DNA of 64,000 bases from Tridacna crocea (Eukaryota > Mollusca > Bivalvia > Cardiida > Cardiidae): the NCBI GenBank assembly GCA_943736015.1, contig OX031070.1:37192173-37256172 (forward strand), read 5' to 3'. Under the pieces are notes generated by a model. The model did not search any database, was not told where the DNA came from, and worked only from the letters and a program-made list of their open reading frames with translations. Of this stretch, positions 1-64,000 are shown piece by piece. Numbering within the stretch: the first letter of the stretch is position 1; each line of letters opens with the position of its first letter. Position numbers and translations under genes: made by a program.

Positions 1-140
1 GTGCCTTTAACTACTATTGATGAGTTTGCAGCCTGTTTAAATGACGATTAGATGGCACAAAACATTACCAGCATTTTCTTTATGCTGTTACACTTTTTCT
101 AAAAATGATTAGAACTCTGAATAATGTGGTAAAGATGTGA
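1..140. repeat. Degenerate family A hairpin fragment
   Basis: Pieces of the family A element are recognisable (ACCAGCATTTTCT near 70 and TGTGGTAAAG near 127), but the palindrome is eroded and the left end lies outside the window. Confidence 0.35.
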
Positions 141-171
141 TTAGTTGGAATGTCTCTCGGGTGAAAAACAG

Positions 172-669
172 ATTACCCTTTTTCCAAAAGACAAAGTTTT
201 GGACTCATCCTCGGATACCCCGGGGTCTCCCTATTTGCTACGCTACATTGACCCTGGGACAATTGACTAATAAAACTTTGAATCAGCCGCCGAAAATCGA
301 TACGAAACGTCATAGCATACAGTCCACTCGCCCATCACAAAATGATGATGGAACTAATGAAAAGCCAGCATTCGGCCAGCGGTAAAGCGAGGGAAATTCA
401 ATTAATTGTCCCAGGGGTCGATGTAGCGTAGCAAATAGGGAGACCCCGGGGTATCCGAGGATGTTTTGGACTGGTCCAAATTCAAACCATCTGTGGACAA
501 CAAGCTAAATCTTGTTAATATGATGATTTCTGATTTTGATAGGGTAGAAAATATTGTGGGAAAAGGATAAAATGCTGGTTACCAGCATTTTCTCCTTTTC
601 TCACAATGTTTTCTACAGGCTTCTTTCTTAGCATTGTTAAAAGTCGGGATTGTGTGATAAAAGAGTTAA
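172..669. mobile_element. Family A hairpin element interrupted by a MITE
   Basis: A family A copy starts near TTACCCTTT at 175 and ends in GAGTTAA at 669. Its central palindrome (about 558-617) is well preserved. The left arm is split at 205/464 by the MITE listed separately; removing that insert and one copy of the 9-bp duplication restores a continuous family A arm. Confidence 0.7.
206..463. mobile_element. 258-bp MITE with ~60-bp inverted repeats and 9-bp target duplication
   Basis: The ends are inverted copies beginning CATCCTCGGATACCCCGGGG. The flanking duplication TTTTGGACT is at 197-205 and 464-472. A 9-bp duplication is typical of Mutator-like elements, but the superfamily is inferred. 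No transposase is encoded; the open frame at 137-385 runs through the insert and its host and is not credible. Confidence 0.75.
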
Positions 670-1286
670 TCAAGAAAATCCGGGTATCATACTACCTCCT
701 CACTCTGTGAATATCAAAACTTATTTATTTCGCATTTGAACATAATTTAATTTTTATTGTGAAATAAAAACACAACTTAATATTAATAAGAAAACACTGT
801 AGGTAAAGAAAAAAAATGCTGGTAACTGTCATTTTTTTAATTTTTAAGATTTTAAATTTTTAACTTTTTACTTTTAATTTTGCAAATGGTCAGTCACCAT
901 TACAACTTCTTAAAGTTTTTACCAGTACATATGCTGTTATGTGGGTGTACCAAATTTTCACAACACTCACCTACGGCACCAAATATTAGTTCAGGCACTT
1001 TTGCCAAAAGTTAAGATGTAGATCAGAAAATATGGTGAATATTGCCTTGTTTTGAAACAGTCCGCATTGCCAGACATTCAGAGACCAAACTGACTTGAAA
1101 TTTGTCATATCTCGGTAGCCTTACAGAGGTCATCTCTTTCATTTACTGATCATTCAGATTAATAACTGTTTCTGGTATTTCATGTATTTCCTTAGTATCT
1201 TACTTCTTGCAATGAAAGACTTCATTTATCAAAACTTCAACCTGCTATATGTTTTGTTTGTTTCTGTATCTTTTTTATAAAGACTT
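670..1286. other. AT-rich intergenic or downstream sequence
   Basis: No gene or intact repeat is recognised. A TTTTTAA-rich stretch lies at 830-890. The segment near 1059-1090 resembles sequence that flanks the small hairpin repeat at 40980, so part of it is old repeat. The missing last exon of the kinase gene could lie here or beyond the left edge, but I could not identify it. Confidence 0.3.
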
Positions 1287-1470
1287 TTAACTCTTTACCA
1301 CATGACAAATTCAAGACTTGTCTAAATTCACAATTCAGGATAAAATGATGGATGATGAGTTAGGAAATATTTCGGTAAAGTCAGAAAATGCTAATTACCA
1401 ATATTTTCACCTATACCCAAAATGTTATGAAAGTTGTTGATACTCCAGATTCAGTGGTGAATGGTTGATT
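1287..1470. repeat. Degenerate family A copy
   Basis: It starts TTAACTCTTTACCACATGAC. A decayed centre (AGAAAATGCTAATTACCAAT) is followed by a poorly preserved right end. Confidence 0.5.
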
Positions 1471-1556
1471 CCACATAATAAAAGCTAGTATCTGCTTACT
1501 TCTCTGTATAGATAACACATGCCGTTAAAATATATATGGAGTGTATTCCTACAGAA

Positions 1557-1848
1557 TCTTAACCCTTTACCTGGCAACAAAATGTTGGAAAAAGGAAAAT
1601 ACTGGTTACCACCATTTTCTTCTTTTCCCATAATATTTTCTAAAGGATTCTTTACCAGGGTCATAAAAACAAGGGATTCGGACCCAGTCAAGAATTTTGT
1701 CGTTTGGTAATGCCTGGGTTACCAGCATTTTTTCCACCCTTCCTAGAACGAATTTCCATTTTTGAGTTGCATTGACTTTGTTGTCTGCAAATGCTTTCAA
1801 TTCCAACCAGTTTAAAATTTTGTTGTTTGGTCTGGTCCATTTAACTTA
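1557..1848. repeat. Two merged family A fragments
   Basis: A left half starts TTAACCCTTTACC, and its palindrome is centred near 1605. It runs into a second right half ending TTGTTTGGTCTGG. Both are partial, suggesting insertion of one copy into or beside another followed by deletion. Confidence 0.5.
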
Positions 1849-2053
1849 TTACCACACCAAAATATTTGAACTTGTCCATATTGAAAACATTTGCATACGA
1901 CAACATAAATGTGAATCAACATTTGAAATTTGATTTGAAGAGGGTAGAAAAAGGACAAAATGCTGGTTACCAGCATTTCTACTTTTCCCACTATGTTTTC
2001 ATAATGCTTCTTTTTCAGGCTCATTAAAGTCAGGATTGTGTGGTAAAGAGATA
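1848..2053. mobile_element. Family A hairpin element
   Basis: It runs from TTAACTTATTACCACACC to GTGTGGTAAAGAG, with a palindrome near 1965. Its right end abuts the next copy in an inverted TCTCTTTACCACAC junction. Confidence 0.6.
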
Positions 2054-2273
2054 TCTCTTTACCACACAACAAAATTTTATACTTTACCAGATTGAATGCA
2101 TTTGCAGATGACAACATAAACATGACTCAAAAAATTATATTGTTTTTCGTAGTAAATGTTCTGGAAATAGGGGAAAATGCTGGTTACCAACAATTTCTAC
2201 TTTTCCTACTATGTTTTCAAAAAGCTTCTTTCTCAGTGCTATGAAAACCCGGGATTGTTTGTAAAAGACTTAA
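2050..2273. mobile_element. Family A hairpin element
   Basis: The left end is CTCTTTACCACACAAC and the right end AAAAGACTTAA. The centre AAAATGCTGGTTACCAACAA is partly decayed. Confidence 0.6.
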
Positions 2274-2284
2274 ATTTTGTTTTA

Positions 2285-2499
2285 GATTTAACTTTTTTTC
2301 ATATCCATCCGATCGAAAGCAAATGAAGACAACATAATAAACTTAGCTCAAATGATGATTTCTGTATTTCATAGAGTAGAAGACATAGAGGGAAATAGAG
2401 AAAATACTGATAACCAACATTTTCTCCTTCCCACAATGTTTTCCAAAGCCCTTATTCTGCGAGGCCATCAGAAATTTGGATAGTGTGGTAAAGGGTTAA
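2285..2499. mobile_element. Family A hairpin element
   Basis: It ends GTGTGGTAAAGGGTTAA. The body is diverged, with the left end TTTAACTTTTTTTC. Confidence 0.5.
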
Positions 2500-2666
2500 G
2501 TTTTTCTTATCAAAATCGATGCATTAAAAATTGACAAGCAGAACAATATTAGCAAAGGACTAAAAAGCTCTCGTAACAAAGAAAAATTCACATGCAAACT
2601 CTAAAACAAGCTATCCACAGAGTAAGGAGTGACTAGTTATACGTTCACACCAACTTTTTTTTTTAC

Positions 2667-2813
2667 CAGAGATATCAGGGTTGGATGAATAAATAACGAA
2701 GCTCTGACATCTATCGTCGGAACTACAGAAAGTCTTTGCTTCGTCAATGCTATGTATCGTTAAAACGCAACCCCAGCTTACACGAGATCGAGTGCAAAAG
2801 TAGTCATAAAGTC
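2667..2813 (-). CDS. VLK-like kinase gene, cysteine-rich C-terminal exon
   Basis: 147 bp between acceptor CCGTTGTAG and donor GTAAAA, phase 1 to phase 1. The translation contains YDYFCTRSRVSWGCVLTIHS, then EAKTFCSSDDRCQSFVIYSS, matching in order and cysteine spacing the PKDCC tail (YRCWPSYHHGSC, then CESHAQCRAFVV). A further short exon should complete the protein; none was found in 1-2666. Confidence 0.82.
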
Positions 2814-5800
2814 CTACAACGGAAAAACATTTAAAACATCGTTATTAATGTTACAATATTTGTAATAAGACACTAAAACTAGATTTCAGTATTAGAACCG
2901 ACCTTAATAACCATTGAACACTAACACTTTACCACACAGTCCCGACTTTTAACGATCTTGAGAAAGAAGCCTTTTGAAAACATTGTGGGAAAAGGAGAAA
3001 ATGCTGGTAACCAGCATTTTCTCCTTTTCCCACAATGTTTTCTACCCTATCAAAGACAAATTCCATCATTCCAGCAGCATCTAAATTGTGCCTTGAATTT
3101 GGACAGGTCTAGATTTTTATTGTGTGGTAAAGAGTTAAAAGGAAAAATTACATATACAAGCCCTGCTCTGTGAAAAGGGGACTAGATGAATCTGCAAAAA
3201 AAAAGTATTGATCCAGGTTAGCCAGTTCGCATGACCTAGGCCAAAACTTTTTCACTGATGGTCAATTTTCTGTCTGTCAAAAGACCAATCTATACTACTC
3301 AAAATTTGCTAGGGATCACCCTAAAAGATTCACTCTAAATATATATGTGGCATGTATCACGTATGGTTTTACAATAAGTTACATTGCTGCACTGACCAAT
3401 AAAATGACCGGTGGAAATGGATCTTTAAGCCTTTACCTCACAATGCCGAGTGTTAAAGACACTGAGAAAGAAGCCTTTGGAAAACATTGTTGGAAAAGGA
3501 GAAAATGCTGGTATCCAGCATTTTCTCCTTTTTCAACAATGTTTTCTACCCTATTACAGACAGCACAGTGCATGTTGCATTTAATTTTTGGTCAGCAAAT
3601 GCTTTCAACTTGGACAAATCTAGAGTTTTACTGTATGGTAAAGAGTTTATGCAAAACTGTTGTAACTTATAAACCCATACAGAAATATGCAAGTGATCCC
3701 TATCAAAATTTGAGTAGTATACTTCTACATTCAGTTGGTTGTTTGACAAAACAGACTTTATGGACCAGTCTACCCCACGATTAAGTTGGTTGATACAAAA
3801 AACATGGGTATTATGAATCTCTAAGTATGTGATGGCCTGCTTGGTACCACAGATTTCAGATATGCCTACAGCCCCATTTTGCCAGAGTTAAAGTTATACT
3901 TTAACTTCAAAACATTGTGAAGAGGGCTTAATTTTTAAACAGATGGAATAATTTAAATTTAATATAAAAAACAACAACATAAATTGCAAGCAAATCGCAG
4001 ATGAAAAATTTAGTATGGCTTCTAAAATTACCAGAAAGAAAGCATTGCCGAAAACAAGAGAATAAAAAAATGGTTACAATCATTTTATCCTTTTCTCATG
4101 GATTTTTTTCACCCTTTCCCAAACAACAAATTTTGGACCCTTCCAAACCGAAAGAGTTTGCAGACGACAATTTTAGATTTGGAGGAAATTGCAGAAAGTT
4201 CTCAAAAAGGGTAGAAAAGACTGTGGGAAAAGGAGAAATTGCTCGTTACCAGCAATTTCTCCTTTTCCTACAGTGTTTTCAAAGACTTTTACTGCAGACA
4301 CGTAAAAAATAGGGCTTGTTGGGAAAGGGTTAAAAGTGTTCTTCCTCAACATTTTGAAAGCATTTGCAGATGGCATACAAAAATGTAGAAATCTGGCTTT
4401 TAAAAAGTTGAAAACACAGTGTGGAAAAAGGAGAAAATGATGGTAACCAGCATTTTCTCCTTTTCCCACAATGGTTCCAATGGCCATCTTCCCCAAGCAT
4501 TATAAACACAATCATTTGGCAAAAAATTTAGAGTTTATACAGGTGCAAAAAGCCGGTTAACCCCAATTAAAGCAAATTCCTACGCAAAAAGAGTGATCAC
4601 ACAAAGTGAAATAGTTTATCAAAGCTTCTTTGCAATGAACATCTAAACCCTGCCCCAACAATAAAAAAAAGAATTTAAAAAGAATAAATAAAATAAATAA
4701 AATAAATAATCAAAGATTTATTACAATTATTATAATATAAAAAACGTTAAATTGTCATATGTTGATTTTTTTTTAAAATTAAATTATGATTTTTTTCATT
4801 TAGCAGAAAACAAAATGCTTCTCCTATATTTCCAGGATGTTAGTTTGAGACAGAAACTTTCTCTAACAATGCTGAACTCTTTATCAAACGACAAAATTGT
4901 AGACTGGCCCAAATTGAAAGCATTTGCAGACGACAAAATAAATGTTACTGAAAAATTAAACTTGGTTTGGGAAGGGTAGAAAACATTGTGGGAAAAGGAG
5001 AAAATGCTTTTACCAGCATTTTCTCCTTTTCCCTCAATGTTTTCAAAAGGCTTCTTTCTCTGAGTAGTGCAGGTCATTAAATTTGCAAAAGATTTATGTT
5101 TCATAACCCCTTTCCAATCAACAGATGTTAAGACTTATATAAATATATAAAAAAAAAAAAAAATATGCAGACAATAAATTCAAACTAGATTAAAATGAGC
5201 TTAAACTCTAAGATAAGATAGAAAGCATTGTGGGAAAAGGAGAAAATGCTGGTTACCTTCATTTTCTCCTTCTTCCAAATGTTTTCAAAAGCCTTATTTC
5301 CCAGGGTCATAAAAACCAGGGATAGTTTGGTAAAGGGTTAAATAATGCTGAAATATGTTAGTTCTATGCTTATTTCGCTACATTATTGAATACACACACA
5401 GATGGCAAAGTCTTAACCCATTACCAAACGACACTATTTTAGACTGGTCCAAATTGAAAGCATTTGCAGACGACAAAATAAAAGTGACTGAAAATTTGAA
5501 AAAATTTTTGTGAAAGGTAGAAAACATTGTGGGAATAGTAGAAAATGCTGGTTACCACCATTTTCTCCTTTTCCGACAATTTTTGCTAAAGGCTTCTTTC
5601 TCAGGGGCGTCAAAAGTAGGGACTTTGTGGTAATGGGTTAAGGAAATATGCATCCACAGACAGCGTAGATGAGTAAGTAAACGAAATATTTACCTGGGTA
5701 GTTGGCGTCATTTTGTCGTATATACTCGTCCAGTTCCTTCCTGACAGGCAGATCTTTGTTCTACGGGAAAAAGGAAAAAGCAAGTCTTTGCAAAACAACA

Positions 5801-8800
5801 TTATCTCCTTTTCGAAAAATTTCTTTTTTCCCATTTCTGAATTATGAATTGATTTAACTCTCTACCAAACGACAAAATTTTGGACTAGGCCAAATTGAAA
5901 GCATTTGCAGGCGACAAAATAAAGGTGAATCAAAAATTATATTTTGTATTGGAAAGGGTAGAAAACATTGTGGGAAAAGGAGAAAATGCTGGTTACCAGC
6001 ATTTTCTCCTTTTCCCACAATGTTTTCAAAGGCTTTCTTTCTCAGGGTTGTGAAAAAAAAATCGGATTGTGTGGTAAAGAGTTAAGCTAGATTTACAGAG
6101 CCATCTATGTTTTCTTTCAAATAGAACTAGTCTAAGAATTCTACCATATGCTTTGTTAGAGTTAACCCTTTACCACACAATGATGACTTTTAGCAACTCT
6201 CGGGAAGAGGCCTTTTGAAAACATTGTTGAAAAAGGAGAAAATGCTGGTAACCAGCATTTTCTCCTTTTCCAACAATGTTTTCTATCCTTTCAGAAACAA
6301 ATTGAACTGTTTGAGACATGCAGAATTTGTTATCTGCAAATGCTTTGAGTTTGGGCTGGTCTAAAATTTCCTTATGTGGTAATGGGTTAACTCTCTAAAA
6401 CACAATCCAAAGTTATAAGGACACTGAGGGAAAGCCATTTCAATCATTGTGGATAAATGAAACAAGAGGGCCAAGATGGCCCTGGATCGCTCACCTGAAT
6501 TTTTGAGATGACCATAGTCTATTTTTCTTTTGAGGTACTGAAACATTGGAACCAAATTTATAATTTTGCCAAGCAATTTTCAAAAGGTCACCTGTAAAAG
6601 TCATTTCGAAATCTGACCATCAGTTTCAAAAAGAAGAATTTTTAAGAATTCTTCATTTCTGTATAAGAGCAAGTAGCCCCCATCCACGAGAGCCATGTTT
6701 CTTGATGGATCAAAATTTACGAACAAGTTTTGAAAAGGGTCACCCAAGGAACATCTCTCTGAAATTATTTCAAAATCTGACCAGGGGTTTCAGAGAAAGA
6801 GAATTTTAAAGAATTTCATCATGTCCGTATAGTGCAAGTAGCCCCCATTCACAAGAGCCATGTTTCTTGATGGATCAAAATTATATGTACAGCTTTTGGA
6901 AAGGGTCACCCAAGGAACATCTCTGTCAGATTATTTTGAAATCTGACCACGGGTTTCAGAGAAGAAGAATTTTCAAGAATTTCTTCATTTCCATATAGTG
7001 CAAGTAGCCCCCATTCACTAGAGCCATGTTTCTTGGCCAATCAAAATTTTGCGAACAATTTTAGAAAAGGGTCACCCAAGGAACATCTCTGTGAAATTAT
7101 TTCAAAATATGTCCAGCCATTTCAGAGAAGAAGAATTTTCAAGAATTTCTTTATTTCTGTATAGTGCACATAGCCCCCATTCACCAGAGTCATGTTTCTT
7201 GACCAATCAAAATTTCGCGAACAATTTTTGAAAAGGGTAACCCAAGGAACAAGTCTGTGAAATTATTTCAAAATCTAACCAGCTGTTTCAGAGAAGAAGA
7301 ATTTTTAAGAATTTCTTCATTTCTGTATAATGCAAGAAGCCTCCATTCACCAGAGCCATGTTTCTTGACCAATCAAAATTTCGCGAACAATTTTTTAAAA
7401 GGGTCACCCAAGGAACAACTCTGTCAAATTATTTCAAAATCTGACCAGCGGTTTCAGAGAAGAAGAATTTTTAAGAATTCCTTCATTTTTGTATAGTGCA
7501 AGAAGCCCCCATTCACCAGAGCCACATTTTTTGACAGATCAAAATTTCACGAACAATTTTTGAAAAGGGTCACCCAAGGAATATATCTGTGAAATTATTT
7601 CAAAATCCGACCAGCGGTTTCTGAGGAGAAGATTTTTAAAGAATTCCTTCATTTCTGTATAGTGCAAGAAGCCCCCATTCACCAGAGCCACATTTTTTGA
7701 CGAATCAAAATTTCACGAACAATTTTTGAAAAGGGTCACCCAAGGAACATATCTGTGAAATTATTTCAAAATCCAACCAGCAGTTTCAGAGGAGAAGATT
7801 TTTAAAGAATTTGCTAAAAAATTCCATTTCGTTGCCATGGCAACCAGAGTTTTTGATGGAATCAAATTCTGTGAACAATTTTTAAAGAGGACCTCCCAAG
7901 GAACATTCCTGCCAAGTTTGGTCCAAATCCGCCCAGCGGTTTAGGAGGAGTTGATGTTTAAAGAATTGTTGACGACGGACGACGGACACCTGGTGATCCT
8001 AAAAGCTCCCCTTGAGCATGTTGTGCTCAGGTGAGCTAAAAATGCTGGTAGTCAGCACTTTCTGTTTTAATTTTACACCATATTTTCAACTCTGTAATAG
8101 AACTTATGTTCATTTGTACCAATTTTACTTTGTCCTCTGCGCATGTTCCAAATTTGGAAGAGTGCAAAGTTTGCTGTTTGGGTAAGTATTTCTATCTTCA
8201 TGTTTGGCTGAATCCTTTTTTGTTTTAATCAGTGCCAATTTCTACGATTTAAATATATAATTATCTTCTCTGTAACATGTGTCTGTCTGTCTTTGCCTGT
8301 AAATTGCCCCTCACAACTATAAGTAACCTTAACGTAGTGGACCCGTAATAGAAAACATCTATTTCTACTATATTATTATCCTATAAAATTTGCTAAGATT
8401 TAAAATAAGTATTATTGTACTGCTTTCACCAAACCTCTTTTTCATTTTTGTCCTTCCTGGAATTATCATTTATAAATCTAAAACCACTATATTCTCATAA
8501 TAAAGAGATGTGATAATTACCTCCCTTTTCTGGAAACTAACAAAAGTATCAACAAATAATTTGAAGATAGACATCAAAGGAATTTCTGGTCGGTTAACAA
8601 TGTGCAAAAGTAATATATCTGTGTAAATCTGTCTTTATCAACTGTCAAGAAATTTTAAGCTGTGCTGCACTAGAAGTATTACGGGTCCACTACCTTAAGG
8701 CAAGTGTAGACCAAGATCAGAGTGCACAACTATAGTTTAATCTCTTATCTATTAGTTCAATTTCAAGTAGGTTGACCACAGTGGTATCGTTTGAAATATG

Positions 8801-11800
8801 CTAATGAAATGGTGTCTGTGGTCGTGAGGTAGAGCGTCTGCCTCATAACTAAAAGATCCGTGAGTTCGATTCCCGGGAGCGGGTGTCAACTTTGGGATTT
8901 TTCATTGACCCACACATTCGGCGTGAGTACTGGTGTAGTTCCCAGGAAGCAGAATCGCGAGAGATTAGTATAAGTTGTCAGAACTTGTTTCTCAATCAAT
9001 GTGAAATAAATATGTTTGAACTAACCTCTGATCTACATAGCCCCCTTCGGTTGCCCGGAAAATTATAGACAAAAAGAGCCTTGAGATTGTTATTATATGA
9101 TTTTTTTTTCCAAAGTTTGAAAATACTCTTTGGTTTATTTGGTCCTCTAAATTTCAGGCCATAGTGAAACTGCAAGAGAAATAAATACTAACCTCTTCAA
9201 AATTGTTTCTATCTATTGATGGTTTTGGGGTCGAATGATTTCTTTGCCATTTTGAATTTCCCCGCTTGTCACCAAAGTGCATGTTGTCTTTGTTCCACAT
9301 CTTGTTGATGTTATTGATTGCCTCATCCCTCTTCATATTTGAATCGAGATTTTTGTTGTGATCTGATATCTGGTTGTTCGGGATATCTTGATCTCGCATC
9401 TCTTGGTTTCCCACATAAACAACAGAATCTGAGAATGAAAGGTAAGTCAAAATGTCCTTACTCTTTATCAAGTAAGAACGAGTTAGATTTATGAGCCTTA
9501 ACCCATTACCAAACAACAATTTTTTAGACTGGTCAAAATTGAAAGCAATTGCAGACGACAAAATAAAAATGAATGAAAATTTGAAATCTGTTTTGTAAAG
9601 GGTAGAAAACATTGTGGGAAAAGGAGAAAATGCTGGTTACCAGCATTTTCTTCTTTTCCCACAATGTTTTCTAAAGGTTTCTTTCTCAGGGGCGTCAAAA
9701 GTAGGGATTGTGTGGTTAACTCTTTACCATACAATGACAACTTTCAACAGCCGTGAGGAAGAAGCCTTTGGAAAAAATTGTGGGAAAAGGAGAAAATGCT
9801 GGTAACCAATGTTTCCTTCCCTTCCTAAAACAAATTTCAGTTCTTTAATTACATTTATTTTGTCATCTGCAAATGCTTTCAATTTGGACCAGTCTAAAAG
9901 TTTTTCGCATGGTAAAGAGTTAACTCTTTACCAAACAGTCCCAACTTTTATCAACTCTGAAAGAGAAGGCTTTTCAATACATAGGGAGAAAAAGGAGAAA
10001 ATGCTGGTTATCAGCATTTTCTCCTTTACTCACTGTTTTCTATCCTATCAGAGACAGAAATTGTAATTTAAGTAACATCAAATTTTAATAAAGTTCCTCC
10101 CAGAAAGGGTTAAAAGCATGAAATAAATAGAATAGTTTTTTTTTCTTTGTGAAAGATCAAAATGGATTTCATCAAGTGAACACCATCAGTAATATTTTCA
10201 CTCATGGCTGCACCACCCATGAAAATATTACCGACAGTGTTTACTTAATGAACTAAATCTCGATCTTTCACCAAAAATCAAAGCATTGAGAATGCTAAGT
10301 GGTATCTGTCAAGGAAACCCATTGTGTGGAATTAATAGTTTGAAAGAAAAAGAGACATACTGTTCAAATATTGGCTTAAAAGTCAACCCACTAAACAAAT
10401 GAATACCTTTTTGGTTGAAGGGAGAGTACTCATGTAACTAAAAAATATAAAATTTAAATATCTTTACCCTTTTACATTAAATTTCCAACAATTAAATTTA
10501 CAATCAATTACTTCGATCTATAAATATAATTCATGAGCAATCAGATGGAATAGTGCGAAAATCATAGGACGAACAAGCCATGGAACGAATTTGTTTTGGA
10601 ACGAAGAAGCCCAGGGTCAGTTGGCAAATTTGTATCATTGCACAAATAATAAGGCTATGAGCGAGAGAAGCTATTTTTCTATCAAAAATAAGTATCTCAA
10701 TGATCAATGGCTTCACTCAATGTATTTCAATATGCCATTTCAAATTACATATCTGAGTGCCACTGAAAAACTCATTTGCCAGAGAAAAAATGAGTTTAAC
10801 AGGGTTTATTTCCTTTGGCGTTGCACAAAATAAGATACATGGTTATCCAAATTCAATATTGAACTCTTAGTGGTATTGTCTTCGACAAATACCACAAAAA
10901 CCAAATATCCTGTGTATCAACAAAATTCATTTGGTCTAACAACCAATTGAATCTAGGGGTAGCATGGTCCTTAGAAATGTAGAAAACTTACAAATTACAA
11001 AAAATATTGACATTTGTCACTGAAGGTTGATTTAACTCTTTACCACACGAGAAAATTTTAGACTGGTCCAAATTGAAAGGATTTGTAGACGACAAAATAA
11101 AGATTACTGAAAAATTGAAATTTGTTCTGGGAAGGGTAGAAAACATTGTGGGAATAGGAGAAAATGCTGGTTACCAGCATTTTCTCCTTTTCCCACAATG
11201 TTTTCTAGAGGCTTCTTTCTCGGGGGCGTCAAAAGTAGGGATTGTGTGGTAATGGGTTAACCCTTCACCAAACAATCCCTGATTTTTACGACCCTGAGAT
11301 AGAAGACTTTTGAAAATATTGTGGGAAAAGGAGAAAATGCTGGCAACCAGCATTTTCTCCTTTTCCCACAATATTTTCTATCCTGCTGGAGACAAATTTC
11401 AATTTCTGAGTTACATTCATTTTGTCATCTGCAAGTGCTTTCATTTTGGATCAGTTTAAAATCTTGTCGTTTGGTAAAGAGTTAAGAATGGTGGAAAACA
11501 TTGTGAGATATGAAGAAAATACTGTTTATCAGCATTTTCTCCGTTTCCAATATAGTTTTCAAAATATTTCATTTGCAGGATCATTCAAAGTCCAGACTGT
11601 GTGGTGAAGGCTTAACTTCTTTACCAAACAACAAAAATTTAGACTGGTTCAAATAAATAAAGCATTTGCAGACAACAAAATAAAGGTGACTGAAAAATTC
11701 AAATTTGTTCTGGAAAGGGTAGAAAACACTGTGGGAAAAGGAGAAAATGCTGGTTACCAGCATTTTCTCCTTTTCCTACAGTGTTTTCAAAAGGCTTCTT

Positions 11801-14800
11801 TCTCAGGGGCATCAAAAGTAGGGATTGTGGGGTGAAGTCTAAATTACATTACCATCTCCTCGCCATTTGATGATTTTGTCCAAGAGTTCTTGTACCGATA
11901 TCTCCAAATTCTGTACATTATCTAATGTTCGAGAAATTTCCATCTCGTATTTCTTTGGTGCTGGCTGCAGTAGATTTCGTAGAAATATACGGTTCACCCA
12001 TAACAAGTTGTTCAAGGAATTTCGGCCCTTACAAATATTGTTTTCACACTGGATTACTGAAAAAGATAAAGATCAGACATTGTGTTTTCACCTTAGTTTG
12101 TTCATAAACATTCAACCCTCTAATTCTACTACAAGGTTCCACAATTTAACAACCCAGAGAAAGAAAGCTTTAGAAAACAATCTGGGAAAAGGAGAAAATG
12201 TTGGTTTGTTTTCTCCTTTTTCCACAATGTTTTCCAAGTTGTTTTTCTAAATGTCATTAAAAGTGGAGATTGTGTAGTAAAGAGTTAACCTTTTACAAGA
12301 TGACAAAAAATTTCAACCTAGTCACCTTAACTCTTTACCAAATGACAAAATTGTCAAAAATGAAAGACAACAAAATAAGTGTGACTAAAAAATTGAAACT
12401 ATATTTTGAAAGAGTAAAAAAAAAAATGTGGAAAAAGGAAAAATGCCTATCCAGTGTTTTCAGAAAGCTCCTTTTTCTGGATCATTTAAACTAGGGATTA
12501 TTTGGAAAAGGGTTAAGAGAATCAACCTTGAGACACTCCAATAAAACCAAGGAAATGAATGAGAGAACTGTCACTGTAATATGACTGAAATAATGTTAAA
12601 AGCAGCATGGTGAATAACCTGATTAATCAAACAGTGTTTGTACCCTTCTACAGGCAAACACCGTTTCACATATTAAGATGGATAGAAAATGCATTTCATT
12701 CTCGGGTTTATCACTAGAATATAACCACACTTTCCCTATGACAGATCCCTTGCATTTCTTTAACCCATACACTTTATATCGATTTTTTATCTACACAACA
12801 CAGCTAATTAGATTCTACACACTATAAAATTTTAGCAGCGTTTGTTTACTCTCTAACTGTAAATATGTATCTTAAAATGTTTTCTTCCCTTTAAAGATGA
12901 TGAGTGTCACTGTGTTATTGAGGACTATCTGTAAAACAATAACGCAAACCTTTTCTGGACATCTCCGGAATCACACAGTCTGTATCTTGTACACATGGGA
13001 TTTCTCCGATATGGATATTGTCAAGATCAACTAGTTTCAAATCTGTGCCAAACATCACAAAGTCTTGAGGTTGGAGTTTGTCAAAGCCCAAAGATCCAAT
13101 AGGGCTTGTGTCAAAGTATATCAACAGCTTAAGAAGTTGCTCTGCAATCTGGAAACAAAATAAGCGACCAAAAATGAAAATGAATGAGTCATACTCCAGC
13201 AAAACATGGCTTGACTCTACCAAACAATAAAAGTTTAGCCTAGTTCAAATTCAAAGCATACGCACACGACCAAACTCGAAACTTGAAAAATTTGTTCTAG
13301 GAAGTGTACAAAACATTGTGGGAAAAGGGAAAATGCTGGTAACCAGCATTTTCCCTTTTCCCACAAAGTTTTCAAAAGTTTTTTTTTTTCTTTTGAGTTG
13401 CTAAAAATCATGATTGTGCAGTAAAGAGTTAAATCATTACCAAATGGCAATAATTTGCAATTGTCCAAACAGAAAGCATTTGAAAGCAACATATAAAATG
13501 TGGCTTTGATAAATGAGAAAATGGCTTTGATACATGGAAAACATGATGGGAAAAGGAGAAAATGCTGGTAACCAGCATTTTCTCCTTTTCCCATCATGTT
13601 TTCAAAAGACTTCTTCTTTCGGGTCATCAAAACCTGGCATTGTTTTGGCACAGGGTCCATGTAGCTCCATAATGCATTATAGACAGCAAGTTATCACAAA
13701 ATTATGAATCCATAAATTCCATGAAGTCCAGATCTGAAGGTAAAATGGTCCTATGACATGAAAAAAATTTGCAAATAGCAAAATGTTTGACCCGTGTCAG
13801 CCTACGCAGTCTGTGCATGGGTCGATACTTTTTTGCAGATACATTAAGCCCCCTTTTCCACAAAGCATGGCTCAAATTACCCTTTTCCAAACGACAAACC
13901 TTTGGAATAGACCAAATTGAAAGCATTTGCAGACGACAATTCAACTCTTGCTGAAAAGATGATTTCTGTCTATGATAGGGTAGAAAACGACAAATTTTTG
14001 GACTACACCAAATTGAAAGCATTTGCAGACGACAATTCAACTCTTGCTGAAAAGATGATTTCTGTCTATGATAGGGTAGAAAACATTGTGGGAAAAGGAG
14101 AAAATGCTGGTAACCAGCATTTTCTCCTTTTCCCACAATGTTTTCAAAAGGCTACTATTCCAGACCCGTAAAAGCCAGGGATTGTTTGGGAAAGGGTTAA
14201 AGGGTAATAGTGATGGCATTTTCTCCTTTTCCCACAATGTTTTCTTCCCTGCTGGAAACAAATTTCAATTTTTGAATTACATTTATATTGTTGTCTGCAA
14301 ATGCTTTCAATTTGGACCAGTCAAAAATTTTGTTGTTTGGTAAAGAGTTAAATAGATTAGGTTTCTGGAAACAAAATTAGCAATCAAAAATTAAATTATC
14401 AGTAGAAATCTTACAGGCCAACCAGCTTTGACAATTCTGACAATTGTAATTCAAAACCATTATCACACAATCATGTGTTTTAACAATCCTAAGGGAAGAG
14501 GCTTTTGAGAAGATTGTTGGACAAGCAGAAAATGCTGGTAACCAGCCTTTTCTCCTTTTCTCACAATGTTTTCAATGCATTCAAACAAAACTTTCATCAT
14601 CTGAGACATGTTTTACCCTTTACCATACAATGATGCTTTCTAACAACCCTAAGGAAGAGGCCTTTTGAAAACATTGTCGGAAAAGGAGAAAATGCTGGTA
14701 ATCAGTGTTTTCTCTATTTCCCACATAGTTTTCTACCCTATCAAAGAAAAATTGTGTCATTTGATCCGCTTTGAAATTGTTGTCTGCAAATGCTTTCAAT

Positions 14801-16292
14801 TTGGATGGGTCTAAAATTTTGCTTTGTGGTTACAGGTTAACTTGTTCTCTGCAAATGCTTTGAATTTAAACAAATCTAAAACTTTGTACTTTGGTAAAGA
14901 GTTAAATCTTTTTGCTTACGTATCAGAGGAACAACCGTCTTTCCTTGGTGTAAACAGTACTTGGCTGAGGTCCTGTAATGCCTTGCCAATGAACACACAT
15001 TCATACGATATCAATGTCACTAAGGCCAATGACTGAACCAGGGCATCCTGATTACAAATTGACCAATTAACCAAAATATCCCAAGTTTTAATTTCCCTAA
15101 AGAAGATGAGTATTGAGAATATTATAGGAAAATAAAAAAATTGCAATTTGGTAGACAGTTAAACCATTACAACACAATCATGACTTTTAACAAACCTGAC
15201 GAAAAAGGCTTTAAAAACATAGTGAGAAAAGGAGAATATTATTAACCAGCAGTATTATATCGGATCTCTTTTTCCCGTAATGACAAAAATGCTTTACCAC
15301 AGTTACAAAGGCAGAAGTCATCATTTAGAGCTACATCTGAATTGTCGTATGCAAATGCGTTCAATTTGGTTGAGTCCAAAATTCTGTCATTTGGTAAAGA
15401 GTTAAGGACATTTATCTGTAATGTGTCTTACCTCCAACTTTGTTTGCCGAGGAAAATGCATTAGAGTGCCCATCTGAAGCTCTTCTCCAGCTTCCGTAAC
15501 AATCATAAGACCCTTTTTATATAACCTATAATCAATGGTTTCTCCTCGCAGACAAAACCCTTTCAACTTGATAATGGAAGGAGATTTCAAAACAAGCAGG
15601 TAGACTAGCTCTCTCATCAGGTTGTAGTTTGACATTACACTACATCGTTTTTCATTGTAATCCATTTTCATACACAACACTTTCAACTGGGTGTCCTTTC
15701 CTGGACTTTTCACAACCACTGAATGGAAATAATCTACTTGAAGACGTTCGACACTCTTTTTACCGTAATGGCTATGAAAATGAAAGCCACCTGGTTTAAG
15801 AGCTGTTATTTCTTTACACGACAATTCACTGTCGATACCTAGATCGTAAAGTTCTGATTTTAGTTGAAGCACCATATCTTCAACATCAAGAGCTGTTTTC
15901 CAGTTTGTTGGAGTGAGATCAATTAAGAGAAGTTTCAATCTGGCCATCATTTCATCTGTGGTAATATAATCATCATCATTTTCTAAAGCACGAAGACCGA
16001 CTACAGCTCCATTTCCACCAACCTGGGGAACTTCATCATTGATCTGTGGGTGCATCAGGAAATCTTTATTACTGAGTCTTGATTCAGCCTTTGCTTTCCT
16101 TATTTCTGCTTGAGTCTTTTCTCGTAACCTTTTATGGGATTTTTCAAGTTGTGGGTTGTATGGTAGGGATGGTCTCCCGCCAAGTCTCTTGCTATCCAAC
16201 AGTCGATTGTAAGAGAGATAAACACCAATAAGACATACAAACAGGAGGAAGAAGATCCATAACTGTTTTTTACGTCTTGGTAAGCACCTCAT
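2667..16292 (-). CDS. VLK/PKDCC-family secreted or Golgi protein kinase (six coding exons, 3' end missing)
   Basis: Joined coding exons on the minus strand: 16292-15432, 13148-12950, 12056-11853, 9428-9193, 5760-5694 and 2813-2667. All junctions use GT/AG and agree in phase (0, 1, 1, 0, 1), giving about 571 residues before an unseen last exon. Residues about 10-29 form a signal anchor (LWIFFLLFVCLIGVYLSY), as in type II Golgi or secreted kinases. The kinase domain runs from about 180: residues 302-318 contain SPIGSLGFDKLQPQDFV (catalytic-loop region), followed by the metal-binding DLD at 328-330 and the PC..DTDC motif. A C-terminal cysteine-rich part (CTRSRVSWGC, then C..DDRC.SFV) matches the PKDCC tail. 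VLK enzymes phosphorylate tyrosines of secretory-pathway and extracellular proteins. The spacing from TE.G to SP.GS is the same as I recall for human PKDCC (39 residues). Exon 5 adds a hydrophilic linker of about 79 residues that I do not know from vertebrates. Introns are filled with hairpin elements. Family assignment is strong; orthology is inferred. Confidence 0.82.
2930..3137. mobile_element. Family A hairpin element
   Basis: It runs from CTTTACCACACAGTCCCGAC to TGTGGTAAAGAGTTAA. The centre at about 2970-3045 is a nearly perfect palindrome around GCTGGTAACCAGC, flanked by GGGAAAAGGAGAAAAT and its complement. Confidence 0.8.
3428..3650. mobile_element. Family A hairpin element
   Basis: Left end CCTTTACCTCACAATGCC, centre GTTGGAAAAGGAGAAAATGC with its inverted copy, right end GTATGGTAAAGAGTTTA. 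The open frames here (3347-3784 and others) are read through the palindrome. Confidence 0.7.
4111..4333. mobile_element. Family A hairpin element (centre variant)
   Basis: It runs from ACCCTTTCCCAAACAAC to GGGAAAGGGTTAA. The central stem reads GAGAAATTGCTCGTTACCAG, a variant spacer between the same GGGAAAAGG arms. It continues directly into the next fragment. Confidence 0.65.
4345..4520. repeat. Family A fragment with intact palindrome
   Basis: The palindrome is at about 4419-4471. The outer ends are decayed. Confidence 0.55.
4870..5104. mobile_element. Family A hairpin element
   Basis: Left end GAACTCTTTATCAAACGAC and GCATTTGCAGACGACAAAAT, then GGGTAGAAAACATTGTGGGA. The palindrome is centred near 5011, and the right end is decayed. 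Confidence 0.65.
5104..5341. mobile_element. Family A hairpin element
   Basis: It runs from AACCCCTTTCCAATCAAC to TTTGGTAAAGGGTTAA, with a poly-A tract inside the left arm near 5150. Confidence 0.65.
5413..5641. mobile_element. Family A hairpin element (full length)
   Basis: TTAACCCATTACCAAACGAC at the left and GTGGTAATGGGTTAA at the right, with TTAA at both ends. 229 bp, a typical complete copy, upstream of the 67-bp kinase exon in transcript order by about 50 bp. Confidence 0.8.
5694..5760 (-). CDS. VLK-like kinase gene, 67-bp exon
   Basis: A short exon between acceptor TTTTTCCCGTAG and donor GTAAAT, phase 0 to phase 1. It encodes NKDLPVRKELDEYIRQNDAN then YP. It is held by exact phase compatibility with both neighbours and by lying in a repeat-free island between family A copies. 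Confidence 0.7.
5854..6085. mobile_element. Family A hairpin element (full length)
   Basis: It runs from TTAACTCTCTACCAAACGAC to TGTGGTAAAGAGTTAA. The stem around GGTTACCAGC is perfect for over 25 bp on each side. Confidence 0.85.
6162..6390. mobile_element. Family A hairpin element (full length)
   Basis: It runs from TTAACCCTTTACCACACAAT to TGTGGTAATGGGTTAA, TTAA at both ends. It shares its right TTAA with the next copy. Confidence 0.82.
6387..8186. mobile_element. Family A copy split by a Helentron-like element
   Basis: The left piece 6387-6457 (TTAACTCTCTAAAACACAAT) and right piece 8036-8186 (AAAATGCTGGTAGTCAGCAC, ending TGTTTGGGTAAG) read as one family A element once the insert is removed. 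Confidence 0.6.
6458..8038 (+). mobile_element. Helentron-like ('pearl'-type) element with a 166-bp tandem array
   Basis: The left part contains AAGAGGGCCAAGATGGCCCT and TCGCTCACCTGA; the right end has the inverted partner CTCAGGTGAGC and finishes CTAA. A stem-loop (GAGCATGTTGTGCTC) lies about 10 bp from the end, as in Helitron/Helentron 3' ends. Between them is a tandem array whose landmark AAGGGTCACCCAAGGAAC recurs at 6735, 6901, 7067, 7233, 7399, 7565 and 7731: six consecutive intervals of exactly 166 bp. It has no coding capacity, and the open frames at 7049-7496 follow the array. Bivalve 'pearl' elements and HINEs share this layout; identity to a named family is inferred. Confidence 0.7.
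8329..8698. mobile_element. Family C TTAA-flanked element, copy 1
   Basis: 370 bp including the TTAA at each end. Inverted termini read GTAGTGGACCCGTAATA and its complement. TTAA duplication with GG-starting ends suggests a Kolobok-like non-autonomous element; this is inferred. Confidence 0.7.
8811..9020 (+). mobile_element. tRNA-derived SINE
   Basis: The head carries an A-box-like GTGAGGTAGAGCG and a B-box GAGTTCGATTCC, then an unrelated body ending near CAATGTGAAATAAA. Head and spacing are those of a pol III SINE. Confidence 0.55.
9193..9428 (-). CDS. VLK-like kinase gene, hydrophilic linker exon
   Basis: 236 bp between acceptor TTTCATTCTCAG and donor GTTAGT, entering in phase 1 and leaving in phase 0. 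It encodes about 78 residues rich in Asn, Asp and Lys (QDIPNNQISDHNKNLDSN) with no recognised fold. It sits between the C-lobe exon and the cysteine-rich tail, where vertebrate PKDCC has a short linker. Phase and flanking splice sites support it; low complexity makes it less certain than its neighbours. Confidence 0.7.
9498..9719. mobile_element. Family A element, first of a chain of three
   Basis: TTAACCCATTACCAAACAAC to GTGTGGTTAA. The TTAA at its right end is also the left TTAA of the next copy. Confidence 0.8.
9716..9923. mobile_element. Family A element, second of the chain
   Basis: TTAACTCTTTACCATACAAT to GGTAAAGAGTTAA. The right half of the central palindrome is deleted (AAAATGCTGGTAACCAATGT). 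Confidence 0.75.
9920..10113. mobile_element. Family A element, third of the chain
   Basis: TTAACTCTTTACCAAACAGT to AGAAAGGGTTAA, with a shared TTAA on the left. The right arm is diverged. Confidence 0.7.
10131..10282. mobile_element. Hairpin MITE of a different family
   Basis: Arms beginning TTTGTGAAAGATCAAAATGG and ending CGATCTTTCACCAAAA pair across a centre near CATGGCTGCACCACCCATG. The flanks give no clear duplication. Confidence 0.55.
10283..11031. other. Intron sequence without recognised genes
   Basis: This lies inside the kinase intron between 11853 and 9428. The open frame 10591-10833 shows no family signature. The part 10955-11010 resembles the GGTCCT..AGAAAATTTGCAAAT repeat seen near 41750 and 13750. 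Confidence 0.35.
11032..11260. mobile_element. Family A element, first of a chain
   Basis: TTAACTCTTTACCACACGAG to GTGTGGTAATGGGTTAA, 229 bp. It shares TTAA 11257-11260 with the next copy. Confidence 0.85.
11257..11485. mobile_element. Family A element, second of a chain
   Basis: TTAACCCTTCACCAAACAAT to TTTGGTAAAGAGTTAA, 229 bp, with an intact central palindrome. Confidence 0.85.
11486..11615. repeat. Family A half element
   Basis: It begins inside the left arm (GAATGGTGGAAAACATTGTG) and keeps the right end GTGTGGTGAAGGCTTAA. Confidence 0.65.
11612..11842. mobile_element. Family A element next to a kinase splice donor
   Basis: TTAACTTCTTTACCAAAC to GGATTGTGGGGTGAAG. The palindrome is intact (about 11732-11780). 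Its end lies about 11 bp from the donor at 11852. Confidence 0.75.
11853..12056 (-). CDS. VLK-like kinase gene, C-lobe exon
   Basis: The exon lies between acceptor TTATCTTTTTCAG and donor GTAATG, 204 bp, phase 1 to phase 1. It encodes about residues 355-421, beginning IQCENNICKGRNSLNNLLWV, which matches the PKDCC segment with spaced cysteines before a GMNEK..N block, then a helical part (ISVQELLDKIIKW). The plus-strand open frame across this region is a shadow. A family A element ends only about 11 bp from the donor. Confidence 0.85.
12111..12288. mobile_element. Family A element, shortened palindrome
   Basis: The centre is cut to AAAATGTTGGTTTGTTTTCT. The right end TAGTAAAGAGTTAA is kept. 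Confidence 0.6.
12327..12516. mobile_element. Family A element, diverged
   Basis: TTAACTCTTTACCAAATGAC to GGAAAAGGGTTAA. A related left end (TTAACCTTTTACAAGATGAC) lies just before it at 12285. Confidence 0.6.
12517..12949. other. Intron sequence
   Basis: This lies inside the kinase intron between 12950 and 12056. AT-rich, and no feature recognised. Confidence 0.4.
12950..13148 (-). CDS. VLK-like kinase gene, catalytic-loop exon
   Basis: The acceptor TTTGTTTCCAG precedes 13148. The exon is 199 bp, starts in phase 0 and ends in phase 1. It encodes residues 288-353 (plus one base), including SPIGSLGFDKLQPQDFV, LKLVDLDN and PCVQDTDCVIPE. The donor (AAAAG then GTTTGC) is weak but gives the only in-phase join to the next exon. 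The open frame continues past it to 12915. Confidence 0.85.
13212..13432. mobile_element. Family A element
   Basis: CTCTACCAAACAATAAAAG to GCAGTAAAGAGTTAA. The palindrome around GCTGGTAACCAGC has G-shortened arms (GGGAAAAGGGAAAAT). Confidence 0.75.
13429..13657. mobile_element. Family A element
   Basis: TTAAATCATTACCAAATGGC to TTTTGGCACAGGG. The stem includes a matched change in both arms (AACATGATGGGAAAAGG and CCATCATGTT), showing that the two arms stay complementary. Confidence 0.7.
13660..13877 (+). repeat. Family F interspersed repeat
   Basis: It contains CAAATAGCAAAATGTTTGAC, GTGTCAGCCTACGCAGTCTG and CATTAAGCCCCCTTTTCCAC, blocks that recur near 38777-39070 and 41690-41990. Confidence 0.45.
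13878..14200. mobile_element. Family A element with a 96-bp internal tandem duplication
   Basis: The segment 13893-13988 (GACAAACCTTTGG to GGGTAGAAAAC) is repeated at 13989-14084 with few changes. The central palindrome follows once. It ends GGGAAAGGGTTAA. Confidence 0.8.
14197..14351. repeat. Family A right-half element
   Basis: It starts at the shared TTAA, lacks the left arm, keeps GCATTTTCTCCTTTTCCCAC, and ends TTTGGTAAAGAGTTAA. Confidence 0.7.
14454..14612. repeat. Family A partial element
   Basis: Left end CATTATCACACAATCATG, with the centre present and the right arm cut. Confidence 0.55.
14610..14840. mobile_element. Family A element
   Basis: TTTACCCTTTACCATACAAT to TGTGGTTACAGGTTAA, centre partly decayed. 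Confidence 0.65.
14837..14905. repeat. Family A terminal fragment
   Basis: Only the outer right arm remains (CTGCAAATGCTTTGAATTTA to TTTGGTAAAGAGTTAA), chained by TTAA to the previous copy. It ends 9 bp from the donor of the candidate cassette exon. Confidence 0.65.
14920..15047 (-). CDS. Candidate cassette (possibly poison) exon in intron 1 of the kinase gene
   Basis: A 128-bp segment is flanked by an acceptor (TTTGTAATCAG at 15048) and a good donor (GTAAGC at 14919). It lies in a 250-bp island free of transposon copies between two family A elements. It is open in the frame that continues exon 1 and would add 42 residues (DALVQSLALVTLISYECVFI and onward). Because 128 is not a multiple of three, inclusion ahead of 13148-12950 shifts the frame and meets a stop within about ten codons. 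Its translation (LISYECVFIGKAL) is faintly like the next exon (LLIYFDTSPIGSL), so an old duplicated exon is possible. Direct joining of exon 1 to 13148 fits the family without gaps, so this exon is not part of the main transcript. Confidence 0.35.
15159..15405. mobile_element. Family A element, diverged centre
   Basis: TTAAACCATTACAACACAAT to TTTGGTAAAGAGTTAA. Its end is 25 bp from the donor of the first coding exon of the kinase. Confidence 0.65.
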
Positions 16293-16347
16293 TTTCTTTG
16301 TTAAATCAACAACATTGAAAGATATGGCAATAGGTAATTCACATCAT
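15432..16347 (-). CDS. VLK-like kinase gene, first coding exon with 5' UTR part
   Basis: The start codon is at 16292 (ATGAGGTGC). Upstream, a pyrimidine-rich stretch ending TTTTTTCAG places a 3' splice site at 16348-16349, so 16293-16347 is 5' UTR and at least one untranslated exon lies further upstream. The exon encodes residues 1-287: basic N-terminus, signal anchor, a charged stem (KSHKRLREKTQAEIRKAKAE) and the N-lobe with VVVKSP and LMRELVYLLVLKSPSIIKL. It ends TTGGAG followed by the strong donor GTAAGA, in phase 0. The reading frame runs nine codons past the donor to a stop, which is intronic. Confidence 0.88.
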
Positions 16348-16909
16348 CTGAAAAAACAATGAATGAAAAGTAAGCTATCTGCTCCAACAGTACAACTAGA
16401 CAGATAAATTGTTGAACTCTACAATCCATTAATAGGCTTGAGAAAAACAAATCTTCCATGTACTATGGAAACTGGAGAAAATGTCTGTAGCAAGCATTAT
16501 CTCTTTTTCATTGAATGTTTTTTTTCTCCTATCAAGAACAAAACCCTCCAATCTGATTTGTATTCTGCAAATGCCTTAAGTTTGGACAAATCTAAAAATT
16601 TGTCAGCTGATTAAGTTTTAAAGGGTGACAAAATTCTAAAATGTCTTAATTGAAAGAAATTGCATACAATATAATAAAAATACTTTATACTACGGAAAAG
16701 TACATATTTTGAAAGACAGAAGCCAATATGGGAATTAAGAAATCCGCTTGTTACCAGTATTTCCTCCTTTTGCCCAGAATATTTGCTGGCTTTTATAAAT
16801 CACAAACAAATACAATGAATGCAAGATCAGACAGAGTCCTATGTCATTTGATGTTGATCTGCAGAGTCCATAAGGGAAGTTGTGCTCAAACAGCTTAAAC
16901 TTATAACAC
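16348..16909. other. 5' intron of the kinase gene with degraded hairpin copies
   Basis: Eroded family A fragments are visible near 16440-16610 and 16620-16800 (CTGCAAATGCCTTAAGTTTG; TTGTTACCAGTATTTCCTCC). No further exon was identified. Confidence 0.4.
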
Positions 16910-17104
16910 TTAACCCTTTACCACATAATCCTGACTTTTAGTGACTTTAAGAAAAGTCTTTAAAACATTATTGGCAAAAAAATGCTGGTAATTACCCATC
17001 CAAGAGCAAATCTAAATTTTTGAGTGTCATGCACTTTGTCATCTGCATATACTTCAGTTTGGACTAGATCTAGTCCAAAATTTTGTTGTCTGGAAAAGCA
17101 TTAA
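16910..17104. mobile_element. Family A element lacking its palindrome
   Basis: TTAACCCTTTACCACATAAT to CTGGAAAAGCATTAA. The centre is reduced to AAAAAAATGCTGGTAATTAC. Confidence 0.6.
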
Positions 17105-17530
17105 ATAGATTTACTTTTCGCTCTACAGCAAAATACGCAGGTGACATATGATATATGCGTCTCATAAAGTTGGATTTGTATATGCAATGATTGAAAACAT
17201 TGTGAGAAAAGGAGAAAAATGCTGGTAAGCAGCATTGTTCTCTTTTCCCACAATCTTTTCTATAGCCTACTTCTTCAGGGTCATTGAAAATTGACATTTT
17301 ATAGTAAAGGTTAAATTGTCAAAAAGAAGGAAACAAATTGCAACTGTAATACTATTTCTGCCTAAATATTTCATAGAGAAAAGCAATTAGAGGAAAGCCT
17401 AAAGCCAAAATCAGATTGCATGCTCCACACTCGACAGCAGTCTGGTCTGTATTAACTGGTAAATATATTGACCAATTTGGCTTAGAGAAGACACTCTGTA
17501 GCTCGTAATAATTAATCAAAATGGACACTA

Positions 17531-17760
17531 TTAACCCATTACCAAACAATCCCTGGTTTTTAGGACCCTAAGATAGAAGCCTTTTGAAAAAAATTGTAGG
17601 AAAAGGAGAAAATGCTGGTTACCAGCATTTTCTCCTTTACCCACAATGTTTTCTACCCTGTTGGAAACAAATTTCAATTTTTGAGTTTCTTTGATTTTGT
17701 TGTCTGCACGAGCTTTCAATTTGGACCAGTCTAAAATTCTGTCGTCTGTTGAAGGGTTAA
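17531..17760. mobile_element. Family A element (full length)
   Basis: TTAACCCATTACCAAACAAT to TGTTGAAGGGTTAA, 230 bp, palindrome intact. A partial copy lies at about 17190-17315. Confidence 0.8.
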
Positions 17761-18016
17761 GAAACACAATAGACTTCTACAGACAGCACACAAGAACTTA
17801 AAAATCCAGGGTCCCTAATTTGTATCACTGAAATCTTTCCACTTTTTCTCAGGACACAAATGCATTCGACTGAAGCAATCCTGCAAGGCGGTGTCAGTAT
17901 CATTTTGTCACAATCGTTGCCATTAATTATGCAGACATGGTAACTTACCTCTCTGTAAGTTGATACAAATCAATACACGTAGCGAATCGATTTGTTTTGA
18001 TTTCTTTTGGGTTGTT

Positions 18017-18041
18017 GTTTTTGTTGTTGTTGTTGTTGTTG
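18017..18041 (+). repeat. GTT microsatellite
   Basis: Short uninterrupted GTT run directly before the left target duplication of the fold-back element. Confidence 0.8.
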
Positions 18042-19448
18042 TAAATATGGGTGTGACTAAAACGCGGACGCGTTAAGCGGACCATATAGACAAAGAGGAA
18101 AAAAGCGGACGATATGAAATATAGAGGGAAAAAGCGGACGCCGTCCTGCACCTAATTCGGGGTCTAATATTAGTTTTATAAAAGCAATTAGCCTTTTTTT
18201 TCAGATTGATCTACTTGATAATTTGATAATTAATGATGTATATATATTTCCACTTAGTTTTTATTTACATTTTACACAAATAAACAGAAATGTCTGCCTA
18301 GTTTATTTCACTTTCCCACATGCATTGATCGTTAGGGACATGTATATTCATGTACGTTTTGTCGTTGCTATCAGATGGAAAGGTCATAAAAAATTAGAGT
18401 CATGATTGAATAAATTAAAAAAAGCTGACGATTTGAAACATTGAGGGAAAACTTTGACGCCGTCTTGCATACTTATTTGGCCGTATAATTAGTACTTTTT
18501 AATTACTTTTTAACTTTTATTTTGTTTAAGATATATCAAGAAATGAATGGATAATTAATAATTTCGTGCACATTAATTATTAACCTTTAGAGAAAGATTA
18601 ACCAAAATCAATGAAGAGGAAAAAAGCGGGCGATATGAAACAAAGAAGGAAAACGCGGACGATATGAAATATATAGAGGGAAAACGCGGACGCTTTCTTG
18701 CACATTTATTTGGGTTTATTATCTATCTCTCTCTACATATAAATTAATTCTTTCAGATATATCAATAAATGAAACGATAATTAATAATTGCGTATACATA
18801 CATTTTTTTAGCTTTAGAGACAGATTAACCAAACTCAATAAAGAGGAAAAACGCAGACGATATGAAACAAAGAAGGAAAACGCGGACGATATGAAATATA
18901 TAGAGGAAAACGCGGATTCCTTCTTGCACATTTATTTTTGGTTTATTAGTATTTTGTTTTATCTATCTCTCTATATATATTAATTCTTTAAGATATATCA
19001 ATAAATGATTCGATAGGTAATAATTACGTATACATACATTTTTTTAGCTTTAGAGACAGATTAACCAAAATCAATATAGAAGGAAAATGCGGACGATATG
19101 AAACAAAGAAGGAAAACGCGGACGATATGAAATGTAGAGGGAAAACGCGGACGCCTAACACTTACTAGTATTTGGGTTATTTGTATATACATCTTTAAAA
19201 TCTATCTCTGTCGTAGCATTTATTATAAACAAATTATTTTGTGTACTTTGTATCCCCTGCCAAAAATGACATTGCTTGAAACAAACGTATTAGAGGTTTC
19301 GTGTTTTGCATACACAAGTGGCCTTTTGTTCTTGATTCAGATTAAAATTATATATGGTATATCGTCCGCTTTTTCCCTATATATGGTATATTGTCCGCTT
19401 TTTCCCTATATACATGTATGCTATATCGTCTGCTTTTTCCCTATTTGT

Positions 19449-19644
19449 CGACCCTGACAAAGAAGCGTTTAGAAAACATTGTGGGAAAAGGAGAACATGG
19501 TGGTAACTAGCATTTTCTCTTTTGCCCACAGTGTTTTCTACTCTTCACAAAACAATTTTCAATTTGTCAGTCACTTATATTTTGTCGTCTGCAAATATTT
19601 TTGATCTGGACCAGTCTAAGATTTTGTCATTTGGTAAAGGCTTA
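19449..19644. repeat. Family A copy nested in the left arm (left end missing)
   Basis: It starts inside the element (CGACCCTGACAAAGAAGCG) and ends TTTGGTAAAGGCTTAA. At the matching place the right arm reads TTAAGCTTTAGAGAAAG with no insert. Confidence 0.7.
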
Positions 19645-19888
19645 AGCTTTAGAGAAAGGTTAACCAAAATCACTGAAGAGGAAAAAAGCGGACGATATGA
19701 AACAAAGAAGGAAAACGCGGACGATATGAAATAAGAGGGAAAACGCGGACGCCTTCTGACGCACTACTCTGAGTTTATTAGTATATGTTTTTTATCTAAA
19801 TTTGGATGAGAGCGACAGAGAGACAGACATACGGACGGACGGGCACCCATTTATTTATGACCGACAAACAATTCAAGGTAACCCTAGT

Positions 19889-20071
19889 TTAACTCTACCG
19901 AATGACACAATTTTGTTCAAAAATTGAAAAATTTGTTTCCAGCCGAGTAGAAAACATAGTGAGAAAAGCGTAAAACGCTAGTTACCAGCATTTTCTCCTT
20001 TTCACACACTGTTTTCAAACGGCTTCCACTTCAGGGTCGTAAAAATTAGGGATTGTTTGGTAAAGGGTTAA
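19889..20071. mobile_element. Family A copy nested in the left arm
   Basis: TTAACTCTACCGAATGACAC to TTTGGTAAAGGGTTAA. The opposite arm near 21780-21810 lacks it and keeps a continuous AATCCTAGTTTGATCAG (read as its complement), so the insertion came after the arms formed. Confidence 0.75.
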
Positions 20072-20739
20072 TCATTATGATTCGTAAAACTGTGAAAAAC
20101 GATCATAATTTGACTGACCATCACTAGTTATTATCATTGATATAACATGGAAAGGTATTTTATCGGTAAATCTAATTCAATGAAATTTATAGACCGTGTC
20201 CAAAAAGGCATATGCCATAGCAAGGGGGAAAACGCGGACGATACGAAACAAAGTGGGAAAACGCGGACGATATGAAACAGAGAGGGGAAACGCGGACGAT
20301 ATGAAACAAAAAGGGAAAACGCGGACGCTATGAAAGAGAGATGGAAAAACGCGGACGCCTTCTGACACAACAATCTGTATTTGTATAAGAATTTCAAATA
20401 ACTTTTTTGTATAATCATTACATTGTAAACATTGTAAATAAGGCTCAAATGACTTATTTTGATAATGATAGGTTTAAAAAAAAGTGGGGGAGAAGGAGAC
20501 AATGCTGATAGAAACAATGCAGCACAAGCAAACATGAGAGGGAGGGATGGGAGCAAGACGAGATTACAAGAGAGAGAGACTAGACAAAGATGCACAACGC
20601 AAACGATTAAACAAATTTGGAAAATTCGGCAACTAAGTATATATTATAAATAGAAGACTAAAGATAGAATTGAAGACGCTTTCTTATACGAGACCCTTCT
20701 TATATGACCAGGACATCTTGTATGTTTTTAAGCGTGCAA

Positions 20740-20900
20740 TTTAAACAAAAAGGGAAAAAGCGGACGATATATATATATAGGGAAAAAGCGGACGATATAC
20801 CTTATACAGGGAAAAAGTGGACGATATAGTACCATATACAGGGGGGTATAGGGGAAGTACGGACGGCATAGTAAAGAGTAGGAAGAATGCGGACGCCATG
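20740..20900 (+). repeat. Inner satellite near the symmetry axis
   Basis: Diverged units GGGAAAAAGCGGACGATATA repeat here, the last block before a family B copy. Confidence 0.6.
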
Positions 20901-21094
20901 TTAACCCTTTACCCCATAAGACATTTCTAAGGTATCTCTAATTGACCCTAAATAACAGCAAGGATGAAGCTGTTTCATATGTGTATATGACACCTTTTGA
21001 TATCATAGAAAACATTGTGGCAAAAGGTGAAATTGCTCTTCACAAAGCCTCCTACAAGCAATGCGTAGAAATGAGTATCCATGGAGTAAAGATG
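20901..21094. mobile_element. Family B hairpin element, right palindrome arm deleted
   Basis: It starts TTAACCCTTTACCCCATAAG, keeps GCAAAAGGTGAAATTGCTC, lacks the return arm, and ends ATCCATGGAGTAAAG. Confidence 0.7.
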
Positions 21095-21259
21095 GACATT
21101 CTGAAAAATGAGGACAAATCATATTTCTAAATTTTTAAGTCATTAACGTTACTATTGTGTGCAGATGATTATTGGCAAAAACATACAAACTGTTTTGAAG
21201 CCTTTTACAAATATACAATTATATAGATTAGTACTGATATAGGCCATCTGTATATTAGT

Positions 21260-21425
21260 TAAACTTTACCATACGTTCCAGACATTTAAAAATCGCAGGA
21301 AAGAAGCCTTTTGAAAACATTTTGGGAAAAGAAGACAATGCTAATAACCAACATTTTCGCCTTTTCCCCTACAATATTTTTGCAGAGATTCTTTTCATTT
21401 TATTTGACCATTAAAATCTTTTAGC
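21260..21425. repeat. Partial family A element
   Basis: TTAAACTTTACCATACGTTC and a decayed centre (GACAATGCTAATAACCAAC). Confidence 0.55.
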
Positions 21426-21644
21426 CCTTTACTAAACGATATAATTTCAGACTTCTTCAAATTGAAAGCAATTACGGTCGATAAAATAAAATTGACTCAA
21501 GAATAGAAAAATGACATCGGAAAAGTAGAAAACATGGTGAGAAAAGGACAAAATACTGGTTCCCAGCATTTTATCAGCTACCCAGAATGTTTTCACTTCT
21601 ATCCAAGTGTCTCAAAAACCTTTAATTATTTGGTAAAGGGTTAA
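21423..21644. mobile_element. Family A element, diverged
   Basis: TTAGCCCTTTACTAAACGAT to TTTGGTAAAGGGTTAA. Confidence 0.6.
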
Positions 21645-22581
21645 CTACTCGATCCAGTAATTAATTTCAAACAACTAATTTAAGAATTGCCTTATTGTTT
21701 CATTGCTAATTGCAGCAAATCATACAAAGGCAGATAAACAACCGATTTATCAATCAAATTATGATCGTTTTTTCACAGTTTTACATATCATACTGATCAA
21801 ACTAGGATTACCTTGAATGGTTTGTCGGGCGACTTCAATAAAAAAAAAAAAACGTTGGGTTTCATTAATAAATGGGTGCCCATCCGTTCGTCCGTCTGTC
21901 TATCTCTCTGTCTCTTTCCCTCTCTCAACCAAATTTTTAAGATTCACATGGGCAACATGACTGATTATCATAGACATTTGTTGAGGTAAGTTTAGAATTA
22001 TTTCGATGGAAACTGTAGGAGGAGTTGCAAACACGAGAAAATGTTAACGGAATGACGCACGCACAGACAAACTTATGGATAGACGGTTTGACGGATGGAC
22101 AACCGGAGCCATAACATAATACGACCCATCGGTCGAACAGACATTGATTAAAAAAAACATATACGAGGGTTGTTCGGGAAGTTCGTAGAATTTTGCTCTA
22201 AAATCCATGTTATTTGTAATTTATAGGTAAATATCAAGGTATAAGTACTTAAACATACCGTGACTACATTTCCAAAAGATTATTCGAAAATATCAACAAT
22301 AAACGAAAATAGCGGTAACCCTAGCAACACAATATCGGGATACCGGAGCAGTCCATTTCTTAACAATGTATAACATAGTATAACAGATTTTACATTGTAT
22401 CTTTTATACTTTCTATTGGCATCAAAATGCCGCGAAAACGTCAATCGTTAACACAACGTCATGACGTCATTTCCTGCAAATTTCATAACGTTTTCGGTTC
22501 TTTCAAACGAGCTACACGATTTTGAAGGAGATATCAAAAAGTCGCTGACCGGAAGAGATGACGTCTACCGGCGACGTCTAA

Positions 22582-23766
22582 TTGCGAAGTGTTGTGAAAT
22601 TTTGTGTCGCGCTGGAAAAATCACCAACAGAAACGCTGAACATGATCAAATCTACAGGAAAATATAAAAAATGCAACCCAGCTACTGTATATAAGTGGCA
22701 TGCGCGTTTTAGAAGCGGACGTGATTCTATTGAGGACGAGCCTAGATCTGGTCGGCCGGCCGTCGTAGTGTGTTCAGTTAGGGATCGAGTGAAAGACATG
22801 GTAAATTGTGATAGGAGAATTACTGTCAGGTCGATTGCAGATGAACTCGATGTTTCGGTATCCACGGTGCATGGGATATTAACAGATGAACTGGGCATGT
22901 CTAAAGTTAGTGCGCGTTGGGTGCCCCGATTGCTCAAGGAAAGTGAAAAAGAATGCCGGGTGCAATGTTCACAGGAGTTTCTTACCCGCTACGAAACAGA
23001 GGGAGACGCATTTTTAGTCAGGATTATCACCACGGATGAGACCTGGGTGCACCAATTTGACCCGGAAACTAAGCGCATGTCATCGGTGTGGACAACCCCG
23101 CGTACCCCTCCACCAAAAATGGCTCGGGTCCAAAAAAGCGCAGGAAAACAGATGTTCGTTTACTTCATGGACCGGCACGGGATGCTATTACAGCACCGAA
23201 TTCCAGAAGGCCAAACAGTCACAGCGGCATACTATTCTAAGGTAAATGATAAATAAATAAATAAATAAATAAATCTAAATAAATAAATAAATAAATCAAA
23301 TAAATAACAAAAAATGAGATATTGATTTACGCAAACCTAATGAACCGTGCATTTCTTTCTTTAGGTTCTGAGGCGGGAACTCGTTAACGCGATACGGAAG
23401 AAACGGCCCCACTTGAACCATGACCAAGTAATACTACACCAGGATAATGCACCGGGACACCGAGCGGAATCTACACAGCTAGAGATCACTCTGCTGGGTT
23501 TTGAGGTCTTGAAGCACCCACCATACAGTCCTGACCTCGCCCCCATGGATTTTCGCGTGTTCCTGGAGCTCAAGGCACAGTTACGCGGAATACGGTTTGA
23601 TTCAGCTGACGACCTTACTAAACAAGCCCAAGCAGTTGTGTCGTCATTTTCTGAAGAGTGGTATGTAGAAACGTACACTAAGTGGATAAGCAGGCATCGG
23701 AAATGCGTGGATCTTGCGGGTGACTATGTGGAGAAAGTGCGACGTTCGTTCGACTTAAATTTATGA
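22582..23766 (+). CDS. mariner transposase (DD34D), two exons
   Basis: Exons 22582-23241 and 23365-23766, both phase 0, give 353 codons from the first open codon. The order is: an N-terminal helix-turn-helix pair (KFCVALEKSPTETLNMIKS; SIADELDVSVSTVHGIL) with WHARFRSGRDSIEDEPRSGR between; the first catalytic Asp in TTDETWVHQFD (about 152); the second in HQDNAPGH (about 247); the third in SPDLAPMDF, exactly 34 residues later. The enzyme cuts and pastes the element at TA. The 5' end is odd: an in-frame TAA precedes the first TTG codon, and the first ATG in frame is at 22642, inside the first helix-turn-helix. Either another 5' exon exists or this copy has lost its start. The catalytic core shows no internal stop. 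Confidence 0.88.
23242..23364 (+). other. Intron in the mariner transposase with an AAAT microsatellite
   Basis: 123 bp from GTAAATGATAAATAAATA to TTTCTTTCTTTAG. It holds an (AAAT)n tract, and removing it joins YYSK to VLRREL without a frame change. Confidence 0.75.
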
Positions 23767-23999
23767 CGCTTGACGTTACTTATGACGTCGGCGTGCTCCG
23801 GGTATGACTTACATGCTGTTTTATTTCTGTTAGGAAAATTTTGCTATTTAAGATACTAGAAAAATACACAGAGAATGGATAGAATAAAATCTGAAATTTG
23901 TGCCCGTATATTCTATTTTATTAAACTGCGATTATAACTTGTCCTATAAAAAAATTCTACGAACTTCCAGAACAACCCTCGTATATACTAATAAACCCA

Positions 24000-26700
24000 G
24001 ATAAGTTTGTCAGAAGGCGTCCTCGTTCTCCCTCTATATTTCATATCGTCCGCGTTTTCCTTCTTTGTTCCATATCGTCCGCTTTTTTCCTCTTCATTGA
24101 TTTCGGTTAATCTTTCTCTAAAGCTTAATAATTCATGTGCACGAAATTATTAATTATCCATTCATTTGTTGATATATCTTAAAGAAATAAAAATAAACAA
24201 GTAATTAAAAAAAAATACGAATTAGACGGCCAAGTAAGTATGTAAGATGTCGTCTGCGTTTTCCCGCTATATTTCATATTGTCCGCGTTTTCCTTCTTTT
24301 TTTTCCGCTTTTTTTTCATCTTTATTGCTTTGGGTTAATCTGTCTCTAAAGCTAAAAAAGGTATGTATACGTGATTATGAATTATCGATTAATTTATTGA
24401 TATATCTTAAACAATTAATATATATATAGAGAGAGATAGATAAAACAAAATGCTGATAAACCGAAATTGATAAACCCAAATAAGTGTGTAAGAAGGCGTC
24501 CGCGTTTTCACTCTATATATTTCATATTGTCCGCATTTTCCTTCTTTGTTTCATATCGTCTGCGTTTTTCCTCTTTATTGATTTTGATTAATCTGTCCCT
24601 AAAGCTAAAAAAAAATGTTTATATACGTAATTACGAATTATCGATTCACTTATTGATATATCTTAAAGAATTAATATATATAGAGAGAGGGAGAGAGATA
24701 TATACATAACAAAATACTAATAAACCCATATAAGTGTGTAAGAAGGCGTCCGTGTTTTCCTTCTATATTTCGTAGTGTCCGCATTTTCCTTCTATGTTTC
24801 ATATCGTCCGCTTTTTTCCTCTTCATTGATTTTGATTAATCTGTCTGTAAAGCTAAAAAATGTATGTACATACATGCATACGTAATTATCAATGATCGTT
24901 CTCCCTCTGTATTTCATATCGTCCGCATTTTCCTTCTTTGTTTCATATCGTCCGCTTTTTTCCTCTTCATTGATTTTGGTTAATCTGTCTCTAAAGCTAT
25001 ATAATTAATGTGCACGAAATTATTAAGATAAAACAAAATACTGATAAACCCAAATAAGTGTGTAAGAAGGCGTCCGCGTTCTCCCTCTATATTTCATATC
25101 GTCCGCGTTTTCCTTCTTTGTTTCATATCGTCCGCTTTTTTCCTCTTCATTGATTGTGGGTCATCTTTCTCTTAAGCTTAATAATTCATGTGCACGAAAT
25201 TATTAATTATCCATTCATTTGTTGATATATCTTAAAGAATTGATTTACATAATAGAGAGTGACATAGATTAAAAAAAGAAAATACTAATAAACCCAAATT
25301 AGTGTGCAAGAAGGCGTCCGCTTTTTCCCCTCTATATTTTATATTGTACGTGTTTTCCTTCTTTGTTTCGTATCGTCCGGTTTTTTTTTTAAAAATACCT
25401 TGAAATATATATACATCATTAATTCTCATATTATCAAGTAGATCAGTCGGAAGAAAAAAAGGCTTAGTGCTCCATAAAACTAATATTAGACACACGCAAA
25501 ATCTGAATCAAGTGACAAAAAGGCCGTTTGTGTGTGCATGCAAAACACGAAACTTCCTATATCTTTGTTTCAAGCAATGTCATTTTAATTTTTCAGGGGA
25601 TACAATGTCCACAAAACAACTTGTCTAGAATAAATGCTACAGCATAGATAGATATTAAAAAACATATATACTAAGAAACACAAATAAGTGTGCAAGAAGG
25701 CGTCCGCCTTTTCCCTCTATATTTCATTTAGTCTGCATTTTCCTTCTTTGTTTCATACCGTCCGCCTTTTCCCTCTATGTTGATTTAATTATTAATTATC
25801 GATTCATTTATTGATATATCTTAAAGAATTGATTTATATTCAGAGAAAGATAGATTAAAAAGAATGAAAAAAAAAAAAAAAAAAAGTAATAAACCCAAAT
25901 AAATGTGCAAGAAGGCGTCCGCGTTTTCCCTCTATATATTTCATATCGTCCACGTTTTTCTTCTTCATTGAGTTTGGTTAATCTGTATCTAAAGCTAAAA
26001 AAATGTATGTATACGTAATTATTAATTATCGTTTCATTTATTGATATATCTTAAAGAATTAATTTATATGTAGAGAGAGATAGAAAAAAAAAAAAAAAAA
26101 AAGTAATAAACCCAAATAAATGTGCAGGAAGGCGTCCGCGTTTTCCCTCTATATATTTCATATCGTCCACGTTTTCCTTCTTTGTCACATATCGTCCGCT
26201 TTTTTCTTCTTCATTGATTTTGGTTAATCTGTCTCTAAAGCTATATAATTAATGTGCACGAAATTATTAATTATCCATTCATTTCTTGATATATCTTACA
26301 GAAAAAAAAGTTAATCAAGTAATTAAAAAATTCTAAGTATACGGCCAAATATGTATGTAAGACGGCGTCCGAGTTTTTCCTCAATGTTTCAAATCGTCAG
26401 CTTTTTTTAATTTATTCAATCATGACTCTAATTTTTTATTATCTTTCGATCTGATAGCAAAGACAAAACGTACATGAATGTACATGTCCCTAACGATCAA
26501 CGCATGTAAGAAAGTGAAATAAACTATACAAACATTTCTGTTTTTTTTGTGTGTAAAAACATTAGAAAAAAAAAAACTTGAAATATATATACATCATTAA
26601 TTATCAAATTATCGAGTAGATTAATCTGTAAAAAAAAGAATAATTGCTTTTATAAAACTAATATTAGACACCGAATTAAGCGCAGGACGGCGTCCGCTTT
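24000..26700 (-). repeat. Right-arm satellite of the fold-back element
   Basis: The complement of the left-arm units: TTTCATATCGTCCGCGTTTT and TTCCTCTTCATTGATTTTGG recur, with AAGGCGTCCG blocks at about 24497, 24747, 25071, 25314, 25699, 25915 and 26131. Confidence 0.75.
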
Positions 26701-26790
26701 TTCCCTCTATATTTCATATCGTCCGCTTTTTCCTCTTTGTCTATATGGTCCGCTTAACGCGTCCGCGTTTTAGACACACCCTGTAAATAT

Positions 26791-27026
26791 TGGAACATGT
26801 TTATTCTGCGGGTCTTTGAGAGCTCTTTGCAACTCGTACCAGTGAGAACTCGTAATCTGGAGAACTCGCACCCCAATCTGAAGGATACTAGTTCTCTGGC
26901 TTATTAAGATCCACATGTTTATGGTATGTTAATGGAATATGCCAAATTTTCAAAGTCACATATCAGGTGTGACAAACACCATTGTGTACACTTGCAATTT
27001 ACCAGCATTCAAGCCGTATTGTTCGT
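26791..27026. other. Intergenic sequence
   Basis: It contains AGAACTCG motifs repeated at 26835-26885. Related CTCCAGG..ACGAGTTCTCCAG words recur at 28000-28050. No gene is seen. Confidence 0.35.
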
Positions 27027-27036
27027 TAAAAGCACT

Positions 27037-27332
27037 CTTGACCAGCCCGCATAGCTCAGTCTTATGTAGAGCATAAGACTCATGATCATGAGAGTGTGGG
27101 TTTGATTCCTATGGCTGGCCATCTAAAATTACTAATAATCTTACGGATGAGACATCAAACTGAGGTCCCGTGTGACAGTGCCATACATCGAGCACGTTAA
27201 AGAACCAGGCGAAACTTAGGATGGGTTTTGTCCTGTATCTGCACTATCCCCCATACTAATACTAACAGTCCTGAGGGGGTGTCGCCCATATGGGCAACCG
27301 GTGTCGATGAGAAATAAATGCAAATTCATTCA
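27037..27332 (+). mobile_element. tRNA-derived SINE with 10-bp target duplication
   Basis: The head GCCCGCATAGCTCAGTC (A box) and GGGTTTGATTCC (B box) is followed by a body with GCACGTTAAAGAACCAGGCG and a short ATAAATGCAAATTCATTCA tail. The duplication TAAAAGCACT flanks it at 27027-27036 and 27333-27342. Confidence 0.82.
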
Positions 27333-27342
27333 TAAAAGCACT

Positions 27343-27880
27343 GTTAACCCTTTATCAATCAAACGCATGGGTCTACGAGAGAAAAGGCTTCCATAAACAT
27401 TGTTGGAAAAGGATAAAACGAGTATAACTCTTTGTTTTTTATAATATAAAATTAAAAGAAGAAATCTAGCTCTTTGAATCTTGATGGATCATTCCTTTAC
27501 CCTTTACCAAATAGTGCTGACTTGTTAAATACCACACTGTGAGAGATAGCTTTTGAAAATGATGTTGGAAAAAAGGAGGGAGGTGGCGCTTATGACCAGT
27601 ATTTTCTCATTTTTCCACAACTTTTTTCCACCCTTTCAGAGAAATGAAGTCCATTTGTATGAAATATGAATTTGAAAAGACTAAAGTGTGAGTTCACATA
27701 TTGCAATATTTGCATTTTTCTCTCTCGATCTCTCTCATTTAGACTTCCTCTGTTTTCTGATATGTTTATTACATGATCTCGAGTTTCAACCACAGAAGAA
27801 GTTTTCTTAAGCATTGTGGGAAAAGGTGCAAAATCAGATAACCAGCATGGTCTCATTTTTCTCGTTTTCTCACCTTTCCA
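27343..27880. repeat. Degenerate family A fragments
   Basis: TTAACCCTTTATCAATC near 27344 and CCCTTTACCAAATAGTGC near 27500 mark two decayed copies; a centre resembling AACCAGCATGGTCTCA lies at 27840. Confidence 0.45.
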
Positions 27881-28109
27881 AACATGTACATAAAAAAAAC
27901 AACCATTTTTCATCAAATCTACATCATAATAACAGCACTATCATTATATGTATTAGTGGAAGTATGGCTTCTTTGGAAAGCTCATACACTTGAGGTTCGG
28001 GTACATTCTCCAGGGTACAAGTTCTCCAGGATACGAGTTCTCCAGATACGGCTTCGACTGCTTAGATCTAGATCTATGTAACTCAGCAAGTATTTATTGA
28101 AAAAAAAAA

Positions 28110-29028
28110 ATCTATTTTTGTGAGTTCAATTCCTTGATGAACCAAACAATCTTTGCAAGTTTCGACAGAATTGGATCAACACTGTGAATTTCATTGCCTA
28201 GACAAGAAATGGAAATTTTAAAGTTTGAATGTCTACTTTTCAAACACTGATTGACAGGTTTTTTTTTTCAAAACCAATAGGGTTCAAGCCCTTTATGAAA
28301 TAAAAGTAGCTGAGCAAGTTTAATGAAAATTGAACTGCCATATGCCGACTTCATCGCATTAACAAGAAATGGGAAATTTTCAACTTTAAATTGCTACTTT
28401 TCCCATACTGATTTTTTTAGATTTTTTTTTTCAAAATCGATAAGGTTTAAGCTGTTGATATGACAAAGCAACTGTGTAAGTTTCATGAAAATCCGACCTT
28501 AATGCTGACTTGATCGCATAAGCCCAAGAAACGGAAAATTTCATCAGCAAAAGGCAACTTTTCCCACACTGTTTTTTTGATATTTTTGTCAAATTCAATG
28601 AGGTTCAAGCTATTTATGCACTTAACAAACTGTGCAAGTTTCACAAAAATCTGATAGCAAATGCAAACTTTATTGCATTAACAAGAAATGGAAATTTTCA
28701 ACTTGAAATGGCCACTTTTCTCAGATTGTTGGTTGGATTATTTCAAAATCAATAGGGCTGAAGCTATTGATAAGATATAGAAACTGTGTAAGTTTCACTG
28801 AATTCTGACCACATGTGTAGACTTTATCGCATAAACAAGAAATGAAAATTTCAAACTTGAAATGGCTGCTTTTCCCATACTGTCATTTGGAATTTTGTCA
28901 AAACTGATAGATTTCAAGCTATTGATGAGATAAAAAAGAAAAGAGAAAAAGGCAAGTTTCACGAAAATCTGACAAAAAATGCCGACTTTAACGCGTAAAC
29001 AAGAAAAAGATTAACAGACAGACTGACT

Positions 29029-29059
<31 letters not shown>

Positions 29060-29130
29060 GGACAGACATATAGACAGAAGGACAGATGGACAGCGGAAAC
29101 CCTGTCATAACATAGACTGTACTTAGGGGT
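28110..29130 (+). mobile_element. Second tandem-array element (~160-bp units) with CAGA microsatellite
   Basis: The landmark AAGAAATGGAAATTT recurs at 28204, 28374, 28526, 28683, 28837 and (decayed) 29001, giving intervals of 170, 152, 157, 154 and 164 bp. The array ends in a (CAGA)n tract at about 29010-29070 and then AGCGGAAACCCTGTCATAAC. Core repeats plus a tetranucleotide tract is the layout of bivalve 'pearl'-like elements; the name is inferred. Confidence 0.65.
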
Positions 29131-30206
29131 AAAAATGAGTGAAAGCTCCTAAATATCGCTGGGGATCGGTCTCGGGTCTGTCCCGGATACATTTACAGCT
29201 GTACCATCAGTTCCATTGTGATTTTCATGGTCAAAGGGAAATAACTCAAACAATCTGGTATCCATTAGTTGTGAAGAGTACTCTCCCTTATTGTTACCCC
29301 CCCCCCCCTCCCCAATACAGTCTATCAAAAACCCAGACTCTCTGCTAAAACTTGCCCTGCTAATTAAGTTTTAAATTCCAGTCTTTGCTATTTCAAAGGA
29401 GGTTTTTTTTTTTTGGAAAAATGTTCTGGATGGACTGTGTAGATTCAAGACCAGACTGAAAGTTCATTTATAAGTACACTGGCAACCAGTACAACCGTGT
29501 TAAGTCTTTGCTGATGGCTTTCTCACGGATATTTTTCAGTAAAAGGCAGGATGCTGTTGCATTATTTTAAATCAATTTATTGTCTTACAGATCAAGTGTT
29601 CAAATTATTAGAGAGTGACCTCCCCTCTCACACCCCCTTTTTCACTAAGAAAAGCTGCAGGGGTGGGGAGGTGGGGGGTGCGGGGGAGGGTGTTTTAAAC
29701 TGGGATCAACATCAATAAAATCGGGAAAAAGCATAGCTTTCATCTCCATTTATTAGCTTGGAAGATTCAGACATGCTTTCACTATCTGTCCCATGTTCCT
29801 TACGGTCAATGATCACAGAAATGATTAGAATTTGATAATTCAGCCCATTTTAACGATATTTATTAATAAACCTCGAAAACCTAATTGAACGAAAACATGT
29901 CTTTCGTTCATAAGTTTCAATATTGTAACATAATGAAGCTTATCTATTGTATACACTCATCAGTTGATAAATTTAATCGTAGAAATTACATTTAAATTCT
30001 GCGTGAGCTCTTACTTGGATAACTTGAATTGTTACCTCCAAGTTTAAATTTCGGCGGTCGCCTTTGTTTACAAATGTGACCAAATACAAGGGAGACTACC
30101 ACCTATTTACAAAAAAGTAACCACGTCTGCAATTGGTTTTTCTTTCTTTTGTCTTCTGTCATGATATTTTCAGAAGTAGCAACATCTGCAATCTTTACCA
30201 GAAATA
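29131..30206. other. Intergenic sequence, mostly unique
   Basis: It holds a C tract at about 29299-29308, a G-rich stretch at 29650-29690 and AT-rich sequence. No coding signal was recognised except the candidate exon that follows. Confidence 0.35.
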
Positions 30207-30332
30207 ATGACAGCTCTACGAGCATTTTTTTCCAGATCCGGATCGTCTTCACTAGTTGCAATGATGTTTATTATTCGACTTCGGTTTTATGCTGTCCGCA
30301 AATTTAAGGGAAGTAACTCTGTCATGAAAAAG
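30207..30332 (+). CDS. Candidate first coding exon of an unidentified gene
   Basis: An ATG at 30207 opens 42 codons ending AAAAAG followed by a strong donor, GTATGT. The peptide (MTALRAFFSRSGSSSLVAMM, then FIIRLRFYAVRKFKG) is rich in Arg and Ser with no acidic residue, like a mitochondrial targeting sequence or a small membrane protein. It lies in repeat-free sequence. No following exon was identified, and I do not recognise the family. Chance is a real alternative. Confidence 0.3.
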
Positions 30333-30662
30333 GTATGTTTGTAAATACGAGTTTTCTCCCTTTGACCATAAAATTACTACTAATTTTAGCCGGTTTTGGT
30401 TCATGTCACACACAACTTCCCATTGACGTAAATCAGTGTAAACAGAGTGGAGAGAAAGTGTTCATAAAATACAGAAACTTCTAAAAGTCGCACAAATTGA
30501 TATGAAAATAGGCAAAGCCTAGAAACAAGTGAAAGAGAATTTTTTCTCAGACATAATTGATCTGCAACCATAATCAATCCGTACAACAAGGAATCTATGC
30601 AGGTATGTTTATTTGACACCGCCCAGCAATTTTTTGACGGCAGGAGATACATGTATACTGCT

Positions 30663-30860
30663 TTAACCCATTACCACACAATCCCTACTTTTGACGGCTT
30701 TGAGAAAGAAGCCTGTAGAAAACATTGTAAGAAAAGGAGAAAATTATAATTACCGATGACTTCTACGGCGTCACAAAATAAATCTCAAATTTTATATAAC
30801 TTTTTTATTTTATCGTCTGCGAATGCTTTCAATATAGACAAGCCATTATGTAAAACGCAG
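30663..30860. repeat. Partial family A element
   Basis: TTTAACCCATTACCACACAA at the left, GTCTGCGAATGCTTTCAATA at the right. The palindrome is lost. Confidence 0.6.
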
Positions 30861-30871
30861 GTTACAAGCAT

Positions 30872-31204
30872 TTTCCGTTGTCTGCGCATGTCATATTCTT
30901 CGAAGATTCGACTGTCTTAAATGACACGTCACTAGCCCCGAAAGCGGGCTAACTGTAATATTACGCTCTATAAAGTAGCAATGTAGAAAATAGCTTTTAT
31001 CAATACGTTTGAAGAGAAATGAGACCTGCTTTAGCTTCAGATTTCTCTAAACTGCTGATCATAGCTAAGTGATTTACAAGAGGTAGCGTTTTATTGAGAA
31101 AACGTTTATTTTAGTCGCGTAGGAAAGTGGTTAGGCTCTATACCCAGGATGCCCAAACTAGATAGATGAGTATTTATAGAATGCCATCTAGCGGGAGATA
31201 ATGG
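30872..31204 (-). repeat. Family D repeat, copy 1
   Basis: A block of about 330 bp (TTCTTCGAAGATTCGACTGT to AGCGGGAGATAATGG) found inverted at 43408-43722 and 44620-44970. Confidence 0.7.
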
Positions 31205-31364
31205 TGCATGAGCGTACAAGATGGACATGTCAAAATTTTATGTCACCTGATAAATTCGGAGTTCATGTACCTGGTTATCTACGAATATTTCGGTATCCTG
31301 GCGGTAAATTCTGATTGATATTTGAAAGATATATGTATGAAGCAAAATGTTTGGTCTATAGACT

Positions 31365-33321
31365 ATGTGCAGCAAAATGATTCGGTTTCACTACTTAGTG
31401 TTAATTTCAATTTTGTGTGAATTCACTGAACTACCTTTCACAGAAGCAGCTGATAATAATTTTGGTAAGGCTTTAATTACTGTATATGATGTAACGAATC
31501 CATGTGGCTCATTTCTGCGTATTTATTATTTCTATACCAACGATACAAAATGTATTAAGGTAGGGGACCCGTAATACTTCTAGTGCAGAATGGCAGAAAA
31601 TTTCTTGACCGTTGATAAAGGCAGATTTATACAGATATAATATTTTTGCACAATTTCAACCGACCGGGGATTCCTTTGGTGTCTATCTTGACATTATTTG
31701 CTGATACTTTTTGTTAGTTCCCAGAAAAGGGAGGTAATTATCATATCCCTTGGTTATGAGAATACAGTGGTTTTAGATTTATAAATGATAATGCTAGGAA
31801 GGACAAAAAGGAAAAAATGGCCGGTGAAAGTAGTGCAATGATACTCATTTTTAATCTTAGCAAATTTTGTAAGATAATATTACAGTGAAAAAAGCTGTTT
31901 TCTATTACGGGTCAACTGCCTTAAAATTAAGCCATGTTCTGTGAACATAAGGCTTAATGCAGTCCGCGCAGGCTGACCTGGATCGAAACTTTTTGCTATC
32001 GGTCAATCTTTTGCCTATCATAAGACCAGTTTACGGCTCCATCTTCGCAAGCCAAGGATGACGAAAATAAGGCTTATCATGTAAGATCCATGTAGTGTTT
32101 GTCAGTTTTGGCTTGCGAATATGGTTTACCCCATGATTCTTTCGACTGTTAGATAAAATCTATCTTGTGGATTCAGAATTACGTGATGACTTGCTTAGTA
32201 TGTTAAATCACTGAAATACATTTAATCCATTTTTGCCGAGGCATGACTTTATTATATAGCTCTATGTAAATGTATTTAAAAAGGTCAAACCTTGGAAGGA
32301 GAGAAAAGGAAAGTAAGATCTCTTAAAACTGTGTTGCGACTGAATTAGACATTTGTTTGTGTGTGTGTGTTTTTAATTAAGGTCGTGGACCCGTAATAGA
32401 AAACAGCTATTTCTAGTATAATATTATCCTACAGAATTTGCCACGATTAAAAATGGGTATTATTGTGCTACTTTAACTGAGCCACTTTTTTCCTTCTAAA
32501 ACTTATAATTTATAAATCTAAAACCACTATCTTCTCATTACAAAGGGAGATAATAATTACCTCCCTTTTCTGGAAACTAACAAAATTATCAAATAATATT
32601 TGCACGATGGACATCAAAGAATTTTCTGATCGGTTAAAAATGTGCAAAAGTTTTATATCTCTATAAATTTTTATTTATCAACTATCAAGAAATCTTTTTC
32701 CATGCTGCGCTAGAAGTATTTTGGGTGTACTATCTTAAGTTATTGAACCATGTTAGGTCATTATCATGGTTTTGGTCTGTCTGACTGAGATATAAACTCG
32801 TTTGTAAAAAGATCTCAATTACTTTTATCGTAGGTCCATATCTCTTCGATAAAGACGCCCATGGTCCCAAAGCTAACATACTCGACGGTGGTAAGCTTGC
32901 AAGAAGGTATGAAGGGTACTGTTGGGCTGTCTGTCTTGGTGATCGCCCCTTAAAGATCAACGAGACACTTCATTTCAACATAACGGAAATTGAAAGTGGG
33001 TGGGGCACCGGAAGCCTAAATGTGGGGATCAGTTATAAGTCACCTAACGACTATCAACCAGGGGACCTCGTTATCTGCAACGAGAACGTTACTGCAGAGT
33101 TACCAGAAACAGAAGTGTTCATTTTTCAGCGATTTTATTCACCTGAAAACGTGTATTCATTCAGGATCGACGGAATGGGTGTGGCCTATCTTTCACCAAA
33201 CGTCACTTCCGATGACGTAATTTTTACAAATGTTGACGTAAACAAAACCATCTGGGTGATCTTTAACTTGTTCGGTGATGCGAAGGCGGTAGAATTACTT
33301 GGAGTTACAAAAGGTCTCTAG
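31365..33321 (+). CDS. Predicted secreted protein with a neuralized (NHR)-like domain, two exons
   Basis: Exon 1, 31365-31551 (phase 1 end, donor GTATTA), and exon 2, 32834-33321 (acceptor TATCGTAG), join as T+GT to give Cys and 224 residues. A second ATG at 31377 may be the real start. The N-terminus is a signal peptide (FHYLVLISILCEFTELPFTE), followed by about 40 residues with LITVYDVTNPCGSFLRIYYF. Exon 2 carries an NHR-like pattern: FDKDAHGPKANI, ARRYEGYCWAVCLGDRPLKI, GWGTGSLNVGIS, and near the end TIWVIFNLFGDAKAVELLG. NHR domains bind protein partners and are mostly cytosolic; a secreted form would be unusual. Several NxS/T sites (NET, NVT, NKT) fit secretion. The intron holds two family C copies. 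Upstream exons cannot be excluded. Confidence 0.62.
31555..31924. mobile_element. Family C element, copy 2 (reverse orientation)
   Basis: TTAA at both ends, 370 bp, termini GGTAGGGGACCCGTAATA and the complement of GGCAGTTGACCCGTAATA. It begins 3 bp after the donor GT of the NHR gene exon 1. Confidence 0.75.
32030..32140. repeat. Short hairpin repeat
   Basis: CATCTTCGCAAGCCAAGGAT pairs with TTTTGGCTTGCGAATATGG. It shares its ends with the element at 58690-59098. Confidence 0.5.
32377..32738. mobile_element. Family C element, copy 3
   Basis: TTAA at both ends, 362 bp, same orientation as copy 1. The right terminus is worn (TTGGGTGTACTATC). Confidence 0.7.
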
Positions 33322-33508
33322 ATAAAGATTGAAGTAATTCTCTTTGACTCTAGATAACACGTTACTTATCAGTCTCGTGCTCATTTATTACCGTAACGAT
33401 AAATTCAAGGCTTTCTGTAAACACTGCAGGAAAAGAAGTGAATGCGTGTAGATCTTAGCAGCATTTTTTCCGCAACATTTTCCATCATTTCAGAGACAAA
33501 TTCAACCT

Positions 33509-33737
33509 TTAACTCTTTACCAAACGACAAAATTTTAGACTGGTTCAAATTGAAAGCATTTGCAGATGACAAAATAAAAGTGACTAAAAAAATGAACTTT
33601 GTTCTGGGAAGGGTAGAAAACACTGTGGGAAAAGGAGAAAATGCTGGTTACCAGCATTTTCTCCTTTTCCTACAGTGTTTTCAAAAGGCTTCTTTCTCAG
33701 GGGCGTCAAAAGTAGGGATTATGTGGTAATGGGTTAA
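33509..33737. mobile_element. Family A element (full length)
   Basis: TTAACTCTTTACCAAACGAC to TGTGGTAATGGGTTAA, 229 bp, intact palindrome with CACTGTGGGAAAAGG and CCTACAGTG outer stem. A decayed half copy precedes it. Confidence 0.85.
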
Positions 33738-34310
33738 GCCGCATTTCAAATGACGCAAGGGCTTTCATTTTTTAATTACCGACAGTTCTAAAATTCTGGT
33801 GAAGACTAGGGAAAAATATTCTAAGATCTCTTGTGACATAAAAATTATCTAGATCTACACTGTCGATCTTGTAAACATGTGTAGATAGATCTAAAGCCAT
33901 TTGTTGGATATTTCTTTTTTTCTAGTCTGGTTCTTTACCTGCCTTGTGACAGAAAAAATTCAAATACCTCCTTGTACCTTGAACACTGAACGGGGATACC
34001 ATGATAAAAACGCACATTAGGATAATTAGCGTTCAGTACTTAAAGTACTTTGATTTTATACTGCTCGACCCAGGAGACACTTGGTTTTCATACTGGTCGA
34101 CCGAGGAGAGACGCATTCAAGATTTCAAGAATTTAGATAATGGCTTAGTACTTCCGTACGGCAATACCCCAACTCTGGATGCATATGCTTTTTTGTCACA
34201 AAGTTTTAAATGTAGATTAGATTGTTAAAGCTTATATTGCTAAATAATGAAATAGAAAATTTTCAGCATACAGAAGAGAATACGTTTTTTTTTTTTCATC
34301 ACTATTGAAA
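33738..34310. other. Intergenic sequence
   Basis: No gene or known repeat recognised. The open frame 34001-34228 has no family signature. Confidence 0.35.
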
Positions 34311-34311
34311 G

Positions 34312-34560
34312 AGTTCTTCATCAGACAGCAAAATTATAGACTGTTCAAAATTGAATGCATTTGCAAACAACAAATTAAATGTTTTTCAGATTATTGGAAT
34401 AGCTTTAAACAAAAAAAAAAAAAAAAAAAACAAAGTGGGAAAAGGGAGAAAATAGTTCTGATGCTGGTAACCAGCATTTTCTCAAGGCCTTTTTCTTAGC
34501 CATGTTTTCAAACGGCTTCTTCCATGGTATTGTTAACGGTGACCCTTCAGATTTTGGGAC
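34312..34560. repeat. Degenerate family A element with a poly-A tract
   Basis: GCATTTGCAAACAACAAATT and GATGCTGGTAACCAGCATTT are visible around an A tract at 34412-34430. Confidence 0.5.
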
Positions 34561-35387
34561 GAAAATTTAACAAGATTACAAAAGATTATCCTTATACTCC
34601 AAAAGCCTTATAATTTTCATTCATAACACCCTAGCAGTCGAAAACCATCCGACAACATGAGAAATTAGAGATTTACTACAGTCCAGTTCGATTCTGACGG
34701 GAAACACGGTCTGTTTTTAGATAAGCAAGTCGCTCATTTACACGCCGAAAATATACAGACGAAGCTTCAAACATAGCGTCCGAAGAAGACATTATGGGAA
34801 ATAATTACATGTTTGTCATGTTATGGAATTTCAGCGTCATTAGTCACGTGCCAGTCACTTAACATTCCCACAATGCTTTTTTTTTTTGGGGGGGGGGGAT
34901 CTAAAAATAGCTGCAGATGCTACGTAGCCTTTTAAGGGAATTCCATCAAATTTCTTTTTTGTAATTTTATGATTCTTAATTATTGATGATTTGTATTGTT
35001 TTTTCATATAAATACATGTATATATTTTTATTTGGTGGGATGTGAAAATTCTAGATACCCACCTTTAAAACGCGAGATTGTACGGTTTTATGCATAAATA
35101 AACGTGAAAACATCTTGACAAAAGCAGAAATAACTCGTTTCGATCAATTTCTCCACTTGCCATTATGTTTTCCAGTCATCTGCATGCGATCTAGCCTACA
35201 AGACTGCGATTTCGGAATCGCTTGAGTAGGCACATTTGGTATAGACTAAATGCACGGCTGGCCACTGTTCCGGAAATAGGATTGACCGGTATTTATTAAA
35301 TTAGCCGGAAAGATACATTTCAATGGGCGATAGAGCAAGTAATGAATCCGTCACCTTTAGCCTGCTAAGCGCGACTCACTGACCTTT
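34561..35387. other. Intergenic sequence
   Basis: It contains T and G tracts at 34878-34900. A block near 35020-35100 (TTTGGTGGGATGTGAAAATT, CCACCTTTAA) recurs at 56105-56145, so it is an unclassified interspersed repeat. Confidence 0.35.
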
Positions 35388-35456
35388 GGCGGACAGCGTA
35401 GATCAAGATCAGACTGCACAGGACGTGCAGCCTGATCTTGAATCTACACTGTCCGA
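35388..35456. repeat. Family E small palindrome
   Basis: GGCGGACAGCGTAGATCAAG pairs with CTTGAATCTACACTGTCCG around a GACGTGC centre. Confidence 0.65.
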
Positions 35457-35646
35457 TAAGGAGCTGTTATACCATAAAACATAACTTTAAAATAGCAATG
35501 TTTGGGTTTTAAATATCGAATCGAAAATTTCATTTTAGTTATTGAGCAGGATAAACGTTAACAGCCGCTAAAAGTTTCTGAATTTTCCTTTAGCAATATG
35601 TATCGAGGTTTTCATTTTGAATGGCTTTTTGATGACTCAGTTCGCC

Positions 35647-35722
35647 TTTTGCGGACAGTGCATGTCAAGATCAGGCTGTGCATTTAGTGTAGCTTGATCT
35701 TTGATCTACATCGTCTGATACG
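35647..35722. repeat. Family E small palindrome, diverged
   Basis: TTGCGGACAGTGCATGTCAA with a return arm TTGATCTACATCGTC. Confidence 0.5.
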
Positions 35723-35732
35723 GTAAGATTTT

Positions 35733-35963
35733 TTTATCCCATTACCACACAATCCCTACTTTTGACGACCGTGAGAAAGAAGTCTTTTAGAAAACATTGT
35801 GGGAAAAGGAGAAAATGCTGGTAACCAGCATTTTCTCCTTTTCCCACGATGTTTTCTACCTTTAACAAAACAAAATTAAAATTTTCAGTCACTTTTATTT
35901 TGTCGTCTGCAAATGCTATGAATTTGGACCAGTCTAAAAATTTTGTCGTTTGGTAACGAGTTG
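35733..35963. mobile_element. Family A element
   Basis: ATCCCATTACCACACAATCC to GTTTGGTAACGAGTTGA, palindrome intact. Confidence 0.75.
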
Positions 35964-36186
35964 AGTGGCTCACTGGCAAAGTTTCGGATTCGTGACCTTG
36001 AGGCCCTGGATTCGGGTCTCACTTGATCCACTGGGTTTTCCGTGGGAGTCAGGGTCCTTGGGCAAGACACTCCAGAGCCCAGCAATGGTGAAACCCACGA
36101 AGTACATACATATGTGAGCTGTCCCACGTGATATGACTGAAATAACGTTGAAAGCGGCGTAAAACATTCATTCATTTAATCATTTT
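35964..36186 (+). mobile_element. tRNA-derived SINE
   Basis: Head GTGGCTCACTGGCAAAG and GGATTCGGGTCTC, body with GGGCAAGACACTCCAGAGCC, and the molluscan-type tail GAAATAACGTTGAAAGCGGC followed by CATTCATTCATTTAATC. Confidence 0.7.
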
Positions 36187-36212
36187 TATAGGATTTTAAG
36201 AGTAATTAATTT

Positions 36213-36453
36213 TTAACTCATTACCAAACGACAATATTTAAAGCTTGTCCAAGTCGAAAGCATTTGCAGACCACAAAATAAATTTGACCGAAAATTTGGA
36301 ATTTGTTGGTAACCAGCATTTTCTCCAATTCCCACAATGTTTTCTTCCCTTCCAAAAACAAATTTCAATGCTCTAGTTTCATTCATTTTGTCGTCTGCAA
36401 ATGCTTTGAATTTGGACCAGTCTAAAATTTTGTCGTTTGGTAAAGAGTGAAGG
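36213..36453. mobile_element. Family A element, half palindrome
   Basis: TTAACTCATTACCAAACGAC to GTTTGGTAAAGAGTGAA. The left stem arm is gone. Confidence 0.65.
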
Positions 36454-36586
36454 AAAGATCTACAGTGCAGCCTGATCTTGAATCTACACTCTCCGAGAAA
36501 GAGATGTTTTCTTTTTTTTTTTTCAAAAATGAAATGAGTTTGATATAGCATTAGGTCGGTTTTTACTATCGATTTGAGAGTTTCAT

Positions 36587-36815
36587 TTAACCCTTTACCC
36601 CATAAGGCATTTCTATGGTAGCTCCAATTGACCATAAATAACAGCAAGGATGAAGCCGTTTCTTATGTGTATATGACACCTTTTGACAGCACAGAAAACA
36701 TTCTGGCAAAAGGTGAAATTGCTCGTCACGAGCAATTTCACCTTTTGCCACAATGTTTTCCAAAGGCTCCTACAAGCAGTGCGTAGAATTGAGTATCTAT
36801 GGAGCAAAGGGTTAA
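36587..36815. mobile_element. Family B hairpin element (full length)
   Basis: TTAACCCTTTACCCCATAAG to ATGGAGCAAAGGGTTAA, 229 bp. The palindrome is centred on GCTCGTCACGAGC with GGCAAAAGGTGAAATT arms. Confidence 0.85.
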
Positions 36816-36843
36816 CTTGTTTAGTAGTGGTAAGGTGCAATGT

Positions 36844-37070
36844 TTAACTCTTTACCACACGACAAAATTTTAGACTAGTCCAAATTGGAAGCATTTGCAG
36901 ACGACAAAAAAAAGGTGGCTGAAAAATTGAAATTTGTTCCGGAAAGGGTAGAAAATACTGTGGGAAAAGGAGAAAATGCTGGTTATCAGCATTTTCTCCT
37001 TCTCCTATAGTGTTTTCAAAAGGTTTCTTTCTCAGGGGCGTCAAAAATAGGGATTGCTGGTAATGGTTAA
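36844..37070. mobile_element. Family A element (full length)
   Basis: TTAACTCTTTACCACACGAC to GCTGGTAATGGTTAA. Confidence 0.8.
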
Positions 37071-37695
37071 ATGCTACCATTCTCAGAAATTTTAACATAC
37101 ATGCATGTTAACTTGCCTTGGGACTTACCTAGAATACAAATCGGGAATGTTTGATTTTCCTAAACCGCAAATCTACTAATTTTCTCGTGTTATATCGATT
37201 TTAGGGATGCAAAAGTAGATCAAACGATCGAAAATATGCGCGAACTTGTAGGAATTTGGGCGTAAATTACTTTCGTTAATGAGGAAAAAAACTCACACCT
37301 GAGTACAGCGAGAAAACACTGTACCGTACTTTCTATTGTTCCAAGACATTTATGCTAATGAGGTTTCGTCATCAGCCAATCAAAGTGCAGAAGTATGGAA
37401 AATCCCAGGATCATGCGCATTGATTATGTTTTATTAATGAAGGGTCGATAATATGTTAATTTCTGTTGTGCTGTGAGTCAGCGCGTGCTACAGTGTCAAT
37501 ACTGTGTATTCGGAATATCGAGTAAATTTTATTTAAGTGTTTGATACGGAGGCAGGTAATCTTTGTTTATTTTATTTGCTTTGTTTTCAAAACGTTGATT
37601 TTTGTTTTTTCACCCTCAAAATGCTACATGTAAATATACAAATTGGATATTGATTTAATAAATCTTTAAAGAGGGAAGTGAAACATCATGCAGTT
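37071..37695 (+). promoter_or_regulatory. Possible promoter and 5' UTR exon
   Basis: A repeat-free stretch holds ATGCTAAT (octamer-like), TTTCGTCATCAG, a CCAATC box near 37376, then a segment ending GATACGGAGGCAG followed by GTAATC, which could be a donor. No coding exon was found downstream, so this is only a suggestion from motif clustering. Confidence 0.2.
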
Positions 37696-37884
37696 TTAAC
37701 TCTTTACCAAACAACAAAATATTAGACAGGTTTATTGAAAGCACTTGCAGATGACAAAATAAACATATCTCAAAAATTGAATTTTGTCATGTTCCAGCAG
37801 GGTATAACCAGCATTTTCTCTTTTTCCCACAATGTTTTCTATCTCAGGGTCGTAAAAACTAGGTATTGTTTGGTAAATGGTTAA
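37696..37884. mobile_element. Family A element, half palindrome
   Basis: TTAACTCTTTACCAAACAAC to TTTGGTAAATGGTTAA, left stem arm deleted. Confidence 0.7.
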
Positions 37885-37977
37885 GGTTGCCGGTCAGTGT
37901 GGCAGATCAGGATGCCCTCTTTTTGGCAGTGTGCTCTTGATTTTTACTGTCAGGTAGTACGTTTCAAGCCCTGTTTT

Positions 37978-38609
37978 GCTATCTAGAGTTATATGCCAGT
38001 TGGCTATCTAGAGTTTTATGACAGTTGACTATCTAGAGTTGTATGACAGTTGGCTATCTAGAGTTTTATGACAGTTTGGCTATCTAGACTTAAATGACAG
38101 TTGGCTATCTAGAGTTTTATGACAACTGCTATCTAAAGTTATATGGCAGTTGGCTATTTAGACTTAAATGACAGTTGGCTGTCTAGAGTTATATGACAGT
38201 TGGCTATTTAGACTTAAATGACAGTTGGCTGTCTAGAGTTATATGACAGTTGGCTATCTAGAGTTATATGACAGTTGGCTATCTAGACTTAAATGACAGT
38301 TGGCTATCTAGACTTAAATGACAGTTGGTTATCTAGAGTTATATGACAGTTGGCTATCAAGAGTTATATGACAGTTGGCTATTTAGACTTAAATGACAGT
38401 TGGCTATCTAGAGTTGTATGACAGTTGGCTACTTAGACTTAAATGACAGTTGGCTATCTAGAGTTACATGACAGTTGGCTATTGAGACTTAAATGACAGT
38501 TGGGTGTCTAGAGTTATATGACAGTTGGCTATCTGACTTATAGGCTTATAACAGTTGGGTATCTAGAGTTATATAGCAGTTGGTAATCTAGAGTTTTATG
38601 ACAGTTTGG
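37978..38609 (+). repeat. 25-bp minisatellite
   Basis: About 25 tandem units of two alternating types, GGCTATCTAGAGTTATATGA (then CAGTT) and GGCTATTTAGACTTAAATGA (then CAGTT). Confidence 0.9.
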
Positions 38610-38670
38610 CCGTAGTATGACAAAGCTATGTTAGCCTTATTCTATTCCCCTGTAAATGTCCCACCATATC

Positions 38671-38727
38671 GGACAGTGTAGATCCAAGATCAGACCACAC
38701 GTTCTGTGCAGCCTGATCTTGGTCGAA
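38671..38727. repeat. Family E small palindrome
   Basis: GGACAGTGTAGATCCAAGAT and the return arm GCCTGATCTTGGTC. Confidence 0.55.
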
Positions 38728-38776
38728 GTTAAGTAAAAAATTTTGTCATCTGGCATAGTATAGACTTTAGGTAACA

Positions 38777-39075
38777 TTTGAGCTATGTTTTGTGAAAAGG
38801 GGGCGGGGCTTAAATAAGGCATTTGCAAAAAGTATCGACCCATGTCAGCCTGCGCGGACTGTGCAGGATGAAGCTGTTTCTTGTGTGTATATGACACCTT
38901 TTGATAGCGTAGAAAACATTGTGGCAAAAGGTGAAATTGCTCGTGACGAGCAATTTCACCTTTTGCCACGATGTTTTCCAAAGGCTCCTACAAGCAATGC
39001 GTAGAAATGAGTATCTATGGAGTAAAGGGTTAAATGCATCACGGAGATGCATTAGGCCCCCTTCTGTAAGAGCAT
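38777..39075 (+). repeat. Family F repeat interrupted by a family B piece
   Basis: The left part (GTGAAAAGGGGGCGGGGCTT, CCATGTCAGCCTGCGCGGAC) ends at about 38866, and the right part (GCATTAGGCCCCCTTCTGTA, AGCATGGCTC) resumes at about 39045. Confidence 0.5.
38867..39033. mobile_element. Family B element, left end truncated
   Basis: It starts at GATGAAGCTGTTTCTTG, has an intact palindrome around GCTCGTGACGAGC, and ends GGAGTAAAGGGTTAA. Confidence 0.75.
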
Positions 39076-39219
39076 GGCTCATTTTGTTGACCTTACAGTC
39101 TTGCTGACTATTCACATAAAACATGATCGATAGTGAAGGGCTAAAATAGTGGAAACAATATTCATCTCAGTGCTGTATATAAACAGCAGGACTTCACATC
39201 CCTTCATCGCTATGACTTC

Positions 39220-39422
39220 TTAACCCTTTACCCCATAAGGCATTTCTATGGTATCTGTAATTGATCCTTAATAACAGCAAGGATGAAGCTGTTTCTTAAG
39301 TGTATATGACACCTTTTTATAGTGTTGAAAACATTGTGGCAAAAGGTGAAAATGCCACAATGCTTTTCAAAGGCTCCCACAAGCAATGCATAGAAATGAG
39401 TATCTATGGAATAAAGTGTTAA
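39220..39422. mobile_element. Family B element with a deleted stem
   Basis: TTAACCCTTTACCCCATAAG to GGAATAAAGTGTTAA. The centre is reduced to AAAGGTGAAAATGCCACAAT. Confidence 0.75.
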
Positions 39423-39520
39423 TGGACAAACTTCGCTTTTTGCTAAGCCCTATTGCATGTAGGCTACGCTAACGCTGCAAGTTGAGGAACCATTTCGGTC
39501 ATAATCTAGAATAGAATAGT

Positions 39521-39576
39521 GGACAGTGTAGATCAGAGATCAGAACGTGCAGTCTGATCTCTGATCTACACTGTCC
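39521..39576. repeat. Family E palindrome with 24-bp perfect arms
   Basis: GGACAGTGTAGATCAGAGAT (then CAGA), an ACGTGCAG centre, and the exact complement back to CTACACTGTCC. Confidence 0.7.
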
Positions 39577-39699
39577 ACAAAAGCTTTTTGTGTCGTCTGC
39601 GCTAAGGAAAGAGTTAAAATAGGTACAGTATATCCGAGACAGATTTTGGCTACAGATGACGTCAATAATCATGCAGCGTCAAGTTATCATTTCTTATGA

Positions 39700-39767
39700 T
39701 TACAGAAAGAGAAGAACAGAGAGACATACGGGGAGAGAGAGAGAGAGAGGCAGACAGACAGACAGAG

Positions 39768-39803
<36 letters not shown>

Positions 39804-40234
39804 GGGGGAAGAAGAAGAAAAATGGAAGCAGATAGAAAAATAGGAAAGAGAGAGAAAGACAGAAATACAGATAGGCACGGAGGGCAACAGGGACAGAGGT
39901 GGGGGGGGGGGGCAGAGAGAGGGGAAGAAGAAGATTAGAAAGGGGAGAGCGAGAGAGAAAGACAGAGAGAGAGGGGCATGGTGGGAGACACAGACAGACA
40001 GACAGACAGACAGACAGACTCAGAGAGAAACAGACAGAGACAAAGATGATCAACAGCGAAGGACTGGAATGAAAAACAAACAATCATCACAGTATTGTAT
40101 ATAAACATGGGTTATACATTCCTGTAAGATACAAATATCCGAGACAGATTTTGGATACAGGTGACGCAAATATGCCGGGTTAGCCAAAGGCATGGTTGTT
40201 GTAATCGAGTAATGTAAGTTATTTCTGTGCGATA

Positions 40235-40269
<35 letters not shown>

Positions 40270-40650
40270 CAGTGCAGACAGAGCGGGAGCGGGGCAAAAG
40301 AGGGATGGGAGGAGATAGAGAAAGAGAGGGAGAGGGAGATAGCGAGAGAGAAAGAGCGAGGAGAGAGAGTGGGAGAGAGAGAACAAGGGGCGGGAGGGAG
40401 GGAGAGAGAGAATAAGGGGAGGGAGGGAGGGAGAGAGAGAACAAGGGACGGGAGGGAGGGAGGGAGGGAGGGAGAGAGAGAAAGAGAGGGGAGAAAAAGA
40501 ATGAAGGGAGAAAGGAATAGAGAGCAGATAGAGACAGACAGATGCACACAGACATACACACAGAGAGGGCGAGGGAGACAGAGAGAGACAGACAGGCACA
40601 CACAGAGATCGACACACAGACAGACAGATACACAAGCAGAGGTGAATGAC
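39700..40650 (+). repeat. Purine-rich low-complexity region (GA, CAGA, GGGA runs)
   Basis: Almost all purine on the plus strand except 40050-40225. It includes GA runs at 39735-39750, 39772-39800 and 40228-40260, a CAGA run at 39993-40018 and GGGA runs at 40440-40475. The unit GAGACAGATTTTGG..ACAG precedes each purine block (39637 and 40140), suggesting an ancient segmental duplication. Long open frames here encode low-complexity peptides and are not genes. Confidence 0.85.
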
Positions 40651-40916
40651 CAAACTCATTTACAGTTTGTTTATGTAAAATGGCCCTTTTGTGAGTACAC
40701 TTGCTAGGTAAGCACAAAGCGCCAGTATATAAACAGATAATTTAGTTTCCTCCCAAATCCCACCTGGAGCGCGTTATTTAGCAACTCTACGGTCAAAGGG
40801 CAAATTTGTACAATATGGGACATCTGGAATTAATAAACTCAACATTTCGCTCAAACCACCCATATACGTGTATCTATTGAAAAGAAACTGCATAACTACT
40901 ACTAGTAGTTTCTTTA

Positions 40917-40985
40917 GCGGACACTGTAGATCAAAGATCAGACTGCACGAAACGTGCAGTCTGATCTATGATCCACACTGTCCGC
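40917..40985. repeat. Family E small palindrome
   Basis: GCGGACACTGTAGATCAAAG pairs with TATGATCCACACTGTCCGC around AAACGTG. Confidence 0.65.
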
Positions 40986-41104
40986 GTTGCCGAGACATTC
41001 AGACAAAGTCAATTTTGATTTTGCATTTTTTTCGGGGTCTCATTTCTAAGTTTAAAATGTATGTTGGATTCATTTTGTACCCAAAGGGTTTACCTTTCAC
41101 TCCT

Positions 41105-41333
41105 TTAACCCTTTACCAAACGACAAAATTTTAGACTGGTCCAAATTGAAAGCACTTGCAGACAACAAAATAAATGTGACTCAAAAATTGAACTTTATTT
41201 CCAGCAGGGTAGAAAACGTTGTGGGAAAAGGAGAAAATGCTGGTTACCAGCATTTTCTCCTTTTCCCACAATGTTTTCTAAAGGTTTCTTTTACATCGTC
41301 GTCAAAAGTAGGGATTGTGTGGTAAAGGGTTAA
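41105..41333. mobile_element. Family A element (full length)
   Basis: TTAACCCTTTACCAAACGAC to TGTGGTAAAGGGTTAA, 229 bp, perfect central stem. Confidence 0.87.
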
Positions 41334-41370
41334 ACCACACGTATATAAGCCTTGCTCTAGCAAAAGGGGT

Positions 41371-41610
41371 CCTAATGAATTCCCCCCGGTTGTTGTGAGT
41401 TCGATACCCGGTTGGGGCAAACTTTCTTTCCGGCGTATTTTCGCCTCTCACCTCTGCTGAAGCAAGTGAGAAAAGTAGTCGGTGGCTGTGGAAAGAAAGT
41501 ACTGTTAGTACTAGTATGACAAAGCCAGGAAACACATGTGCGTCACCGACCGCCATGATGTGACCATAGCTGTTAAAGTGGCGTTAAACCCCAATACATC
41601 CAACCAACTT
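41371..41610 (+). mobile_element. SINE body with partial tRNA-like head
   Basis: GAGTTCGATACCCGG (B box) is followed by TTTTCGCCTCTCACC, GTGCGTCACCGACCGCC and the tail TTAAAGTGGCGTTAAACCCC. Confidence 0.65.
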
Positions 41611-41639
41611 AACGAATTCCCATAATGCATTGCACCAAG

Positions 41640-41995
41640 CATGGATCGTATATATATAGTATAACGATCCCTGTGCCAAGCAAAGCATCACCTAATTATG
41701 GATCCCATAAACTCCATTTTGTGTTACAACCGAGTGGATCATGAGGTAGACTGGTCCTCGGACATACAGAAAATTTACAAATAACAAAAAGATACGGCTC
41801 ATGTCAGCCTGTGCGGACTTCGCATCTCAGTGATGCATAGTGCTAAGCAAGTCATCACATAATTATGGATCTGTTTTTTCCATTTTGTCGTACAACCGAG
41901 TGTGTCATGAGGTAGTCTGGTCCTTAGGCATTCAGAAAATTTGCAAATATTAAAAAAAAAATTTGCCCATGTCAGCCTGGGCGTACCTTTTTTTT
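41640..41995 (+). repeat. Family F repeats, two diverged units
   Basis: CATCACCTAATTATGGATC, GTTACAACCGAGTGGATCAT and GTCAGCCTGTGCGGAC recur about 170 bp later as CATCACATAATTATGGATC, GTACAACCGAGTGTGTCATG and GTCAGCCTGGGCG. Confidence 0.6.
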
Positions 41996-42088
41996 TTATT
42001 TCGTTCTATTTTTTTAATGCATTAAGGCTCCTTGTCATATAGCATGGCTAATCTAATATTTTCAAAATAACCTCAATAACTTGAAAAC

Positions 42089-42091
<3 letters not shown>

Positions 42092-42178
<87 letters not shown>
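42092..42178 (+). repeat. GA microsatellite
   Basis: An 87-bp uninterrupted GA run. Confidence 0.95.
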
Positions 42179-42181
<3 letters not shown>

Positions 42182-42318
42182 GAATAATAGGTCGGTATCC
42201 TTCACTGCAAAGCAACGACGGCTCGGCCGACAATGCGTGTGGCTAGTTACCAAGGTTAGTGACTTTTTAATCCCTTTCCTGCTAATATATTAAGTGAAAT
42301 GAGAATTTTAAGCCCATA

Positions 42319-42548
42319 CTAGCTCATTTCCAAACGACAAAATTTCAGACTTGTCCAAATTGAAAGCATTTGCAGACGACAATTTCAGTGCGGATCAAAT
42401 GGTGTAATTTTTCTTTGATAGAGTACAAAACATTGTGGGAAAGGGAGAAGATGCTGGTTACTAGCATTTTCTTCTTCTCTCACAATTTTTTCAAAAGGCT
42501 TCTTTTCCAGGAGCGTCTAAAGTCGGCATTATGTGGTAAAGGATTAGC
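42319..42548. mobile_element. Family A element
   Basis: AGCTCATTTCCAAACGAC to TATGTGGTAAAGGATTAG, linked to the next copy by ATTAGCTC. Confidence 0.7.
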
Positions 42549-42768
42549 TCATTACCAAACGACAAACTTTTTTAGACTTGTCCAAATTGAAAACATTTGC
42601 AGACGACAAAATAAATGTGACTCAGAAAAGTGACTTAAGAAGAGAAGAAAACATTGTGGCAAAAGGAGAAAATGCTGGTAAACAGCATTTTCTCCTTTAC
42701 CTACAAAGTTTTATGAGGGCTTCTCCATATGGGTCGTAAAAAACAGTGATTGTTTGGTAAAGGGTTAA
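42544..42768. mobile_element. Family A element
   Basis: TTAGCTCATTACCAAACGAC to TTTGGTAAAGGGTTAA, with a stem close to the family B version (GTGGCAAAAGG). Confidence 0.75.
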
Positions 42769-42835
42769 ATACCCAAATGCTTCAATTTCAAAGATGTTTT
42801 TAGCAAAAAATGATACAAAAACATCGTCGTATATT

Positions 42836-42902
42836 GGATAGTGTAGATTCAAGATCAGGCTGCATGTTCTGTGCAGTCTGATCTTGATCTACACTGTCTA
42901 CA
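42836..42902. repeat. Family E small palindrome
   Basis: GGATAGTGTAGATTCAAGAT with return arm TGATCTTGATCTACACTG. Confidence 0.6.
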
Positions 42903-43149
42903 TAAGGTTATTGCTTCGTAGTAGCCAAATAATTTAACATTCATCAAATGATGACCTGTTTTACGACCCTGACGAGAAAGGCTTTCGAATACAGAATGGG
43001 CAAGGGAGATAATGCTGAGAAACTGCATTTTCTCCTTCTCCTACACTCACTTTTAACCAATCAAAGAAATCTTTCTTTAGTTGAGCCACAATTAACATGT
43101 ATTCAAGCACTGTCAACTTACTGTACATGTCTAAAATGTGGTCTTATGT

Positions 43150-44035
43150 AAAACTGATCACCGTGCAGCTCAGTGGTCATCGGATCGAGTCGTGACTTGG
43201 AGCTTGTGAACTCGATACCCGGCTGAGGCTAATCACAGGCCTCTGAAACCCCATTGGAAAACAAAATTTTCATTATCAGACACTCTTACTATAAATATCA
43301 CATTGGGGATTCTCTCTGTATCGAATTTAATACATGTACATGCATATACGTTATAGAGGAAGTCGACAGTGTGCAATTCATACGAACGGTGTTAATGAAA
43401 ATTCAGTATCTCCCGCCAGATGGCATTCTACAAATACACATCTATCTAATTTGGGAATTCTGCGTAAAGAACTTCAAACTAAAATAAACGTTTACTCAAT
43501 AAAATTCTACCTGGTGCGATTCATTCAGCTATGATCAGCAGTTTAGAGAAATCTGGAGCTAAAACAGGCCTGATTTCTCCTCAAACGCATTGATAAAAGC
43601 CATTATCTGCATTGCTACTTTATAGCGCGTATTACTACAGTCCGCCCAAAAATGGGGGGAGTGATGCGTCATATCAGACAGGTCGAATCTTCGAAGAATA
43701 TGGCATCAGCAGACAACGATGAAAGTTTGAATATCATGTTCACTGGTATACAAGCGATGCTCTAATGTGCCATAAATGTTTGATGATCGACCAGGGACAA
43801 CTTTACTGTTCCGTTGTAGACCAACAGTGTTTCAAAGGCCTGTGTGCTACCTTTCTTTTCGGCTATTTTTCGCCTCTCACCTCAGATACATGTGAGAAAA
43901 GTAGATAGAGATTTGGAAATTAAGTCGAATCAGTACTGGTGTGAGACAGCCAGAAAACTCACGCGTAGATTCACTGATCGCTATGATAAGACCTTAGCTG
44001 TCAAAACGGCGCTAGACCCCAATACAATCAATCAG
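43150..44035 (+). mobile_element. tRNA-SINE split by a 614-bp element
   Basis: The head (GTGCAGCTCAGTGG; GAACTCGATACCC) ends in GCTA at 43231. The body resumes at 43846 (GCTACCTTTCTTTTCGGC) with TTTTTCGCCTCTCACC and ends CAAAACGGCGCTAGACCCC. Confidence 0.65.
43232..43845. mobile_element. Family D element with inverted ends, GCTA duplication
   Basis: Ends ATCACAGGCCTCTGAAAC and the complement of ACACAGGCCTTTGAAAC, flanked by GCTA at 43228-43231 and 43846-43849. It contains the family D block (43408-43722). Confidence 0.65.
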
Positions 44036-44559
44036 TCAAGTAGTGCCATAAATTTTTTCACAAATTTCCTCAAAAATACGTTTTACGTATATACAGTATG
44101 TAGGCTAGTTGACGGTTTTGGAAAAAGCCAGAGTGAAGGATAAGTTTCTTTTTTGAGCACTTGTTCTGTTTCTTGAAACCCCATATCCATCCCACGTCTA
44201 GGCTATGATAAAATACATAATAGACCGATTCCCTTTCCTCCCTTAAAAAAAAAGTCTTATCCTGTAACTTTGGCTGCTGAATGATTTCAACGAACATGAT
44301 TTACAATTGGGAAGCTCACAATTTTGGGGTTTCAATGTTCTGCCCGTTTTATCACCTTAAACGCAGGCCTATAGATCTACCGGTCTGTACTTCTAACCGA
44401 ATCCACAATCAGACTGCAAGTGATGTAAAACATCTTTTATTTATAGAAAGTAGAAGTGGTATAGATCTAGAGGAAAGGAACACAACTAAAGAAGATTATC
44501 ACTGGATGCATAAAACTCTCACATTTTTGTGGGAGGGGTTTTCTACAGGTCTTTGAAGC

Positions 44560-45180
44560 TATCACGGTACACTAAAATTGTCCTTGGTTGATTATCGAAC
44601 ACTTATAAATAGCACATCCATTATCTCCCCCTAGATGACATTCTATAAATACTTATCTAATTTGAGCATCCTGGGTACAGAACTGAACCACTTTCTTACG
44701 CGACAACCGTTACTTTGAATTTCAAACTAAAATAAACGTTTACTCAATAAAACGCTATCGTGCAATTCACTCAGCCATGATCAGCAGTTTACAAAAATCT
44801 GGAACTAAAGCAGGTCTCATTTCTCCTCAAACGTATTGATAAAGCTATTTTCTGCACTGCCACTTCAAAGAGCGTAATATTACAGTCAGCCCGCTTTCGG
44901 GGCTAGTGATGCGTCATATAAGACAGGTCGAATCTTCGAAGAATATCATGACATGCGCAGACAACGATAGCACATCGGTGCATCGCCTGTATATCACAGA
45001 ACATGTAGATCTATATACTCAAATTTTCGTTAACACCGTTTCTATAAATAGCACATTGGTGACTCCCACTATAATCGATACGTAGGGAATCCCTTATGTG
45101 CTATTTATAGTAACAGTGTCCGATAATGAAAATTTCGTTATCCTTTGAATGACCAATGCAGTTTCGGAGGCCCATTGTTT
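44560..45180. mobile_element. Second family D element
   Basis: The block 44620-44970 matches that at 43408-43722. The right end (GATAATGAAAATTTCGTTAT to GCAGTTTCGGAGGCCCA) is the inverted copy of the left end of the element at 43232. Confidence 0.55.
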
Positions 45181-45936
45181 TTCACCTTCTATTCCCTCAG
45201 CCCATTTAAATAGTCTGTAAGGCAAGTTCCTGGTTCCGAAGACCCCAATTCAAGATTATTTAAGGGCATACAGTTTGTGCGTCCCTTGATGCTTATCAAA
45301 TGGGAACGGCACATTTTTCATAGACTTTCGACACCCCCCGTATCCCCTTTCTTACGTTTTTGCCGTTCATACTTCGTTCTACTAAGAATAGGCATACATG
45401 TGGTAGCATTAAATATCTAAGGCCAGATTGGGATATAATTTGCAGATATAGCCTAAGGCTATGTAAGGCTGATATTCAAATTGCAATCTAGACAATTGCT
45501 AAATTCATTTATTCAGTTTTCATTTGACTTTCGGGCTTATAATCAATGGAAATTACTCACTATGATAGATTAACACGAAAATCCAGATTTCAGCCCCGCT
45601 GTTCGAAATCAACGACAAGCAGACAACCAGTAGAAGAACAACAAGCGGTGCTCAAACAATAACAACCAGTACAACAACAACTATCGCACTCCCACAATAA
45701 TCGTTACTTTGCTCGCGGGAAAGATACGAAAACAGTGTGTACTATTTTGGCAACTCGAAGACTGTGTCTGTTTTAAAAAAGTTGAGAAGTGCATTGTGTT
45801 TGAATCACTTCAAAATCATCAACCTAAAGAATTGATTGTTGAGCGAGTAGAAAGCGTTGGAATAGTGGAACTGGAAGCGGTTTTAGTAGCATTCTCTCTC
45901 GGAGGCGTTTAAATTGGAATTTTTTGTTCTTTAAGT
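45181..45936. other. Intergenic sequence
   Basis: No recognised family. The open frame 45709-45912 lacks an ATG start and shows no known domain. Confidence 0.35.
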
Positions 45937-46155
45937 TTAACAAACAATAAACTCTTAGACTCTTATGGATTTGTTGACAAATTTAACATGATTTGAATGG
46001 CAGTGCTAGATCTATATCAATGGTAGGATATAAAACATTGTTGGTAAAGGAGAAAATGCTGGTTGTACCAGCATTTTCTACTTTTCCAATAATGTTTTCA
46101 AAAGCCTTCTTTTTCAGGGTTGTTAGAACTTGGTATTGTGTGGTAAAGGGTTGTT
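45937..46155. mobile_element. Family A element
   Basis: TTAACAAACAATAAACTC to GTGTGGTAAAGGGTTG. The centre is GCTGGTTGTACCAGC, a longer loop. Confidence 0.65.
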
Positions 46156-46438
46156 AATGGAGCATGCTTACTTGGGACTCTATATTCTCCAGCAAAATGT
46201 AAGGAAATGTAAATAAAGGATGAATGCATTTTTTTTTTTCTGGGTAATTAAATGCAGCAAATTAACCTAGACTGCGCGTTCAATACTTTTGGCAAAAGAA
46301 CTGACAGAAAAACAAATAAAGGAAATGATCAAAATCTCTGTCAATTACTTCAGTTATTAGACGTTAATTAAAAGATGAGACTATGCAGAACTGCTTAGTG
46401 ATTAAATAAGCATGGATCGTATATATTGTTGTTTTTGA

Positions 46439-46490
46439 AGACAGTGTAGACCAAGATCAGACTGCACAAATTGTGCAGTCTGATCTGAGA
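46439..46490. repeat. Family E small palindrome
   Basis: ACAGTGTAGACCAAGATCAG with ACTGCACAAATTGTGCAGT at the centre. Confidence 0.55.
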
Positions 46491-46596
46491 TGTATGTGTA
46501 TGCTGTGTGCTAGTATGTCACATATTCTTAAAAAAAACAACCTTGAAATTAAGTAATATTTAAAGGTCTATATTCTATATCATACCAATCTTGAAC

Positions 46597-46772
46597 CCTT
46601 TACCAAACAATCCATGGTTTTTAAGACCCTGAAAAAGAAGCCTTTTGAAAACATTGTGGGAAAAGGGTTTCTGCCCTCCTGGAAACAAATCTTAATTTTT
46701 TTACCTGCATTTATTTTGTCTTTTGCAAGTGCTTTCAATTTGAAAAGGTCTAAAACTTTGTGGATTGGTTAA
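46597..46772. mobile_element. Family A element lacking its central palindrome
   Basis: CCCTTTACCAAACAATCCAT to GGATTGGTTAAGG. GTGGGAAAAGGG runs straight into TTTCTGCCCTCCTGG. Confidence 0.7.
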
Positions 46773-46954
46773 GGTTTAAACTTAAGCCGGTAGAGAGCCA
46801 ACTAAACCCAGGAGGCTCAGCCAAAACATTTGCATCTGTAACACACAAGGCTCAAAGGTTTGAATCCCTAGCTCTGTCCATTTCTGTCCCCAGCAACGAA
46901 CAAACTGTATTTAGAATTGCTTTCTGCAAATGCTTCCAGTTACAACAAGACTAA

Positions 46955-47615
46955 AGGTCCATTTATACAGAGGGCGAACGCGTCCAATGCGAATACGAAC
47001 GCTAAAGCGACTTTTGAGCAGTTTTGCCATTCAAATAGAGCAGGAACCCGAACACGGAAAACCGTCAATGGCTTTCGGGGCTTCTCGTCGTTTTGTTGCT
47101 GTGAGAGATAAAATTTGGTCATTTGGAATCATGGCGCAGGTAGTCAGACATGGAGGAGATCATAGTACTGTATTTGTACACAAAACAACGGAGGAAGTGA
47201 AAGAGGCGTGTGTCAGTGCACGAAATTTTACAGAGAAGTGAATTCTTCTCAATTTCAAGAATCATGGCTCTTGTCTTGTCCATTGTCTTGTCCATTCTTC
47301 TGCAAATTTGACAGGCAAAGTAGACTGACGCTAGTGCCTACCTTTTTCTTGGAGTGGTCAGGCGTACAAGTTTCTATTTGTGGAAATGATGCAAGGGAAG
47401 TACCTGCTGATTGGTTGATAGCCAAAAAGCAGCGCAACCTTCTCAGAAAATTCGCTCTGGGGGCAATCAAGGCGGTCGTTCGCGCGAACAAATATTTGTT
47501 CACGTTCGCGCTCGCACTTTATTTGAACGGTTCCTCTACAAATGACTAAAATATTCCAGGACGCAAATCCGCGTTCGCTTTCGCGTTCGTGTTCACACTC
47601 TGTATAAACGGACCT
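46955..47615. mobile_element. PIF/Harbinger-like non-autonomous element
   Basis: Ends AGGTCCATTTATACAGAG and the complement of AGGTCCGTTTATACAGAG, flanked by TAA at 46952-46954 and 47616-47618. A 3-bp TAA duplication is typical of Harbinger elements. GC-richer than its surroundings. The open frames inside show no transposase motif. Confidence 0.75.
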
Positions 47616-47810
47616 TAAATGTCAGCATTTGGTACAGAGTAATGCATCTTCAGGTACTGAAAACTTGCCCTCAATATACCATACCAGTGATCAAGACCTG
47701 GCTTTAGTTTTGTGTTTACTGTAAAGGCACACTATTTTTTTGGCAGTTAAGGTAATGTTAGACAACATTTAAAACTGGGAAAACTTGTAGAATGAAATGT
47801 AATTTGTAGG

Positions 47811-48015
47811 CCTCACTCATTACAAGATGACAAATTTTCAGATTGGTCAAAACTGAAAAGATCTTGGGAAAAAAAGAAAAGAGAAAATGCCACAAACAAA
47901 AATTTTGTCATATTCCCACACTATTTTTTAGCACTTCAAATAATAAATCCTATGGCTAAAGTCAATTTCCATTTGTCTCTTTGTAGCCTGAAATTTTGTC
48001 ATCTGGGAAAAAGTG
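47811..48015. repeat. Degenerate family A element
   Basis: CTCATTACAAGATGACAAAT to GTCATCTGGGAAAAAGTG, palindrome lost. Confidence 0.5.
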
Positions 48016-48067
48016 AAGCAAATACAAAATGCAGGGAAACAATTATAGTCAAAGGGAGATCATGCTT

Positions 48068-48300
48068 AACACTAAATACCAAACAAAATGTTAGACTTAT
48101 CTAGATTCAAACTTTGATGGCATTTGCTAACAATAAAATGAAGAAGACTAAAATTAAAATCTGTTTTTGGAAGGATAGAAAACATTATGGGAAAAGAAGA
48201 AAATAATGGTAACAAGTATTTTCTCCTTTTCCCACAATGTTTTCAAAAGTGTAATCTTTCTCAGGGTCGTTAAAACTAGGAATTGTGTGGGAAAGGGTTG
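48068..48300. mobile_element. Family A element, diverged
   Basis: TTAACACTAAATACCAAAC to GTGTGGGAAAGGGTTG. Confidence 0.6.
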
Positions 48301-48504
48301 ACAGAGGCATAGTGCCTGCGCATTTTTGTTTTGTTATTGACAAATTACAAATAGACTACATGCATACATGTATGTGCAAAAAATATGTTTACTTTATGAA
48401 TGGCTTACTCTTCAGGTATGAAGTAAAAAAGACAAAAGAGACAGAAAATGGTATCAAGATTTGGAAAATACACTTCAGGTGAGTTATATAAAGTACTGTT
48501 TATT

Positions 48505-48740
48505 TAACTCTTTACCACATGAGAAAATTTTAGACTGGTCCAAACTGAAAGCATTTGCAGATACCAAAATAAAGGTGCCTGAAAAATGGAAATTTGCTCT
48601 GGGAAGGGTAGAAAACACTGTGGGAAAAGGAGAAAATGCTGGTTACCAGTATTTTCTCCTTTTCCTACAGTGTTTGAAACTTTTCAAAAGGCTTCTTTCT
48701 CAGGGGCGTCAAAAGTAGGGCTTGTGTGGTAATGGGTTAA
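48505..48740. mobile_element. Family A element
   Basis: TTAACTCTTTACCACATGAG to TGTGGTAATGGGTTAA. A small duplication (TGAAACTTTTCAAAAGGC) follows the stem. Confidence 0.8.
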
Positions 48741-49286
48741 AAAACTTTTTTACAAAATGAGAAAACTTTAGGCTTGTCCTAATAAAAAGCATTTTCAGAG
48801 GTAAGAAATAAATGTGACTAAAAAATTGATATTTATTTGTGGAAGAGTAATTTTTAGAAAAGAAGGAAATGCATATTGCCAGCTTTTCTTCCCCCTCTAT
48901 ATTTTGAATTCAAAAGTCTTCTTCAAAGATGCATTAAAACTTGGAGATTGTAGGGTCCGTTGGTTACAGGAAATATTCTTACAATTTTTTTGTAATTTCA
49001 TTTTCTTTTTCGATAACAATGTAACAATAAACAATTTACCAAATAATCATGTTTAAATGACACTTACCTCTTTACCTAATGACAAAATTTTATTCTTACG
49101 TCGGCAGACAATAAAAAGAATTTGAATTTGTATCTAAAAAGGTAGAGACTTTGTATCTAATTTAGTAGAAAACATTTACAGAAAAGGAGAAAATGCAGGG
49201 TATAAGTATCATCTCTTTTTTCTACAATGTTTTCAAAAGCTTTCTTCACCAAGGTCAGAACTTGGGAATGTGTAGTAAAGGCTTAA
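48741..49286. repeat. Two degenerate family A elements
   Basis: About 48741-48965, and 49063-49286 (CTTACCTCTTTACCTAATGA to GTGTAGTAAAGGCTTAA). Confidence 0.5.
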
Positions 49287-49361
49287 GAAAATGACAAATG
49301 AAAAAATTCTGGAAAAAAATTTTGGGAAGTTGATCAGAAGTATTTCCTTTTCTTGCACATT

Positions 49362-49545
49362 TAACTCATTACAAAACGACAATATTTCAGGTTTGTCCAA
49401 ATCGAAAGCATTTGCAGACGACAAAATAAAAGTGACTTAAATCTAAACTTTGTTTTGTGAAGGGTAGAAAACATTGTGGGAAAAGGAGAAAATGGCTTCT
49501 TTCTCAGGGTCGCCAAAAGTAGAGATTGTGTGGTGATGGAATAAA
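49362..49545. mobile_element. Family A element, right stem arm deleted
   Basis: TTAACTCATTACAAAACGAC. GGGAAAAGGAGAAAATGGCT joins TCTTTCTCAGGGTCG directly. Confidence 0.7.
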
Positions 49546-49689
49546 TCTTCTCTGGGAACTGCCCTCAATTTAGACATGTAAGTCGACAGTTGAAATGTAA
49601 CTGAAATGTTGTTTCATGTACTTATCTGTGAAAATACAGAAATCCTCATGAGAAAAGGAGAAAATGCTGTCTTTATACCTATAAAATTT

Positions 49690-49977
49690 TCAATAATTTA
49701 TTTCCCCTGTGCCAAATTGCAAATTTTCAGATTTGTCCAAAGGGAAAGCCTGTACAGAGGACACATCAAATATTACTAAAATAGTGGTAATTGTCAGTGA
49801 AAGAGTAGAGAAAATTTTCGAAAAAGGAGAAAATGCTGGTTGCCAGTATTTTGTCCTTTTCCTACAAGCTTTTCGATAGGCTATTTCCTTCCAATTTTTT
49901 AATCACTTTGATTTTGTCATCTGCAAATGCTTTTGATTTGGACTAATCTAAAATTTTGTTGTTTGGTAAAGAGTTAA
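49690..49977. mobile_element. Family A element, diverged
   Basis: CCAAATTGCAAATTTTCAG to GTTTGGTAAAGAGTTAA. Its TTAA is shared with the next copy. Confidence 0.6.
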
Positions 49978-50198
49978 CCCATTACCACACAATCCCAACT
50001 TTTAACGACCATGAGAAAGAAGCCTTTTGAAAACATTGTGGGAAAAGGAGAAAATGCTGGTAACCAGCATTTTCTCCTTTTCCCACAATGTTTTCTACCC
50101 TTCACAAAACTTCAGATTATGAGTCACTTTTATTTTGTCATCTGCAGATGCTTTTGATTTGGACAAGCCTAAAATATTGTCGTTTGGTAATGAGTTAA
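49974..50198. mobile_element. Family A element (full length)
   Basis: TTAACCCATTACCACACAAT to GTTTGGTAATGAGTTAA, perfect stem. Confidence 0.85.
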
Positions 50199-50343
50199 AT
50201 GACATTGTGTCATCCCAAAATGACTTATGTGTACATGGTTCCTTTGTCTAGAGTTTCAACACTTAAGATTTGTAGGCCAGATTAGCTCGTCACATAATTA
50301 TAAAGGTAATCAACACTTTTTGTTCAATGTTATATGATAGCCT

Positions 50344-50572
50344 TTAACTCATTACTAAATGCTAAAACTTCAGGTTTGTCCAAATCGAAAGCATTTGCAG
50401 ACGACAAAATAAAAGTGACTTAAAATTTGAAATTTGTTTTGTGAAGGGTAGAAAACACTGTGGGAAAAGGAGAAAATGCTGGTTACCAGCATTTTCTCCT
50501 TTTCCCACAATATTTTCTAAAAGCTTTTTTCTCAGGGGTGTCAAAAGTAGGGATTGTGTGGTAATGGGTTAA
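50344..50572. mobile_element. Family A element (full length)
   Basis: TTAACTCATTACTAAATGC to TGTGGTAATGGGTTAA, 229 bp. Confidence 0.83.
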
Positions 50573-50607
50573 CTCTGATCCTTACTTCTATCACTTAAGA
50601 GGTTCGT

Positions 50608-50832
50608 TTTTTAACACAATCCCGACTTTTAACGACTATGAGAAAGAAGCCTTTTGAAAGCATTGTGGAAAAAAAGGAGAAAATGCTGGTTACCAGCATT
50701 ATCTTCTTTTTCCACACTGTTTTCTACCCTTCCCAAAACAAATTTCAAATTTTCAGTCACTTGCATTTTGTCATCTTCAAATGCTTCCATTTAGGACTAG
50801 TCTAAACTTTTGTCGTTTGGTAAAGACTTATT
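50608..50832. mobile_element. Family A element
   Basis: TTTTTTAACACAATCCCGAC to GTTTGGTAAAGACTTA. Confidence 0.7.
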
Positions 50833-51156
50833 ATTTGATTTTGCTATTTAGATTTTATAGGCCAGGATTGAAATATTTATATGCACAGTGAGGCACAAAG
50901 TGCCGGTGGGAGGGAGCTGAAAAATCACCATTCATTGTAAGGCCCTAAAGAAATTCCCTATTCATCATTGTATCAGTTAAACCCATCTACATCTATTCAG
51001 TTTTAAAAGGCATGCAGACCTGGAGAAAAATCAGCACATTATATGAAATTGTAATTTACAACTTTGGTCGCTAAATCTTTTAATGCGCACATGCATATTG
51101 TTTCTATGAAAGGCGCTATGCACTCAGATTTATGGAATGGAGCGGAAAATTATCAA

Positions 51157-51338
51157 GCCTTTACCAGACAAAAATTGAAAGAACTTGCAGAATGTCAATT
51201 GAAAGGCGGCTCAAGTGACAGAATTCACCTAATAATTTGCCTTTTAATTTGTTACCATCATTTTCTTCTGTTCACACAATGTTTCCTAAAGCTTTGTTCA
51301 CCAGAGTTGAAACTCAGGATTGTGTGGAGCAGTGTTAA
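51157..51338. repeat. Degenerate family A element
   Basis: CCTTTACCAGACAAAAATTG to TTGTGTGGAGCAGTGTTAA. Confidence 0.5.
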
Positions 51339-51344
51339 ATACTG

Positions 51345-51517
51345 TTAACCCTTTACCACACAATCCTGACTTTTGATGACCCCGAGGAAGAAGCCTTTTG
51401 AAAACATTGTGGGAAAAGGAGAAACAATTTTCAATTTTTGAGTGACATTAATTTCCTTGTCTGCAAATATTTCCAATTTGGACTATTCCAAAGTTATGTC
51501 ATTTGGTAAAGTGTTAA
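51345..51517. mobile_element. Family A element lacking its central palindrome
   Basis: TTAACCCTTTACCACACAAT to TTTGGTAAAGTGTTAA. GGGAAAAGGAGAAAC joins AATTTTCAATTTTTGAGTG. Confidence 0.75.
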
Positions 51518-52320
51518 ATATTAAAGTATAAAGAAAAATTAGCCTTGGTTTCAGTACAATGATATTTTCCTATTTTGATAAATATTGTACATGTATGAAC
51601 ATTAACAAAATGGTAATACTAATGGAAGCATCGATCAAATAGCTGCCAAAGATCAATAGCAGAGCAGGATTAGCAGAGTTTTATACGAAGCAATTAAGAA
51701 ATTATTACAGCTGGGACCCAAGCTAAGGAAAAATATGGACAGAAAATCACATCAGGTATTCTTGCAATTTACATTAGATCTTCTGGGTATTTTAGTTTTT
51801 TAATATGCCCAAAGAATAGTGTCATGTTATGGCCTTGTCTGTCTGTCTGTCTGTCCATCTGTTAGCAATTTCTTGTGCAAGCAACTCCTTCGGGTGTATA
51901 TGCCCCACTTTGTAAATAGTATTGCACTCGCCTATTGAAAAGCTTTCAAATTGGACCACTGACCTCACCAAATTATAGATTGGTTCTGCAGAGCACTCAT
52001 CCAGTAGAGTCAAGTATTGTACCGGTTCTGCAGTATACTCATCCAATAGAGTTAAGTATTGTACCCAAGTATGTCAATATCTCATAAAGAGATTACAGCA
52101 ATACCAAAACAAAATAATATTAAAAATATTTGTTCAATCTATAAATTTTTTCATGTTTGGCCATTTACTTTTTTCAGAGTAAATTTGTAAGTTTGTAAGA
52201 TGAATGATCACCAACTCTACCTTCAGGATTCTTCATCTTCTTCTTCTTCCTCTTCTTCTTCTTCTTCCAAACTCAAGGCAGTTGTAGACAACAGACGTAG
52301 TGTGTTGCTAAACTGGTGAA
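51518..52320. other. Intergenic sequence with short repeats
   Basis: TCTG run at 51834-51857; a twofold repeat of about 43 bp (GGTTCTGCAGAGCACTCATC at 51982 and GGTTCTGCAGTATACTCATC near 52023); TTC run at 52227-52268. No gene seen. Confidence 0.6.
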
Positions 52321-52448
52321 ATTTATCTTTGATTGAGTTGAGAACATTGTTGGAAAGGAAGAAAATGCTGGTTACTAGCATTTTCTTTTCTCTCTATAGT
52401 TCAGAACTCCTTCTTTCCATAGAGTTGATAAAACACATGATTATCTGT

Positions 52449-52677
52449 TTAACCCATTACCACACAATCCCTACTTTTGACAACCCTGAGAGAGAAGCCT
52501 TTAGAAAACATTGTGGGAAAAGGAGAAAATGCTGGTAACCAGCATTTTCTCCTTTTCTCACTATAGTTTCTACTCTTCACAAAATAAATTTCAAATTTTC
52601 AGTCACCTTTATTTTGTCATCTGCAAATGCTTTCAGTTTGGATCAGTCTATAATTTTGTTGTTTGGTAATGAGTTAA
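52449..52677. mobile_element. Family A element (full length)
   Basis: TTAACCCATTACCACACAAT to GTTTGGTAATGAGTTAA. It shares TTAA 52674-52677 with a family B copy. Confidence 0.83.
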
Positions 52678-52902
52678 CCCTTTACCCCATAAGGCATTTC
52701 TATTGTATCTCTAATTGACCCTAAATAACAGCAAGGATGAAGCAGTTTCTTATGTGTATATGACATCTTTTGATAGCATAGAAAACCTTGTGACAAAAGG
52801 TGAAATTGCTCGTCACGAGCAATTTCACCTTTTGCCACAATGTTTTCTAAAGGCTCCTACAAGCAATGCGTAGAAATGAGTATCTGTGGAGTAATGGGTT
52901 AA
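52674..52902. mobile_element. Family B hairpin element (full length)
   Basis: TTAACCCTTTACCCCATAAG to GTGGAGTAATGGGTTAA, 229 bp, centre GCTCGTCACGAGC. Confidence 0.87.
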
Positions 52903-52904
52903 AG

Positions 52905-53260
52905 GATTAGCTTGGCTGGATTAAGTGGTTAGTGCATTTTACTCGTGACCTGATGGTTGGAGGTTTGATCACAGGTGTTTGTGTGATGACGAACTTCGCC
53001 ACCTATATACATTATATAGGTGGCATAGCTTGTCATAACATGAATGCCTGTGGGTTCGATACCAAGTTGCGGCGAACTTTCATTCAAGCAATTTTTCGCC
53101 TGTTATCCCTGATTCATGTGACATAGTTATCGGTGACTTGCAAAGGAACTGGAGTCAGTGCTGGTGTGAGAAAGTCAGGAAATACATGGTTAGGTGCACT
53201 GGCCTCCGTGATAGAGCCTTAGCTGTTAAAATTCAAATACAAGCAAATCTGCAAAGGATT
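52905..53260 (+). mobile_element. tRNA-like SINE, diverged
   Basis: GGTTCGATACCAAGTTGCG and TTTTTCGCCTGTTATCCCTG match the SINE bodies at 41371 and 43846. A 60-bp segment with CCACCTATATACATTATATA (imperfect hairpin) sits inside the head. Confidence 0.55.
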
Positions 53261-53678
53261 CAGCAATTTTGCCACTTTAATTTCGTAATGATTATCTTAC
53301 TAATATAGAATACTATGCAGACATTTATTGGGGCAATCATGGAGGAGACAGGCTGGGCCAAAGAGTATACAAGGAAAATATATTTTTGTCATGTGCTTTT
53401 TAATAGGACCCATGGATTATGGGATTATTTCTTTGTAACAGAAAGGAAATTAAATGTCTTATTGTTTGGGATGAAAGATCATTTTGGTAAAACTGTTGGA
53501 TTGCTAGCATTAAGTCTTGCTGCTGGGTGATCTTAGAGACGGCTTATATCAAGTTTCCATGAATTTCAAGGATTTGGATTTGGGTCTTTTTATGTGGGTA
53601 AGCAGTCGCATTACTTATGAGACTTTTTTTCCACACTTTGGAGTTCTAACCAACTCATTATGTTCACTGGATGACAAG

Positions 53679-53972
53679 ATAAAAGACTTGTCCAAACTGA
53701 AAGCATTACAACATGACAACATCGAATTTAATGTGATTTAGATAATTAGGATTTAAGACTGAAAGGTAATTAATTAGAAAACATGGAAAAAGACAAAAAT
53801 GCTGTTCTTCTTTTCCTGAGACATTTTCAAAATTTTAGCTTTGTCGAAATTGAAATGGTAGAAATCATTGTGGGAAAATGCTCATACTGGCATTTTCTCC
53901 TTTTCCTACAACATTTTCAGAAGGCTTCCTTTCAGGGTTGTAAAAAGTCGGGATAATGTGGTAAAGGGTTAA
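53679..53972. repeat. Degenerate family A element
   Basis: It ends AATGTGGTAAAGGGTTAA. The left part is diverged. Confidence 0.5.
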
Positions 53973-54431
53973 AGGTCATTAATGCGAAACTGCAAGTTTT
54001 GTACAATATGGTTGGTAAATGATTCTCAATTTTGGAAAGGGAGTGGTGTTTAAGTTGAGAATGTAGATCAAGACTAGATTGTACAGAAGTGCATTCTGAC
54101 TTTTGACCCACATTTTTTATTGTTCTCTGGGATATTATGGTAAAACAATACAAAATGAAATTGTAAGTAAGAGTTTGAGATAGGCAACCTGAAATTGCAA
54201 ATACAAGTTGGAAATGTGTACTGTCATACTGAAAGTACATCCATGTAAATATAATTATGTTACCCATCACGCAAAAAGGGACCATCTGGAAATTTTGTAC
54301 ATCAATTAGACGAAAACAGATCAACGATAGTGCAGGTCAATTTAAGTTGATATTTAAAAAAATGATTGTATAACAAGGTACAATGACAACTTTTCATACA
54401 GAAAATGTCATTAAAGCAAAAGGTGTCAACC

Positions 54432-54487
54432 CTGGTCAGCCTGCGCAATGTTCGCAGTCTGATCAGGATTGACACTTTTTGCAGGTC
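54432..54487. repeat. Small palindrome related to family E
   Basis: AGGTGTCAACCCTGGTCAGC with return GATCAGGATTGACACTTTTT. Confidence 0.5.
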
Positions 54488-54848
54488 CCAGAAGGTCCCT
54501 TTTCATGTGACTGGTAACAGATTATGTTTCATTTTCTTATTGTCAATTCAGTCAAAGTATTAATAATCCATTTTAATTTCAGTGAGAGTAAATACAGTTC
54601 TTTATATGATTTTTGCCTTTAAAATGGAAGAAAAATTCCTGGAAACTGAGAAAATACTGGTTACAATTTTCCCCTCTTCTCACAATGTTTTTAAAAACCT
54701 TTTAACTTTGGATAGTTCTTAATTCTGAATCAAGGAGAAGAAGAAGAAGGAGGAGGAGGAAGAGAAGGAGAAGAAGAGGAATGTTTTTTGTATTGGCATT
54801 TGCAAAAAAACCCAATATATCACAAGTGCCTCTTATTTTTAACAGATT

Positions 54849-55076
54849 GTAATGCTTTACCACAGAATCTAGACTTTGACTAAACTTGTAAAAAAACTCT
54901 TTTTAAAACATTGTGGAAAAAGCAAAAAATGCTGATAACCACTATTTTCTCCATGCCCCGTATGTTTTCTAACCCGTAAAAGTCAAGTTTCATCTTTGGA
55001 GTAAATTTAATTTGTCGTCTACAAATGCTTCCAATTTTGAGAATGGATAAAATTTTGATGTCTGCTATAGAGTTAA
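54849..55076. repeat. Degenerate family A element
   Basis: ATGCTTTACCACAGAATC to GTCTGCTATAGAGTTAA. Confidence 0.55.
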
Positions 55077-55205
55077 ATTGGTTGCCTTGTGATACAACAA
55101 TGGTGTCGTTATTGGCGTCTGCTGTAGAAGAATCTCAAGGACCACTCGATCATATTTCATCACAAGGACATTCATGGCTGGACTGCTAAGCGGGACTCAC
55201 AGACC

Positions 55206-55283
55206 TTTTGCAGACAGTGAGTGTAAATCAAGATCAGACTGCACAGACAGAAAGCGCAGTCTGATCTTGGATCTACACTGCCT
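55206..55283. repeat. Family E palindrome
   Basis: GCAGACAGTGAGTGTAAATC with return ATCTTGGATCTACACTGCC. Confidence 0.6.
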
Positions 55284-55363
55284 TATACAGATGTATTTTT
55301 TACCAAAAAAGAAACTTCGAAATAGCAACATTTGGGTTGTTACTATTTGATTGAAAGTTTCAA

Positions 55364-55702
55364 TTAACTCTTTACCAAATGACAATATTTTAGGCTTGAC
55401 CAAATTGAAAGCATTTGCAGACGACAAAATAAAAGTGACTGAAAATTTGAAATATGTTTTGTGAAGGATAGGTTAATTCTTTACCAAACAATCCCTGGTT
55501 TTTACGACCCTGCAAAAGAAGACTTTTTGAAATTATTGTGGGAAAAGGAGAAATGCTGGTGAACAGAATTTTCTCCTTTTCCCACAATGTTTTTACTCTG
55601 GTTGAAACAAATTTCTATTTTTGAGTTACCTATATTTTCATCATCTGCAAGTGCTTTCAATCTGGACCAGTCCAAAATTTTGTTGTTTGGTGAGGAGTTA
55701 TT
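55364..55702. mobile_element. Family A half element joined to a second copy
   Basis: Left half TTAACTCTTTACCAAATGAC to GTGAAGGATAGG, then 55473-55702 from TTAATTCTTTACCAAACAAT to GTTTGGTGAGGAGTTA. Confidence 0.7.
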
Positions 55703-55842
55703 CAACCTAAGGACAGAAACTACCAGCAAGGAAGGGAAATAAAATCAATTTACAGGAGTTTGTATTGTTAAAGGCAAGTTACAGGAAATTTATGACTCCA
55801 GAGTACCGGTACTTAATTGCTCCCGAGATAAGGATTTCATGT

Positions 55843-56160
55843 TGAATCCTTTACCAGATAAATTTTAGAGTCCTCCAAATTGGAAGTACTTGCAGATGAC
55901 ATAGTTAACCCTTTACTGCAATATGCCGAATTGTGATGACCCTGGAAAAGAAGCCTTTTGAAAACATTGTGAGAAAAGGAGAAAATGCTGGTAACCAACA
56001 TTTTCTCCTTTTCTCACAATGTTTCTTACCCTATCAAAGAGAAATTCCAGATGATTTGTATTATTTTTTCACATAAATTTCAGTGATACATATATAATTT
56101 TAATTTGGTGAGATGTGAAAAATATAAATACCCACCTTTAACCGGCAGACAAAATTTTAG
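55843..56160. repeat. Family A fragments
   Basis: A short left end at 55843-55905 abuts TTAACCCTTTACTGCAATAT, whose stem is intact (about 55975-56025). The right arm is replaced by unrelated sequence that recurs near 35020. Confidence 0.55.
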
Positions 56161-56825
56161 GAATTAATTATTACCAAGATAATGATTTCATGATGAACCG
56201 TTGACTAGAAAACAAAGTTTTAGACTCGCCAAATTTATGGAAATCTTTGCAGATGACAAGTTAAACGAAGTGGTCAAATTTGTTGAAAAAGGGATAAATA
56301 CTTGTTGTTTGCATTTCCTTCTTTTTTCCTACATTTTTTTTTTAAGTTGTTTTTCTCACAGTACTGAGACAAATTTGACATCCTTTCATCCAGTACTTTT
56401 CTGGTGTTTTTCTATCAACACTTTCCCTGGTACGGAGCACAATAAATGTCCAAATATGAAAAAAAATACACTGTTTTGTCTCATTATTGAGACTACAGAT
56501 CCTGTCCGCTACCAACAGCCCCACAAGGGCTCGACAGAATGTATTGTAAAGTGTCGCTAGTTCACAGAAGTGTGCCAGTCAAGTAGGACACAGGAAGGGA
56601 AATCAATAAGGATTTTCCTCTAAGACTTTTTTGGAGTGTCAAAGCCTCCGCTTCTTGTGCTCGCAATCCAATCTGTCTAATTATCTTTTCAGCTGTGCTT
56701 TATTGTTTGTTTCTGTAGACATTGGATGTGCCATACAGCAGAAATGTTGTATTATTGTGTTAGTTTGGAATAAAGATAATTTGCGCTTGCATAATTTGTG
56801 CTTGGATACTGTAAGGTTTGGACTG
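56161..56825. other. Intergenic sequence
   Basis: A decayed family A remnant at 56205-56330. The open frame 56201-56560 is not supported by any domain. Confidence 0.35.
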
Positions 56826-57208
56826 TTAACTCTTTACCGAACTACATAATTTTAGACTAGTCTAATTTGGAAGTACTTGCAGACGACAAAATTAATGTGA
56901 CTCGAAAACTGAAAATTGTTTTGGGAAGGGAAGAAAACATTGTGGGAAATGGAGAAAATGCTGGTAACCAGTATTTTCTCCTTTTCCTACAATGTTTTCA
57001 GACAAACAACAAAATTTTAGACTGGTCCAAATCGAAAGCATTTGCAGACGACCAAAAAAAAAAAAGGTGACTGTTTTGGGAAGAGTAGAAAACATTGTGG
57101 GAAAAGGAGAAAATGCTGGTTACCAGCATTTTCTCATTTTCCCACAATGTTTTCTACAGGCTTCTTTCCCAGGGTCGTCAGATGTAGGGATTGTGTGGTA
57201 ATGGCTTA
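56826..57208. mobile_element. Two fused family A elements
   Basis: TTAACTCTTTACCGAACTAC begins the first. After its palindrome the sequence jumps at 57000 into the left arm of a second copy (ACAAACAACAAAATTTTAGA), which ends TGTGGTAATGGCTTAA. Confidence 0.75.
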
Positions 57209-57292
57209 AACACCATTTACCCAATCAAATATTGAGAAAGAAACTGTCAAAATACTTACAAAGATACTATTGAAATAATGCTGAAACCAGCA

Positions 57293-57523
57293 TTAAACCT
57301 TTACCACACAATCCCAACTTTTGACCACCCTGAGAAAGAAGCCTTTCGAAAACATTGTGAGAAAAGAAGAAAATGCTGGCAACCAGCATTTTCTCCTTTT
57401 CCCACAATGTTTTCTACCCTTCCCAAGACAAATTTCATTTTTTCAGTCACATTTATTTTTGTTGTCTGCAAATGTTTTTCAATTTGGACCAGTCTAAAAT
57501 TTTCTTGTGTGGTGAAGAGTTAA
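57293..57523. mobile_element. Family A element (full length)
   Basis: TTAAACCTTTACCACACAAT to TGTGTGGTGAAGAGTTAA. Confidence 0.8.
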
Positions 57524-57772
57524 ACACCATACAATAAATCAGCTATTGATAAAGTAACTGTCAAAATATTACCAGATGCCATTGTGGGAAGCAAAAAAAA
57601 AATCTGCAGCTACAGCAGAAATTTTTCTACAGGGAAATTCTGTGCCAAAATAATGTTATCTTATATTTTCATACCAAAAATCAATATCTTGTTGCATTAA
57701 TCAGACTGGTTGCTGTCTGGGACTAAATTTCCCATAATTCTGACCAAAAAAGGAGTGAAAAATTGTTGATTG

Positions 57773-57925
57773 AACTCCTTACCAAATGAAAAAAATAGTG
57801 AACCAGACCAAAATCAAAGGATTTGCTTATGACAAATTAGGTGATGCTAAAACAACGATTTCTATCTTTGAAAGGGTAGAAAACATTGTTGGAAACGGAA
57901 AAAAAATGCTGATTTCTGTCTGGGA
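57773..57925. repeat. Family A left-half remnant
   Basis: ACTCCTTACCAAATGAAAAA to GGGTAGAAAACATTGTTGGA. Confidence 0.5.
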
Positions 57926-57990
57926 CCAAATTTCCTTGATGCTTATTTAAAAAGCAAAATAATTCTATAGATTAATAGATTTTTTGTAGA

Positions 57991-58311
57991 TTTAATCCTT
58001 TACCAAACAATAAAATTTTGGACTTGATCAAATTCAAAGCATTTGCAGATGAAATTACATGCTGCTAAAATGATCATTTCTGTCTTGGAAAGGATAGAAA
58101 CAATTATTGGAATAGGGAAAAATGCAGGTAACTAGCATTTTCTCCTTTTCCAACAATATTTTCTACCCTTCACAAAACAAATTTCAAATTTTCAGTCTCT
58201 TTTATTTTGTCGGCTGCATGCCTAAAACACTGTTGTTTGGTAATGACAATGTTTTCAAAAGGCTTCTCTCTCAGGGTTTTTAAAAGTCGGGATTGTGTGG
58301 TAAACAGTTAA
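57991..58311. mobile_element. Family A element with a duplicated right end
   Basis: TTTAATCCTTTACCAAACAA to GTTTGGTAATG, then another right arm (ACAATGTTTTCAAAAGGC to TGTGGTAAACAGTTAA). Confidence 0.65.
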
Positions 58312-58537
58312 CCCTTTCCCAAACAACAAAATTTTAGACTGGTCCAAAGTCAAAGCAATTGCAGATGACAAAATAAACGCAAGTCAAAAATTAAAATTTG
58401 TTTCCAGTAGAGTAGAAAACATTGTGGGAAAAGGAGAAAATGCTGGTTACCAGCATTTTCTCCTTTTCCCACAATGTTTTCAAAAGGATTCTTTTTCAGG
58501 GCCATAAACACCAGGGATTGTTTAATAATTACAGTTA
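58308..58537. mobile_element. Family A element
   Basis: TTAACCCTTTCCCAAACAAC, perfect stem, right end ATTGTTTAATAATTACAG. Confidence 0.75.
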
Positions 58538-58689
58538 AAACTTGGGATTGTGCAGTGAAGGGTAAGGAAAAGTTTGCAATGCAGATGACTTCACATATTG
58601 TGCTGACTCTGTCTTCTTTATATCGCTGAATTGCAGATCATTACCGGTATGTTGACCTGCCTTCACAATTATCCTTGGCCAGTTATACC

Positions 58690-59098
58690 ACATCTTCGCG
58701 AGCCAAGTTTACAATCACTACATGGATCTTACCTTGGCTGATTGAGCCTGATTTCGAGATTCCTTCGATGCGCCCTCTATTGGATGCTGGTCATTATCCC
58801 CCTTTACATCATATTTCTAAAAGCCAATGAAATACTGTTTTACAAACCACTTACGAATACACATGAAGCGATAAGCAGACATCCACGGGGGTTTCCATGT
58901 TTACCTTCTATTCGAAAGGTAGCCGCCTTCTATTTCTATCAAAGATGAAATGCTATGAGCGATTTCATTCGTTGCAGTTAGAGCTGGCTGCATCCAATGA
59001 AAAAGCGTATTGGGGGGAATGTAAAAATCAAGCTTGATCCGCCAAGGGTAGAGTAACGTAGTGAATTGTCAGCCTTGGCTTGCAAAGATGATTATACC
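58690..59098. mobile_element. Inverted-repeat element of ~400 bp
   Basis: Ends ACATCTTCGCGAGCCAAGTT and the complement of TTGGCTTGCAAAGATGATTA pair over about 60 bp (both arms contain AATC/TTCACTAC). The open frame 58742-58948 lies inside and is not supported. Confidence 0.6.
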
Positions 59099-59159
59099 AT
59101 GACAGTCTTGTTATGCTTTTAGACCAGAACAGATCAGTGAAATATGTACAATTTATATC

Positions 59160-59505
59160 AAAATATTGTTTAATACCTTTGTGATTGATTGTATGGTGTT
59201 TAATGCTGTTTTCAACATTATTTCAACTATATTGGCCAGTGCACCTATCCATGCTTTCCTGGACTCCCTTTTACCAGCACACTGAACAATTTTCTTTGTA
59301 AGCCACTGGCTGTATTCCCACATAATCATTGTTGAAAGTGAAACATTGGTCAGTGATGGGAGAGGAATGAATCTTGTCGCAGTGACTATCATCAAGCCTC
59401 AGAAAGAAATCGTCCGAGTTAGTGGTCAAAGCCAAGGATCAAACCCTGGACCCCTGTCTTCACAAGTCTTGCATGCTACCGACTGAGTGACTTGGCTCGG
59501 CAATA
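59160..59505 (-). mobile_element. tRNA-derived SINE (minus strand)
   Basis: On the minus strand: AGTCACTCAGTCGGTAGCAT (A-box area), GGGTTTGATCCTTGG (B box), body, and tail GAAATAATGTTGAAAACAGC then AATCAATCAC. Confidence 0.7.
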
Positions 59506-59563
59506 CCATTGTGGAAAAACCTTCTCTTACAAAGTCATTAAAAGTCTAGACTGTGTAGTGAAG

Positions 59564-60160
59564 TTAACCCTTTCCTCCATATATACTCATTTTAACACAG
59601 GGAAGAAAAAAGCTGTAGGAAAACATTGTGGTAAAAGGTGCAATTTCACCTTTTTCCACAATGTTTTCTATGGAATCTGTATCGTAAAATCCTTTCATAG
59701 CCACAATTTAGTTGTTGTCTACAGCGTCTTTGAATTGGGGACCATTTCAAAATGGTATATTAGGCATATGCGGATCCAGAGGGGGGGACCGAGGGTCCAG
59801 ACCCCCCCCCTGGAATTTTGACAAAAATGCGGTTGGCGGATTCGTGAAAATTAATAAATAATAATAATAATAATAAGGTTCTAAATGTGGAGACCTCCTC
59901 GTGGTTAGAACTGGAAACGTTAATTTTTCTTGTAAACGGCTAACATCCACTGAAATCCGGAAATCAAAGTATCATATAGTAAGATGAGTGCGTTTTTTGG
60001 TGGGACCCCCTCTGAGAAAAATATCTGCATCCGCGCATGTTAGGGAATGTGTTAACCACACAGTTTATCTGTCTACAACTTGGAGGTGGAGGCTTTTGAA
60101 AATAGTGTTGAAAAAGTATAGATTCCTCGCTACCACTATTTTATCGTGTATGCTGGTAGT
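59564..60160. mobile_element. Hairpin element related to families A and B, split by a MITE
   Basis: TTAACCCTTTCCTCCATATA, stem GGTAAAAGGTGCAATTTCAC, then GTTGTCTACAGCGTCTTTGA. It is interrupted at 59765. Confidence 0.5.
59765..60039. mobile_element. 275-bp MITE with 5-bp duplication TTAGG
   Basis: Ends CATATGCGGATCCAG and the complement of CATGCGCGGATGCAG, flanked by TTAGG at 59760-59764 and 60040-60044. It contains C/G tracts and an (ATA)n run. Confidence 0.7.
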
Positions 60161-61764
60161 GAGTTGTGTCATTTTTCTTTACTTCTTTTTGTTTGGACAA
60201 GTCTCAAATTCTGTCATATCGTAGAAAGATGAATAAGAAACTAAATAATAATACAGAAAATTGTTATGATGCTGCTGAATTCCATGCTACAGGCACTTTC
60301 TTCTTTTGCCACAATGTTTTCAGAAGTGTTCTCCTGCAACTAAATTAAAGACGTTTATGAAAAATTCTTCCAACGGACAGATTTTTTTAAAACTTTGCAC
60401 ATACAAAGTTCATCATGTCTCTTGTAGATTACAATGGAAAAAAAGGGGGGTCCCCGTGCTCGTTTCTGAGAAATTCACTTTTGAAAAGGGTATATACAGT
60501 TCCAAAATTCAGCATATAGTGGATTTAACACACTTTCCTTTAATAGTCAATTAAACAGGAAAATTACCAGAGGAATGTACAAATATACATCACTTTAAAG
60601 AAAAACATATCAGTTTTTCACAAAAAGCAAGAAAAAGCCTGGTTCTGAGCATGATAAATGTACCAATATGCATTTTTTATAATGACCATTGAGTGAAAAA
60701 GGGAGGTAATTTGACCGGGTTAAGGGTTAATCTTCAATAAAAACATACTTTCTAACGGACAGATTTTTTTAAAAATTTCCACAATCATCGTACTTATAAA
60801 TCTTGACAATAACAAAAAATAAAATTGGCACCTACCCGTGCTTCTTTCCCCAGGAAACAAGGATGAAGGTCATGTTGGAAGTTAATTTTTCCCAAGGGAA
60901 ACTATATAATAGAAGCTCAGCAGACATAGAGGGAAAGAAGAAATTTCTCATGCTCATTAAAAGCGATTTTAACTTTTCCCACATTAATTTTGGATCCTAT
61001 ACTCCTTCAAAAAATGAACATAGCCTATATACCTCAAATTCATATCAAACCCTTCATTATCTACATGTAGTTCTTTTTTTATAAATTTGCATACATGATT
61101 ATGGCCATATGGCTCATAGAAATACAAAAAAGAAATGTCTGTGGAAAAAATGGGATAGAAGCTCGGCAGACATGATGGAAAAAGGAAACATTATTCAGTA
61201 GAAGAAATTTCTCCTTTTCCCACAGTATTTTTCAAAGAGGAAATAGCTATACTTCAAGAAATATGTATACTTCAACAGCTTCAATTTTCTGCCTGTTTCA
61301 TTGTTTGCTGTGTAACTGGACTTTTTTTTCCAGCTAGTTCTTTACCAGTCATATCATCCTTACACTGGCAGGCCAGTTTTGATTTTGAAAGGATAGCATG
61401 ACAAGTGGCCTGCCATTGTTAGGAAAACGTCAGAAGCTGTATCATTTTTCCCTTTGGATGGCTCACATTGCGTAAAAATTTCCTTTTTCCACAACAAATA
61501 AGCGTTCGTTTTGATGAAAACTTCCCATTTTATTTCGACCATTGAATACTATTGCTGGTGCAACCGCACTGGTACCATCTGTAGAATGTTCTACTTGTAA
61601 AAGTGCACCGCCGGTCCGCTGTCACTACTGCCATTTGTGTGAAAAAATACACAATAGCGTTGATAGTTTTACTATCTGTGAGAAATACACATGCGCAGTA
61701 TGGATGCGCGTGAACATTTATACCAAACGTCGTTAACAAATAATCAACAAGAGATACTTTAATT
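60161..61764. other. Intergenic sequence with eroded repeats
   Basis: The word TCTAACGGACAGATTTTTTT (60749) matches TCCAACGGACAGATTTTTTT (60369), marking a diverged direct repeat. Decayed family A centres lie near 60890-61000 and 61140-61230. No gene seen. Confidence 0.4.
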
Positions 61765-61956
61765 CAGAGCTCCAGATAGAGGATGTGATTTGGATTTCAG
61801 AATTGAAAATATAGTTTTTGCTTCACTAAACCCTATGTTGTGGGTACTCATTGGAATCGTCTCATCGAGACGATTCTAATGAGTACCCACAACATAGGGT
61901 TTTGAAGAGAAATAATGGATTTAGAAAACTATCACTACCTCTTATCTGGAGCTCTG
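61765..61956. mobile_element. 192-bp fold-back element
   Basis: The ends CAGAGCTCCAGATAGAGG and CCTCTTATCTGGAGCTCTG pair. The inner 75 bp is almost perfect (ACCCTATGTTGTGGGTACTC, three-base loop ATC). Confidence 0.75.
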
Positions 61957-62070
61957 CTGTACGTTTATGCTTATTATGCTTTATTATGTTTCTTTGCAGG
62001 CATGATGACAGATACGAGGCCATGTTTGCCAGGAACAGATGTGAGTAGTTTGTCATCACCTTTCCTTTGG

Positions 62071-62234
62071 TCCTTTACCAAACAATCCCGTGGTTTGATG
62101 ATCCTGAGGAAGAGACCTTTTGTAAACATTGCGGGAAAAGGAGAAAATGCTGGCTACCAACTTTTTTCTTTCCTCACAAAGGAATCGGATTGAATTTGGA
62201 AGAGTCAAAAATGTCTTGTTTGAGAAAGGGTTAA
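62071..62234. mobile_element. Family A element, right stem arm missing
   Basis: CCTTTACCAAACAATCCCG to TGTTTGAGAAAGGGTTAA. Confidence 0.6.
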
Positions 62235-62445
62235 CAAACAATGCAATGGTTTGATGAAGCTGAGAATGAGGGCTTTTGAAAACATTGTGGGAAATGGAGA
62301 AAATGCTGGTAACCAGCATTTTCTCCTGTTTTCCCACAATGTTTTCTACTCTATCTTCAACATAGATCATCAATTGAGTTAAATCTGATTTGTTGTCTGC
62401 AGATGCTTTCAATTTCGTCAAGTCCATTTTTTTGTCGTCTTGTAA
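62231..62445. mobile_element. Family A element
   Basis: TTAACAAACAATGCAATGG with an intact stem (about 62285-62343) and right arm TTGTCTGCAGATGCTTTC. Confidence 0.65.
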
Positions 62446-62885
62446 AAGTAAAAAAGCACATACACAGATTGTTTAAGAAAGATAACTCCATTTCTTTTTA
62501 TTAGATTCAAATTGAGAGTTACTGTTCTTTATGAAATTATTGTAAAAGCAATATCAGGACTTGCATTTTAACTGGTAAATTTTGTAAATTGGAGTGTAGT
62601 TCGAAGAAGGCGAACTATTTATTAACTTACTTTTTGTAAGTAGAAATTTAAATCATAGAGGTAAAAAGTATCTGTTTGAAACATGCACTTTGCTCCTTTT
62701 TCCACAGTATTTTAGAGAGACGTTGCTTTTCTGACAGTGTAAAAAGAAACTTCTTTGGTGTGCAAGCAGAAAAACTTCTTTACCGCAAAGTAATAAGTCA
62801 TTGGAAATATGTTTCGTATTCACCAACCATTCTTAAGTTTATTCCCAGTCATATTCTTAAGAATTTCATAGATTTGAAAGTAATA

Positions 62886-62931
62886 CAACTTCTGATTGGC
62901 TAAACCATTTGGTTTAGCCAATCAGAAGTTG
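62886..62931. repeat. Perfect 22-bp palindrome inside a longer imperfect one
   Basis: CAACTTCTGATTGGCTAAAC (then CA), a TT loop, and the exact complement. Outer partial pairing (ATTCTTAAG words near 62831 and 62980) suggests an old fold-back element of about 170 bp. Confidence 0.75.
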
Positions 62932-63067
62932 CATAACTTGCAAATTCAGAAAATCTTGGAGACTAAGACCAAGAACATTCTTAAGAATGTTTCTTTTATA
63001 TTCAAAACAGACCCTGAATTCAGAAAAACAGACTTGCATCAAAAAACAACAGAGAGACACATTTATA

Positions 63068-63299
63068 TTAACTCTTTATCGAAAAACAAAATTTAAGACA
63101 TGTCAAAATAAAAAAAAACAAACAAGCACAAACATCACATGTACATTTTGAATGGTGGGATGTTCTTTGAAAGGAAAAAAAACATTGTCAGAAAGAAAGA
63201 AAATGCTGCTTCCCAGAATTTTCTTCTTTTTCCCATAATGTTTTCAAAAGCTTTCCCTCTAAGGGTCATTAAAACACAGGATTTTTGGTTAAAGGGTAA
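63068..63299. mobile_element. Family A element, diverged
   Basis: TTAACTCTTTATCGAAAAAC to TTTTGGTTAAAGGG. Confidence 0.6.
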
Positions 63300-63322
63300 G
63301 GTAAAAATTGATGAATAAATAT

Positions 63323-63528
63323 TCTTATGAACAACGTCCGTAACAAAGAAACAAATGAATAAATGCATGGCAGAAATAAGGATCGGAGCAGGATTCGAAC
63401 TCCGAACTCCCGGACGCAAAGCCAATACCCTAACCACTGAGCCAAAGAGATATCTCCCTGACGCAGTAGCCAGGTATTGTATTTAAATCGGGAGTATACC
63501 ATGCAGGAAGGAGTGGTCTGTCGTAACA
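63323..63528 (-). repeat. 3' LTR of the TRIM, with pol III-like A and B boxes
   Basis: On the minus strand it has TGGCTCAGTGG (A-box consensus, 63434-63444) and GTTCGAATC (B-box consensus, 63392-63400), spaced as in a tRNA gene, with TTGGCTTTGCGTCC where an anticodon arm would be. Confidence 0.8.
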
Positions 63529-63626
63529 CACCCCCTCTTAAAGTCATCATTTATTGATGACTCAAAGCCTTATTAGGCAGGAAGTCCAATTTTGGACAAC
63601 AAATGGGATTAATGGCTCAATGGCCA

Positions 63627-63644
63627 ATCCCGGACGAGCCCCCA
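63627..63644 (-). other. Primer-binding site (tRNA-Pro type)
   Basis: The minus strand reads TGGGGGCTCGTCCGGGAT, the 18-nt site known from tRNA-Pro-primed retroelements, immediately next to the LTR end. Confidence 0.85.
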
Positions 63645-63850
63645 TCTTACGAACGAAGTCCGTAACAAAGAAACAAATGAATAAATGCATGGCAGAAATA
63701 AGGATCGGAGCGGGATTCGAACTCCGAACTCCCGGACGCAAAGCCAATACCCTAACCACTGAGCCAAAGAGATATCTCCCTGACGCAGAAGCCAGGTATT
63801 GTATTTAAATCGGGAGTATACCATGCAGGAAGGAGTGGTCTGTCGTAACA
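63645..63850 (-). repeat. 5' LTR of the TRIM, with pol III-like A and B boxes
   Basis: The same layout, with the A box at 63756-63766 and B box at 63714-63722. All landmarks are offset by exactly 322 bp from the 3' LTR. Confidence 0.8.
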
Positions 63851-64000
63851 ATATGCAAATAAATTTCATGTCAATCTTCCACACTGATTTCTATACCTTC
63901 ATTGGCTGCTTTTCCAACATTTTTTTACAGATAAAAATGTCTGACTTGTTTATAATATAGTACTATTATATGTATTATGGTTTGGCATAGTATATATATC

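Follow-up and report, generated by a model that had tools for sequence, protein, structure and literature searches.

The 64,000-nucleotide stretch of DNA analysed here (the window) carries what is very probably a young and complete TRIM of the Helenus type, with a tRNA-derived promoter in its LTRs, an RNA start at about LTR nucleotide 73 and, as its helper, a Gypsy element with the domain order of the Gmr1 clade.

A Helenus-type TRIM and its copies

The element is complete, 528 bp long and lies on the minus strand, with an LTR-internal-LTR layout of 206-116-206. Its features are as follows.

63645..63850, minus strand: 5' LTR, 206 bp, TGTTACGACAG...TTCGTAAGA, direct repeat of the 3' LTR
63323..63528, minus strand: 3' LTR, 206 bp, direct repeat
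63529..63644, minus strand: internal region, 116 bp, with predicted hairpins (fold z –2.3)
63627..63644, minus strand: primer-binding site (PBS) TGGGGGCTCGTCCGGGAT, exact tRNA-Pro-type 18-mer, adjoining the 5' LTR with a spacer of 0
63529..63539, minus strand: polypurine tract (PPT) AAGAGGGGGTG, adjoining the 3' LTR
63851..63854, no strand: target-site duplication ATAT on the 5' side of the element, read from the sequence
63319..63322, no strand: target-site duplication ATAT on the 3' side of the element, read from the sequence
63756..63766, minus strand: A box TGGCTCAGTGG of the 5' LTR, LTR nt 85-95
63713..63722, minus strand: B box GTTCGAATCC of the 5' LTR, LTR nt 129-138
63434..63444, minus strand: A box of the 3' LTR, pattern match
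63391..63400, minus strand: B box of the 3' LTR, pattern match
63769..63778, minus strand: palindrome GAGATATCTC of the 5' LTR, LTR nt 73-82, centre of the fold-back copies in the host genome
63447..63456, minus strand: palindrome GAGATATCTC of the 3' LTR, second copy of that in the 5' LTR

Much of this anatomy had been described in an earlier note, and it stands: the two 206-bp repeats at an offset of 322 (63323-63528 and 63645-63850), the 18-nt tRNA-Pro-type PBS abutting one repeat (an exact match at 63627-63644, minus strand, next to the 5' LTR), the purine tract abutting the other (63529-63539, beside the 3' LTR), the ATAT flanks (63319-63322 and 63851-63854) and, within each LTR, A and B boxes spaced as in a tRNA (one pattern match apiece) were all recovered. 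The LTRs differ at 5 of 206 positions, the other 201 being identical. The 18-mer, whose tRNA-Pro type follows a part of PMC1769482, has a single match in the whole window with up to 3 mismatches allowed, where 0.01 would be expected. At 116 bp the internal region is too short to encode a retrotransposon protein.

TRIMs with tRNA-derived sequence in their LTRs were named Helenus by Kojima 2024 (PMC10886601). In the parts of that paper on which we draw, 51 families are given for pteriomorph bivalves, with tRNA-Pro among the primers; the animal elements make 4-bp duplications, solo LTRs and tandem arrays are reported, a Gypsy helper is deduced from PBS similarity, and transcription by pol III is expected but unproven. 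The element fits this type in every defining feature tested, an assignment made by described features. At 528 bp it is below the 1000-bp bound, with two LTRs and no coding capacity; the exact tRNA-Pro 18-mer follows the 5' LTR with a spacer of 0, and AAGAGGGGGTG precedes the 3' LTR; 4-bp duplications are seen in the window (ATAT) and in 37 of 39 extracted copies; the PBS is common to a Gypsy-superfamily element (21 identical nucleotides, the partner having rve and RVT_1 domains). The tRNA-derived sequence is represented in both LTRs by the A and B boxes only. Thus, while the earlier note knew of no description of such an element, its kind was defined in 2024 and is not new. To the likeness with Helenus, as described in those parts of PMC10886601 (TRIM form, tRNA-derived LTRs, tRNA-Pro PBS, PPT, 4-bp duplications, solo and tandem copies), our results add two things: recombinants that point to a helper, where the paper relies on PBS similarity, and fold-back copies with their clue to the RNA start, which its results and discussion, as far as we draw on them, do not describe.

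Other small elements share some of these properties. According to the relevant parts of PMC10886601, Cassandra of plants is a TRIM whose LTR likewise contains an internal promoter of the pol III type, but that promoter is 5S rather than tRNA and a helper is not indicated, while Ajax of nemerteans resembles the present element in being a TRIM of animals whose LTR has a small-RNA promoter and differs in its 5S derivation, 5-bp duplications and tRNA-Leu primer. The biv-TRIM of bivalves, in the part of PMC6934838 that describes it, resembles our element in LTR length (202-218 bp), a short internal region and the presence of solo and tandem copies; it differs in an internal region of 77-80 bp, the lack of an identified canonical PBS and a PPT that is mostly GGGGAGA. 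Identity with biv-TRIM was rejected on that description, as the internal region here is 116 bp, the PBS is canonical and the conserved TGATCCCAAAGGAC segment is absent. Among the entries listed by a literature search there was no other paper on such elements, save a meeting report that cites Kojima 2024 in the part concerned (PMC12859917).

The family is large and has been active recently. The A-box core of the LTR has 4538 sites in the host genome (1.05 Gb) with up to 3 mismatches, and the internal core has 3709; reversed-pattern controls gave 0 for each, and both figures count sites rather than elements. At 37 of the 39 top-scoring loci the LTR ends are flanked exactly by a 4-bp duplication, the exceptions being a unit within a tandem array (L035) and a copy with a shifted 3' end (L045). 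In the 37 elements of exactly 528 bp the LTRs are identical in 19 and differ at 1 or 2 positions in the others; it should be noted that the 39 copies were chosen as best matches to the window and are therefore skewed to young ones, and that the loci are not a random sample. Twenty unpaired matches from the first 100 LTR-core matches listed comprised 8 solo LTRs with exact ends, 11 loci with at least two LTRs and 1 rearranged locus. A further 20 loci, selected by an exact internal core and lacking a listed LTR core, gave two full LTRs with a duplication in 12 cases, two LTRs without one in 1, a fold-back in 1 and divergent relatives in 6. Over aligned parts, these relatives (L069, L072, L075, L078, L081 and L086) share 71-84% identity with the element's LTR and 83-95% with its internal region, the higher internal values being partly due to selection by an exact 27-nt internal match. 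Tandem arrays of the form LTR-internal-LTR-internal-LTR are present at L054, at L063 and around L035.

That the element is an ordinary dispersed tRNA-SINE, its two-LTR look arising from a chance tandem, has practically no probability left. The A and B boxes do resemble those of a tRNA, but the 206-116-206 build with PBS and PPT is constant, and for the loci examined such a SINE is refuted by 4-bp duplications at the LTR ends of 37/39 top copies, 8/8 solo LTRs and 12/20 internal-core loci. The TRIM reading of the earlier note, which had named dispersed single SINEs as what would overturn it and had suggested a count of solo LTRs against free copies, therefore holds: 8 of the 20 unpaired matches are solo LTRs, all with the duplication, and a free SINE-like copy was found in none of the 20. 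Searches for the exact patterns in viral and bacterial/archaeal contigs, together with a distant phage search, returned no copies; these collections are little informative here. A search for the mollusc haemocyanin family found no match, and as the control genomes were equally blank it says little about the host.

Several other features of the window were recorded. Just outside the element, at 62825-62992, lies an 83-bp inverted repeat with arms 76% complementary and a 2-nt spacer, perhaps another small mobile element. Two plus-strand open reading frames at 22582-23253 and 23365-23763, possibly one interrupted gene, have mariner/Tc-type transposase domains (HTH, Transposase_1, DDE_3), a dispersed repeat with a frame resembling FENIVGKGENAGYQHFLLFPQCF recurs in several open reading frames (e.g. 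13702-14151, minus strand), and an open reading frame at 32785-33318 on the plus strand has a Neuralized domain.

Fold-back copies, putative RNA start and promoter

The host genome contains 116 fold-back junctions (controls 0) in which the inverted start of R is joined to R at GAGATATCTC. Most of them are known from a 26-nt junction only. Of 40 candidates that were scored, 10 loci, the query's own among them, cover all 150 bp of the fold-back query; another 4 align with at least 132 bp of it in one piece, and nearly all others match one arm only. The simplest reading of these copies is that strong-stop DNA ran as far as the RNA's 5' end and then primed itself, which puts the RNA start near nt 73 and suggests a distance of about 12 nt to the A box at nt 85. 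Such a spacing between start and A box is usual in pol III genes. The 5' end of the element's RNA would then lie near 63778, and the 5' border of the R region in the 3' LTR near 63456.

Fold-backs might also be errors of DNA replication at an imperfect palindrome, uninformative on the RNA start, and we consider this rather unlikely. The LTR is indeed imperfectly palindromic about the identical centre, its U3 half being an imperfect inverted copy of the R half, so events at the DNA level could add to the fold-backs; moreover, only one copy (L068) has been read to both ends, the majority of the 116 being represented by the 26-nt junction. Set against this, the palindrome arms of the LTR itself are about 45 nt long, while 14 loci, among them the query locus, have inverted arms reaching 55 nt or more from the centre. 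The inverted arm of L068 extends to the exact LTR end, flanked by TTTT on either side when a single altered LTR base is tolerated, and at L120 a fold-back R-U5 is attached at the PBS to Gypsy sequence. The palindrome was also considered as a special signal and dismissed: 206-bp stretches of the window score as high in 142/612 cases by a strict measure and 264/612 by a lenient one, and first-order Markov simulations in 0/2000 and 21/2000, respectively. Being unexceptional within the window, it leaves the RNA fold of the LTR (z –5.3) with little weight.

The window has just two matches to a pattern of A and B boxes spaced as in a tRNA, one in either LTR, and 100 shuffles gave 0; this figure is generous, since the pattern was composed after the sequence had been seen. 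No tRNA was called in the LTRs by ARAGORN at its default setting, by Rfam at the gathering score or by a permissive Rfam search to E 10, and at a relaxed ARAGORN threshold the two LTRs receive differing calls. The earlier note's description of the LTR as tRNA-derived thus stands as to the boxes, present in both LTRs; the tRNA fold is degenerate. A separate tRNA match at 27045-27120 on the plus strand (34.6 bits) is the only one in the window at the Rfam gathering score and may be the head of a SINE; it was rejected as a relative of the LTR, the alignment being no better than with simulated sequence.

We consider pol III the probable producer of the element's RNA, judging from sequence features. 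The same TRIM and the same helper would also go with a pol II transcript starting near nt 73, the boxes then being a fossil of a captured SINE, and this we regard as unlikely. A TATA-like TTTAAATA at LTR nt 42-49, within a conserved stretch, lies about 24-31 nt upstream of the putative start, a fitting distance, so that a pol II start there is possible too; the tRNA fold is lost; and the B box is conserved like the rest of the LTR (120/196 windows as good). The A box, however, ranks among the better conserved windows, 18/196 being as good. Both values come from a recount on 53 LTRs of 36 loci picked in other ways, made because the first count took in loci picked by the A-box pattern. A pol II transcript fits poorly with the polyadenylation-type signals as well: AATAAA occurs in 0 of 151 Helenus LTR copies and inside the internal region of 77 out of 79 copies, where cleavage would cut off the 3' LTR. 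Finally, the sense strand of the whole element is free of T4, albeit to a mildly unusual degree. For the unit of LTR plus internal region this absence has P 0.004 by dinucleotide shuffle and 0.043 by simple shuffle, T4 is also missing from 35 of the window's 304 G+C-rich stretches, and among LTR copies T4 is as scarce as A4 (4/53 each; T4 in 4 of the 151 Helenus copies). Because other controls make it only mildly unusual, we set the absence of T4 aside as proof of pol III.

A Gypsy element and its recombinants with Helenus

The PBS preceded by a base other than A has 766 sites in the host genome, and 12 of these were fetched. All 12 are members of a single LTR family in which a spacer of 5 nt precedes the PBS. 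An open frame spanning 1384-1596 codons was seen in 8 copies out of the 12 of this Gypsy-type family, which was recently active: LTR pairs, listed for 9 copies, are 100% identical in 5. Duplications of 4 bp, judged by eye, flank 9/9 printed copies. The Gypsy LTRs are about 540-570 bp long, start with TGTTATG and end with CGTAACA, the corresponding Helenus ends being TGTTACG and CGTAAGA, and the Gypsy purine tract is CAAGGGGGGAAG; PPT and LTR ends resemble those of Helenus. The two elements are identical over 21 nt from the PBS onward, and beyond this stretch and the LTR ends no longer similarity was found. They differ in the spacer before the PBS, 5 nt in Gypsy and none in Helenus.

In one Gypsy copy (L099), scanned for domains as five separate 300-aa pieces that leave out the last ~96 codons, rve and H2C2 lie in piece 3, p58_C in piece 4 and RVT_1 in piece 5, with pieces 1 and 2 matching nothing. 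The integrase domains are thus upstream of the RVT_1 reverse transcriptase, an order that parts of PMC6238403 and PMC8220671 give as a mark of the Gmr1 clade; with the Gmr1-type Gypsy elements treated there the candidate helper has this domain order in common. Marks typical of a pol II promoter are seen in its LTR: each of the 8 Gypsy LTRs checked contains AATAAA and a TATA motif together with 8-11 runs of T4, and none of the 8 has an A or B box.

Recombinants join the two families. A pattern combining a Helenus-type LTR end with Gypsy-like internal sequence has 27 exact sites in the host genome, of which 17 were fetched, including all 15 at which the pattern ends in A. Twelve of the 17 join a Helenus LTR to Gypsy internal sequence at the PBS (L104-L107, L110, L112, L113, L120, L121 and L124-L126), the joined part in L120 being fold-back R-U5 rather than a plain LTR; the other five are Helenus variants (L108, L109, L111, L123) and an ordinary Gypsy (L122). 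Given 12 recombinants, 4 variants and 1 Gypsy among the fetched sites, we rejected the idea that another coding element has an LTR end like that of Helenus at the PBS; four further sites with CA before the PBS were likewise rejected, their internal sequence being Helenus-like. For the reverse join, of a Gypsy LTR end to the Helenus internal region, exact sites number 5. The join is clear at four, namely L104 (where the reading stops with the pattern), L125, L128 and L129; at the fifth (L127) the LTR preceding the join is Helenus. Three composites run from a Helenus LTR and PBS through Gypsy internal sequence back to part of the Helenus internal region and a Helenus LTR.

L105/L130: 3368 bp, duplication CAAT, switch back within 9 shared nt, outermost LTRs differing at 0 positions
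L107/L118: 1278 bp, duplication ACGT, switch back within 8 shared nt, outermost LTRs differing at 1 position
L113/L119: 4518 bp, duplication CAAC, switch back within 5 shared nt, outermost LTRs differing at 0 positions

Behind the composite L113/L119 follow an extra internal region and LTR, and its middle LTR differs by 9. L128 consists of Gypsy LTR, PBS, Helenus internal region and Helenus LTR with ATGG on both sides, and L129 has the same layout without a duplication. Altogether 4 of the 5 recombinants with both ends seen bear a 4-bp duplication, and tandem or rearranged forms are L104, L106, L121, L125 and L126. On the PPT side, exact junctions were looked for in both directions and none was found. 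Weak matches with 1-2 mismatches number 76 and 12 and are, by eye, mostly variants of each family's own, though a few of the 76 could be real joins of a Gypsy PPT to a Helenus LTR. Few or no joins at this side are what reverse transcription would lead one to expect, because the PBS is common to both elements and allows the second strand transfer, whereas a common R for the first is lacking. Since the recombinants have 4-bp duplications of their own, both RNAs were probably reverse-transcribed together, which would place Helenus and Gypsy RNAs in one particle.

We find it very improbable that the composites are instead ancestors, Helenus having been born when a larger element with Helenus LTRs lost part of its interior. 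One Gypsy leader variant is common to four composites (L105, L107, L110, L113), as descent from such an element would have it. It would, however, have to accommodate three differing switch points with short shared sequence, the existence of forms with a Gypsy LTR and Helenus internal region, and outermost LTRs with 0-1 differences, which mark the composite insertions as recent. There are also 27 exact composite sites, a lower bound given the exact pattern, against thousands of Helenus sites. Recombination in the course of reverse transcription between LTR elements has parallels. LTR swapping has reportedly been described in soybean by Du in 2010. Composites formed by template switching are known in Triticeae from the corresponding part of Sabot and Schulman 2007 (PMC1950507). 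In contrast to these plant cases, a coding Gypsy is here paired with a TRIM whose promoter is tRNA-like, in an animal-like genome.

Proposed life cycle and its meaning

In the life cycle that we propose, transcription of the element would begin some 12 nt ahead of the A box of the 5' LTR, at roughly nt 73, and the RNA would extend across the internal region into the 3' LTR or further. It would be packaged by the proteins of the co-resident Gypsy-superfamily element with Gmr1 domain order, whose reverse transcriptase would copy it with tRNA-Pro as primer and whose integrase would insert the copy with a 4-bp duplication. The recombinants were presumably made through co-packaging, and Gypsy proteins probably insert non-recombinant Helenus copies too. 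A more specific version, which we put forward tentatively at somewhat less than even chance, is that a pol III RNA of the TRIM, its start marked by the fold-back strong-stop copies, is packaged together with a pol II RNA of Gypsy, that the two swap ends via the tRNA-Pro site, and that the U3 half of the Helenus LTR may have begun as an old fold-back and later been fixed.

If this is true, the life cycle of a TRIM whose polymerase is not that of its helper can be traced from genome fossils alone. Helpers of TRIMs with small-RNA promoters have so far been guessed from similarity of primer sites, and for Cassandra a helper is not indicated in the relevant part of PMC10886601. Recombinants bearing target-site duplications give a pointer to a helper with no experiment needed, and every genome with Helenus or Cassandra elements can be searched for them, while fold-back copies may allow the RNA starts of retrotransposons to be mapped from genome sequence alone.
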